Below are positions 1-42,886 of a DNA stretch of 42,886 bases, piece by piece. The notes beneath the pieces are model-generated. The model was not told the origin of the DNA. It ran no database searches and saw only the letters and a list, made by a program, of their open reading frames with translations. Every line of letters starts with the position of its first letter. Position 1 is the stretch's first letter. The DNA is taken from the NCBI GenBank assembly GCA_021782205.1, contig JAJXVH010000016.1, positions 1 through 42,886 on the forward strand, in the 5' to 3' direction. The translations under genes were made by a program, and so were the position numbers. The stretch comes from a bacterium. GTDB lineage: Bacteria > Elusimicrobiota > Elusimicrobia > UBA1565 > UBA9628.

Positions 1-1
1 C

Positions 2-61
2 GCGCGGCCGGCCGCGCCGGACGCGTTCGCGGTTCGATTCGTCGAGGAGAATTTCAGGTGA
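2..61 (+). CDS. C-terminal end of an upstream gene (partial)
   Basis: An open frame enters from the left edge and stops at TGA 59-61. Only 19 codons are visible, ending in VRFVEENFR. The stop overlaps the GTG start of the next gene in a GTGA arrangement, which is the same coupling used repeatedly in this window and is the main reason to think it is real. No domain can be recognised from so short a piece. It would be co-transcribed with the amidinohydrolase. Confidence 0.45.
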   Translation, partial: ARPAAPDAFAVRFVEENFR

Positions 62-978
62 GCGCCAAGATCTACCGCACCGTGCACGAACTCAAGGGCT
101 TCTCGCTGAAGAACTGCCCGCCCATGCCCCTGCCCTCCGGCGCCTTGATGTGCGCGCCGGACCACTATCAAGTCCTCGCCGTCAAAAATCCGTACATGGC
201 GGGCCACGTCGGCGCGGTGGACCGGGCGCGCGCGCGCCGGCAGTGGGAGGACGTGCGCGAGGCCTTCGACGCGGCGGGCTGCCCGGTCTCGCTCATCGAG
301 CCGGTGCCGGGCCTGGAGGACATGGCGTTCTGCGCCAATCCGTCGCTGGCCGGCACGCGCCCCGACGGCGAGCGCGTCGCCCTGCTCTCGGCCATGCGCC
401 ATCCCTCGCGGCGGCGCGAGGCCGACGCGTTTGAGGCGTGGTATAAAACCCGCGGCTACCGCGTGGTCAAGCTCAAGGCCGGCGGCCACGACACGTTCGA
501 GGGCTCCGGCGACGCGGTCTGGCATCCGGGCAAGCGCCTGCTGTGGGCCGGACACGGTTTTCGTTCGGATTCGGAGACCTTCGCGCAGGTCGCGCGCGCC
601 TTCGAGACGCCGATCATCCAGTTGAAGCTCGTCAACGCGCGTTTTTATCATCTGGACACCTGCTTCTGCCCGCTGACGGGCGAGTCCGTGCTGATCCATC
701 CGGCCGCGTTCGACGCGGCCAGCCTGGAGCTGATCCTGAAGATCTTCCCGATCGTCGTCACCGCCAACGAGGCCGACGCGGGCGCGCGCATGGCCTGCAA
801 CGCCGCCGTCGTGGGCGGACGCACCGCGATCATCCAGAAGGGGGCGACCACGGTCGCCAATCACATGCACGCGCTGGGCCTGGGCGTGTGCGAGGTGGAC
901 ACCTCGGAATTCATCAAGTCCGGCGGCAGCGTCTACTGCCTCAAGCAGTTTCTTTTCGACCGGCCGGCGGCGCGCTGA
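58..978 (+). CDS. DDAH/amidinotransferase-family hydrolase
   Basis: A 306-residue protein of the guanidine-group-modifying superfamily (dimethylarginine dimethylaminohydrolase / arginine deiminase fold), cytoplasmic. Family marks are visible: an early DMAFCANPSL segment, a FEGSGDAVW segment matching the substrate-binding Glu/Asp region, the catalytic His in FYHLDTCFC (around residues 198-206), and the nucleophilic Cys near the C-terminus in SGGSVYCLKQF. The family hydrolyses methylated arginine or related guanidines to citrulline plus an amine, but the exact substrate cannot be read from sequence. The GTG start at 58 is preferred because GAGGAGA lies just upstream and the start overlaps the previous stop. 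Length is normal for the family. Confidence 0.85.
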   Translation: MSAKIYRTVHELKGFSLKNCPPMPLPSGALMCAPDHYQVLAVKNPYMAGHVGAVDRARARRQWEDVREAFDAAGCPVSLIEPVPGLEDMAFCANPSLAGTRPDGERVALLSAMRHPSRRREADAFEAWYKTRGYRVVKLKAGGHDTFEGSGDAVWHPGKRLLWAGHGFRSDSETFAQVARAFETPIIQLKLVNARFYHLDTCFCPLTGESVLIHPAAFDAASLELILKIFPIVVTANEADAGARMACNAAVVGGRTAIIQKGATTVANHMHALGLGVCEVDTSEFIKSGGSVYCLKQFLFDRPAAR

Positions 979-1002
979 CGCCGGCGTCCAAAACGCTACA
1001 AT
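975..1002 (+). promoter_or_regulatory. Probable sigma70-type promoter of ssb
   Basis: CTGACG (975-980), a 16-bp spacer and TACAAT (997-1002) lie 43 bp before the ssb start. TACAAT recurs as the -10 of several other promoters in this window, which supports the call. The -35 overlaps the end of the preceding gene. Confidence 0.6.
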
Positions 1003-1045
1003 AGAACCGTCGCTCCCGCACCGATAGACGCAAGGAGGTCGCACC

Positions 1046-1477
1046 ATGGCGAACCTGAACAAAGTCATGCTCATCGGCCGTCTCACCCGCGATCCGGAGA
1101 TCAAGACGTTCGGCAACGGCGGCAAGGTGGCCAACGTGGGCTTCGCCGTCAACAACCGGCGCAAGAACAAGGACACCGGGCAGTGGGAGGACGCGCCGGT
1201 GTGGGTGGACTTGAAGGCCTTCAACCGCGAGACCGGGCGCAAGCTCGCGGACCTGGTGGAGCAGTCCCTGCGCAAGGGCCAGCAGGTCTACGTGGAGGGG
1301 CACCTCGTCCTGGAGGAATGGGCGGGCAAGGAAGACGGCAAGAAGCAGTCGAAGATGGTGGTCTACGTCGACGATCTACAGTTCCTCGAGAAGCGCGAAG
1401 GCGGCGCGCCGATGAAGTCGGCCGGCGCGGCTTCCGCGTCCGGAGGCGACGGCGGCATCGAGGAAGTTCCGTTCTGA
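1046..1477 (+). CDS. ssb: Single-stranded DNA-binding protein
   Basis: A 143-residue protein that coats single-stranded DNA during replication, repair and recombination. The OB-fold starts at the N-terminus with NKVMLIGRLTRDPEIK, followed by VANVGFAVNNR and a VWVDLKAFNRETGRKLAD segment, all typical. After about residue 115 comes a short Gly/Ala/Ser-rich linker and the acidic C-terminal tip GGIEEVPF, equivalent to the DDIPF tip that docks partner proteins. The linker is short compared with that of enterobacterial SSB. AAGGAGG lies about 9 nt before the ATG. It stands alone under its own promoter and is followed at once by the tRNA gene. Confidence 0.95.
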   Translation: MANLNKVMLIGRLTRDPEIKTFGNGGKVANVGFAVNNRRKNKDTGQWEDAPVWVDLKAFNRETGRKLADLVEQSLRKGQQVYVEGHLVLEEWAGKEDGKKQSKMVVYVDDLQFLEKREGGAPMKSAGAASASGGDGGIEEVPF

Positions 1478-1501
1478 CTCCGAAGTGCTATCATGGCCGC
1501 A

Positions 1502-1791
1502 GGGCAGGTGGCGAAACTGGCAAACGCAGCGGACTCAATAGCATGGGTCTCCCCGGAGGCGACTCCGGGGTCATAAATCCCTCAAACTCGGGGAACGCTA
1601 AACCTTCGCAGGGCCTTGAGAAGGCAAGCCAATCCCGAGCCAAGGCTCCGAACGTCGGAGCAAGGTGTAGAGACTAGACGGGGGATGCGCCTCGCGCGCA
1701 AAGGGATAGTCCACGCCCCGCGGAAACGCGGGGGTCGCGTGTAAAATCCGCCGGTCGCAAGGCCTTGTGGGTTCGAGCCCCACCCTGCCCA
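1502..1791 (+). tRNA. tRNA-Leu(UAA), interrupted by a group I intron
   Basis: The 5' half (1502-1535) and 3' half (1742-1791) fold into a class II tRNA. Acceptor strands GGGCAGG (1502-1508) and CCTGCCC (1784-1790) pair fully, with discriminator A1791. The D stem is GCG/CGC, the anticodon stem GCGGA/TCCGC, the variable arm GGTC-GCAA-GGCC, and the T arm GTGGG-TTCGAGC-CCCAC. Joining after U1535 and before T1742 gives the loop C-U-UAA-A-A, so the anticodon is UAA (1742-1744). CCA is not encoded. The long variable arm and discriminator A agree with leucine. Confidence 0.92.
1536..1741 (+). ncRNA. Self-splicing group I intron in tRNA-Leu(UAA)
   Basis: A 206-nt intron without an ORF. The 5' exon end GGACU pairs with an internal guide GGTCT near 1545-1550, leaving the usual U-G wobble at the splice site, and the intron ends in G1741 (omega G). 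Core-like segments are visible in order: CTCAAACTCGGGGAACGCTAAA, the CAATCCCGAGCCAAG strand, and the P7 segment AGAGACTAGACGGG, followed by ATAGTCC. These resemble the tRNA-Leu introns of cyanobacteria and plastids (subgroup IC3). Here the junction falls between tRNA positions 33 and 34 rather than after 34. Confidence 0.9.
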
Positions 1792-1803
1792 TGGTTTCGC
1801 GTT

Positions 1804-1812
1804 TGGTATGAT
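1804..1812 (+). promoter_or_regulatory. Possible extended -10 promoter of psd
   Basis: TG-N-TATGAT at 1804-1812 ends 9 nt before the psd ATG at 1822. No good -35 or Shine-Dalgarno is visible, so a near-leaderless message is possible. Read-through from the tRNA is the alternative. Confidence 0.4.
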
Positions 1813-1821
1813 GTCGGCCTC

Positions 1822-2469
1822 ATGAAGATCGCTCCTCAGGCTTGGCGCTTCGTCGTTCCCGCGGCGGTCGTCGGCGCCGCGGGGTTCTGGCTGTGCGGCC
1901 GGGCGGGGGGAGCCGTCGCCGGGGGCTTGATCGCGGGGCTGGCGCTGGCTTTCGCGGGCTTCTCGCTCTATTTCTTCCGCGACCCCGAACGGCCCTTGCC
2001 GACGGACGCGGCCAAGCTCTACTCTCCGGGCGACGGGACCGTGCTGTCGGTCGCGCGCGAGGGCGCGGACGGGACGACGACGCTGCGGATATTTTTATCC
2101 GTGTTCAACGTCCACGTCCAGCGCGCGCCGTGCGCGGGGGCGGTCGTTCAAGTGGAGAAGATCGACGGGTCGTTTGCGGCCGCGATGAAGGACGAGGCGA
2201 AGGCGAACGCGCGCGTGGTCATGACTCTCGATCCCGGCGACGGTCGAGGCCGTGTCATAGTCGAACAGATCGCCGGCCTCATCGCCCGCGTCATCGAGTG
2301 CTGGCCCAAGGCCGGGGAACGCCTGGCCGCGGGCGCGCGCTACGGCATCATCTATTTCGGCTCCCAGGCCGCCGTGCGCTTTCCGGCGGACGCGAAGTGC
2401 ACGGTCAAGCCCGGCGATACGGTGACGGCGGGCGTGACGGAGATCGGGGAATGGACCGGCAGTCGCTGA
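1822..2469 (+). CDS. psd: Phosphatidylserine decarboxylase proenzyme (short form)
   Basis: A 215-residue membrane-associated proenzyme that makes phosphatidylethanolamine from phosphatidylserine. Two hydrophobic helices occupy roughly residues 8-25 and 31-50, followed by YFFRDPERPLP, the usual entry to the catalytic domain. FLSVFNVHVQRAP (91-103) holds the conserved His segment, and YFGSQAAVRFP near residue 178 holds the GS autocleavage site, where Ser181 becomes the pyruvoyl group. The short length and FGS site fit the PSD-A-like class rather than the E. coli type with LGST. The ATG at 1822 is chosen because the longer open frame would begin inside the tRNA. Its end overlaps pssA, which makes its substrate. 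Confidence 0.9.
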   Translation: MKIAPQAWRFVVPAAVVGAAGFWLCGRAGGAVAGGLIAGLALAFAGFSLYFFRDPERPLPTDAAKLYSPGDGTVLSVAREGADGTTTLRIFLSVFNVHVQRAPCAGAVVQVEKIDGSFAAAMKDEAKANARVVMTLDPGDGRGRVIVEQIAGLIARVIECWPKAGERLAAGARYGIIYFGSQAAVRFPADAKCTVKPGDTVTAGVTEIGEWTGSR

Positions 2470-3272
2470 AGCGCGGCGGGCGCGTGCTGGCGCCGTCTTT
2501 GTTCACGCTCGGCAACATGGCCTGCGGCTTCTACGCGCTGCTGTCCTCCGTGCGCGGGGAGTTCGTCTCTTCGGCGACCGCGATCATCGCGGGCATGGTC
2601 TTCGACGCCTTGGACGGGCGCGTGGCGCGGCTGGTGCACGGAGAGTCCTCGTTCGGCGTGGAATTCGACTCGATGGCGGACTTCCTGAGCTTCGGCGTGG
2701 CGCCGGCGCACATGATGTACGCGTTCATTTTGAAGGACTACGGCGCGTGGGGCTATCCGATGGCGTTCGTCTACGCGTTGTGCGGCGGGCTGCGCCTGGC
2801 GCGCTTCAACGCGATGGCGCACGACGGCGCGGGCTCCAAGACGCACTTCACCGGCCTGCCCATCCCCGGCGGCGCCGGGTTCCTGGCCAGCTTCGTTCTT
2901 CTCTATCAAATCATCGAGGAGGGCCGTCCCGCGCACACCTGGCGTCTGCTGATGGACCAGATCCCGCTGCTGTACGGTCTGGCGCCGTTCATGACCATCG
3001 CCATCGCCTTGCTGATGGTCTCGACGATTCCCTACCCGGCCTTCAAGCAGCCCGGCGTCCTGCGGCCCAAGTCCTTGCCCGCGATCCTGCTGCTGCTCTC
3101 CATCGGCTTCCTGCTGTTCTACTACCCGCTGATGGTGATCTTCGTGGTGTTCTTCTTCTACGTGCTGATCGGACCCGTGTCGCTGGTGACGCGCCTGATC
3201 GGCCGCGCGTTCGGCTGGCGGCCGGTGCCTCCGCACGAGTTGACGCACGAAAACGACGGAGATCACCTGTGA
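2451..3272 (+). CDS. pssA: CDP-diacylglycerol-serine O-phosphatidyltransferase
   Basis: A 273-residue integral membrane enzyme that forms phosphatidylserine from CDP-diacylglycerol and serine. The CDP-alcohol phosphotransferase signature is complete: DG-x2-AR-x8-G-x3-D-x3-D is seen in DGRVARLVHGESSFG followed by VEFDSMAD (about residues 46-68). PSLFTLGNMACGF at the N-terminus is typical of PssA. Several hydrophobic segments follow, including FLLFYYPLMVIFVVFFFYVL near the C-terminus. The ATG at 2451 overlaps the last 19 nt of psd, so both steps of phosphatidylethanolamine synthesis are translationally coupled. Its stop overlaps the start of dut. Confidence 0.93.
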   Translation: MDRQSLKRGGRVLAPSLFTLGNMACGFYALLSSVRGEFVSSATAIIAGMVFDALDGRVARLVHGESSFGVEFDSMADFLSFGVAPAHMMYAFILKDYGAWGYPMAFVYALCGGLRLARFNAMAHDGAGSKTHFTGLPIPGGAGFLASFVLLYQIIEEGRPAHTWRLLMDQIPLLYGLAPFMTIAIALLMVSTIPYPAFKQPGVLRPKSLPAILLLLSIGFLLFYYPLMVIFVVFFFYVLIGPVSLVTRLIGRAFGWRPVPPHELTHENDGDHL

Positions 3273-3694
3273 ACGCCGAACTTCCCCTGCGCCGCCTCGA
3301 CCCGGCGGCCGTCCTGCCCACGCGCGCGCATGAGGGCGACGCGGGCCTGGATCTTTATGGCCTGGAAGACGCCGTGCTGGACCCCGGCGCGGGCGCGCTC
3401 CTGCGCACCGGCGTGGCCGTCGCGGTGCCCGTGGGCCACGTGGGACTGATCTGCGACCGCTCGTCTCTGGCGCGGCGCGGCCTTAAGACCGCGGGCGGCG
3501 TCATCGACGCGGGCTACCGCGGCGAACTGGGCGTGCTGGTCTGGAACCTGTCGCGCGAGCCGCAGGCCGTCAAGAGGGGCGAGCGCATCGCCCAGCTGCT
3601 GATCCTGCCCATCGCGACGCCGTCGCCCGTGGAGACCGGGGAGCTTGACGCCACCGCGCGCGGCGCCGGCGGCTTCGGCTCCACCGGCCGCTGA
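3269..3694 (+). CDS. dut: dUTP diphosphatase (trimeric dUTPase)
   Basis: A 141-residue cytoplasmic enzyme that converts dUTP to dUMP and diphosphate, keeping uracil out of DNA and feeding dTMP synthesis. All five motifs of the trimeric family are present: DAGLDLYG, DRSSLARRGL, GVIDAGYRGELGV with the catalytic Asp, RGERIAQLLILP, and the C-terminal RGAGGFGSTGR that closes over the nucleotide. The GTG start (3269) overlaps the pssA stop in a CTGTGA arrangement, with GGAGAT upstream. The gene ends 11 bp before the end of the convergent metG. Confidence 0.95.
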   Translation: MNAELPLRRLDPAAVLPTRAHEGDAGLDLYGLEDAVLDPGAGALLRTGVAVAVPVGHVGLICDRSSLARRGLKTAGGVIDAGYRGELGVLVWNLSREPQAVKRGERIAQLLILPIATPSPVETGELDATARGAGGFGSTGR

Positions 3695-3705
3695 CGCTTT
3701 CTTTC

Positions 3706-5220
3706 CTACTTCTTGCGCATGAACAGAGGCGGGCCCTTTTGGATGCGGCCCGGGTGGGAATTGGCGCCGGTCAGCACGTCGTCGGCGGTCAGCGCCTCCG
3801 GAAACTGACGCACGCCCAGCTGCAGGTGCATCTCCGCGGCCTTGCGCGGCATGAACGGCTCGATCCAGCCGGCGACGATGCGCAGCGAGTGGATCATGTC
3901 GAAGAGGACGAGCTCGCACTTGACCTTGTCGGTCTTGGCCAACTTAAAGGGCTCGGTCTTGGCCACGCGCTCGTTGAGCGAGCGGATGACCTCCCAGATG
4001 ACCTCCAGCGCGCCGTGGAAGTCCAGCGCGTCGATCTTCGCGGAGATCTCCGGCGCGCGGGGAGCCACGTGCGTGAGGTGGAAGTCGTCGCTCGGCGAGC
4101 CCTTGACCGGCATGCGGCCGTCCAGGTAGCTGTCGACCATGGTCTCGATGCGGTAGAGCAGGTTGCTCAGGCCGTCGACCAGCTCCGAGTTGTAGCGGTT
4201 GCGCAGCGCGTCGGCTGAAAAATCTCCGTCGTTGCCGAACTGCATCTGGCGCAGAAGAAAGAAACGAAACACGTCCGTGCCGTACTCGCGGGTGACTTCG
4301 TAGGGATCCACGAAGTTCCCGGCGGACTTGGACATCTTCTTGCCCTCGGCCGTCCACCAGCCGTGCGCGAAGACCTGGCGGGGGAGGGGGAGTCCCGCGG
4401 CCATCAGCATCGCGGGCCAGATCACGGCGTGGAAGCGGTAGATCTCCTTGCCCACGATGTGGACGTCGGCGGGCCACAGATCGTCCGTGCCGGCGGCGGC
4501 CGACCAGTAGTTGATCAGCGCGTCGAACCAGACGTAGATGGTGTGCGACTCGTCGCCGGGCACGGGGATGCCCCACTTCACTTTTTGGCGCGAGACCGAC
4601 AGGTCCTGCAGGCCGCCCTCGACGAAGCGCAGGATCTCGTTGGCGCGGTGAGCGGGCGCCAGGAAGTCGGGGTGCGCGGCGTAATGCTTCAGCAGCGGCT
4701 CCTGATATTTGGAGAGCTTGAAGAACCAGCTCTCCTCTTCCACCCGCTGAAGCGGCTTGCGGCATTCCGCGTTCGGGCAGAGGCGGCGGCCCTTGTCATC
4801 CTCGGGCGCTTCCGTCTCCGTGAAGAAGGTCTCGTCGGAGACGCAGTACCAGCCCCGGTATGTCCCTTTGTAAATGTCGCCTTTTTTGATCAGAAGCGCG
4901 AACAGCTCCTGAACCTTGTCCTCGTGGCGCTTCTCCGTGGTGCGGATGTAGTCGTCGTTGGTGATGTCCAGGTGCTTCCACAGTTCGCGGAACTTGGCCG
5001 AGGTCATGTCGCAGAAGTCGAGGACGTGCTTGCCCGCGGCCTTGGCGGCCTCCTCGATCTTCTGGCCGTGCTCGTCGGTGCCGGTGAGCAGGTGGACGGG
5101 CGCGCCTTGGGCGCGCTTGTGGCGGGCCAGCACGTCGGCGGCGATGGTGGTGTAGGCGTGGCCCAGATGCGGGGCCGCGTTGACGTAATAGAGCGGCGTG
5201 GTGATGTAGTATTTTTTCAT
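3706..5220 (-). CDS. metG: Methionyl-tRNA synthetase
   Basis: A 504-residue class I aminoacyl-tRNA synthetase that charges tRNA-Met. The HIGH motif appears as HLGH in YYVNAAPHLGHAYTT near residue 17 and KMSKS in GKKMSKSAGNF near residue 298. A CPNAEC knuckle sits in the connective domain; only this one Cys pair is obvious. The anticodon-binding helical domain follows, with a conserved WxxxPF-like segment at VAGWIEPFMPRKA. The C-terminal dimerisation (Trbp111-like) domain of longer MetG proteins is absent, as in many short bacterial forms. It is last in the tmk-holB-metG operon; the ATG at 5220 lies 10 bp after the holB stop. Confidence 0.96.
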   Translation of the reverse strand: MKKYYITTPLYYVNAAPHLGHAYTTIAADVLARHKRAQGAPVHLLTGTDEHGQKIEEAAKAAGKHVLDFCDMTSAKFRELWKHLDITNDDYIRTTEKRHEDKVQELFALLIKKGDIYKGTYRGWYCVSDETFFTETEAPEDDKGRRLCPNAECRKPLQRVEEESWFFKLSKYQEPLLKHYAAHPDFLAPAHRANEILRFVEGGLQDLSVSRQKVKWGIPVPGDESHTIYVWFDALINYWSAAAGTDDLWPADVHIVGKEIYRFHAVIWPAMLMAAGLPLPRQVFAHGWWTAEGKKMSKSAGNFVDPYEVTREYGTDVFRFFLLRQMQFGNDGDFSADALRNRYNSELVDGLSNLLYRIETMVDSYLDGRMPVKGSPSDDFHLTHVAPRAPEISAKIDALDFHGALEVIWEVIRSLNERVAKTEPFKLAKTDKVKCELVLFDMIHSLRIVAGWIEPFMPRKAAEMHLQLGVRQFPEALTADDVLTGANSHPGRIQKGPPLFMRKK

Positions 5221-5230
5221 GGAGAGGGGG

Positions 5231-6163
5231 TCAGCGCGCGCTCTCGGCTTCGAGCGCGGCGAGGGTGAGGACCAGCTTGGGGTCGGCGTTGGCGCGCAAG
5301 GCGGCGCGCAGTTTTTGCAGTTCGCGCAGCGGGCCTTCCACGGCGGAAAACGGGACGCGGCCGTCCAGGTGCTTGAGGCGCAGGCGCTGGCCCAAGGCGA
5401 ACAGCGCGCGCTCCACTTGCGCGCGCGCGGCGGTCAGGTCCCGCGGCAAGGCGTCCGCGGCCGAGACGGCGGAGAGCGGCCCGCCGCCCTCCGGCAGGGG
5501 CTCGTCGTCGGCCAGTTCAAGGGCCCGGCCGGCCGAGCCGTCGCAAACCGCGGCCAGCGCGGCGGCGCGCGCGGGCGTCTGGCCGCGGCCGATGAGTATT
5601 TTCTCGACCACGGCGGCGGGAAGCGGGCCGAAGGTCACCGCAAAACAGCGCGAGGCGATGGTCCGGGGCAGGCGCTCGCGCTGGGAGGCGCACAGAATCC
5701 ACAGCGTGGCGGCGGGCGGCTCCTCGATGATCTTCAAGAGCGCGTTGGCGGCCTCGGCGCCCAGCTTCTCGGCGTCCGGAATCACGGCGACCTTCCAGCC
5801 GTCCAGGAAGGGCTTCATCTCCATCTCGGCGCGCAGGCGGCGCACCGTGCCCACCTTCAGCGTCTTCTGCTTGGCCGGCTCTTCTTCTTCGAGCGCCGCC
5901 TGGTAGAATTCGTCGGCCACGCGCACGTCGGCGTGGGTGCGCGCATCGACGCCGCGGCAGTCGGGGCACTCGCCGCAAGACGCTTCTCCTGTAAACGGCT
6001 TCTGGCGGCAGACCAGCGCCTTGGCGAACTCCAGCGCGGCCAAGCGCTTGCCCACGCCCTCCAGGCCCACGAACAAAAGCGCGGAAGGCAGGCGTCCGGA
6101 GGCGAGAAGTCCCTCCAGTATTTTCGTCGCGCGGGCTTGGCCCAGGACCTTGTCGAGCCTCAT
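5231..6163 (-). CDS. holB: DNA polymerase III delta' subunit
   Basis: A 310-residue AAA+ clamp-loader subunit. The P-loop-like GLEGVGKR is near residue 34, a four-Cys zinc module lies between about residues 52 and 68 (including CGECPDC), and the sensor SRC motif is in [11 protein letters not shown] near residue 170. The sequence [20 protein letters not shown] is characteristic. Pairing with tmk directly upstream is a very common bacterial arrangement and supports the call. The ATG overlaps the tmk stop by 4 nt. The C-terminal third is diverged, as usual for this subunit. Confidence 0.9.
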
Positions 6164-6777
6164 CGCGCAAGCCTGAGCGCGCGCGAAAGGATGTCTTGGT
6201 GCAGGTCGTCCTGCGCGCGGCGGCCGTCCAGCAGTACCGTGCGCGGCGCGCGCGCCAGGCGCCGGTAGCCGGCGCGCACCAGGTGGCGAAACCGCCCCGG
6301 CTCGCGCTCCAGGCGGTCGTGCGCGCGCGCACGGTCGCGGCGGGCGAACTCCGCGTCCGGCACGTCGATGACGACCGTCAGGTCCGGGCGCAGGCCGCCG
6401 GTCGCGTAACGGCTGAGCGCGCGGGTCAGGGGCAGCCCCAAGCCGCGGGCCAGCCCTTGGTAGACGTCCGTCGACAAGGTGTAGCGCTCGGAGACGACGA
6501 CCCGTCCCGCGGCCAGAGCGGGAAGAAGTTTTTCCCGGGTGTGCTGCGCCCGCGATGCCTCATAAAGGAAAAGCTCGGTCAGCGGGTCCACCGTCAGCGC
6601 GGGGTCCAGCAGGACGCGGCGCACGGCTTCGGCCACGGCGGTGCCGCCGGGCTCGCGCGTGTGCAGGACCGTCAGGCCGCGCGCCTCCAGAGCGCGCGCC
6701 AACAGACGGGCCTGGGTGGATTTTCCGGATTTGTCAGGACCCTCCAGCACGATGAACAAGCCGCGGCGGCGGGCCAT
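6160..6777 (-). CDS. tmk: Thymidylate kinase
   Basis: A 205-residue enzyme that phosphorylates dTMP to dTDP. The P-loop is [11 protein letters not shown] (residues 12-22), followed by HTREPGGT at about 40-47 and [13 protein letters not shown] near residue 95, where most family members have DR(Y/H/F); here Glu takes the Asp place. The Arg-rich [17 protein letters not shown] region corresponds to the LID. It heads the operon with holB and metG. On the minus strand TAAAAT (complement of 6785-6790) ends 7 nt before the ATG and there is no clear Shine-Dalgarno, so a leaderless message is possible. Confidence 0.93.
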
Positions 6778-6946
6778 GCGGAGAATTTTACAACTTTACT
6801 ATTCTTCGGTGCTATCGAGCTGGCGGCCCCCTCTCTCCCAGGGCTATGGATCTAGTTGCAAACCGTCTGACAGCGGGAATTTGGCGGCACGGGACGTTCG
6901 TTCGACAGGGGGGGCTTCTTTAAATTGTAAATATTACATGAACCCC

Positions 6947-6975
6947 TTGACATGTCTAAGAGCAGGGGCTACACT
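6947..6975 (+). promoter_or_regulatory. Near-consensus sigma70 promoter
   Basis: TTGACA (6947-6952), a 17-bp spacer and TACACT (6970-6975) form the best promoter in the window. It sits in the 267-bp gap after tmk and drives the small secreted protein at 7045. The expected start is about 6982, leaving a leader of about 60 nt. Upstream, 6780-6946 is comparatively AT-rich and holds no gene that I can see. Confidence 0.85.
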
Positions 6976-7044
6976 CGTACTGTCGAGCGTTGATGCGTAG
7001 TTGTGTCAAGTGGTACGTCGAAAGTCGAAAGGAGGCGAAGTCGT

Positions 7045-7356
7045 ATGAAAACGATAATGCTTGCCGTTGCGTTGACTGCCCTTGCGGGTCCTGTTGTTGC
7101 TCGGGCGGCTGTCGCTCCGGGCGTTACCCCTGTCGCGGATGCCCCGGATTCTTCGGATAAGGGTGACCGTGATGGGCGCAAGGATAGTCCGGATAAAGTC
7201 GCACCGGACAAATCGAACGAGGATGCCGATACGAACGACGAGCGAGACCGGAAGAGTTGGGATGTGAAAGACAAAGATGGGGAAGGGAAGGATGCTCCGG
7301 ATCAGTCAGAGCGTGACGCCAAAGCGGCGAAGGACGCGGCCGACAAGGGCAGTTAA
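7045..7356 (+). CDS. Small secreted Asp/Lys-rich protein
   Basis: A 103-residue exported protein of unknown function. Residues 1-22 are a Sec signal (MKTIMLAVALTALAGPVVARA), and the rest is almost entirely Asp, Lys, Glu, Ser, Ala and Pro, with repeated DK/KD/PDK pieces and no Cys or aromatic core, so it is probably disordered and highly charged. AAAGGAGGCG lies 8-9 nt before the ATG at 7045, which is better placed than the earlier in-frame GTG at 7003. It is a one-gene unit between a near-consensus promoter and a strong terminator, so high expression is expected. A periplasmic buffer, ion binder or matrix peptide are possibilities only. Confidence 0.75.
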   Translation: MKTIMLAVALTALAGPVVARAAVAPGVTPVADAPDSSDKGDRDGRKDSPDKVAPDKSNEDADTNDERDRKSWDVKDKDGEGKDAPDQSERDAKAAKDAADKGS

Positions 7357-7373
7357 GCCTAATCCCGAGAATT

Positions 7374-7403
7374 GGCCCCCGCGCGATCGCGCGGGGGCCT
7401 TTT
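7374..7403 (+). terminator. Rho-independent terminator
   Basis: GGCCCCCGCGCG (7374-7385) pairs with CGCGCGGGGGCC (7388-7399) in a long GC stem, followed by TTTT. It ends the transcript of the small secreted protein. Confidence 0.9.
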
Positions 7404-7480
7404 GGGCCTTGTAGTTTTCTGTGCCCGTACGGGTTGCGGGCATACACTCCGACAGGTGCCGTGGTTTTGTTTAATATCGG

Positions 7481-9151
7481 GTGATTGAAAGTGTCGGCGC
7501 GCCGCGCCGGTTCCGGTTCTTAACGGCAGGCTTCGTCCTGATGTTGACTCTGTCGCCGTACGCGATCAACGCGTGGCGTACGCCGCCGGGGCAGGTTTAC
7601 GCCTGGATTATCCCGCCTTATCCGGCCGACGCCTACGCCTATCGAGCGTGGGCAATGCAGGCCTACAACGGCCGTTGGATTTTCTCGCTCAAATTCACGG
7701 CTTCGCCGAATCCAGCGGTTATTTTTCTGCCATTTTTTTTGATAGTGGGGAAGCTGGCGCGTCTGAGCGGCGCGGACATCGGGTTGGTTTTTCTGCTGGC
7801 TAAGTCCATCGGAGTCTGTCTCTTTTTTGCGGCGTTCTTCGCGTTCCTAAAGCAATGGCGCTTGACGCCGTCGCAATCCATTGCCGCGACTGTTTTCGTC
7901 GGCTGCGCCGCGGGACTGGGCGGGCTGGCTCCGTTGGTGTTTCCGGCGGGCCTGCCTCTGACTTGGACTCCGGTCGACGCGTGGCTGGTCGATTCGAATA
8001 CATTCTGGTCTTTGCTCTGGAACCCGTTGTATCCGTACTCATTGGCCTTGATTCTGACGGCCGTCGCCTGCGCTGATCGCGGCGCGCGTGACTGCGACGC
8101 TGGTGCGGCCTGGTCGAGCGGGTTGTGCCTGGGTATGTTGGCCCTGTTGCACCCATACCCTTTGGCGGTTCTCTATCCGCTTCTGACCGCGTTGTGCATC
8201 GGGCGTCGGCCCAAAGGATGGCTACCAATCTTGGCGAGGATCATTGTTGCGTCTTTGCCCACCGCCGGGTACGTCGTCGCGGTCGCTCTCCTCGATCCCT
8301 TGATGCGCGCCCACAACACATTGGGAACGGGAGGAACGGTCGTGCTGTTTGCCTATGCGTCGGGCTTCGGACTGCTGCCGTGGTTGGCGGTTGCGGGAGC
8401 GGCGGCTGGAGGACGCGAGTTCCTCTGTCGGCACTGGCCGCTTATATTGTGGGTCGCGCTCTCGGCGGCGTTGTGTTCAAGTCCGCTGTGGCTCCATAAT
8501 AAATATATTTTTGGGGCGCACTTGCCTCTTTGTCTTCTGGCCGGAGCGGCTGTCGACCCGCTATTGGCCCGCTTCGGCTGGCGGCCGTCGCGCGCTGCAG
8601 CTGCCGCGGTGTTGGCGTTTGCGGCGATGCCGTTGACTCAGTTCGTCCACCTGCGCGAGGCTGTGACCGCGGTCACTGAAAACTCGGACGGGGAATATAG
8701 GATCAGCATCGGGATGAAGACTGCTCTCGATTTCCTTCGCGCATACAGCCGTCCTCAGGACGTCGTTTTCGCTGAACCTAGGACCAGCGGTAAAATTTGC
8801 GCGTATTCAGGAAACACGGTTTTTTGGGGCCATTGGGCGCAGAGCGTCGATTTTGACGAGCGCCAGGATTGGATCATGGGAGTTCTCGCGGCCGATTCCC
8901 CGCTGACGCCGGAACAGAGGCGGCGGCAGTTCTGGGACGCGGGCATGAACTACATATTCCTGGATGGCTCCTGGAGGAAATTGTTTAAATCCGAGCCAGC
9001 GGCCGCGCTCCTTCTCGGTGCGGAAAAAATTTACGGAAGCAACGAAGTCGACATTTATCGCCGCGCCGGCGACGCCAGCTCCTTGGCGAACACCGACCTC
9101 CAGGATTCTAGCGCGGCCACTTCGTCTGGGGCACCGATTTCGCGTCGATAG
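7481..9151 (+). CDS. Polytopic membrane protein, GT-C glycosyltransferase-like
   Basis: A 556-residue inner-membrane protein with about ten hydrophobic helices from residue 14 to about 390, then a soluble C-terminal region. The layout (first helix, a periplasmic loop with PPYPADAYAYRAWAMQAYNG, then many helices) resembles lipid-linked-sugar glycosyltransferases of the GT-C/PMT type, but no specific family or catalytic residue is certain. The GTG at 7481 gives an N-terminus that runs directly into the first helix; no Shine-Dalgarno is visible. The homologous core seems to end near IYGSNEVDIYRR; the last 25 or so residues lie antisense to the next gene. Codon use is less GC-biased than in the housekeeping genes nearby. 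Confidence 0.7.
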   Translation: MIESVGAPRRFRFLTAGFVLMLTLSPYAINAWRTPPGQVYAWIIPPYPADAYAYRAWAMQAYNGRWIFSLKFTASPNPAVIFLPFFLIVGKLARLSGADIGLVFLLAKSIGVCLFFAAFFAFLKQWRLTPSQSIAATVFVGCAAGLGGLAPLVFPAGLPLTWTPVDAWLVDSNTFWSLLWNPLYPYSLALILTAVACADRGARDCDAGAAWSSGLCLGMLALLHPYPLAVLYPLLTALCIGRRPKGWLPILARIIVASLPTAGYVVAVALLDPLMRAHNTLGTGGTVVLFAYASGFGLLPWLAVAGAAAGGREFLCRHWPLILWVALSAALCSSPLWLHNKYIFGAHLPLCLLAGAAVDPLLARFGWRPSRAAAAAVLAFAAMPLTQFVHLREAVTAVTENSDGEYRISIGMKTALDFLRAYSRPQDVVFAEPRTSGKICAYSGNTVFWGHWAQSVDFDERQDWIMGVLAADSPLTPEQRRRQFWDAGMNYIFLDGSWRKLFKSEPAAALLLGAEKIYGSNEVDIYRRAGDASSLANTDLQDSSAATSSGAPISRR

Positions 9152-10746
9152 CGGAGGATCTCGGCATCCACCGCTGAAAGCTTGACCCGACCTGAAATCA
9201 AGAGTAGGCCCAGGTGATGGAGGTCTTTCGGATAGATCAGCTTGTATTCGTGCCGGTTCAGCCATTGCGCCGGCACCGTCGCGCGCCGTACAAAGATCAT
9301 TGCGCCGTCGCCCCAATAGACGAGTGCCCACGTTTTTTTCGGCCAGGTATACACGCTGAAAGGGCGGCCGATGACGTCCCAGGGGTAGCGGACCATTAGG
9401 AGCGTGTCTTCGGTGAGAGCCAGTTGGACTCCGCTCGCTTCGATGAAGCGCATCCAAGACTTGGGGTTCCTCTGGGCGGCATCGACCGTCGCCAGCAGGT
9501 CGATGAAGATGTATCGGCCATCGATGAAGACCTTGTAGTCCGGCGCGAGCGCATAGCCGATAAAGCCGCCCCAGGAGTAGGTGTTGTAGAGTCGCAGTTT
9601 GGACAGCGCTGATTTTTCCCGGCCCAGGAATTCGATCGCGCGGCGCGGTCCTGGGTCCGCTACGGATTTAGGCCAGCCGTAGAATCCCCGGCGCAGCGCG
9701 ACGGCGCCGCCGCGCCAGACGATCGCGGCGATCATGCAGGCGGCTGCCGCCGCGAACGCGCGGCGGCGCAGAATGCCCGTGCGGTTCCAGGCGGCCAAAC
9801 CCAGCGGGTAGACGACGAGGATTGTGTAGACCGTGCTTCGCGTGGAGCGCGAGCCAAGAACTCCGAAGACCAACAGCGCGGCGACGTGCTCGGGAGGGAG
9901 TACGGAACCCTGTCGCAGATCCAGGAGTATGCCCGCGAACGAAAATAAAACGAGCGGCCAGTAGCCGGACAAGGAATGAAGCAGGAAGTCCGGGCGAGCC
10001 CACTCATTGATTAAATCCTGGAGCTGCGGCATGTGCATCCAGTGGTCGACCAGCACGCCGTAGAGAGCGGCGCCGTATGGGTTGACAAGAGTTCCAGCGA
10101 AGCCGGCGGCGGCCGCGGCACCCGCCGCGGGAACGACCTCATCAGGCAGGTGCGTCAGTTCTCCCAGTCCGTAGCTCGCGCACAGAATCAGCCCCGCGAC
10201 GAAGCCGGCGTGAAGATTGGCCCAGATCACGTATAAAGGCACGTGGAGCGCTGCGAACGCCGCGGCACTCAATCTTCGGTCGCCCAGGCGGCGGCGCTCT
10301 AAAATGTGGAATTGGAGCAGAAAAAACAGCAAGGAAAACATTTCGGGGCGCACGCCGAACAGAGGGAACAGCGCGGCCGTGAAGGCCGGCGCCGCCAGCG
10401 CGTCCCAGGACTTTGGCGTATGCCAGCGGCGCAGCAGCGCCAGCATGAGCAAAGTCAGGCCGCCCAGCGCGGCGGCGCGCGTCAGCCAAAGTGCCGCCGT
10501 CCCGCCCAACTGATTCAAACCGTAAAAGATTAATTCCGAGCCCCATTCGAAGTCGAGCCAGGGCCGTCCTCCCGCCGTCCACGAAAGAAAGTCTCGGTGC
10601 GCGAAGGCGTGCGTGGAGAGCATCTGGCGCGCGGCGGACAAGTGCCAAGGCAGGTCCGGGTCGCGAATGGAGATCAGGGAAATCAAGAGTGCGGCGGCCA
10701 TTCCTGCCCAGTAGTATGCCCACTGCCGCGGTTCCTCGGAAGTCAT
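9055..10746 (-). CDS. Polytopic membrane protein, GT-C/PMT-like
   Basis: A 563-residue membrane protein. The N-terminal DPDLPWHLSAARQML, then a HRDFLSWTAGGRPWLDFEWG stretch, matches the first periplasmic loop of PMT-like GT-C proteins, where an Asp after the first helix is usually catalytic. Around ten helices follow to about residue 370, then a soluble domain with YNTYSWGGFIGYALAPDYK and VFIDGR. The ATG at 10746 is chosen over the upstream one at 10770 because AGAGG precedes it. It follows the three prepilin genes directly (stop of the previous gene at 10757), so it may glycosylate the pilin-like proteins; that is inference. Its 3' end overlaps the convergent gene by 97 bp. Confidence 0.7.
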   Translation of the reverse strand: MTSEEPRQWAYYWAGMAAALLISLISIRDPDLPWHLSAARQMLSTHAFAHRDFLSWTAGGRPWLDFEWGSELIFYGLNQLGGTAALWLTRAAALGGLTLLMLALLRRWHTPKSWDALAAPAFTAALFPLFGVRPEMFSLLFFLLQFHILERRRLGDRRLSAAAFAALHVPLYVIWANLHAGFVAGLILCASYGLGELTHLPDEVVPAAGAAAAAGFAGTLVNPYGAALYGVLVDHWMHMPQLQDLINEWARPDFLLHSLSGYWPLVLFSFAGILLDLRQGSVLPPEHVAALLVFGVLGSRSTRSTVYTILVVYPLGLAAWNRTGILRRRAFAAAAACMIAAIVWRGGAVALRRGFYGWPKSVADPGPRRAIEFLGREKSALSKLRLYNTYSWGGFIGYALAPDYKVFIDGRYIFIDLLATVDAAQRNPKSWMRFIEASGVQLALTEDTLLMVRYPWDVIGRPFSVYTWPKKTWALVYWGDGAMIFVRRATVPAQWLNRHEYKLIYPKDLHHLGLLLISGRVKLSAVDAEILRYRREIGAPDEVAALESWRSVFAKELASPARR

Positions 10747-10756
10747 TGACGCGCCT

Positions 10757-12283
10757 CTAGGGCCAGGCAACGGAGCTGGCCGGGACTTTTTGCCAGGACT
10801 TGCGGACCAAGACGACGTTGAGCGTCGGCAATTGAATTGTATCGTCGTAATAGATGCCGCAGAAAGAGTCTAGGCTGGCCCCGTTCGAGGTGACGCTGCC
10901 GTTGACCCATACCGCGCCGTTGAAGTCCATGAAGCCGTTCGTGGTGATGGACAGATTTTTTCCCACATAGGTGAACCCGCGTACGCCGACCGTGTTCTTC
11001 CAGCCGTGTATAGCGCTGCCGGGAAAATTCGAAGAGTCTGTGCCGAAATGCCAGAGCGCGGTCGTTTGGTTCATGCCGTAGTCGGCGGGATATTCTCCGA
11101 TCGCGGACGTGTCGTAGGTGCCGTAGGTCAGCCTGTTCATTTCGGCGGCGGCGTTGACGGGCACGTTGTTAGTGTAGTCGTAGTCTCCCGTGGCGTCGAG
11201 GGTCAGGTTGCCTCGAACGATTAGGGTTCCGCGTAGGCCGATCGCCGTGGTGGCTCCTGTATAGGTCATGGCGTAGTATTGGTCGCCACCGAGGGTCAAA
11301 TCGCCGTCGTAATACCAGGTATAAGAGTTATTCGGATCTTTGCAGGCTCCCTGCGGATGATTGCACGAGGCGGAAAAATGCAGGCTGTCGTTGGCTCCTA
11401 TGTTCCCGCAGTGGGGTGCTCCCGTGTAAACGGGAGCGCTCCCGGGGCTATTGGTCGCGAATTGACGGCGGGTGTCCCAGGGTGCGGGCCCGACCGCCGT
11501 GTACGTCGTTCCAGGAACGCTGTAGGACGTGCTAGTGGCGCAGCCGTAGACGTTGAGGGTGTGGGTGGCGTTGGCTTGGGCGCGCAGGGTCGCAAAATCC
11601 AGGATCGGTACCTCCGGGACGTACTGGTAGTTCGACCACCATTCGATGCCGTCCGTGTTGGGCGGGTTGGGCCAGGTGACGTCGCGCGGATAGTTGACCG
11701 AATCGTTGCTACTGACGTCGCCTTTGGCGTATTTGCGCGGGAAATAACGAAAGGCCGTGACGTCGTCGGCCAAATAGATGTTGCCTTGGGACATGATCGG
11801 CCCCCAAAGTGGGCACATTCCCATATTCATGACGGCGCCTTGGGAGGCCATCAGCGGGCCGTAGACCGCTTGGTTCTGAAATACTGTGGAGATGGCCTGC
11901 GTCTGCTGGGTCTGGTTGTCGCGGCCCTCGCCCACGATCACCACACTGCTGCTGACGCCGACTCCCACGACGCGGGAAATCTTGATGCGGTAGCTGCCTC
12001 CTGGGACGTCGGTGTAGGTGGCGTCGAAGTTGTAGCCGGCCACCGGGGTGCCGCTGAGGACGAGCTGTTGCCATATCGCGACCGAACTCTTCGCCTTCCA
12101 CATCCCGCGTTCGACGGCCGCCTGTGCCAAGTTGAAGGCGACCTCCGTTTTTTGGTTCTGCACGGATTGTTTGGTTTCCAACTGAACCCACTGGACCAGG
12201 GCCGGCACGATAATGAGGAGCACGAGAAGGAGCATGATCACACCGACGAGCACCTGCCCGCGAATGTCTCGAGTCTGACTCAT
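10757..12283 (-). CDS. PilX-like pilus assembly protein / large minor pilin
   Basis: A 508-residue protein with a short basic N-terminus and one helix (QVLVGVIMLLLVLLIIVPALVQWVQLE), then a soluble region that starts with an amphipathic helix rich in Gln, Asn and Glu. This is the layout of PilX/Tad-like minor pilins; the classic Gly-Phe-Thr-Leu-Glu box is not clear here (RDIRGQVLVGVIML). The extracellular part is rich in Asn, Thr, Tyr and Gly and ends in a beta-rich region with GLRGTLIVRGNLTLDATGDYDY, resembling repeats seen in surface proteins. The ATG at 12283 overlaps the previous stop in an ATGA arrangement, so the 5' open extension to 12487 is not used. Confidence 0.7.
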   Translation of the reverse strand: MSQTRDIRGQVLVGVIMLLLVLLIIVPALVQWVQLETKQSVQNQKTEVAFNLAQAAVERGMWKAKSSVAIWQQLVLSGTPVAGYNFDATYTDVPGGSYRIKISRVVGVGVSSSVVIVGEGRDNQTQQTQAISTVFQNQAVYGPLMASQGAVMNMGMCPLWGPIMSQGNIYLADDVTAFRYFPRKYAKGDVSSNDSVNYPRDVTWPNPPNTDGIEWWSNYQYVPEVPILDFATLRAQANATHTLNVYGCATSTSYSVPGTTYTAVGPAPWDTRRQFATNSPGSAPVYTGAPHCGNIGANDSLHFSASCNHPQGACKDPNNSYTWYYDGDLTLGGDQYYAMTYTGATTAIGLRGTLIVRGNLTLDATGDYDYTNNVPVNAAAEMNRLTYGTYDTSAIGEYPADYGMNQTTALWHFGTDSSNFPGSAIHGWKNTVGVRGFTYVGKNLSITTNGFMDFNGAVWVNGSVTSNGASLDSFCGIYYDDTIQLPTLNVVLVRKSWQKVPASSVAWP

Positions 12284-12786
12284 GGGTTCATCACCTGTAT
12301 TTGTTCCGACGCCATATGCAATGCCTTCGAACGGCCTTGGTAGATGTTTTCCTGCAAGGTCAGTGCCACAGACAAGATCGTCATGTCGTCCGAGCGCGGT
12401 AAAGTGAAGGCCAAATATTGCACGTGGTTGCTGAGTACAGTCGCGCCACCGTTGACGGACTGGATCAGTTGGGTTCCGTTCTGCCAAAAAGTCAGGGTTG
12501 GGCCGTTCAAAATCGTGAACGTGATCCGGGAGTAGAACGGCTCAGTCGGCGAAGCGCTGTCGATGACGATGGTGCTGGCCTGCGCTTGGCGCACTTCGCT
12601 GGTAATCACGTACATCGCGGCGCGCGCCTCCCTCTGGATGTCCGCCTTTGCATTAGCCATGATGAAGTAGCGATTGACCTGAAGCAACATCCTGGCACCT
12701 ACGGAGGCGAGTATTCCCAGAATGACGACGACAAGCATCACCTCGACGAGGGTGTAGCCGCTGGGATGCTCTCGGCGTCTCACCAT
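12280..12786 (-). CDS. Type IV prepilin-like protein (minor pilin)
   Basis: A 168-residue prepilin. A short positively charged leader (MVRRREHPSG) is followed by YTLVEVMLVVVILGILASVGARML, a standard class III signal with Gly at -1 and Glu at +5, to be cut by PilD. The rest looks like a PulJ/PilW-type minor pilin (QREARAAMYVITSEVRQAQASTIV). The ATG at 12786 overlaps the stop of the giant pilin upstream; the longer frame to 12849 would place 21 extra residues before the leader. Middle gene of the minus-strand pilin operon. Confidence 0.88.
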   Translation of the reverse strand: MVRRREHPSGYTLVEVMLVVVILGILASVGARMLLQVNRYFIMANAKADIQREARAAMYVITSEVRQAQASTIVIDSASPTEPFYSRITFTILNGPTLTFWQNGTQLIQSVNGGATVLSNHVQYLAFTLPRSDDMTILSVALTLQENIYQGRSKALHMASEQIQVMNP

Positions 12787-15434
12787 GCGAAGTTCTGCGC
12801 CGTGACCGTCGAGCCCGCGAGTATGTTCACCCCGGTAATCTCCTTCCATTTTGTCGTGACGGCTCCCGTGTTGCTGACCGATGTATAGTAACCATAGATG
12901 TTGTAAGCCTGCGCGGGTATGGTGCTCTGGCGCACGCCGACGCTGTAAGTGCCGTCTTCTTGGCTGGAGGCCAGATAGATCGCCGATGATGTCAGCAAGC
13001 TTTTGCTGAGCTTCGGCGGGGCGGGCGGCGAGCCGCTGAGCGTGTTAGTCGTCACGACGATCAGTGCGCCGCTCGTGATGGGCTGGCCTGCGGACGTCAC
13101 CGTGCCGGAGATGGTGCCCAGCGCTCCGGTCACGGTGAAAGTGGCGGACCACACCGTTCCGTTGTTGACCGTGACTAGAGGCTGCGCCGGCTGGGCAACC
13201 TCCAGTGTATTCAACTCCGGGACGATCTGATAGGCTCCGGTCGCAATGCTGACCGTGGTGAATCGTCCTTGTGGGTCGGTGACCTGGGTGTCTGCCGCGG
13301 CCCCGCTATTTTGGTTGATGGCCGAGACGGTGACGCCGGGCAATCCGTTGACGCCGTCGCGGGTGACGAATCCGGTTACTTGCCCGCCCTGCGACAGGAT
13401 GAAGTTGACGCCGTCGATAATTTGGCCGGGGTACAGTACGGAGACTGGCGCGGAAGTTACCGCGACATAGTTGCCGTTGAGACCGTTGGGATTGGCCGTC
13501 ACGTTAATGAGGCCCGTCGACACGCTTAGAATGTAACGGCCGTTGGCGGTGCTGGCCAGAGAATTGGATCCCGAGGCGCCTGGGCTGACCGTAATCGGGA
13601 CAGGCGCGGCGATGGGATTGCCCAAGGCGTCGGTGACGTGTCCTGCGATGAAGCCGAGTTGCATCGGTTGATTGAGGAAAGTGGTGCTGCTGGGGAAATT
13701 GAAGTTCGAAGCTGTGGCGGGGATGACGACGGTGCTGTATTGGAGCGCATAAGCGCCGCTTGCGATCATGACGGTCCACGGCGCGCTCAGCGTCGACGTG
13801 GCGACGTCCATCAGTACAAAGCTTCCCACGGGCGGATAGCCGGAGGATACGATCACCGTGGGCGAGGAAAGTCCATCCGTGGCGGTTACGACTCCTCCGA
13901 TGGCGGGACGGCCCGCTATCGGCAAAGTCACCGGACTGGAACTGTTGGACGGCGTAATCGGGAAACCTATGATGATCGGGGGATAAACGAAGTCGATGGA
14001 GCTGATGCCAGTGTCGTAGGCAGGCCCCCAGGCGCTACTCACGAAATTAGGGCTGGACGTTCGCACGATCTGCGTTGCGGGCAGGAAGCCGGTCGCCACG
14101 AAAGGGATGCAGTTGGGGGCGCACATCGGCGGGGTGTTCCCGTTATGCGTCCAGCCGACTTGGTCGATGACGGTGCCGGTGGAATTCGTGAGCCAGAGTT
14201 CGCCGCCGTGGCCTTGCTGGGACATGATCGCCATGACGGGCGGGATGGAGCCTGTGTTCCAAGTTGCCGGCGGGGTCGGGCAGTAGGTGCTCGAATTCGC
14301 ATCGCTTTCGTAATAGGCGTCGGCTGTGATCGAAGCTCCATTGACCATGAACGTGGTGGTGTTGGCGATCACATAGTAGCCGTAGGCCGGGACTGCCGTG
14401 CTCACGTAGACGAGCTTGATCCCCCAGGTCGCGTTGTTGCAGGTCGATGGATCGCCGCAGCCGGGCGCGGATTGGAAATTGAGCTTGATATATGGCGAGG
14501 CTCCTATGACGCCCGACTGGATCGGGATCGGGCTGGCCGTCGGGTTGTAGAGTTCGACATACTGCGCCTGGAAGTTGTTGACGTTGGCTTGCGCGGTGGA
14601 CACGACCACTTGGGCGATGACAAGATTGTTGTTCAGCCAGGCCGTCCCGGTCACCGTGCCTGAGGCCATCGCTACCATCGAGAAATTCTGCGTGATTGTG
14701 CTTGTTGGCGCTATGGTCGCGCTAAGATATTGGGTGAAATAACCGTGCGCGGAGGCGACCAGCGTATAGTTTCCCGGATCCGTGGCGATGCCGTATTGGC
14801 CCAGCGCGTTGGACGGGCTGACCCAGCCCTGGTTTTCCGCGACAGTGACGCGGCCTCCGGCGATCGGGGCAAAGGTCCCGGCGTCGGTCAGCGAGCCCAC
14901 GAAATTGGAATTACTCGTGATCGTAAACGGGTTGCTGAGCACGGTGTTGAGGGAAAGAATTTTTTTTTGCCCCGCCTCGGTCCAGAGTACATAGCTTGTG
15001 ACTTGGCGCATCCCAGTGTCGGGTGTTGTGGGCGGCAGGAGATTTAATTTGCCCGAGAGCTCGTTGACCACCTGCACGAAGGTAAGGCGCGTGTAGCTGA
15101 CGCCGCCTTCCAGGATGGTCGTCGGCGGGAAGTATGTTGTGTCGTAGGGGATAGGGGGGGTATAGTCCGTTCGGTAGTTGATGGGGGTCGTGACGAGGAC
15201 TTGATTGTAATTCAACTGCCCAAGAATTTGAAGTTGTTCCTGCGCCAGTCCGACCGCTACGGTCTTGTTCTTGGAAACTTGAGAGGCGCGTTGAATGCCC
15301 ATGAAGGCGCTTATCAGGCCCACCACGCCGATCGTGAGGACCGTCATGGCGATCATCAATTCGACCAGGGTGGTGCCGCGCGTTCTGCTGCGAGGAGTTG
15401 AATAAATTATGTTTATATTTGCTTGGGAACACAT
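12780..15434 (-). CDS. Giant prepilin with lamin-tail-like and carboxypeptidase-regulatory-like domains
   Basis: An 884-residue surface protein. The leader ends RSRTRG (Gly20) and is followed by TTLVELMIAMTVLTIGVVGLISAF, a type IV pilin signal with Glu at +5. Behind a pilin-like stem come: a carboxypeptidase-regulatory-like domain (FVGSLTDAGTFAPIAGGRVTV ...), a lamin-tail-like region (NNLVIAQVVVST, QYVELYNPT, GGELWLTNSTGTVIDQVGW), then at least three more regulatory-like Ig folds (GFIAGHVTDALGNPIA, GQVTGFVTRDGVNGLPGV, GTISGTVTSAGQPITSG). It is probably a pilus-tip adhesin or cell-surface filament. The ATG at 15434 is favoured because the promoter lies between it and the farther in-frame ATG at 15476. 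Confidence 0.85.
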   Translation of the reverse strand: MCSQANINIIYSTPRSRTRGTTLVELMIAMTVLTIGVVGLISAFMGIQRASQVSKNKTVAVGLAQEQLQILGQLNYNQVLVTTPINYRTDYTPPIPYDTTYFPPTTILEGGVSYTRLTFVQVVNELSGKLNLLPPTTPDTGMRQVTSYVLWTEAGQKKILSLNTVLSNPFTITSNSNFVGSLTDAGTFAPIAGGRVTVAENQGWVSPSNALGQYGIATDPGNYTLVASAHGYFTQYLSATIAPTSTITQNFSMVAMASGTVTGTAWLNNNLVIAQVVVSTAQANVNNFQAQYVELYNPTASPIPIQSGVIGASPYIKLNFQSAPGCGDPSTCNNATWGIKLVYVSTAVPAYGYYVIANTTTFMVNGASITADAYYESDANSSTYCPTPPATWNTGSIPPVMAIMSQQGHGGELWLTNSTGTVIDQVGWTHNGNTPPMCAPNCIPFVATGFLPATQIVRTSSPNFVSSAWGPAYDTGISSIDFVYPPIIIGFPITPSNSSSPVTLPIAGRPAIGGVVTATDGLSSPTVIVSSGYPPVGSFVLMDVATSTLSAPWTVMIASGAYALQYSTVVIPATASNFNFPSSTTFLNQPMQLGFIAGHVTDALGNPIAAPVPITVSPGASGSNSLASTANGRYILSVSTGLINVTANPNGLNGNYVAVTSAPVSVLYPGQIIDGVNFILSQGGQVTGFVTRDGVNGLPGVTVSAINQNSGAAADTQVTDPQGRFTTVSIATGAYQIVPELNTLEVAQPAQPLVTVNNGTVWSATFTVTGALGTISGTVTSAGQPITSGALIVVTTNTLSGSPPAPPKLSKSLLTSSAIYLASSQEDGTYSVGVRQSTIPAQAYNIYGYYTSVSNTGAVTTKWKEITGVNILAGSTVTAQNFAW

Positions 15435-15447
15435 ATAAATTCGTGAG

Positions 15448-15476
15448 AGTATAGGCTGTTTCTCCGTCCAAATCAA
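15448..15476 (-). promoter_or_regulatory. Promoter of the pilin operon
   Basis: On the minus strand, TTGATT (15476-15471), a 17-bp spacer and TATACT (15453-15448). Transcription should begin near 15441, only about 7 nt before the ATG at 15434, so the message is almost leaderless. It is divergent from the rplU promoter. Confidence 0.75.
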
Positions 15477-15498
15477 GGGAAGAAAATAGAAATAATAA

Positions 15499-15527
15499 TT
15501 GATTTCGACGCGCCGATTTAATACAAT
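15499..15527 (+). promoter_or_regulatory. Promoter of rplU-rpmA
   Basis: TTGATT (15499-15504), a 17-bp spacer and TACAAT (15522-15527), upstream of the rplU Shine-Dalgarno AAGGAG at 15544-15549. The divergent pilin promoter starts only 22 bp away. Confidence 0.75.
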
Positions 15528-15559
15528 ACCGGCACAATTCTTTGAAGGAGTCCTCTGTC

Positions 15560-15871
15560 ATGTACGCGATCATCGAGACGGGAAGCAAGCAGTTGTGGGT
15601 CGTGCCCGGCGAGACCGTCAAGGTCGAGAAGCTGGAAGTCGAGCCCGGCGCGAAGCTGGAGTTCAAGGCCCTGTGGGCCGTGGGCGACGCGAAGGAAGGC
15701 GCCGAACCGGCCTATAGCCGGACGGCCAAGGTCACCGCGACCGTCGTCAAGCAGGACCGCGGGGCGAAGATCATCGTTTTCAAGAAGCGCACGAAGAAGG
15801 CCTACAAGAAGGTCAAGGGCCATCGGCAGTGGCTGACGTTCATTAAAATCGAGAACATCTCCCTCAACTAA
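15560..15871 (+). CDS. rplU: 50S ribosomal protein L21
   Basis: A 103-residue ribosomal protein with the family start MYAIIETGSKQ, the central GAKIIVFKKRTKKAYKKVKGHRQ basic segment and C-terminal TFIKIENISL. The ATG at 15560 is preferred because AAGGAG lies 10 nt upstream and the family begins there. It is followed 3 bp later by rpmA, the standard pair. The obg gene, normally next to rpmA, is found 3.6 kb downstream, with exported-protein genes in between. Confidence 0.97.
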   Translation: MYAIIETGSKQLWVVPGETVKVEKLEVEPGAKLEFKALWAVGDAKEGAEPAYSRTAKVTATVVKQDRGAKIIVFKKRTKKAYKKVKGHRQWLTFIKIENISLN

Positions 15872-15874
15872 TCC

Positions 15875-16138
15875 ATGGCACACACAAAAGCTCAGGGCTC
15901 CTCTTCCAACGGACGCGACTCCCACGGCCAGCGCCTCGGCGTCAAGCGCTACGGCGGCGAGGTCGTCAAGGCGGGCATGGTCATCTTGCGCCAGCGCGGC
16001 ACGAAGATCCTTCCCGGTCTCAACGTCGGCCGCGGCAAGGACGACACCTTGTTCGCCAAGACCGCCGGCGTCGTGACGTTCGGTTGGGCGAAGAAGGACA
16101 AGAAGAACGTGTCCATCGTCGCCGCGGCCGCGAAGTAG
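15875..16138 (+). CDS. rpmA: 50S ribosomal protein L27
   Basis: An 87-residue ribosomal protein whose N-terminal tail reaches the peptidyl-transferase centre. The sequence [29 protein letters not shown] is family-typical, including the Gly/Ser-rich tail with no cleavable Firmicutes-type extension. A tail of [14 protein letters not shown] closes the protein. It is co-transcribed with rplU. Confidence 0.97.
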
Positions 16139-16204
16139 AAATAAGTCCCCAGGTTTTGGGTCTGCCGGGTGATTAACTTCAATCCGATTCCTTAGTTGAC
16201 GTAA

Positions 16205-16271
16205 GCGGCAAGGCTTGCCTGGTGCCTTTAGCGCGGAGAGCCGGATAGCCGCAATGCCTTGGGAAACCGGC
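16205..16271 (+). ncRNA. Possible structured leader RNA (riboswitch-like)
   Basis: The 185-nt gap after rpmA contains nested complementary pieces: GCGGC (16205-16209) with GCCGC (16248-16252), GCCGG (16240-16244) with CCGGC (16267-16271), and AAGGC (16210-16214), which can pair with either GCCTT at 16224-16228 or GCCTT at 16256-16260. The alternative pairing is what a switch would need. The pieces GGCAAGGC and GGATAGCCGCAATGCC faintly recall the c-di-GMP-I (GEMM) aptamer, but its hallmark GACGCAAAGC is not present. It precedes a gene for an exported protein. Function unproven. Confidence 0.35.
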
Positions 16272-16323
16272 AGTCGATGTCCGTTCAGGCGTTCGCGACG
16301 GCGACTGGGGGCTGGTTTCAACC

Positions 16324-16902
16324 ATGACCGTGAGTGGCATTAGATCTCCCGATTGCTCTGTGCGTGTCTGGTCGAGGCAGTGGACTCGGACGGGACGAAC
16401 CGTGAGCGCGGCGGCTGTCGTGTCGCTGGGTGTAGGCTTGCTGGTTTCGTCGCCCGCCGCCGCCCAATCCTCGGCGTCGTTGGGTCAGGTCTACACGTCG
16501 AGCGCCACGGCGGCGCATTACAAGCGTTCTATCTCTCGCCTGCTGGGCGAAGCGCCACCTGCGTCGCCGTCCGTGGTCACTCCGGTGGATGGAATCGTCG
16601 GTCCGCAGGGCCTTTCGCCCGCCGCGATTCCCGCGAAAGCGGCGTCGTCGGTCCAGGTGACCTGCCACTCGGCGCGCGGCGTCTGCCCGCCGCTCGGCTT
16701 TCATGGTCTGACCTCCAGCGGTCAAGTGATCGTCTACACGCAATCCGGCGCTCCGGTCAAAGCCTTGGCCGCCGACGCCTCCGGGGGTGCCGCGTGGGAT
16801 GAGACCGACGCGGCCGGACACCCGGTTGCCGCCGGCGTCTACTTCGCGCAGTCGACGGGCGCGGGCAAGTCGCATTGGACGCAGATCACGCTCATACGAT
16901 GA
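16324..16902 (+). CDS. Exported protein with C-terminal FlgD-Ig-like domain
   Basis: A 192-residue protein. Residues 28-48 (VSAAAVVSLGVGLLVSSPAAA) are a signal peptide behind an unusually long hydrophilic N-terminus; a GTG at 16405 (codon 28) would give a normal signal length. The C-terminal part has a two-Cys segment (VTCHSARGVCPPLGF) then GQVIVYTQSGAPVKAL and WDETDAAGHPVAAGVYFAQ, which matches the FlgD-type Ig fold found at the ends of many exported proteins. Its stop overlaps the start of the next gene (ATGA). The function is unknown; it is probably an envelope or surface protein co-made with the C39-domain protein. Confidence 0.65.
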   Translation: MTVSGIRSPDCSVRVWSRQWTRTGRTVSAAAVVSLGVGLLVSSPAAAQSSASLGQVYTSSATAAHYKRSISRLLGEAPPASPSVVTPVDGIVGPQGLSPAAIPAKAASSVQVTCHSARGVCPPLGFHGLTSSGQVIVYTQSGAPVKALAADASGGAAWDETDAAGHPVAAGVYFAQSTGAGKSHWTQITLIR

Positions 16903-18827
16903 TCCGATTGGCCGCCGCCGCCGTGCTGATGATCCTCGCGACCAGCGCCGTTCAGGCGCAGAGACTGTCCGCGCTCCCCGCGGGGACGGTGACGTCGACG
17001 GACACGGCGGGCGACGTGTACGCGGCGTGGCCCGCGACGCAACTGAACGGCGGGACGGCAGTGAACGTGGCGAAATACCCGGTGGGCGCCAGCGTTCCGC
17101 ACTGGACGCGGACGTTCTCGCTGGGCGGTCTGAGCGCGCCGGGCGGCATCGGCGCGGACGCGAGCGGTTCAGTGTACGTGTCGGCGACGGATTTTATACT
17201 GACGGCGACGGCGCTGTATGAATACGACGCGAACGGTGTGTTCGTGAGTTCGCGGGCGGGGACGTATCCGGCGTCGCAGTGGCCGCTGGCGGGTGCCGTG
17301 GCGGTGGACGCGGGGCGAGGGGCGGTGTATGCGGCGACGACGTTCTCAGACCCGGCGCGCGGCGGCGCGACGGACGTGGCGATGCAGGCCTACGACGCGG
17401 GACTGAACCTGGTCAAGACGCAGACGCTGAGCGACGCGCCCGGGGTGAGCGATGAAAGCGCCTGGGCCGCGGTGGACGCGGCGGGCGAGGTGAGCGTGGG
17501 GGTGGCGCAGTGGGGTGCCGGAGCTTCTCGCAGTCCAAGTTCGTATCAGATCGCCGTGTTTAGCTCGGGACTTGCGCAGTTGCTGTCGCGGACGGCAGCC
17601 AAACCGTTCGATCCGGCCTTTCCCGTCTACATCCGATACGTTGGCGGCAGCGGACAGACCGTGGCGGTCAGCACGTCGTTTCCTTTGGCGCTGACGGCGC
17701 GGGAATTGGATATCAGCGGAGCCCCCGTGCAAGGCTGCTTCATTCAATTCAGCGTGACTTCCGGACCCGTGGGAGCGACATTCTCGTCGGCGCTGGCGAT
17801 GACCGACGGCAACGGCATCGCATCCACGGTCATGACCGCGGGCGCGCAACCGGGGACATACACGGTGGATGCGACGGCAAGCCGGTGGATGTGCGCTGCC
17901 GATGGCTTGAGCTCCGCGGTATTCATCGAGACGGCGACGGCCGCCGCGCCGCCGCAGTTGGCGATGTCCATCTCGACGGGTGACGCGCAGATCGGGGTGG
18001 TGGGAAGCTCCGTGACGACGCCGCTGACGGCGCTCGTGCAGAGCGCGCCGGGCGCGCCTGCGGCGGACGTCGCGGTGGGCTTCGCGGTCTCGTCGGCGCC
18101 GGTCAACGCGACGGGACAGGGCGTGGTGCCGGCGAGCGCGGTGACAGGGTCCAACGGACTAGCTTCGACGGTGCTGACGCTGGGGAACGTCCCGGCGGAC
18201 TACTACGCGACGGCGACGATCCCGGGCGGGAGCTCGGTCACGTTTCATGAGTGCGCGAGTTTGCCGAATGACAACTACAGTCAATTCGACTCGCGGTGGG
18301 CAACAGATGAATACGGCATATCCACATTCACGATTCATCAACTCGGGTGCGGTTTGACGGCGTTAGCAACCCTGAACAATTATTACCGCGACCATGGCTA
18401 TCCGACAATACCCCAGACTAACCCCGAACTCTTTGACCAATACCTGGTCGCACATAATGATTTCAGACCCATAGTCGACAGACAGGGAAACATACTCCGG
18501 AGAACAATCCTTTCTTGGGACGGAGTGAACCAGTACTCGGGAGGGTTAATAAGCTATTCGGGATCTGAAACTATCGACCCGGCGACGGGGTTGACCCAAT
18601 CCAGCATCCTAGCTGACGCCGACAATTACATCATCGCCAATGAGCCGGTTGTTTTCCAAGTAAACCATATACATTCCGATGGCAAACAGAATACGCACTT
18701 TATCCTAGTCGTTGGAAAGTGCGGGAGCCGCTATATTGTATCTGACCCAGCGGGGCTGCGTCATTTGTATGATCCGAATGACCCCAATTACGGCTTTGTG
18801 GGAATTCGCATATTCGATGGGCCGTAA
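16899..18827 (+). CDS. Exported protein: propeller-like region, Ig-like domains and C39-like cysteine peptidase
   Basis: A 642-residue secreted protein with signal MIRLAAAAVLMILATSAVQA. Residues 21 to about 235 look like propeller repeats (AGDVYAAWPATQLNGG, GGIGADASGSVYVS). Two bacterial Ig-like (Big_1-type) domains follow: LTARELDISGAPVQGCFIQF with MTDGNGIASTVMTAG, and PLTALVQSAPGAPAADVAV with VTGSNGLASTVLTLG. From about residue 450 comes a peptidase C39-like domain: the Cys box HQLGCGLTALATLNNYY and the His box NTHFILVVGKCGSRYIVSDPAG. The ATG at 16899 overlaps the previous stop. Base composition drops sharply at about 18,250, exactly where the peptidase domain begins (see findings). Confidence 0.78.
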   Translation: MIRLAAAAVLMILATSAVQAQRLSALPAGTVTSTDTAGDVYAAWPATQLNGGTAVNVAKYPVGASVPHWTRTFSLGGLSAPGGIGADASGSVYVSATDFILTATALYEYDANGVFVSSRAGTYPASQWPLAGAVAVDAGRGAVYAATTFSDPARGGATDVAMQAYDAGLNLVKTQTLSDAPGVSDESAWAAVDAAGEVSVGVAQWGAGASRSPSSYQIAVFSSGLAQLLSRTAAKPFDPAFPVYIRYVGGSGQTVAVSTSFPLALTARELDISGAPVQGCFIQFSVTSGPVGATFSSALAMTDGNGIASTVMTAGAQPGTYTVDATASRWMCAADGLSSAVFIETATAAAPPQLAMSISTGDAQIGVVGSSVTTPLTALVQSAPGAPAADVAVGFAVSSAPVNATGQGVVPASAVTGSNGLASTVLTLGNVPADYYATATIPGGSSVTFHECASLPNDNYSQFDSRWATDEYGISTFTIHQLGCGLTALATLNNYYRDHGYPTIPQTNPELFDQYLVAHNDFRPIVDRQGNILRRTILSWDGVNQYSGGLISYSGSETIDPATGLTQSSILADADNYIIANEPVVFQVNHIHSDGKQNTHFILVVGKCGSRYIVSDPAGLRHLYDPNDPNYGFVGIRIFDGP

Positions 18828-18837
18828 GAGGTTTAAC

Positions 18838-19698
18838 ATGAAAACGGCATTATTTTATCTCATCATTCCGGGTATCTTCCCATCATTCGCGACAGCTTCA
18901 GGCAGAAGCTACATGGACATATCGCTAACGGATGGGCAATCTGCACAGGCGGTGTCTTTTACGGTCATGGATTCCAGCGGGCATATTACCGGACCGGTGG
19001 CGCGACAAATTCCTGGTTCTAGCTATGGGACCGAATCCATCGGAGATGACGTTGACGCAAGCGTGAATGATGCAGTTGTCGGATTCCATTTAGTCACGCC
19101 TCTCGCTGATACATACACGGTGTCTCTCCAGGCGGCAAAGAACTCATATTATCTTGTGACCGCGACTTTCGCGGATTCTGAAGGTGTACAGCAACCCGTT
19201 TCTCCGTGGTCGGGATTCCTGGTCGAGGGAACGACCGAAACCTTTAGAGTCAGCTACAACCCAACGCCCGGAAGCGCTGTGATGGTGGTCAAGGCCATAT
19301 CATTTCAGGTTCTTCGCCGAGAACTGCAAGCCGCTTTCCAGTTGGGCGACATCGGCGGCAAGAAATTCGTTGAAGAGCTTGATGGCGTTCTTGCTCAGGG
19401 CGAGAAGGCCCTGGCGCGAACGAACCACGACCACGACAAACACAGCGACGCCGGCGACAACGACGGCAAGCGCGAGGCCGTGGCGAAGCTTCGCGAATTC
19501 ATCGAGCGAGTCGAGAGCGCGGCGCGCACAAAGGACGACACCGGTAACATCCATGGCCATGACCGCAACGACGACGACCGCCGCTTCGCGACCGCGACAG
19601 CCGCGCAGAGCCTGACAGCCGACGCAGACGAGTTGATCGTGCAGTTGGGCGGCAAGCCCAATCCCGGACGGGATGATCGCGGCGGGGGGCGCCATTGA
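18838..19698 (+). CDS. Exported protein with FIMAH-like C-terminal domain
   Basis: A 286-residue protein with signal peptide MKTALFYLIIPGIFPSFATA. The N-terminal part (SYMDISLTDGQSAQAVSFTVMDSSG ... DTYTVSLQAAKNSYYLVTATF) looks like a beta-sandwich. From residue 160 a helical repeat region follows: LQAAFQLGDIGGKKFVEELD, AVAKLREFIERVE and AQSLTADADELIVQLG, the pattern of the FIMAH domain that ends many cell-surface proteins. It is interrupted by His/Asp-rich pieces (NHDHDKHSDAGDNDGK, HGHDRNDDDRR). AAGAGG precedes the ATG at 18838. It follows the C39 protein by 10 bp and its last 26 bp overlap an in-frame extension of obgE that is probably not used. Confidence 0.7.
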   Translation: MKTALFYLIIPGIFPSFATASGRSYMDISLTDGQSAQAVSFTVMDSSGHITGPVARQIPGSSYGTESIGDDVDASVNDAVVGFHLVTPLADTYTVSLQAAKNSYYLVTATFADSEGVQQPVSPWSGFLVEGTTETFRVSYNPTPGSAVMVVKAISFQVLRRELQAAFQLGDIGGKKFVEELDGVLAQGEKALARTNHDHDKHSDAGDNDGKREAVAKLREFIERVESAARTKDDTGNIHGHDRNDDDRRFATATAAQSLTADADELIVQLGGKPNPGRDDRGGGRH

Positions 19699-19744
19699 GC
19701 GAAACGATCACGGCGACGCTACGGCTCAAGAGGCTTCTTTTCCC

Positions 19745-21070
19745 ATGAACTTCATCGACAAGGTCCGCGTGTACGCGGCCGCCGGCAACGGCGGCGACGG
19801 CTCCCTGTCGTTTCGGCGCCTGAAGTTCCTGGAGTTCGGCGGCCCCAACGGCGGCGACGGCGGCAAGGGCGGCGACGTGTGGCTGGAGGCCGCCGCGCGG
19901 CTGACCACATTGATGGACCTGCATTTCCGCCCGCACGTGGAGGCGCCGCGCGGCGGCCACGGCAAGGGCTCCAACAAGACCGGAGACTCCGGCGCGGACC
20001 TGGTGGTCAAGGTTCCCGTGGGCACCGTCGTCTACCGCGACGGCGCGCTGGTCGCCGACCTGTTCAAGGACGGCCAGCGCTGGCGCGCCGCCGAGGGCGG
20101 GCGCGGCGGGCGCGGCAACAACTCCTTCAAGACGCACGCCAACGTGGCCCCGCGCCTGGCCGAGAAGGGCGCGCCGGGAGAGAGGGCGACGCTGGACCTG
20201 GAGCTCAAGCTGCTGGCCGACGTGGGGCTGGTGGGATTTCCGAACGCGGGCAAGTCCAGCTTCCTGGCGCGCGTCTCCTCGGCCAAGCCGAAGATCGCGG
20301 CCTATCCGTTCACCACCTTGTCGCCGAACCTGGGCGTGGCCTGGCACAAGAACGTGAGCTTCGTCGTCGCGGACATCCCCGGCCTCATCGAAGGCGCGTC
20401 CCAAGGCAAGGGCCTGGGCGTGCAGTTCCTGCGCCACGTGGAGCGCACGCGCGTGCTGGTGCACCTGGTCGACCCGGCCGGCTACATGGGCGAAGAGCCG
20501 CTGGCCGGCGTGAAGACGATCGAGCGGGAGCTCAAGGGCTTCGGCGGCCGCCTGGCCGACAAGCCGAAAATTCTCGTCGTCAACAAGATGGATCAGCCCG
20601 AGGGCGAGGCGGTCTTCAAGGCGTTCAAGAAAAAGTACCGCGACCGCGTGCTGGCGGCGTCGGTGGCCACGGGCGAGGGTCTGGACGCCGTTCTCGACCG
20701 CGTCATCCAGGAGCTGGCCAAGCACGACGGCCCGGAGCTTTTCGAGGCGCGCGCGCCGGCAGAGGCGCTGCACAAAGTCGAGCAGGGCTTTACCGTGCAC
20801 AATCTGGGCGGCGGCGTCTTCCAACTGCGCGGCCGCTTCGTGGAGCGCGCCAGCGCCATGCTCGACACCGCCCTTCCGGAGGCGGTCTCGCGCTACCAGC
20901 ATACGCTCAAGCGCATCGGCGTGGACCGCGCGCTCAAGAAGGCCGGCGTGCGCAACGGCGACCGCGTGCGCTGCGGCGGCTTCGAGTTCGACTGGTCGGA
21001 CGCGCCCCTGCGCAAGCTGCCGGTCAAGAAGGGCGACAAGCGCACGCGCATCGGAGTGGGCAAGAAGTGA
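19745..21070 (+). CDS. obgE: GTPase Obg (ribosome assembly / stress)
   Basis: A 441-residue GTPase that binds the 50S subunit. The Gly-rich Obg fold covers residues 1-158 (MNFIDKVRVYAAAGNGGDG, NGGDGGKGGDVW, PVGTVVYRDG). G motifs: G1 GFPNAGKSSF (about 163), G3 DIPGLIEGAS (about 209), G4 NKMD (about 279). A C-terminal OCT domain (about 330-441) is present and ends in a basic GDKRTRIGVGKK tail. The ATG at 19745 is the conserved family start; the longer frame from 19673 overlaps the preceding gene. Its stop overlaps the GTG start of hpnC. Confidence 0.96.
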   Translation: MNFIDKVRVYAAAGNGGDGSLSFRRLKFLEFGGPNGGDGGKGGDVWLEAAARLTTLMDLHFRPHVEAPRGGHGKGSNKTGDSGADLVVKVPVGTVVYRDGALVADLFKDGQRWRAAEGGRGGRGNNSFKTHANVAPRLAEKGAPGERATLDLELKLLADVGLVGFPNAGKSSFLARVSSAKPKIAAYPFTTLSPNLGVAWHKNVSFVVADIPGLIEGASQGKGLGVQFLRHVERTRVLVHLVDPAGYMGEEPLAGVKTIERELKGFGGRLADKPKILVVNKMDQPEGEAVFKAFKKKYRDRVLAASVATGEGLDAVLDRVIQELAKHDGPELFEARAPAEALHKVEQGFTVHNLGGGVFQLRGRFVERASAMLDTALPEAVSRYQHTLKRIGVDRALKKAGVRNGDRVRCGGFEFDWSDAPLRKLPVKKGDKRTRIGVGKK

Positions 21071-21954
21071 GCGCGACGCTCAAGGAATACGAGGCGCGCC
21101 TGCTGGACGCCGCGGACGTGGACGGGGCCTACCGTTTCTGCCAGGACCTCGCCCGCCGCCATTACGAGAATTTTCCCGTCGCCTCCGGCCTGATGCCCCG
21201 GCGCCTGCGCCGGCACGTCGCGGCGCTGTATGCCTTCGCGCGCATCGCCGACGATTTTTCAGATGAGCCGGAGTATGAAGGAGTGCGCCGGGGGCGTCTG
21301 CTGGATTGGCGGCGGCAGCTCAACGAGATCGGCTCCAAGCCGCCGTCGCATCCGGTGTTTCTCGCGCTGGGCGCGACGCTGCGGGAACTGGACCTGCCCA
21401 AGCAGCCCTTCGACGATCTGCTCTCCGCGTTCCTTCAAGACACCGAAAAATCCCGCTACGCGACCTTCGACGAGGTGCTGGACTACTGTCGGCGCTCCGC
21501 CAACCCCGTGGGCCGGATCGTGCTGATGATCCACGGCTACCGCGACGAGGAGCGTTTCCGCTACTCGGACGCGATCTGCACCGCGCTGCAGCTGGCCAAT
21601 TTCTGGCAGGACGTGTCCGTGGACCTGAAGAAGGACCGCGTCTACATTCCGGAAGAGGACTTCAAGGCGCACGGCTACTCCGAGGCGGACCTGCGCATGG
21701 GCGTGTGCAACGAGCGCTTTAAAAATCTGATGAAGTTCGAAGTCGCCCGCGCGCGCGCGTTGTTCGACCAGGGGCGCCCCCTGCCGTCGAAGCTGGGCTG
21801 GCCGCTGTCGCTGGAGATACGCCTGACGTGGCTGGGCGGACGGCAGATCCTCAAGCTGATCTGCCGCCAGGACTTCGACGTGCTCCGCGCGCGCCCGGCG
21901 CTCAAGAAGTGCGACTGGATTCCGCTGGCCGCCCGCGCGCTCGTCGGGGCATGA
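21067..21954 (+). CDS. hpnC: Hydroxysqualene synthase HpnC
   Basis: A 295-residue squalene/phytoene synthase family member. In the bacterial three-enzyme route, HpnC turns presqualene diphosphate into hydroxysqualene. Marks are HYENFPVASGLMPRRLRRHVAALYAFARIADDFSDEPE near the N-terminus, carrying the first Asp-rich motif, and QLANFWQDVSVDLKKDRVYIP, carrying the second. The GTG start overlaps the obgE stop, and GGGCAAGAAG upstream is a weak ribosome site, so coupling to obgE is likely. It lies directly ahead of hpnD and hpnE, which distinguishes it from phytoene synthase. Confidence 0.9.
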   Translation: MSATLKEYEARLLDAADVDGAYRFCQDLARRHYENFPVASGLMPRRLRRHVAALYAFARIADDFSDEPEYEGVRRGRLLDWRRQLNEIGSKPPSHPVFLALGATLRELDLPKQPFDDLLSAFLQDTEKSRYATFDEVLDYCRRSANPVGRIVLMIHGYRDEERFRYSDAICTALQLANFWQDVSVDLKKDRVYIPEEDFKAHGYSEADLRMGVCNERFKNLMKFEVARARALFDQGRPLPSKLGWPLSLEIRLTWLGGRQILKLICRQDFDVLRARPALKKCDWIPLAARALVGA

Positions 21955-22787
21955 GCGGGGCGGAGCGCCAGTCGAGCTTCTTTCTCGGCTTCCTGCTTCT
22001 GCCGCGCGCCAAGCGTGAGGCGCTGGCGGCGATCTACGCCTACTGCCGCCTCATCGACGACATCGTGGACTCCGGCGCGCTGTCCAAGGACGAGGCGCGG
22101 CGCATGCTGGACTTCTGGCGCGCCGAGATCGGCCGCCTTTTCGACGGGCGCCCCACGCATTCCATTTCCGCGGCGCTGGTCCGCCCCATCGCGGACTACA
22201 AAATCCCGCGCGAGCCTTTCGACGAGATGATCCGCGGCTGCGCGCTGGATCTGGAAAAAACGCGCTACGAAAATATCGCAGAGCTGGAGAGCTACATGCG
22301 CGGCGTGGCGTCCTCGGTGGGCGTCCTATGCGTGCACGTGTTCGGCTGGGAGTTCACGCCGCGCGAGCAAATGGGGGAGTTCGCGCTGAACTTCGGCTAC
22401 GCCTTCCAGTTGACCAACATCATCCGCGACGTGGGCGCCGACCTGGAATTGGGTCGGGTCTACCTGCCGCGAGAGGACATGCGTGACGCGGGTTATTCGG
22501 AGGAGCGCCTGCTCCTGCGCGAGCACGGCCCCGCCTTCGACCGGCTCATGGAGGGCCAATACCGCCGCGCGAAGGCCTACTACGCGCGCGCGCGCAACCG
22601 GGTGGATTTCCGCGACCGCCCGGCCCTTCTGCCCGCGGAGGTGATGGCCCACGTCTACGAGGGCCTGCTCGAACGGATCCGCGCGGATCAATTCCGCGTA
22701 CTGCACCGCAAGACGCGCCTCTCCTCGGGCCGCAAGCTGGTCCTGGCCCTGCGCGCCTGGCTCTACTGCCATGGGCTCGGCCACTGA
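21951..22787 (+). CDS. hpnD: Presqualene diphosphate synthase HpnD
   Basis: A 278-residue enzyme that condenses two farnesyl diphosphates into presqualene diphosphate. Motifs are FLLLPRAKREALAAIYAYCRLIDDIVDS (first Asp-rich site), YMRGVASSVGVLCVHVFG and QLTNIIRDVGADLELGRVYLP (second site). It starts in an ATGA overlap with hpnC and overlaps hpnE by 17 nt. It acts before HpnC in the pathway although its gene is second. Confidence 0.92.
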   Translation: MSGAERQSSFFLGFLLLPRAKREALAAIYAYCRLIDDIVDSGALSKDEARRMLDFWRAEIGRLFDGRPTHSISAALVRPIADYKIPREPFDEMIRGCALDLEKTRYENIAELESYMRGVASSVGVLCVHVFGWEFTPREQMGEFALNFGYAFQLTNIIRDVGADLELGRVYLPREDMRDAGYSEERLLLREHGPAFDRLMEGQYRRAKAYYARARNRVDFRDRPALLPAEVMAHVYEGLLERIRADQFRVLHRKTRLSSGRKLVLALRAWLYCHGLGH

Positions 22788-24117
22788 GCGCGCCGACGTC
22801 CTGATCCTGGGCGGAGGCTTCGCGGGACTTTCTTGCGCCGTGCGCCTGGCGCAGGAAGGCCGCCGCGTGACCGTGCTGGAGAAGTCCCCGCGCGCCGGCG
22901 GGCGCGCGCGTTCCTGGCGGGAGCCCGCGTCGGGCCTGGAGGTCGACAACGGCCAGCACCTGTTCATGGGCTGTTATCGCGCCACGCGCCGGTTCCTGCA
23001 AGCGATCGGCACCGAGGACCGCCTGGAGATCTATCCCGAGGTCGTCGTCGACTACGCGCAGCCCGGCGGGCGGCGCGACCGCCTTTCCTGCCCGTCGTGG
23101 CTGCCCGCGCCCCTGCACCTGGCGGCGGGCTTGGCGGGCCTGCGCGGCGTGAGCTGGCGCGAGAAAGCGGCCTTGCTCGCCTTCGACCAGGCGCTGAAGG
23201 CGCTCAAGCGCGGACCCGTCCCCGACGGCGTCGAGCGCCAGACGGTGCGCCAATGGCTGACCGGGCTGGGACTGTCACGCAATTTCCAGACGCGCTTCTT
23301 TGATCCCGCCGCGATCGGCATCTTGAACGACTCTCCCGAGGTCGCCTCCGCCGCCGGCTTCGTGCAGGCCCTGCGCGTGATGTTCTTCACGGGCCGGGAG
23401 TCCTCGCGCTTCGGCCTGGCGCGCACGGGATTGTCGGAGCTTTACGTGGACGCGGCGCGGGCTTTCGTGGAAAAGCACGGCGGCCGCGTGGTTTCCGGGG
23501 CGAAGGCCGCCGAACTGATTGAAGAAAGCGGGCGCGTGCGCGGCGCGGTCACGGACCTGGGCGCGCGTTATGAAGCCGAGCACGTCGTTTCGGCGCTGCC
23601 GCCGTGGGATTTGAAAAAAATGTCTCTGCCCGCGGCCCTGCGCGGCCCGTGGGAGGAGTTATTGCCCGCGCCGATCGTCGGAGCCACGCTGAAGCTCGAC
23701 CGCCCAGTGCTGTCGGAGCGCTTCGTCGGCCTGCTGGGCACCGAGACGCACTGGGCGTTCAATAAGACCCGCATCCACGGCCTGAACGAAAGCGGCCAGA
23801 CGTTGTCCGTCGTCATCTCCGGCGCGCACGCGGCCGTCGCCTGGTCCCCGGAAAAAATACTGGAGACCGCTTCGCGCGACCTGGCGGCCTGCCTGCCGGA
23901 GTTCGCCCACGCGAAGGTTCTGGCCGCGAAAGTGGTCAAGGAACCCTTCGCCACGCTCTCGCCGGTCCCCGGGGCCGAGGCCCGGCGCCCGGAGCCGGGC
24001 ACAGGCATGCCCGGCTTTCTGTTTTGCGGCGACTGGACGCGCACGGGACTTCCCGCGACCATCGAAAGCGCCTGCGTGTCCGGCGAGGCGGCCGCGGAAA
24101 ATATTCTCCGCGGGTGA
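22771..24117 (+). CDS. hpnE: Hydroxysqualene dehydroxylase HpnE
   Basis: A 448-residue FAD-dependent amine-oxidase-family enzyme that reduces hydroxysqualene to squalene. The dinucleotide-binding site is DVLILGGGFAGLSCAVRLA, followed by EKSPRAGGRARSW and the DNGQHLFMGCYRATRRFL segment typical of HpnE. The C-terminal FAD motif is in FLFCGDWTRTGLPATIESACVSGEAAA. It completes squalene synthesis; no squalene-hopene cyclase is in this window, so hopanoids or another squalene product cannot be assigned from here. Confidence 0.92.
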   Translation: MGSATERADVLILGGGFAGLSCAVRLAQEGRRVTVLEKSPRAGGRARSWREPASGLEVDNGQHLFMGCYRATRRFLQAIGTEDRLEIYPEVVVDYAQPGGRRDRLSCPSWLPAPLHLAAGLAGLRGVSWREKAALLAFDQALKALKRGPVPDGVERQTVRQWLTGLGLSRNFQTRFFDPAAIGILNDSPEVASAAGFVQALRVMFFTGRESSRFGLARTGLSELYVDAARAFVEKHGGRVVSGAKAAELIEESGRVRGAVTDLGARYEAEHVVSALPPWDLKKMSLPAALRGPWEELLPAPIVGATLKLDRPVLSERFVGLLGTETHWAFNKTRIHGLNESGQTLSVVISGAHAAVAWSPEKILETASRDLAACLPEFAHAKVLAAKVVKEPFATLSPVPGAEARRPEPGTGMPGFLFCGDWTRTGLPATIESACVSGEAAAENILRG

Positions 24118-24123
24118 CCCGCG
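24109..24123 (+). terminator. GC hairpin at the end of hpnE
   Basis: CGCGGG (24109-24114) and CCCGCG (24118-24123) flank the hpnE stop codon TGA. There is no T run behind it, so it is at best a weak or Rho-assisted terminator, or an mRNA-stabilising end. Confidence 0.35.
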
Positions 24124-24162
24124 CGGCTGGGGCTACGTCAAATCATGAAGCTAGAATCCAGC

Positions 24163-24618
24163 TCACTCTAATCGACACAAAGCCGCAAGATGCTTTCGAA
24201 CATCCGTGACCCCGATTTCTTTCGTTGCGGGAGACGACCACGCATCGACGTCCATCGGCGCGGAATCTTTATTGTTCGAGGTGTCGACGTGCCCCAAGTT
24301 TAGATCCAGACCCTGCTTTTGCTTGCGCAGGCCGATCACGAGCAGGCCGTCGTATGGCTTCATCGCTGCACGCATAGCATCGTAATCCATCGAGTTCTTC
24401 GCGATGTCCGTGATCGGTATGGCATTGCCGTTCTTTCCAATGACGAAGACCGCCGCGTCCCCCTCCGGCCCGTCCTTCAGTCCGATCTTCCCCGACCATA
24501 GATCCTTCGGTTCTCCTCCCGTCGCGGTCCGTTGCTTGACGGCGCAGGCATAAGTCGAAGCAGAACTGACTACGGGAAGCACGACCAGAGTGATGACTGC
24601 GATGATCATTCGAAGCAT
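24163..24618 (-). CDS. Small secreted protein of unknown function
   Basis: A 151-residue protein. The signal peptide is [21 protein letters not shown], ending near residue 21; two further Cys residues (YACAV, LAALCRL) could form a disulfide. The mature part contains [22 protein letters not shown] and [22 protein letters not shown], suggesting a beta-rich fold, but I do not recognise a family. The ATG at 24618 has GAGGAG 6-7 nt upstream. It is divergent from dcd across an AT-rich 81-bp gap and is isolated on its strand. Confidence 0.7.
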
Positions 24619-24666
24619 GGATACTCCTCTGATGCGGGAATCCATTCTATAACAATCCAGAATAGC

Positions 24667-24672
24667 TATAAT
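24667..24672 (+). promoter_or_regulatory. Likely -10 box of dcd
   Basis: A perfect TATAAT at 24667-24672 lies 27 nt before the dcd start. The matching -35 region (around 24643-24649) is weak, so the promoter may need an activator or be modest. Confidence 0.45.
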
Positions 24673-24699
24673 CGCGAAATACTCGACGGGGGAGCGACG

Positions 24700-25263
24700 A
24701 TGATCAAGTCCGACAAATGGATTCGCGAGATGTCCAAGACGCACCAGATGATCGAGCCGTTCGTCGAGCGCCAGGACGGCAGGGGCAAGATTTCCTTCGG
24801 CCTGTCGTCCTACGGCTACGACATGCGCGTGGCCGACGAGTACAAGGTGTTCACGAACGTGCACGGCACGCTCGTCGATCCCAAGAAATTCGACGAGAAG
24901 GCGTTCGTCGACATCCGGGCTGCGGAGTGCGTGGTGCCGCCTAATTCGTTCGCGCTGGCGCGCTCTTTGGAGCGCTTCAAGATTCCGCGCGAGGTGCTGG
25001 CGGTGTGCCTGGGCAAGTCCACGTACGCGCGCTGCGGCATCATCATCAACGTCACGCCTTTGGAGCCCGGCTGGGAGGGCTACCTGACCATCGAGATTTC
25101 CAATACCACGCCGCTGCCGGCCAAGATCTACTCCAACGAGGGTATCGCCCAGCTCCTGTTCTTCGGCGGCGACCAGGTCTGCGAGACCTCTTATTCGGAC
25201 CGCGCGGGCAAGTACATGGACCAGATCGGCGTGGTCCTGCCGCGCATACTCGCCGCGAAATGA
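24700..25263 (+). CDS. dcd: dCTP deaminase
   Basis: A 187-residue enzyme that deaminates dCTP to dUTP, which dUTPase (3269-3694) then converts to dUMP. Marks are [31 protein letters not shown] with the nucleotide-binding Ser/Arg, and [17 protein letters not shown] with the catalytic Glu. The ATG at 24700 has GGGGGA upstream. I cannot tell from sequence whether it is monofunctional or bifunctional. Its stop overlaps the next gene in an ATGA arrangement. Confidence 0.95.
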
Positions 25264-25835
25264 CCGCGGCCGTTCTGCTGGCGGCCGTGCTGGCCCGCGG
25301 CGCGCGCGCCGACGGCCTGGGCGGCCACGAACCTCCGGATTCGGCCGCCGCGGCCGCGGCGACCACGCCCGACGAGCGGCGCGCCACGCTTGAGGAGATG
25401 TGGCAGAGACGCCTTCTGCCGCCGGATCAGGAGGAGTGGAGCCCCGCGGACCTGGCGCTGCTGACGAAGATGCGCCGCGTCGAGGGCGAGGCGCTGGGCT
25501 ATCTGCGCCGCCGCTTCGGCGGGGTGCGGCCGTGGTCCGCGCGTTCCGGCGCCGGGACGGCCGTGGTCGTGCGTCTGACGAAGGCGGGCTATGAAAAATA
25601 CGAGTTCCTGTTCACTCAGGACGCCATCGCCTATTTCGAGTCCAAGGGCGCCGAGGCCAAGGACGTGTTCGCGCTGAAGGGCTGGGAGGGGCAAGCCCTG
25701 TTCGCCGGCGACGGCCGCCTCACCGACGAGGGCGCGGCGCTCTACACCCGCGCGCGCGCCAAACTGCCGGCGTTCTGGCGCGGGCCGGACGGGCGCGTCT
25801 ACGGCACGCGCCGCCCGCCGAAAACAAACCCTTGA
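25260..25835 (+). CDS. Secreted protein of unknown function
   Basis: A 191-residue protein with a short signal-like N-terminus ([17 protein letters not shown]). The mature part is charged; it has a helical [44 protein letters not shown] region, and a second part with [23 protein letters not shown]. No family recognised. It is coupled to dcd by ATGA overlap but need not share its role. The rplM promoter begins inside its last codons. Confidence 0.65.
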
Positions 25836-25861
25836 GACTTCCCTCGACGATGTGCTAGAGT
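25832..25861 (+). promoter_or_regulatory. Promoter of rplM-rpsI, probably leaderless
   Basis: TTGAGA (25832-25837), an 18-bp spacer and TAGAGT (25856-25861). The -10 ends only 8 nt before the rplM ATG at 25870, and no Shine-Dalgarno exists between them. Confidence 0.6.
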
Positions 25862-25869
25862 CTTTCATC

Positions 25870-26301
25870 ATGTCTCAGAAGACCTATATCCATCCCCCGC
25901 GCCAGGCCGCCGCAGAGCGGAGCTGGCATCACATCGACGCGAAGGGCCAGGTGCTCGGCCGCCTCGCGACGAAGGCCGCGACCTTGCTTCGCGGCAAACA
26001 GAAGCCGACCTACACGAACTTCGTCGACTGCGGCGACTTCGTCGTCGTGACGAACGCCAAGCACGTCAAGCTCACCGGCAACAAGCTTGAGCAGAAGTTC
26101 TACTTCGCCCACTCCGGCTACGCCGGCGGCGCGAAGGTGACGCCGCTCAAGCGCCAGATGGAGCGCGACTCCCGCAAGGTGGTTCTGCTCGCCGTGCGCC
26201 GGATGCTGCCCAAGAACCGGCTGGCCCGCAAGCAGCTGGTGCGCCTCAAGATTTACGCCGCGGACAAGCACCCGCACGCGAACCTCCAAGCGAAGGCATA
26301 A
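25870..26301 (+). CDS. rplM: 50S ribosomal protein L13
   Basis: A 143-residue ribosomal protein: RSWHHIDAKGQVLGRLATKAATLLRGK at the N-terminus, NFVDCGDFVVVTNAKHVKLTGNK in the middle, and AVRRMLPKNRLARKQLVRLKIYA near the end are all family-typical. The ATG at 25870 (MSQKTYIHPP) is chosen because the 6-codon longer frame starts inside the promoter. It pairs with rpsI 6 bp later. Confidence 0.97.
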   Translation: MSQKTYIHPPRQAAAERSWHHIDAKGQVLGRLATKAATLLRGKQKPTYTNFVDCGDFVVVTNAKHVKLTGNKLEQKFYFAHSGYAGGAKVTPLKRQMERDSRKVVLLAVRRMLPKNRLARKQLVRLKIYAADKHPHANLQAKA

Positions 26302-26307
26302 GCCAAC

Positions 26308-26709
26308 ATGTTCAAGAACGACTCGATCCGGGCCACCGGCCGCCGCAAGAACGCCATCGCGCAGGTGCGTCTCCTGCCCAAGGGCGAGGGAAAGATCACC
26401 GTCAACAAGAAGCCGGCCGACGAGTATTTCCGCGGCCTGCCCCACCAGCTGCGCGACGTGCGCTCGCCCATCGAACTGGTCGAGGGCGCCAAGAGCCATG
26501 ATTACGTGATCAAGGTCATCGGCGGCGGCATCTCCGGCCAGGCCGGCGCGGCGCGCCACGCGATTTCGCGCGCGCTGGTCAAGGCCGACGACAAGAACAA
26601 GAAGACGCTGAAGGCGGCCGGTTTCCTGACGCGCGACCCCCGCATGGTCGAGCGCAAGAAGTCCGGACAGCCGAAGGCGCGCAAGCGCTTCCAGTACTCG
26701 AAGCGTTAA
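26308..26709 (+). CDS. rpsI: 30S ribosomal protein S9
   Basis: A 133-residue ribosomal protein with the family sequence RATGRRKNAIAQVRLLPKGEGKITVN, the GGGISGQAGAARHAISRALV segment and the C-terminal tail KKSGQPKARKRFQYSKR that reaches the P site. It is the second gene of the rplM-rpsI pair. Confidence 0.97.
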   Translation: MFKNDSIRATGRRKNAIAQVRLLPKGEGKITVNKKPADEYFRGLPHQLRDVRSPIELVEGAKSHDYVIKVIGGGISGQAGAARHAISRALVKADDKNKKTLKAAGFLTRDPRMVERKKSGQPKARKRFQYSKR

Positions 26710-26728
26710 GCCTTCGAGGCCGCGGTTT

Positions 26729-27055
26729 ATGAAGGGATCTCGAGAGCCGACTCTCGAGACGATCAAGATTCGAGGACTGGCCCGTCTCGCCGCGGCGATT
26801 TTCGCCGGGTGGGGCGGGCTGGTTGCTTTTAAGGGGCTCTACGACCTTTTCGCGGGCGAGCCCGAGGCGAACCTCTACGCGCCGGTCAAGTGGGCGTTTG
26901 TGACCGAGGCCGAGTGGCTGCGCTGGGGCAGTTTCGAGTTTCTCTACGGCCTGGCCTGCCTCGGCCTGGCGTGGTATTGCCTGCGCTGGTCGCGCCGCCT
27001 TCCCGAGACGGTTTCGCGTCCGTGTCGCGCGCCCGAATTCAGCCTTTTCGATTGA
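26729..27055 (+). CDS. Small membrane protein of unknown function
   Basis: A 108-residue protein with two hydrophobic helices, about residues 19-40 (LAAAIFAGWGGLVAFKGLYDLF) and 68-88 (FEFLYGLACLGLAWYCLRW), and a WAFVTEAEWLRWGSFEF loop between. No family recognised. It lies 19 bp after rpsI and ends 2 bp before the DUF72 gene, so it is probably co-transcribed. Confidence 0.6.
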   Translation: MKGSREPTLETIKIRGLARLAAAIFAGWGGLVAFKGLYDLFAGEPEANLYAPVKWAFVTEAEWLRWGSFEFLYGLACLGLAWYCLRWSRRLPETVSRPCRAPEFSLFD

Positions 27056-27057
27056 CG

Positions 27058-27786
27058 ATGCTCAAGGTCGGCTGCGCCGGATTCCCCGTGGGCCAGGACC
27101 GCTATTGGCGCTCGCTGTCTTTCGTGGAGGCGCAGACGGGCGAGCGCATGCCGCGACCGCAGACCTTGGCCGATTGGCGTGTCGGCGCTCCGCCGGAATC
27201 GGAGTTCGCGGTGCTGGCGTACCGCTTCATCACGCACGGCCCTCAGGACCGCGGCTTCCCGGCGGCGGGGAGGACGCTGACGCCGGCGCGGCGCTCGCTG
27301 TGCGGAGGCTTTCGCGACACGCTTGAGGCGCATGAGGCCTGGTTGTCCACACGCGCGGCGGCGGAGGCTCTGGGCGCGCGCGTCGTGCTCTTCGAGACGC
27401 CGGAGAGCTTCCAGCCGGGCCCCGACCGCCTGCGGGACATGTACCGTTTTTTTAAAGCCCTGACGCGCGGCCGATGGACCTTGGTCTGGAGCCCGCGCGG
27501 CGCGGGCTGGGACGGCGGTTTGATGGACCGAATCTGCGGGGATTTGGGTCTGATCCGGGCCTTCGATCCCTTGCGCGCTCGCGCCCCGGCGCGGGGAGCG
27601 TTTTTGTATGCGCGCCCGCGCGGCCCGCGCTTAGGCATCCTCACTGAGGACAATATGTCTACAATTCGAAGCGCGGTCGCCGAACGTCCGGCTTACGTCG
27701 CGTTGAGCCATCGCGCCGCGTTTTCCGACGCGGAGCGTCTGTGCGGCCTTCCCGGCGCCGGGCGCGGGCGCGCGGTCGCGCGCTGA
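27058..27786 (+). CDS. DUF72 family protein (YecE-like)
   Basis: A 242-residue protein with the TIM-barrel-like DUF72 layout: MLKVGCAGFPVGQDRYWRSLSFVE at the N-terminus, FAVLAYRFITHGPQD, LGARVVLFETPESFQPGPDRLRDMYRF, and WTLVWSPRGAGWD. Function of the family is unresolved. The tail after about residue 186 (ILTEDNMSTIRSAVAERP...) does not look like the usual DUF72 end, and its DNA carries a sequence shared with the BMC leader (see findings). The ATG at 27058 follows the previous stop by 2 bp. Confidence 0.7.
   Translation: MLKVGCAGFPVGQDRYWRSLSFVEAQTGERMPRPQTLADWRVGAPPESEFAVLAYRFITHGPQDRGFPAAGRTLTPARRSLCGGFRDTLEAHEAWLSTRAAAEALGARVVLFETPESFQPGPDRLRDMYRFFKALTRGRWTLVWSPRGAGWDGGLMDRICGDLGLIRAFDPLRARAPARGAFLYARPRGPRLGILTEDNMSTIRSAVAERPAYVALSHRAAFSDAERLCGLPGAGRGRAVAR
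27648..27665. repeat. Second copy of the BMC-leader motif (half-palindrome)
   Basis: GGACA-N2-ATGTCTACAAT (27648-27665) matches, including spacing, the BMC-leader sequence at 30050-30067. The outer left arm of the palindrome is missing here. It lies inside the 3' part of the DUF72 gene, 155 bp before the nucleotidase start. Confidence 0.5.
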
Positions 27787-27812
27787 CGAACGTGCGGCAA
27801 ATTTCGTAGACT
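27783..27812 (+). promoter_or_regulatory. Possible leaderless promoter of the 5'-nucleotidase
   Basis: CTGACG (27783-27788; same -35 as ssb), an 18-bp spacer and TAGACT (27807-27812), ending 7 nt before the ATG at 27820. No Shine-Dalgarno is present. Confidence 0.5.
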
Positions 27813-27819
27813 GCCCGCC

Positions 27820-29367
27820 ATGATTGCGCCTCGTTCCCGCCGCACGGCCGCGCGCACGATTCTGGCGTTCCTGCTCTTTGCCGCGGCCCACGCCGCGCGG
27901 GCCGACGAGGCCGCGCCGCTGGTCGTTCGCGTCTACCACACCAACGACGTGCACGGCTGGATCATGGCGCGTCCCGACGCCATGGATCATGACCGGCCCA
28001 TCGGCGGCGAGGCGGCGTTCAAGGCGCTGGTCGACCGCGACCCCGGCCCCAAGCTGGTGCTGGACGCGGGCGACTGGTGGCAGGGCACGCCCGAAGGCTC
28101 CTTGACCAAGGGCGCGGCCGTCGCCGAGACCTTCAACGCGGTCGGCTACGACGCGGTGGAGATCGGCAACCACGAGTTCGACGCGGGCCAGGAAAACTTG
28201 AAGGCTTTGATCGCCCAGCTCAAGATGCCGGTGCTCGCGGCCAATATCTATGGACCCGACGGCAAGCGCGTGCCCTGGACCAAGCCGTGGATCATCAAGG
28301 AAGTCGACGGCGTGAAGTTCGGCGTCTTCGGCCTGCTGACCACGCACATGGGCGAGCTGGAGTTTCCCAAGAACATCGCGGGCCTGACCTTCCGGCGCGA
28401 GGTCGATGAGGCGCGCGACGACGTGAAGGCCTTGCGCCGCCAGGGCGCGGACGTGATCATCGCGGTGACCCACGTCGGCTTCGAGGCCGCCGACAAGCCT
28501 CCGTTCGAGGGCGACCAGACCTTGGCGCGCGAGGTGCCGGGCATCGACCTGATCGTGGGCGGCCACACGCACACCACTCTGAAAGTCCCCTACCGCGACC
28601 CCGTGCACGGGACCTTGATCGTGCAGGCCGGGTCCTACTTGTTTCGCGCCGGGCGCGTGACGCTCAAGATCGACGCGAAGACGCACCGCGTCCTGTCCTC
28701 CTCCGATGAACTTTTCGAGCTGCATCCGGACCGTCTCGGCGAGGATCCGGCGGTGAAGGCCGTCGTCGCGCGCCAAACCCAGGCCGTCGGCGCCATTTTC
28801 GAGACCGTCGTCGCGACGGCGACGGCGGCCTTGGTCCGCGCCTCCGGCCCGGATCAGGAGTCCGGCCTAGGGTCCTGGATGGCGGACTGCTACCGCGCGC
28901 GCGCCGCCGCCGACGTGGCCGTGCAGAACGCCGGCGGCATCCGTTCCGACATCCCGGCCGGGCCCGTCACCCTGCGCCGCCTTTTCGGCGTGATGCCGTT
29001 CGACAACGACCTGGTCCTGGCGCGCATGACCGGGGCCCAGGTGCGCTCCATGCTGGAGCATGCGGTCGTCTCGCCGCGGCTGGACCAGATTTCCGGCGCC
29101 GTCGTCACGTTTCGCCCGGGCCCGGCCGGCGCGCGGGGATTGGTCTCGGCGACGATCGGCGGCGCGCCTCTGGACGACGCGAAGACGTATTCCGTCGTCA
29201 CCTTGGATTTTCTGGTCAGCGGCGGGGGCGGCTATCGCGAGTTCGCCCAGGCGTCTTCGCGCGCGGCGCTGGGTGTGCCGGCGCGCGACGCGCTGCGCGC
29301 CTGCGCCGAGACGCAGAAGCTTCTCGCGCCGCCGGCGCCCGGGCGGCTCAAGGCTCAAGGAGGCTGA
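27820..29367 (+). CDS. Secreted 5'-nucleotidase / metallophosphatase (UshA-like)
   Basis: A 515-residue protein with a twin-Arg-containing but Sec-like signal (RRTAARTILAFLLFAAAHAARA). The metallophosphatase domain shows VYHTNDVHGW, DAGDWWQGTPEG, GNHEFD, THVGF and GGHTHT, the full dinuclear metal set. The C-terminal nucleotidase domain (from about residue 325) has QNAGGIRSDIPAGPVTL, FGVMPFDNDLV and VSGGGGYREF, where aromatic residues hold the base in UshA. The family releases phosphate from nucleotides (some members cleave UDP-sugars) in the periplasm. Its position just upstream of a deoxyribose-phosphate BMC suggests it supplies nucleosides, which is inference. The next gene begins 3 bp after its stop. 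Confidence 0.9.
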   Translation: MIAPRSRRTAARTILAFLLFAAAHAARADEAAPLVVRVYHTNDVHGWIMARPDAMDHDRPIGGEAAFKALVDRDPGPKLVLDAGDWWQGTPEGSLTKGAAVAETFNAVGYDAVEIGNHEFDAGQENLKALIAQLKMPVLAANIYGPDGKRVPWTKPWIIKEVDGVKFGVFGLLTTHMGELEFPKNIAGLTFRREVDEARDDVKALRRQGADVIIAVTHVGFEAADKPPFEGDQTLAREVPGIDLIVGGHTHTTLKVPYRDPVHGTLIVQAGSYLFRAGRVTLKIDAKTHRVLSSSDELFELHPDRLGEDPAVKAVVARQTQAVGAIFETVVATATAALVRASGPDQESGLGSWMADCYRARAAADVAVQNAGGIRSDIPAGPVTLRRLFGVMPFDNDLVLARMTGAQVRSMLEHAVVSPRLDQISGAVVTFRPGPAGARGLVSATIGGAPLDDAKTYSVVTLDFLVSGGGGYREFAQASSRAALGVPARDALRACAETQKLLAPPAPGRLKAQGG

Positions 29368-29370
29368 ACG

Positions 29371-29967
29371 ATGGTGCTCAAGGACGTCCGCGCGAAGGTG
29401 GAGCAAGGTTGGACCACGACGAAAAAAATACTCGCGACTTTGAGCGCGTGGAGCCTGATTTACCTGGTGGTCACGACCGCGCGGCTGGGCGTGGCCTACG
29501 GCTACGACGGCGCGCTGGTGGATTCCACGGCGTCGCGCGCGAAGGCCGCGCGCGCGTCCTCCCAGCCCGTGGGCCCGCAGTATTGGACCGTGCTCAACAA
29601 CGCCTACGACATCGAAAGCCCGAAACTGCTTCCCTACGCGCTGGCCTGGCTGTTCCGGGGGTTCGGCTTTCGGGTGATGATCGTGGCCGACCGCGAGCCG
29701 ATCGGCGGCGAGGCGCTGAAAAAAGAATGGCGCTATCTCTGCCCGCATAACTTCGTGTTCAGCCCGGAGCCGGACAGCGCGCACATGCGCCTGCAGGACG
29801 GCCGCTGGGTGCTGTTCTTCGGGGCCAGCGACTCCGACATCCGTCAGGCACGCAAGGCGGGGGTCTATCCGGTGCGGGTCAAGCTTTCACGGCGGGCCGC
29901 GGACGAGGATTACCATCCGGGCTCCTTGGGCGAGCTGGTCCTGCCGCTGTCGAATTTCGCGGTCTAG
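29371..29967 (+). CDS. Membrane-anchored, degenerate class B acid phosphatase-like HAD protein
   Basis: A 198-residue protein. An N-terminal hydrophobic helix (ILATLSAWSLIYLVVTTARLG) may be an anchor or an uncleaved signal. The rest follows the AphA family order: the motif I region (YGYDGALVDST), QYWTVLNNAYDIESPKLLPYALAWL, motif II region RVMIVADRE, motif IV region FFGASDSDIRQARKAG, then PVRVKLSRRAADEDYHPGSLGELVLPLSNF. Active AphA proteins have FDIDDT, TGR and GDSDND at these places; here the nucleophile Asp and the first Asp of motif IV appear lost, so it may be a pseudo-enzyme. AAGGAGG precedes the ATG. It is coupled to the nucleotidase gene. Confidence 0.7.
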   Translation: MVLKDVRAKVEQGWTTTKKILATLSAWSLIYLVVTTARLGVAYGYDGALVDSTASRAKAARASSQPVGPQYWTVLNNAYDIESPKLLPYALAWLFRGFGFRVMIVADREPIGGEALKKEWRYLCPHNFVFSPEPDSAHMRLQDGRWVLFFGASDSDIRQARKAGVYPVRVKLSRRAADEDYHPGSLGELVLPLSNFAV

Positions 29968-29982
29968 ACCCGTGCAGAGGCG

Positions 29983-30012
29983 TTGACTTCGGGGTCGCGC
30001 GCGGATTACAAT
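29983..30012 (+). promoter_or_regulatory. Promoter of the tpiA-BMC operon
   Basis: TTGACT (29983-29988), an 18-bp spacer and TACAAT (30007-30012), predicting a start near 30019 and a 70-nt leader before tpiA at 30090. The palindrome at 30045 falls inside this leader. Confidence 0.75.
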
Positions 30013-30044
30013 ATTCACCGGCATTGTTAGGGGCGGCAGTCGCG

Positions 30045-30067
30045 ATTGTGGACATAATGTCTACAAT
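30045..30067. promoter_or_regulatory. 23-bp palindromic operator candidate in the BMC leader
   Basis: ATTGT-G-GACAT (30045-30055) mirrors ATGTC-T-ACAAT (30057-30067) around A30056; only the 50/62 pair breaks the symmetry. It sits about 26 bp after the predicted transcription start, a place where a repressor could block elongation. No regulator gene lies in the window. The core recalls operators of winged-helix repressors, but no family can be assigned. Confidence 0.6.
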
Positions 30068-30089
30068 CGGCCGCCAAGAGAGGCTCTCG

Positions 30090-30857
30090 ATGACTCACGC
30101 CCTGCGTCGTCCGCTGCTGGCCGGAAACTGGAAAATGAACCTCACGCTGTCCCAAAGCGTGGAGCTGGCGCGGGCCGTGCGCGACGGCGCGTCCTCGGCG
30201 TCGGGCGAGGTGGCCGTCTGTGTGCCGTTCACCGCTCTTGCGGCCGTGGGCGAGGCGCTCAAAGGTTCCTCCGTGCGTTTAGGCGCTCAGGACGTTTATT
30301 GGGAGGCCTCCGGGGCGTTTACCGGCGAAATTTCCGCGGCCATGCTGGCCGACGCGGGCTGCGCGATGGTCGTCCTCGGCCACTCCGAGCGCCGCAAGCT
30401 GTTCGGCGAGAGCGACGAATGGGTCAACAAGAAGCTGGCCGCGGCGCTGAAGGCGGGTCTGACGCCGATCGTCTGCATCGGTGAGACGCTCGACGAGCGC
30501 GAGTCGCAGAAGACCTGGCGGGTGCTGGAGACGCAGATCGCGGGCGGCCTCAAAGGCTTCGCGCCCGCCGACCTGGCCAAGATCGTGATCGCCTACGAGC
30601 CGGTCTGGGCCATCGGCACCGGCAAGACCGCCACGCCGGCGCAGGCGCAGGAGGCGCATCTTTTCGTGCGCGGCCAGCTCAAGAAGCTTCACGGCGAAGG
30701 CTTCGCGCAGGGCGTGCGCATCCTTTACGGCGGCTCGGTCACGGCCGAGAACGTGGACTCCTTGATGGCGCAGGCGGACGTGGACGGCGCGCTGGTGGGC
30801 GGCGCGAGCCTCAAGAAGGATTCCTTCCTGCGCATCATGGGGTTCAAGAGCGCGTGA
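30090..30857 (+). CDS. tpiA: Triose-phosphate isomerase, first gene of the BMC operon
   Basis: A 255-residue TIM-barrel enzyme. Marks are LLAGNWKMNL (catalytic Lys), GAQDVYWEASGAFTGEIS, VVLGHSERRKLFGE (catalytic His) and AYEPVWAIGTGKTATP (catalytic Glu). It ends with YGGSVTAENVDSLM and GALVGGASL. The ATG at 30090 has GAGAGG upstream; the longer frame from 30024 would add 22 residues encoded by the operator region. Its stop overlaps the GTG of pduL. Placing tpiA here fits the glyceraldehyde-3-phosphate made by DeoC further down. Confidence 0.95.
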   Translation: MTHALRRPLLAGNWKMNLTLSQSVELARAVRDGASSASGEVAVCVPFTALAAVGEALKGSSVRLGAQDVYWEASGAFTGEISAAMLADAGCAMVVLGHSERRKLFGESDEWVNKKLAAALKAGLTPIVCIGETLDERESQKTWRVLETQIAGGLKGFAPADLAKIVIAYEPVWAIGTGKTATPAQAQEAHLFVRGQLKKLHGEGFAQGVRILYGGSVTAENVDSLMAQADVDGALVGGASLKKDSFLRIMGFKSA

Positions 30858-31489
30858 CCAGTCCCGCTCAAGCGGCGGACCTGGCGGCGGAGATCGAGAA
30901 GCGCCTCAAGCGCTCCAAGCTCGACATCCCCGTCGGCGTGTCGAACCGTCATTGCCACCTGACCGAGGCGCACTTCAAGATTTTGTTCGGCGCGGGCGCC
31001 GCGCCGAAAAAGGTGAAAGACATCAAGCAGCCGGGCTTCTACGCCGCCGAGGAGCTCATCGACGTGCAGGGGCCGAAGGGCGTCGCGAAAAAAATCCGTC
31101 TCGTCGCCCCCTACCGCGCGAACACCCAGATCGAGCTGGCCGTCACCGACGCGATCGCCGTCGGCCTCCGGCCGCCGGTGCGCGAGTCCGGGGACGTGAA
31201 AGGCTCGGCGGGGGCCGTCTTGATCGGCCCCGCGGGCAGAGTGGAGATCAAAGAAGGCGTGATCATCGCTCAACGCCACGTCCACTTTTCGCCGGCCGAG
31301 GCGAAGGCCTGGGGCATGACCTCCGGAGAGGTCGTGCGCGTGCGCGCCGGGACCGGCGGCGGGCGTTCCACCGTTTTCGAAGACGTCGTCGTCCGCGTGT
31401 CGGACAAGTACAGCCTCGAGTTCCACGTGGACACCGACGAGGCGAACGCCGCCGGCATCAAGACCGGCGACGTGGTGCACATCGCGTAA
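30854..31489 (+). CDS. pduL: BMC phosphate acyltransferase PduL
   Basis: A 211-residue enzyme that exchanges CoA for phosphate on acyl-CoA, conserving aldehyde oxidation as acyl-phosphate and recycling CoA inside the compartment. The two PduL barrels are seen: PVGVSNRHCHLTEAHF with the zinc-ligand His pair and IIAQRHVHFSPAEAK with the second set, plus KIRLVAPYRANTQIELAVTDA. Residues 1-20 (MTSPAQAADLAAEIEKRLKR) form an amphipathic helix as found in encapsulation peptides. The GTG start overlaps the tpiA stop. Confidence 0.93.
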   Translation: MTSPAQAADLAAEIEKRLKRSKLDIPVGVSNRHCHLTEAHFKILFGAGAAPKKVKDIKQPGFYAAEELIDVQGPKGVAKKIRLVAPYRANTQIELAVTDAIAVGLRPPVRESGDVKGSAGAVLIGPAGRVEIKEGVIIAQRHVHFSPAEAKAWGMTSGEVVRVRAGTGGGRSTVFEDVVVRVSDKYSLEFHVDTDEANAAGIKTGDVVHIA

Positions 31490-31504
31490 CGGAGAACAAC
31501 TGAC

Positions 31505-31801
31505 ATGAATGCACTGGGAATGATCGAGACGCGCGGGCTGGTCGCCTGCGTGGAAGCCGCCGACGCCGCCGTGAAGGCCGCCGACGTGCGCATCGTCGGC
31601 TATGAAAAGGTGGGCACGGGCCTGGTGACCGTGCTGTTTCGCGGCGAGGTCGCCGCGTGCAAGGCCGCCTGCGACTCCGGCGCGTCCGCCGCGCAGAAGG
31701 TCGGGGAGCTCATCGCGGTGCACGTGATCCCTCAGCCGCACCCGGACCTGGAGGGCAAGATGCCGATCTCCCTGCCCGAGCACCTGAGCCGCAAGAAGTA
31801 G
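31505..31801 (+). CDS. BMC-H hexameric shell protein 1
   Basis: A 98-residue single-domain shell protein of the PduA/EutM type: [46 protein letters not shown] and [13 protein letters not shown]. Hexamers tile the flat faces of the shell; the pore loop is formed by KVGTGL. A short basic tail (HLSRKK) closes it. GGAGAAC precedes the ATG. Confidence 0.96.
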
Positions 31802-31815
31802 GCGGGGAAGACAAA

Positions 31816-32121
31816 ATGATATTCGCCCGCGTCACGGGCACCGTCGTCTGCACGCTCAAAGACGAGAAGCTGGTGGGCTCGAAGCTGCTGCTGGTGCAGC
31901 CCGTCGACCTGGCCGGCTCCGCGAAGGGCAACCCCCTCGTCGCCGTCGACTCGGTCGGCGCCGGCGAGGGGGAGCTCGTCTTGATCGTGCAGGGGTCGAG
32001 CGCCCGGCAGACGAGCAGGACCGAGGGCCGTCCGGTGGACGCGGTCATCTTCGCGATCGTGGACACCGTGGAGCAGAACGGCAAGACCGCGTTCAAGAAG
32101 TCCACGGACGCCGAGAGGTAG
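31816..32121 (+). CDS. BMC-P pentameric vertex protein 1 (EutN/CcmL)
   Basis: A 101-residue vertex protein. FARVTGTVVCTLKDEKLVGSKLLLVQPVDL, PLVAVDSVGAGEGELVLIVQGSSAR and VDAVIFAIVDTVE are family-typical. Pentamers cap the corners of the polyhedral shell. It is one of three BMC-P genes in the operon. The ATG at 31816 follows BMC-H by 14 bp. Confidence 0.95.
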   Translation: MIFARVTGTVVCTLKDEKLVGSKLLLVQPVDLAGSAKGNPLVAVDSVGAGEGELVLIVQGSSARQTSRTEGRPVDAVIFAIVDTVEQNGKTAFKKSTDAER

Positions 32122-32125
32122 ACGC

Positions 32126-33583
32126 ATGCAGAGCACGGAGATCGCGCGGATCGTCGGCGAGGTGCTGGCCCGCCTGGAGAAAGAAGACCTGGGCCGCGTG
32201 CTGGCCGCGCCGCAGGCGGCGGCTGCGCCCGTCGCCGCGCCTTCCGGCTGCGGCGGCGTGGTCTACCCCACGGTCGACGCGGCCGTGCAGGCGGCGCGCA
32301 AGGCCCAGGCCGTCTTTCAAGACCAGGGCTTGGAGGTGCGCCGCGAGGTGATCCGCGCCATGCGCAAGGCGGCCGTCGCCCACGCCGAGCGCCTGGCGAA
32401 GATGGCGGTTCAGGAAACCGGCATGGGCCGTTGGGAGGACAAGGTCCAGAAGAACCTGGTTTGCGCGCTGCGCACGCCGGGCGTCGAGGACTTGACCAGC
32501 CGCGCCTACACCGGCGACAAAGGCCTGACGCTTGTGGAGTACGCGCCCTACGGCGTGGTCGCCGCGGTCACGCCGTCGACCAATCCCGCCGCCACGATCA
32601 TCAACAACGCGATCTCCATCCTGTCGGCGGGCAACTCGGTCGTCTTCTCGCCGCATCCCGCGTCGTTCAAGACCTGCGTGGAGGCGATGAGCGTGCTGTG
32701 CGAGGCGGCGCTTCAGGCCGGCGCGCCGCGCGGGCTGATCACGACCTACGAGAAACCCTCGCAGGAAAACACCCGGGCCCTGCTCGCCCATCCCGACACG
32801 CGCGTGAACATGGTCACCGGCGGCCCCGCGATCGTCAAGGTCGCCATGACCGTGGGCAAGACCTGCAAGACCATCGCCGCCGGACCCGGCAATCCGCCCG
32901 TCGTCGTCGACGAGACCGCGAATTTCCCGAAATGCGCCGAGGACGTGATCTTCGGCGCGTCCTTCGACAACAACGTGCTGTGCACCGCGGAAAAAGAAGT
33001 GATCGTGACCGAGGCGGCCAAGGCGCGCTTCCTCACCGCCATGCGCGCCGACCGCCGCGCCTTCGAGCTGAGCCCGGCTCAGGTGGACCAGGTCACGAAG
33101 CTTGTCATCAAGGAGGGCGGCCGCGGCTGCAAGGACCCGGTGCTCAACCGCGACTTCGTGGGCAAGGACGCGGCGGTCATCGCCCGGGGCATCGGCTTGA
33201 CGGTGCCCGAGGGCACGCGCCTGCTCTGGGCCGAGGTCGGCAACGACCATCCGCTGGTGTGGACCGAGCAGTTGATGCCGTTGCTTCCCGTCACCGTCGC
33301 CCGCGACGTCGACGCCGCCATCGAACTGGCCGTCGCCGCCGAGGGCGGCCATCGCCACACCGCGGCCATGCACTCGACCAACGTCGCCAACTTGACCAAG
33401 ATGGGCCGCGCCATGCAGTGCTCGATCTTCGTCAAAAACGGACCCACCTTGTTCGGCCTGGGCCTGGGCGAGGGCTATGCCACCATGTCCATCGGCACGC
33501 CCACCGGCGACGGTCTGACCAAGACCAGCCACTTCGCCCGCCCGCTGCACTGCGCGCTCGTCGGCTACTTCCGGATCGCCTAA
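32126..33583 (+). CDS. BMC acylating aldehyde dehydrogenase (PduP/EutE-like)
   Basis: A 485-residue CoA-acylating enzyme that oxidises an aldehyde, here most likely acetaldehyde from DeoC, to acyl-CoA with NAD+. Residues 1-28 (MQSTEIARIVGEVLARLEKE...) form an encapsulation peptide, followed by an Ala/Pro linker. The catalytic Cys is about C286 in SFDNNVLCTAEKEVIV, and the cofactor region is in TPSTNPAATIINNAI and VTGGPAIVKVAM. The length is normal for the family. No alcohol dehydrogenase for NAD+ recycling is seen in the window. Confidence 0.95.
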   Translation: MQSTEIARIVGEVLARLEKEDLGRVLAAPQAAAAPVAAPSGCGGVVYPTVDAAVQAARKAQAVFQDQGLEVRREVIRAMRKAAVAHAERLAKMAVQETGMGRWEDKVQKNLVCALRTPGVEDLTSRAYTGDKGLTLVEYAPYGVVAAVTPSTNPAATIINNAISILSAGNSVVFSPHPASFKTCVEAMSVLCEAALQAGAPRGLITTYEKPSQENTRALLAHPDTRVNMVTGGPAIVKVAMTVGKTCKTIAAGPGNPPVVVDETANFPKCAEDVIFGASFDNNVLCTAEKEVIVTEAAKARFLTAMRADRRAFELSPAQVDQVTKLVIKEGGRGCKDPVLNRDFVGKDAAVIARGIGLTVPEGTRLLWAEVGNDHPLVWTEQLMPLLPVTVARDVDAAIELAVAAEGGHRHTAAMHSTNVANLTKMGRAMQCSIFVKNGPTLFGLGLGEGYATMSIGTPTGDGLTKTSHFARPLHCALVGYFRIA

Positions 33584-33592
33584 GGAGACATC

Positions 33593-34144
33593 ATGCTCGC
33601 CAATCTCGCCGTCGGATTCCTGGAAACCTCCGCGATCGCCAAGGGCGTGGAGGCCGCCGACGCCATGGTCAAGATGGCCTCGGTCAAGCTCGTCAAGACC
33701 GCCTTCCTGGCGCGCGGCAAATACACGATCTACATCTCCGGCCCCGTCGGCGAGGTGGAGTCCGCGCTGCGCGCCGGCCGCCAGGTCCTGGACAAAACGC
33801 TGGTCGACGAGGTGCTGATTCGCAACGTGCACCGGCAGGTGCTCGACACGCTCGACAAGCGCGTGCCCGTCGAGAGCCTGGAGGCCGTCGGCGTCATCGA
33901 AACGAAGGAGGCGATCGCGGCGGTTCTGGCCGCCGACGCCGCCGCGAAGGCCGCGGCCGTGCGCCTCATCGAGACGCGCACTTCGGTGCCCGGCGGCAAG
34001 GGTCTGGTCACGATGACGGGCTCCGTCGGCGACGTGCGCACCGCGGTGGCCGCCGGCATCACCGCGCTCAGGAAGGAGCTGCTGGTCGGCCACGTGGTGA
34101 TCGCCAATGCCGACGCCCAACTGCTGGCGGCGGTGGGAAAATAA
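33593..34144 (+). CDS. BMC-T tandem-domain trimeric shell protein
   Basis: A 183-residue shell protein with two BMC folds: residues 1-88 (AVGFLETSAIAKGVEAADAMVK, KYTIYISGPVGEVESALRAG) and 95-183 (AVGVIETKEAIAAVLAADAAAKA, GLVTMTGSVGDVRTAVAAG). Such trimers are pseudohexameric tiles and often carry gated pores or metal sites. No Cys is available for a PduT-like Fe-S cluster. GGAGAC precedes the ATG; its TAA overlaps the next ATG. Confidence 0.94.
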   Translation: MLANLAVGFLETSAIAKGVEAADAMVKMASVKLVKTAFLARGKYTIYISGPVGEVESALRAGRQVLDKTLVDEVLIRNVHRQVLDTLDKRVPVESLEAVGVIETKEAIAAVLAADAAAKAAAVRLIETRTSVPGGKGLVTMTGSVGDVRTAVAAGITALRKELLVGHVVIANADAQLLAAVGK

Positions 34145-34593
34145 TGAAGATCGTCGTGGGCTCCGACCATGGCGGCTTCGCGGCCAAGGCCTTCGTCAAG
34201 AAGACGATCCAGGCGCTGGGCCACGAGGTCGTCGACTTCGGCTGCCACTCGACGGACGCGGTGGATTATCCCGACGTCGCCCAATTGGTCGCGGAGGCCG
34301 TGGCGCGCGGCGACTACGACCGCGCCGTGCTCATCGACGGCTTCGGGGGTGCCGTGTGCATGGCCGCCAACAAAGTTCCGGGAGCCCGCGCGGTGGCGGC
34401 GTACGATTCGGTGTCGGCGCGCATGGCCGCCCAGCACGACGACGCCAACGTGCTCTGCCTCGGCGGCAAGACGCACGGGGAACTGATCCATGCGGAAATC
34501 CTGAAAATTTTCTTCGGCACGCCTTTCGAGGGCGGCCGCCACGAGGGACGCCTGGCGAAGGTGAAGGCCATCGAGCAGAGGTATTCGCGGTGA
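34144..34593 (+). CDS. RpiB/LacAB-family protein lacking the usual catalytic Cys
   Basis: A 149-residue protein with the RpiB fold: MKIVVGSDHGGFAAK, VDFGCHSTDAVDYPDVA, AANKVPGARAVAAYD, HDDANVLCLGGKT and GGRHEGRLAKV. In canonical RpiB the loop CGTGIGMSIAANK carries the base Cys; here it reads DGFGGAVCMAANK, so the Cys (about residue 65) is Asp and Thr is Phe. RpiB homologues occur in SPU-type BMC loci. Whether this one still isomerises sugar phosphates, uses Asp as base, or does something else is open. It overlaps both neighbours. Confidence 0.88.
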   Translation: MKIVVGSDHGGFAAKAFVKKTIQALGHEVVDFGCHSTDAVDYPDVAQLVAEAVARGDYDRAVLIDGFGGAVCMAANKVPGARAVAAYDSVSARMAAQHDDANVLCLGGKTHGELIHAEILKIFFGTPFEGGRHEGRLAKVKAIEQRYSR

Positions 34594-35795
34594 GGCGATT
34601 TTTCGCCGCGGCGCTGTTGCTGGCCGCCGCCGGCTGCGCGGACGTGCGCTACTCGCCGATGTCGCCCGCGCGTGAATTGCCGCCGGCGCGCATCGCGCGC
34701 ATCGACGTCTCGGACGCTTCCGGCGGCTTGGAGTCCGCGGGCGCCGGGGTGACGCTCAAGCGCCCGTTTTTCGCGGCGTTTGCCGAGGCGGTGAACGCGC
34801 GTCTGGCCGCGCTGGGCGCGCGCGCGCAAGGCGGCGAGGGCGCGCGCGTGGAGGTCGTCTTGACCAAGGCCCGCCTGCGCCGCGGCGCGGGCATGGCGTC
34901 TCAGGCGGAGGGCACGGTGGTCTACGCGGTGCGCGTGTCGAGCGCCTCGGCGGGCGGCTGCGCGCGCGAAATCGTGGGACGCTCGGCCCTGCGCGAAGGG
35001 CCGTTTACGTCCACCGGCGCGCGCGCGCTGGAAATCGCCTTAGGCAAGGCGGTCGACGCGCTGGGGCCCGCGCTTGAGTCCTCCTGTCTTTACGGCGCGC
35101 CCGCTTCCTCTGTCGCGGCGTCCGCGCCGGCCGGCGCGCCGCCCGCTCGCGTGCGCGAGGACGCGCGACTCTACGCCGTGGTCGTGGGCGTGGGCCGCTA
35201 CCGGGGCGCTGCGGCGGACGGATTTGCCGCGCGCGACGCGCGCGACTTCGCCGCCGACGCCCAGGCCTTGCTCGGCGCCGAGGACGACCACGTGGCCGTG
35301 CTGACCGATGAGAACGCGACCTTGGCCGATCTGCGCAAGCATGTCGAGCGCTGGGCCGTCGACCGCGCCGACGCGGGCTCGGAACTGGTGTTCTACTTCT
35401 CCGGGAAAACGGCGGCGCAGTCGGGCGGACCGGTCTATCTTCTCCCCTACGACGCGGACCCGAACGCCTTGCCCGAGACGGGTTTTCCGCTGTCGCGTCT
35501 TTTCCAAGACCTGGGGCGTCTGCCCGCGCGCGTCACCGTGGTGTTGGAGGCGCCGGCGGCGTCCCTGCCGGCGCATCTGCCCGCCAATCTGACGCTTCTC
35601 TGCGCCGGCGCTCCGGGACAAGCCGTTCTGGAAGACGCGCCGGCGCGCCACGCGCTTTTTACGGGGCGGCTGCTTCAAAGCCTGAGCCGTAATGCCGAGC
35701 TTCCGGCCGCGTTCGACGACGCGGCTTCGGCCACCGCCGCGGCCGCGCGCGCGCGCGGCGCCGCGCAGACCCCCACGCGTCGAGGCGGCCCATGA
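34590..35795 (+). CDS. Lipoprotein with degenerate caspase-like (C14) domain
   Basis: A 401-residue protein, probably a lipoprotein (VRRFFAAALLLAAAGC, Cys16). Residues 20 to about 165 resemble a small envelope domain (RIARIDVSDASGG, VEVVLTKARLRRG). From about residue 194 it follows the caspase p20 order: LYAVVVGVGRYRG, ARDARDFAADAQALLG, VAVLTDENATLADLRKHVERW, ELVFYFSGKTAAQ and PVYLLPYDAD. Active members have SGHG and DACxSG; here the His site is SGKT (about residue 272) and the Cys site is VVLEAPAAS (about 317), so both catalytic residues are missing. The GTG overlaps the RpiB-like stop; its own stop overlaps BMC-P 2. Confidence 0.75.
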   Translation: MRRFFAAALLLAAAGCADVRYSPMSPARELPPARIARIDVSDASGGLESAGAGVTLKRPFFAAFAEAVNARLAALGARAQGGEGARVEVVLTKARLRRGAGMASQAEGTVVYAVRVSSASAGGCAREIVGRSALREGPFTSTGARALEIALGKAVDALGPALESSCLYGAPASSVAASAPAGAPPARVREDARLYAVVVGVGRYRGAAADGFAARDARDFAADAQALLGAEDDHVAVLTDENATLADLRKHVERWAVDRADAGSELVFYFSGKTAAQSGGPVYLLPYDADPNALPETGFPLSRLFQDLGRLPARVTVVLEAPAASLPAHLPANLTLLCAGAPGQAVLEDAPARHALFTGRLLQSLSRNAELPAAFDDAASATAAAARARGAAQTPTRRGGP

Positions 35796-36076
35796 AGCTG
35801 GCGCGCGTGGTCGGCCGCGTGTTCTGTTCCCGTCAGGATCCGGCTGTGGACAAAAAGACCCTGCTTTTGATCCAGCCGCTCAAATGGGAAGACGAGTCGC
35901 CCGCGGGCGACCCTCTGGTCGCGGCCGACGCGGTCGGCGCGGGGGCTTCGGAAAAAGTATTCTGGGTGGCGTCCCGGGATGCGGCGGTCGCCTTCCCGGA
36001 CGCGCCGCCGGTGGACGCGGCCGTGGTCGGCATCGTCGAGGGCCACCAGGCCCGAAGTTTTCGAGGGGGGCGCTGA
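35792..36076 (+). CDS. BMC-P vertex protein 2 (EutN/CcmL)
   Basis: A 94-residue vertex protein: LARVVGRVFCSRQDPAVDKKTLLLIQPLKW, PLVAADAVGAGASEKVFWVASRDA and VDAAVVGIVEG. It starts in an ATGA overlap with the caspase-like gene and shares its final A with the next ATG. It is more diverged than BMC-P 1 in the loop after the first strand. Confidence 0.92.
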   Translation: MKLARVVGRVFCSRQDPAVDKKTLLLIQPLKWEDESPAGDPLVAADAVGAGASEKVFWVASRDAAVAFPDAPPVDAAVVGIVEGHQARSFRGGR

Positions 36077-36372
36077 TGTTCGTGGCGGAAGTGGTCGGCA
36101 ACGTCTGGGGCACGCGCAAGCATGCGTCGCTACGCGACCGCCGCCTGCTGTTGGTACGGCCCATCGATCCGCTCACGGAAGCCCCTTTGGGAGACGCGAC
36201 GATGGCCGTCGAATACGGCACGGGCGCCGGTCCCGGTTCGGTGGTGCTGGTCATGGATGAAGGCGGTTCGGCGCGCTCCGTCTTGAAGGACGAGAAAGCC
36301 CCGATCCGCGCCGTGGTGGTGGGCATCGTGGACGCGGTCACGTCGGGTGGGAAGGTCAAAAGGTATGAATGA
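36076..36372 (+). CDS. BMC-P vertex protein 3 (EutN/CcmL)
   Basis: A 98-residue vertex protein: [55 protein letters not shown] and [12 protein letters not shown]. The [14 protein letters not shown] form is common in the third pentamer paralogue of multi-BMC-P loci. It overlaps BMC-P 2 by one base and deoC by 8 nt. Confidence 0.93.
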
Positions 36373-37351
36373 AGCGCAACTGCGGACCGTCGTCGAGGAA
36401 GTGGTGAAGGCGCTGGCGGCCAAGGGATTTCTGAAGTCCGGACGCTGCGAGTGCGAGGGAGGTCCCAAGGCGCTCAAGGGCGAGGTCAAGGCCACCGTCG
36501 GAAGCGCGGGCAAGACCTTCGGCGGCGCCACCGACTGGGGCGCCGCGCCCGCGCGCGGCCAGTTCTCCGCTCTGCCCGCGAAGGCCGCCCGCGACGAGGA
36601 CGACGACGACGCGCACGTCGACGAGCACGTGATCAAGTCCGCCGGCGCCGACCGCGTGTCCGTGTGCAAGCCCACCAAGAAGGGCACGAGCACCGCGCGC
36701 TATGTGGACCACACCTTGCTCAAGCCCAACGCCACGCAAGACGAGATCGCCAAATTGTGCGAAGAGGCCAAGAGCTTCTGCTTCGCCTCGGTCTGCGTCA
36801 ATCCGTCCTATGTCTCCTTGGCGGCGCAGTATCTGCGCGGCTCCGGCGTGAAGGTGTGCACGGTCGTGGGCTTTCCTCTGGGCTCGACGACGCCCACGGT
36901 CAAGGCCATCGAGGCGCGCGACGCCATCGCCAACGGGGCCGACGAGATCGACATGGTCATCAATATCGGAGCTCTTAAATCCGGCAACGACGTGATAGTC
37001 TACGACGACATCAAGGCCGTGCGCGAGGCCACGCGCGGCAAGGTGCTCAAGGTCATTTTGGAAACGTCCTTGTTGTCCAACGAGGAGAAGGTCCGCGCCT
37101 GCGCCGCGTCGAAGAAGGCCGGCGCGGACTTCGTCAAGACGTCGACGGGTTTCGCGGGCGGAGGGGCCACCGTGGAGGACGTCAAGCTGATGCGCGAGAC
37201 GGTGGGCCCGCTGATGGGCGTCAAGGCCTCCGGCGGCATCCGCGACGCGAAGATGGCGTCGGACATGATCGCGGCGGGCGCCACGCGCCTGGGCACGTCG
37301 GCCTCGGTGGCGATTGTCACGGACGCGAAGGCCGACGGCAAGGGATACTAA
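36365..37351 (+). CDS. deoC: Deoxyribose-phosphate aldolase with encapsulation extension
   Basis: A 328-residue DERA, about 110 residues longer than the usual enzyme. Residues 1-23 ([20 protein letters not shown]) form an encapsulation-peptide helix, then a flexible linker with a DEDDDD run (about 78-82). The aldolase barrel begins at about residue 111: [27 protein letters not shown] (catalytic Asp), DFVKTSTGF (Schiff-base Lys) and [10 protein letters not shown] (second Lys). It cleaves 2-deoxyribose-5-phosphate to acetaldehyde and glyceraldehyde-3-phosphate and is probably the signature enzyme of this compartment. Confidence 0.95.
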
Positions 37352-37367
37352 TTCGGAAGAGGTTTTA

Positions 37368-37667
37368 ATGGCGAAAGAAGAGAAGCCGAAATACCGGATC
37401 ACGATCGACCTGCAGTGCGGCGCCTGCTCGGCGATCATGCACACCCACGAGGGCGAGGCCCCGCCGAAGTTCTGCGCCGGCTGCGGCGCCGGCCTTGAGA
37501 AGTTCTGCCTGAAGTGCCACCGCAAAGTCGAGATGTTCTTCGAGGAGTGGTGGCCCGAGGACGACGAGTGCGTCAGGACGTATAGCACGCCGCGGCGCTG
37601 CACGCGCTGCAACGCGGTGCTCGAGACCGGCGCGGAAGACCGCGACGCCGAGCGCGAAGACGAGTGA
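37368..37667 (+). CDS. BMC-associated zinc-ribbon protein
   Basis: A 99-residue, acidic protein with four CxxC pairs: CGAC (about residue 19), CAGC (about 39), CLKC (about 49) and CTRC (about 81), so two zinc ribbons are likely. It has an aromatic acidic stretch (MFFEEWWPEDDE) and a charged tail (EDRDAEREDE). No specific family recognised. GGAAGAGG precedes the ATG. It lies between deoC and BMC-H 2 in the same operon, so a role in assembly, cargo binding or regulation of the compartment is possible, but unproven. Confidence 0.75.
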   Translation: MAKEEKPKYRITIDLQCGACSAIMHTHEGEAPPKFCAGCGAGLEKFCLKCHRKVEMFFEEWWPEDDECVRTYSTPRRCTRCNAVLETGAEDRDAEREDE

Positions 37668-37679
37668 CGAGGAGGCCGC

Positions 37680-37973
37680 ATGGCTGAAGGCAAGGAAGCG
37701 CTGGGACTGGTGGAGACGAAGGGCTTCGTGGGGATGATCGAGGCCTCGGACGCGATGGCCAAGTCGGCGAAGGTGCGCCTGCTGGGCTATGAGAAGGTCG
37801 GCAACGGCCTGGTGACCACGCTGTGCCGCGGCGAGGTGGGTGCCGTGCGCGCGGCTGTCGACGCGGCCGCGGCGGCGGCCTCCAAGGTCGGTGAGTTGGT
37901 GGCGGTGCACGTGATCCCTCGCCCGCACGACGATCTGGAAAAATACCTGGACAAGATCGCGATCAAGGTCTGA
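37680..37973 (+). CDS. BMC-H hexameric shell protein 2
   Basis: A 97-residue shell protein: [47 protein letters not shown] and [20 protein letters not shown]. The pore loop is KVGNGL, different from KVGTGL in BMC-H 1, so the two may form pores of different character. GAGGAGG precedes the ATG by a few bases. Confidence 0.95.
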
Positions 37974-38003
37974 ACATTCGAAGATGCTCCATAACGGCGT
38001 CTG

Positions 38004-38027
38004 CGTCGGGCCGCTTGCGGCCCGACG
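38004..38027 (+). terminator. Strong GC hairpin after BMC-H 2
   Basis: CGTCGGGCC (38004-38012) pairs perfectly with GGCCCGACG (38019-38027) around a 6-nt loop. There is no T run, so it may lower read-through or protect the shell mRNA rather than end transcription. Confidence 0.45.
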
Positions 38028-38036
38028 GCCGGCATA

Positions 38037-38306
38037 ATGCTCACGCGTGATGATTTGATCGATATTTTGGTTTCCGGTCTGGTTTCCGGCCCCGTGGCGG
38101 CGGCCGTGCCCGGACGGCTCGTTGCGTCCCGTTCCCGGGCGCTTCCTCCGCCGGGGCCGAAGGGCCGATGTTTCATTTCCGAGTCGGAGATAAAAAAGAG
38201 GTTGACGCCTGGGAGTAAACGCCTTACAATTGCCGGGAATTCGATCGTCAGCCCGCTGGCGCTCGAATGGCTGACGTTAAAAGGAATAGAAATCGTCCAG
38301 GAATGA
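38037..38306 (+). CDS. Small BMC-associated protein with encapsulation-peptide-like N-terminus
   Basis: An 89-residue protein. The N-terminal amphipathic helix MLTRDDLIDILVSGLVSG resembles the encapsulation peptides of the aldehyde dehydrogenase, DeoC and PduL; a Pro-rich linker (ALPPPGPKG) follows. The C-terminal part, CFISESEIKKRLTPGSKRLTIAG then NSIVSPLALEWLTLKGIEIV, matches the short module (start-helix, 'IVTPLAR...GI') found in EutT/EutQ-type and other BMC-locus proteins. No catalytic site is evident. The Shine-Dalgarno is weak. The pilT promoter lies within its 3' half. Confidence 0.65.
   Translation: MLTRDDLIDILVSGLVSGPVAAAVPGRLVASRSRALPPPGPKGRCFISESEIKKRLTPGSKRLTIAGNSIVSPLALEWLTLKGIEIVQE
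38202..38230 (+). promoter_or_regulatory. Near-consensus promoter of the pilT operon
   Basis: TTGACG (38202-38207), a 17-bp spacer and TACAAT (38225-38230). The expected start near 38237 gives a leader of about 86 nt before pilT at 38323. It is located inside the preceding small gene, which separates pilT expression from the BMC operon. Confidence 0.8.
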
Positions 38307-38322
38307 CCGCTGGGATAAAATT

Positions 38323-39408
38323 ATGCCGATCGATATCAAGAACTTGCTGACGCTGATGGTCCAGAAGGACATCTCCGACATTCATTTCAAGGTGGACTCC
38401 GTGCCCGCCCTGCGCGTGCGCGGGTCCATGATCCTGGCGACGAACCTGCAAAAGATGTCGGCCGAGGAGGTCAAGGCCGTCGCCTATCAATTGATGACCA
38501 AGGACCAGTCCGATCAATTCGAACAGACCATGGAAATGGACCTGGCCTACAGCCTGGAGGGCGTGGCGCGCTTCCGCGTCAACATCTACCGGCAGAAAGG
38601 AACGATTGGCCTGACCTTGCGCGTGGTGCCTCTGAACGTGCGCAGCTTTGAAGACCTGCATCTGCCCGTCGAGTCGCTGACCAAGCTCGGCCGCGAGAAC
38701 CGCGGTCTAGTTCTATTCACGGGCATCACCGGCGCGGGAAAGACGACGACGCTCAACAGCTTCCTGAACCACCTGAATACGAACTACCAATACCGGGTCA
38801 TCACCGTCGAAGACCCCATCGAGTATTACCACTCCGACATTAAGTCGACCATCGTCCAGCGCGAGGTCGGCCTGGACACGCGCTCCTTCCCGAACGCGCT
38901 CAAGCACATCCTGCGCCAGGACCCCGACGTGGTCGTCATCGGCGAGATGCGCGACCTGGAGACCATGCAGGCCGCCATCTCCGCGGCGGAGACGGGGCAC
39001 CTTGTCATCTCGACCGTCCACACGCTCGACGCGACGCAGACGGTCGACCGCATCGTTGACAGCTACCCGGCTCACCAGCACGGTCAGGTGCGTCAGCAGT
39101 TGGCGAACTGCCTCAAGGGCGTGGTCGGCCAGCGTCTGGTCGTCTCCAAGGACGGCAAGTCGCGCTTCCCCGCGACCGAGGTGATGATCGCCAACAGCCT
39201 GGTGCGTCGGCACTTGCTGGAAGGCAAGACCGCGGAACTGCGCAAGGTCCTGGAAGGCGGCGCCTACTACGGCATGCACACGTTCGACCAGGACTTGCTG
39301 CGCCTTTTCGGCGAGGGCAAGATCTCGGACAAGACGGTCCTCGAGGAGGCGACGAATTCTGAAGACGTCGCCTTGCGCCTGAAGGGACTGGAGAGCGGCG
39401 GCATCTGA
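38323..39408 (+). CDS. pilT: Type IV pilus retraction ATPase PilT
   Basis: A 361-residue hexameric motor ATPase that depolymerises type IV pili at the inner membrane. Marks are SDIHFKVDSVPALRVRG (N-terminal PAS-like domain), Walker A GITGAGKTTT (about residue 134), the Asp box TVEDPIEYYHSD, Walker B DPDVVVIGEMRD and the His box TGHLVISTVHT. The C-terminal AIRNLIREGK motif of classical PilT is altered to SLVRRHLLEGK. The stop overlaps the next ATG by one base. Pilin genes at 10.7-15.4 kb could encode substrates. Confidence 0.94.
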   Translation: MPIDIKNLLTLMVQKDISDIHFKVDSVPALRVRGSMILATNLQKMSAEEVKAVAYQLMTKDQSDQFEQTMEMDLAYSLEGVARFRVNIYRQKGTIGLTLRVVPLNVRSFEDLHLPVESLTKLGRENRGLVLFTGITGAGKTTTLNSFLNHLNTNYQYRVITVEDPIEYYHSDIKSTIVQREVGLDTRSFPNALKHILRQDPDVVVIGEMRDLETMQAAISAAETGHLVISTVHTLDATQTVDRIVDSYPAHQHGQVRQQLANCLKGVVGQRLVVSKDGKSRFPATEVMIANSLVRRHLLEGKTAELRKVLEGGAYYGMHTFDQDLLRLFGEGKISDKTVLEEATNSEDVALRLKGLESGGI

Positions 39409-40319
39409 TGGCGGACGAGCCGAAAAATCAGCCCGACGATATCAAGGGCATCCTCTCCGAGCTGGACGCGATCCTTTCCGATCTGGGCACGGCGGCGGGG
39501 CCGGTGAGCCCGAAGCCGGCTGCGCCCCCGCCGCCCAAGCCGGCGCCGCCGCCGCCCAAGCCGGCGGCACCAGCCCCGGCCTCGGCGCCGTCTCCCGCCG
39601 CGTCCGGCGACGACAAGACCCAGGTTTTGCATGTACAGGGTTCGGGAGAACCGTTGCCTCCCATCGAGGAGACCTCGGCTCCGAAACTGCCGCCGATTAC
39701 CCCGGTCTCCGCTCCCGCCGCGCGTCCCGCGCCGCCGCCGCCGCGCCCGGCTCCGCCGCCCGCAGCCGCACCTGCGCCTGTCCCTCCTCCCGCTCCCGTT
39801 GTCGCGCCCGTTCCGTCGCCCACCGCCGCGCCCGCGCCGGTTCCGGCTCCGATCTCGGCGGTTCCCGCCCCCGTTGCTTCCGTCGCGTCAAGCCCGGGTT
39901 CCGCGACGATCGGCGGCGGCGAGGTGCCCGTCACCACGCCGAAAGAACAGATTCGACGCGTCGCGTTTCTCTACACCTTCGCGTGCGCCGAGCCGCGACG
40001 CAATTTCGCCGTGTTTCTCTCCCAGGTGGCGAAGACCGTTTCGAAAAAGCCGCTGTATCTGCGCGAGGTCATGAGCGTCGAGGTCGCCGGAGCCAGCGAT
40101 CCCGACGCCCTCTACGAAGAAGCGGTCAGGCAGAAAGTCGTCGCGATTTTGGCCATCGTTGAAGGCTGGCCGCCGCAGCGCGTCGACGCCATGGCCGAGT
40201 TGTGTTCCCGCGCGGGCTTGCTGTTCCGCTCCATCTCTCCGGGCGACGTGCAGAAAAAATCTGCCGCGGTCGACGTCATCGTGGACATGATGCTTTTGCC
40301 GGGCGAGCGCGATGGATAG
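39408..40319 (+). CDS. Proline-rich protein with a unique C-terminal domain, linked to pilT
   Basis: A 303-residue cytoplasmic protein. Residues 1-27 are an acidic helix (DDIKGILSELDAILSDLG). Residues 32 to about 170 are a disordered Pro/Ala run with PPKP and PAP repeats. The C-terminal domain (about 178-303) begins KEQIRRVAFLYTFACAEPRRNFAVFLSQVAKTVSKK and has AILAIVEGWPPQRVDAMAELC and FRSISPGDVQKKSAAVDVIVDMML, an alpha/beta pattern that I do not recognise. It overlaps pilT by one base and the AAA+ gene by 8 nt. A scaffold or adaptor role is likely from architecture only. Confidence 0.75.
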   Translation: MADEPKNQPDDIKGILSELDAILSDLGTAAGPVSPKPAAPPPPKPAPPPPKPAAPAPASAPSPAASGDDKTQVLHVQGSGEPLPPIEETSAPKLPPITPVSAPAARPAPPPPRPAPPPAAAPAPVPPPAPVVAPVPSPTAAPAPVPAPISAVPAPVASVASSPGSATIGGGEVPVTTPKEQIRRVAFLYTFACAEPRRNFAVFLSQVAKTVSKKPLYLREVMSVEVAGASDPDALYEEAVRQKVVAILAIVEGWPPQRVDAMAELCSRAGLLFRSISPGDVQKKSAAVDVIVDMMLLPGERDG

Positions 40320-42207
40320 GTGGGAAATCCGCGCGACCGGCACCGACGACGATCCCGACCGTCATCTTCTTCTGATCCAGGGCGGGCCCGCCGATGTCGC
40401 CGCGCTGATTAAGAAATTCGGTGCGCTGTTCGGCCGACCGACTCCCTACCAAGGCGCGGAGTTCAACCTCAGTCTCGTTCTGCACGGCCTCGACGCGAAG
40501 ACACGCGAGCGGCTGGAATCTTGGCTAAGGCAGCGTGCGCCGGCCGTCGAACCCCAGCCTTCACGCGCGACCGCCGAGGCCGTTTCCTCTCCGCCGAGCC
40601 CGGTGCCGCCGGCCTTCGCGCCGGCGCCCGCCCCGTTGCCCGTTGCCGCGCCGATCACTTTGGCGCCGCCGCCCGCGGTTCCCATGGAACCGGCCGGCGA
40701 AGTGCCGCTTCCGCCCATTCCGGTTCCAATCCCCGCCCCGATCCCGTTGGCTCCTTTGCCGGAAGTTCTGGCCGCCGCCGCGCCGCCGATTCCGGAGCTC
40801 AAGCCGCGCGAGCCGGAAATCCCGCCGCTCATCGACTTGAACGCGGTGCCATCCCCTCCGCCGACTCCAACGCCTATGGAGGTTCCGGCTCCCGAGCCTC
40901 TTGCGCCGCCCGCGGCGACGCCGGTTCCGGCGGCTGTGACGGTTTTGAAGCCCGTGCCGGAGAGCCCGCCGCTACCCACGCCTACGCCTATGCCCGCACC
41001 GGCGGCGGCCTCGCCCGCGTCCCTGGTCCTGAGGTCGGATTGGTCGATGGATTCCCTGCACGTCGGAGCCTACAATCGTTTCGCGCACGCCGCGGCCACT
41101 CAGGTCATCTCCTCGCCGGGCACGATGTACAATCCTTTGTTCCTGTTCGGCGTGCCGGGCACGGGGAAATCACACCTGCTTCACGCTTTGGCGCACGCGC
41201 TGTCAAACGAAAAGAACGGCGCTGGAATTTTCATCACCTCCGGACCGCGGCTGTCGCGTGCGGTCAGCGCCGCCTTGGCCGCGAATAATACCGCTCCCAT
41301 CGACGCGCTGGTGGCGGAAGCCAGAGCGCTGCTCATCGACGATATCCATCTGATGTCCGTTTCCGAGTTGAACAAAAATGCGTTGGCCAAGATCTTTAAA
41401 TCCTTTTTCGACCGAAAACTGCAGGTCGTTATCACCTCGGGCTACCCGCCCAAGGCCTTGGCGGCCTTGGAGGAGTCCCTGAAGTTTTCCTTCTCCAGGG
41501 GCTGGTCGGTCGACCTCAAGGTTCCAGGGCCCGCGGCGCAGAAGGAGTTGATCGGGGCGGCGGCGGATCGCTCCGGCAGACATTTCGGCTCCGATGAGAT
41601 CGGTCTGCTACACGAGAAGCTGTCGGTATGGGGCTACCAGGAACTCTCGCAATGGCTGCACCGTTTCGGGCAGTTCAAGAAGCAGCGGGAAGCCGCGGCC
41701 CAGCCGGGTCTCGTCTCGGACATGCTACCGCTCATTTACGAACCCGTGCTGGCCGGCGGCGGCGAGGCGCCGCAGGCGGGCGCGTCGTTCCAGCCTCCGC
41801 CCGTCGCGGCCGGCGCCGCGTCGTTGGCCGTGATCGTACCCAAGGATCAGTTGGGCTTGAGCACGTTCGTCGCCGGGCGCTTCCACGAGGTCGGCGCCAA
41901 GAACGGAATGAATCGGTCCTACCGCCACGCGCTGTGGGAGAGCTACGACGCCCAACAGCCCTTCGGCGCGCCGTTCATGATCGGCGACCTATGCGAACGC
42001 GCGGCGGTGACTCACGTTCTGGTGCTGGGCCCCGCGCCGGAATCGGCTTTGGGTCCGCGGGCGACGGAGTTCGCGCACGCGGTACGGCACATCCTGGAAA
42101 ATCTCGGAATGGAGATGGGCTGGATTCCGTTTTCCGGCGCGACGATCGACGCGAATTATCTGAACGCGCACCTGGATTTCATCGCGGATCCCGCGCGAAC
42201 CGCATGA
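40312..42207 (+). CDS. DnaA-like AAA+ ATPase with proline-rich linker, in the pilT operon
   Basis: A 631-residue protein. Residues 1-76 form a small domain (HLLLIQGGPADVAALIKKFGALFG). Residues 78 to about 238 are Pro/Ala-rich. A DnaA/Hda-type AAA+ domain follows: SLHVGAYNRFAHAAATQVI, NPLFLFGVPGTGKSHLLHALA (Walker A, about 280), ALLIDDIHLM (Walker B, about 340) and VVITSGYPPKALAALEESL with FSFSRGWSVDL. DnaA's DNA-binding domain is absent; instead residues 505-631 form another domain (LGLSTFVAGRFHEVGA, AAVTHVLVLGPAPESAL). It may remodel or place the pilus machinery rather than open DNA; unproven. Confidence 0.82.
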   Translation: MDRWEIRATGTDDDPDRHLLLIQGGPADVAALIKKFGALFGRPTPYQGAEFNLSLVLHGLDAKTRERLESWLRQRAPAVEPQPSRATAEAVSSPPSPVPPAFAPAPAPLPVAAPITLAPPPAVPMEPAGEVPLPPIPVPIPAPIPLAPLPEVLAAAAPPIPELKPREPEIPPLIDLNAVPSPPPTPTPMEVPAPEPLAPPAATPVPAAVTVLKPVPESPPLPTPTPMPAPAAASPASLVLRSDWSMDSLHVGAYNRFAHAAATQVISSPGTMYNPLFLFGVPGTGKSHLLHALAHALSNEKNGAGIFITSGPRLSRAVSAALAANNTAPIDALVAEARALLIDDIHLMSVSELNKNALAKIFKSFFDRKLQVVITSGYPPKALAALEESLKFSFSRGWSVDLKVPGPAAQKELIGAAADRSGRHFGSDEIGLLHEKLSVWGYQELSQWLHRFGQFKKQREAAAQPGLVSDMLPLIYEPVLAGGGEAPQAGASFQPPPVAAGAASLAVIVPKDQLGLSTFVAGRFHEVGAKNGMNRSYRHALWESYDAQQPFGAPFMIGDLCERAAVTHVLVLGPAPESALGPRATEFAHAVRHILENLGMEMGWIPFSGATIDANYLNAHLDFIADPARTA

Positions 42208-42886
42208 ACACGTTCGCGGCCGCGGCCGCCGCGGCCGCGGCGCTGCTGTCCTCGGGCGCGGCCGGCTGGTGGGCGTGCGTGTTCCTGCGCCGGCTTCCGC
42301 TGGAGCGCGCGCTGCGCGGCAAGCAGGCTGAATTAGAGGCGGCGCGCGCGCTGGCCGCGCGTCTTTTCGACGCCAACGCGCTGTCCGGCCGGCCCGCGCA
42401 CGCCTACGCCGAGGCCGCAGGCCGGGCGCTGGACGAGCTCCACCGGCTGCATCCGAACCTGGCTTTCGCGGCCGCGGCGCGCGCCCCCGACGGACGCGCG
42501 CTCCTGCTCGCGCATCGCGGCGGAGCCTGGGCGCGGGTGCCGCTGACGGCGCTCAGCTTCGAGCGCGGCCTGCTCTCGCGCGCCGCCGCGGACGGCGAGG
42601 CGGACTGGGAACTGGATCGCGCCGGCGCGGTGGGTGACCCGCTGACCGACGCGCTGGCCGATCTGGGCTATACTGCCGCGTGCGCGCGCGGCTGGAGCGG
42701 CGAAGAGGGCACGGGCGTGCTCGTCGCGGCCCTGTCCGCGCCCGGCCCGGAGTTGGCGCGCGCGCGGGAGGACGCGCGGATGGCGGCCGCGGCCCTGCGC
42801 GCGGCGGCCGCCCTGGCCGAGCGCCAGTCGCGGCTGCTGGAAACGCGCGAGCGCCTGCAGGGCGGTCTGACCGCGGCCATGGAGGA
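42204..42886 (+). CDS. Membrane-anchored, probably sensory protein (partial, runs off the window)
   Basis: The visible 227 residues start with a hydrophobic Ala-rich segment (MNTFAAAAAAAAALLSSGAAGWWACVFLRR) that may be a membrane anchor, then a helical stretch and a GAF-like alpha/beta region (DALADLGYTAACARGW, GTGVLVAALSAPG). A coiled coil begins at the end (AAALAERQSRLLETRERLQGG). This is the order of many sensor kinases, and a kinase or output domain may lie beyond the edge; none is visible here. It starts in an ATGA overlap with the AAA+ gene. Extremely GC-rich. Confidence 0.6.
   Translation, partial: MNTFAAAAAAAAALLSSGAAGWWACVFLRRLPLERALRGKQAELEAARALAARLFDANALSGRPAHAYAEAAGRALDELHRLHPNLAFAAAARAPDGRALLLAHRGGAWARVPLTALSFERGLLSRAAADGEADWELDRAGAVGDPLTDALADLGYTAACARGWSGEEGTGVLVAALSAPGPELARAREDARMAAAALRAAAALAERQSRLLETRERLQGGLTAAME

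Follow-up and report, generated by a model that had tools for sequence, protein, structure and literature searches.

Why does a gene for a pilus motor ATPase overlap a gene for a second protein, which in turn overlaps one for a DnaA-type ATPase and one for a putative sensor, at the end of a microcompartment locus? The stretch of DNA analyzed here, the window, is the complete contig C18 (42,886 bases) of an Elusimicrobiota genome (GCA_021782205.1, contig JAJXVH010000016.1, positions 1-42,886 of the forward strand; Elusimicrobiota; Elusimicrobia; UBA1565; UBA9628). Four overlapping genes at 38323-42886, in the order pilT, P2, P3, P4, make up the module. The initial annotation had noted the overlaps, the proline runs and a membrane-anchored, sensory-looking protein, and all three were borne out: the overlaps are of 1, 8 and 4 nt, long proline-rich linkers occur in both P2 and P3, and intact relatives of P4 are GAF histidine kinases. 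The features of the module are:

38323-39408, + strand: pilT, an accessory PilT paralog
39408-40319, + strand: P2 (303 aa), overlapping pilT by 1 nt, with an N-terminal helix motif, a proline-rich linker and a C-terminal alpha/beta domain (39933-40316)
40312-42207, + strand: P3 (631 aa), overlapping P2 by 8 nt
40312-40548, + strand: P3 N-domain, conserved in 75 ORFs
41032-41583, + strand: P3 DnaA-type AAA+ domain
41803-42207, + strand: P3 C-domain
42204-42886 (contig end), + strand: P4, a putative membrane-anchored GAF sensor histidine kinase, incomplete, overlapping P3 by 4 nt

The overlapping starts of pilT, P2 and P3 suggest translational coupling. Since the window is a whole contig and P4 runs into its end, P4 is truncated. 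Its 227 residues align to full-length relatives of ~650 aa with GAF, HisKA and HATPase domains; the HisKA and HATPase domains are both present in intact relatives, and the window copy is cut at the contig edge.

Residues 241-400 of P3 match Pfam Bac_DnaA (8e-29), and the only other matches are to general AAA+ models over the same stretch. No match to Bac_DnaA_C (domain IV, DNA-binding) was found in P3 in the Pfam scan, and the match to TIGR00362 (DnaA) stops at profile position 288 of 437, with 117 bits relative to a cut-off of 343.9. The earlier description of a DnaA-like ATPase that lacks the DNA-binding domain is thus correct. The possibility that the domain would prove closest to another AAA+ clade, raised at the same time as a reason for doubt, does not agree with the NCBIfam scores, which are 117 bits for DnaA, 42 for Hda (TIGR03420, cut-off 194.8) and 36 for ZapE. 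In the tree, the P3 AAA+ domains stand apart from every DnaA sampled, those of E. coli and a Firmicutes among them (100/99). The true DnaA of the window genome is encoded on C21. We considered a recent duplication from Elusimicrobiota DnaA and found it unsupported, as P3 lies outside the clade that holds E. coli and Firmicutes DnaA (in an unrooted tree in which Hda is a very long branch). Judged from the profile matches and the tree, P3 carries the AAA+ domain of an old DnaA paralog that lacks the DNA-binding domain and has two new domains.

The Walker motifs of the window P3 are of the DnaA type (GVPGTGKSH and LLIDDIHL). The arginine finger (box VII) and the sensor-II arginine are absent from this protein and from most derived P3, as compiled in a motif table. 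All four motifs (Walker A, Walker B, arginine finger SRFEWGL, sensor-II arginine NIRELEG) have the DnaA form when P3 comes from another class or from almost any deep family. P3 of the window's order and of families f7, f8, f12 and f15 keeps Walker A and B; its arginine finger is Arg in only a few sequences and its sensor-II Arg is almost never present. These degenerate forms are united in the tree at 100/100. Knowledge of DnaA predicts that a protein which has lost both arginines can still bind ATP and can no longer assemble or hydrolyze it in the DnaA way. By this analogy, P3 of the window's lineage is probably an ATP-binding switch that does not assemble or hydrolyze ATP in the manner of DnaA, and P3 of the deep lineages can probably do both and may handle incoming single strands.

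Three folded parts make up P3 relatives: the N-domain (~75 residues), the DnaA-type AAA+ domain and the C-domain (~120 residues). The linkers between them are proline-rich or acidic and range in length from ~150 to ~1,000 residues. The longest occur in f7, a family with small genomes, where up to ~1,000 residues separate the N-domain from the AAA+ domain and no P2, cluster PilT or kinase adjoins P3 (L059, L060, L070, L071). The stretches that had been singled out early on, P3 505-631 and P2 178-303, proved to be conserved domains (with our boundaries, P3 505-631 and P2 176-303). AlphaFold2 predicts the P3 C-domain confidently as (beta-alpha)x4 (pLDDT 93) and the N-domain as beta-beta-alpha-beta-alpha (pLDDT 88). 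Neither has a meaningful match in Pfam or, by profile comparison, a notable match in the PDB. Fold comparison indicated weak similarity of the C-domain to lumazine synthase (TM ~0.5-0.6) and of the N-domain to ACT/ferredoxin folds; neither likeness points to a function.

P2 has no match in Pfam or NCBIfam, and the best PDB match of its profile is to a designed Rossmann protein (0.0013). In the window's order P2 starts with a conserved helix motif, DIxGILSDLDxIL. The C-domains of P2 and P3 align over their full lengths (hhalign 1.9e-4 and, for a second alignment pair, 7e-4; 0.16 for a control pair), although the probabilities of these independent comparisons are modest (47% and 26%). A further score of 99.5% was discounted because iteration of the P2 profile had drawn in P3 sequences, so that the comparison was not independent. 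With modest confidence, we consider the P2 C-domain to be remotely homologous to the P3 C-domain. The homology is strengthened by P2 of f10 and f11, which carries both the N-domain and the C-domain and is in effect P3 minus the ATPase. The idea that the C-domains of P2 and P3 act as phospho-receivers of the kinase was also considered and rejected, given that the fold is (beta-alpha)x4 and that strand 3 is followed by V-L-G-P and by no conserved aspartate.

The window PilT exceeds the cut-off of the NCBIfam PilT/PilU model TIGR01420 (418 bits; cut-off 319.1), and it is encoded in a genome with 11 secretion-type ATPases above the Pfam cut-off. The cluster PilTs of all classes form a single clade in the tree (100/99), in which the AIRNLIRE motif is replaced (SLVRRHLLE in the window); the PilT that adjoins pilB on C70 keeps AIRNLIREQK. 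Because the cluster PilTs have their own clade without AIRNLIRE, and because a housekeeping, pilB-linked PilT is encoded elsewhere (on C70), the motor of the module is, on sequence evidence, a dedicated non-housekeeping paralog, an accessory motor for which retraction is predicted. The locus had been described as a pilus retraction operon, and pilT does stand beside P2, P3 and P4, but the description needs to be amended to that of an accessory paralog, the pilB-linked copy being on C70.

The C-domain profile identified P3 in 216 of the 235 genomes of the class. Twelve genomes of f5, f6 and f9-f11 with weak C-domain scores were checked by locus, and in 11 of the fetched loci the C-domain occurs together with a DnaA-type AAA+ domain. 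In a DnaA search of 16 genomes, P3 was also found in four of six genomes of other classes (G235, G239, G327 and G333). These proteins reach 362-378 bits, over the DnaA cut-off of 343.9, with a match that ends before domain IV. P3 loci of other classes that are over the NCBIfam DnaA equivalog cut-off and without domain IV are L217:8600-10372, L218:9440-11131, L219:3371-5065 and L220:8988-10835; as they pass the naming cut-off, the proteins are probably annotated as a second DnaA.

Cluster PilT is encoded directly upstream of P3, usually with P2 in between, in 37 loci of 11 families (f1, f2, f3, f5, f6, f10 and f11, and f16, f18, f25 and f29 in other classes). Chance falls far short of explaining an order shared by 11 families, of which four belong to other classes. 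PilT, P2 and P3 are contiguous or overlapping while both flanks differ between classes. The kinase usually follows P3, and in L217 it is followed by a receiver-only response regulator, the sole such neighbor seen. The initial annotation had looked to a conserved order and to co-occurrence with pilT in relatives, and the 37 loci provide both.

P3, often with P2 and the kinase, also persists where cluster PilT is gone. Cluster PilT is missing at the P3 locus in all seven loci of f7 and all 16 of f8, in two loci of f9, in one each of f15 and f2, and in eight of f1. In f9 an ortholog is encoded elsewhere in the genome; none was found in the sampled f7, f8 and PilT-less f1 genomes. Within f1, 20 loci have PilT together with P2 and eight have neither (L048 is an apparent exception to the pairing, as its P2 lies in a longer frame). 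The survival of P3 without cluster PilT in f7, f8 and parts of f1 implies a second partner or role there, perhaps with other PilT paralogs. We conclude that the association of PilT, P2, P3 and the GAF kinase is genuine and of great age. It has apparently not been described in the searchable literature, where we found nothing relevant on a DnaA-like protein with type IV pili, on Elusimicrobia with PilT, or on a DnaA paralog.

The module ends an SPU-type microcompartment locus, with genes for a DeoC aldolase, an aldehyde dehydrogenase, PduL and shell proteins. Upstream of pilT are:

27820-29367, + strand: 5'-nucleotidase (UshA-like), the upstream end of the DNA-catabolism context (Pfam 5_nucleotid_C, 1.4e-33)
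30024-30857, + strand: TpiA, triose-phosphate isomerase (NCBIfam tim, 216 bits, above cut-off)
30854-31489, + strand: PduL-type phosphotransacylase (Pfam PTAC, 3.7e-68)
31657-32121, + strand: BMC-P (EutN/CcmL) shell protein (Pfam EutN_CcmL, 3e-31), the true start probably downstream of the ORF start
32126-33583, + strand: BMC-type aldehyde dehydrogenase, AldDH (NCBIfam NF011927, 569 bits, above cut-off)
33593-34144, + strand: tandem BMC-domain shell protein (Pfam BMC, two stretches, 3.4e-37)
35792-36076 and ~36076-36372, + strand: two EutN/CcmL-type shell genes (Pfam EutN_CcmL 1.3e-19 for the first; profile matches for both ORFs)
36347-37351, + strand: DeoC deoxyribose-phosphate aldolase with an N-terminal extension of ~115 aa (NCBIfam deoC, 297 bits, above cut-off)
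37680-37973, + strand: BMC-H shell protein (Pfam BMC, 2.8e-27)
38037-38306, + strand: short BMC-locus protein, weakly like TIGR02536 (3.3e-5, under cut-off), in the same position in relatives

Between shell-protein genes, at 34107-35795, lies an ORF that encodes a caspase-like (Peptidase_C14) domain and contains an internal start resembling that of a lipoprotein. The DeoC extension (36347-36690) opens with a helix-like stretch of 23 residues that resembles an encapsulation peptide; DeoC of f7 has no extension. RpiB was not among the window ORFs scanned and adjoins the module in L217, L219 and L220.

Two surveys propose that SPU microcompartments metabolize DNA degradation products (PMC4207490 and PMC8217296). 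The words PilT, DnaA and pilus do not occur in the main text of PMC8217296, nor pilus or DNA uptake in that of PMC4207490. Other genes near the module have a similar character. In L145 (f11) and L220 (other class), genes for DeoB phosphopentomutase and for the nucleoside phosphorylases PunA and DeoA follow the kinase; DeoB and PunA are encoded near the module in L217, and RecJ nearby in L217-L220. In the window's class, comM, dprA and topA lie downstream. The catabolic genes are found again near the module in several classes, also where their order differs. Of 22 genomes tested, 21 encode ComEC, a close relative of the window genome among them; the window's own MAG (95.6% complete) gave no match. 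This context shifts the initial picture: the module is set among genes for the breakdown of deoxynucleosides and DNA, not among general twitching genes. In much of the class, GNA1162-like and CsgG-type lipoproteins are encoded after the kinase (L056:4574-7481 and equivalents); it is conceivable that CsgG/FlgT-like proteins are outer membrane partners for the pilus.

We therefore propose, with a probability of roughly 0.38, that the module is a switch, derived from DnaA and under the control of a sensor, for an accessory pilus motor that brings in DNA to be catabolized. The kinase would sense a cue, and P2 and P3 would pair through their matching C-domains to form an ATP-gated scaffold that docks on, gates or licenses the accessory PilT. 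The type IV pilus would retract with captured DNA, which would then be degraded, and the nucleotidase, nucleoside phosphorylases, DeoB and DeoC microcompartment would turn its deoxyribose into acetyl-phosphate and triose phosphate. The complete chain, a dedicated DNA-foraging system in which the DnaA-derived AAA+ protein and P2, under the sensor kinase, gate PilT and the DNA passes through nuclease and nucleoside enzymes to a deoxyribose microcompartment, is tentative and in itself somewhat unlikely. Counted in favor of DNA capture are the position of PilT directly upstream of (P2-)P3 in 37 loci with differing flanks, the joint presence or absence of PilT and P2 in f1, the separate PilT clade without AIRNLIRE, the split of P3 from DnaA with arginine finger and sensor II intact in deep lineages, the catabolic context genes, the frequency of ComEC, the nearby comM and dprA, and the occurrence of PilT family genes in 235/235 genomes of the class. 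Counted against it are the persistence of P3 without cluster PilT, the lack of a ComEC match in the window's MAG, the fact that comM-dprA-topA-xerC is a common bacterial synteny and perhaps not functional, the single case (L217) of a receiver gene beside the kinase, and the dependence of ancestral DNA handling by P3 on analogy with DnaA. The new signal-sensing switch of the initial annotation survives in part: the module of PilT, P2, DnaA-type P3 and sensor kinase stands, but its PilT is an accessory one, P3 outlasts that PilT, and the setting is DNA catabolism.

A general regulator of type IV pili along the lines of the initial annotation, with the kinase and the DnaA-derived ATPase positioning or switching on a PilU-like second retraction motor for surface motility or adhesion, would make the nucleoside and microcompartment neighbors incidental. 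The deep linkage to PilT and the universal presence of pilT family genes in the class agree with it, and AIRNLIRE is missing in PilU too, a PilT-dependent retraction ATPase (PMC6762196). Given the recurrence of the same catabolic genes around the module in several classes despite changed order, and as the cluster yielded no further pilus assembly genes, we regard it as unlikely, if of appreciable weight.

Inherited gene order in a slowly rearranging phylum, with P3 in a housekeeping role unrelated to PilT, could account for the retention of P3 after PilT loss and for tpiA-deoC-P3 and P3-comM-dprA-topA, which are kept in many families. It is improbable, because PilT-P2-P3 stay contiguous or overlapping though both flanks change between classes, and the overlapping starts suggest coupling. 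Quite improbable is a role for P3, as a relative of Hda/DnaA, in regulating replication or stress by sensing nucleotide supply, with neighbors that reflect nucleotide metabolism and PilT linked by old gene order: its DnaA ancestry and the nearby nucleoside genes and topA would fit, whereas the missing DNA-binding domain, the Hda score of 42 relative to 194.8 bits, the dedicated PilT clade and the joint loss of PilT and P2 in f1 do not. The idea that P2 and P3 position or regulate the DeoC microcompartment (e.g., by anchoring shells to nucleoid or pole, in the McdAB-carboxysome manner) with PilT as a passenger is very improbable. The module does abut shell genes in the window's order, f6, f10, f11 and f15, but both P3 and PilT are retained in loci around which no shell gene was found (L147, L151, L152, L217-L220), P3 is kept in f7 and f8 without shell genes nearby, and P3 does not belong to the ParA-type ATPases.

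If the linkage is functional, a replication-initiator ATPase was recruited to control a pilus motor and then decayed stepwise; as intact and degenerate P3 both survive, the conversion of a machine into a switch would be open to direct study. If DNA capture is correct, the module would be the missing front end of the SPU microcompartment, that is, the means by which cells obtain the DNA whose deoxyribose the compartment would burn. P3 would then be, to our knowledge, the first DnaA family member known to govern a surface machine, and its pilus the first with a link to a metabolosome.

Several known systems resemble parts of the module. P3 shares the AAA+ subtype of DnaA domain III, and the copies from other classes and from almost all deep families agree with it in Walker A/B, arginine finger and sensor II; P3 differs from DnaA in the absence of domain IV, the new N- and C-domains, its separate lineage, its degeneration in the window's lineage and its pilT neighbors. 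Hda is likewise a DnaA-type AAA+ protein without the DNA-binding domain, but P3 falls far below the Hda cut-off and has extra domains, long linkers and a different gene neighborhood. P4 relatives share HisKA and HATPase domains and a GAF sensor with PhoR/PnpS-type kinases, although the scores are below every named kinase model cut-off shown and a partner response regulator is usually not seen in the cluster. PilU is also a PilT family paralog without AIRNLIRE that occurs alongside a normal PilT (PMC6762196), a comparison of features that does not imply orthology; cluster PilT, by contrast, is tied to P2, P3 and the histidine kinase and not to pilT. As described in PMC4207490 and PMC8217296, SPU loci combine DeoC, AldDH, PduL, TpiA and shell proteins in one locus, as does the window, where these genes are followed by those for PilT, P2, P3 and the histidine kinase.
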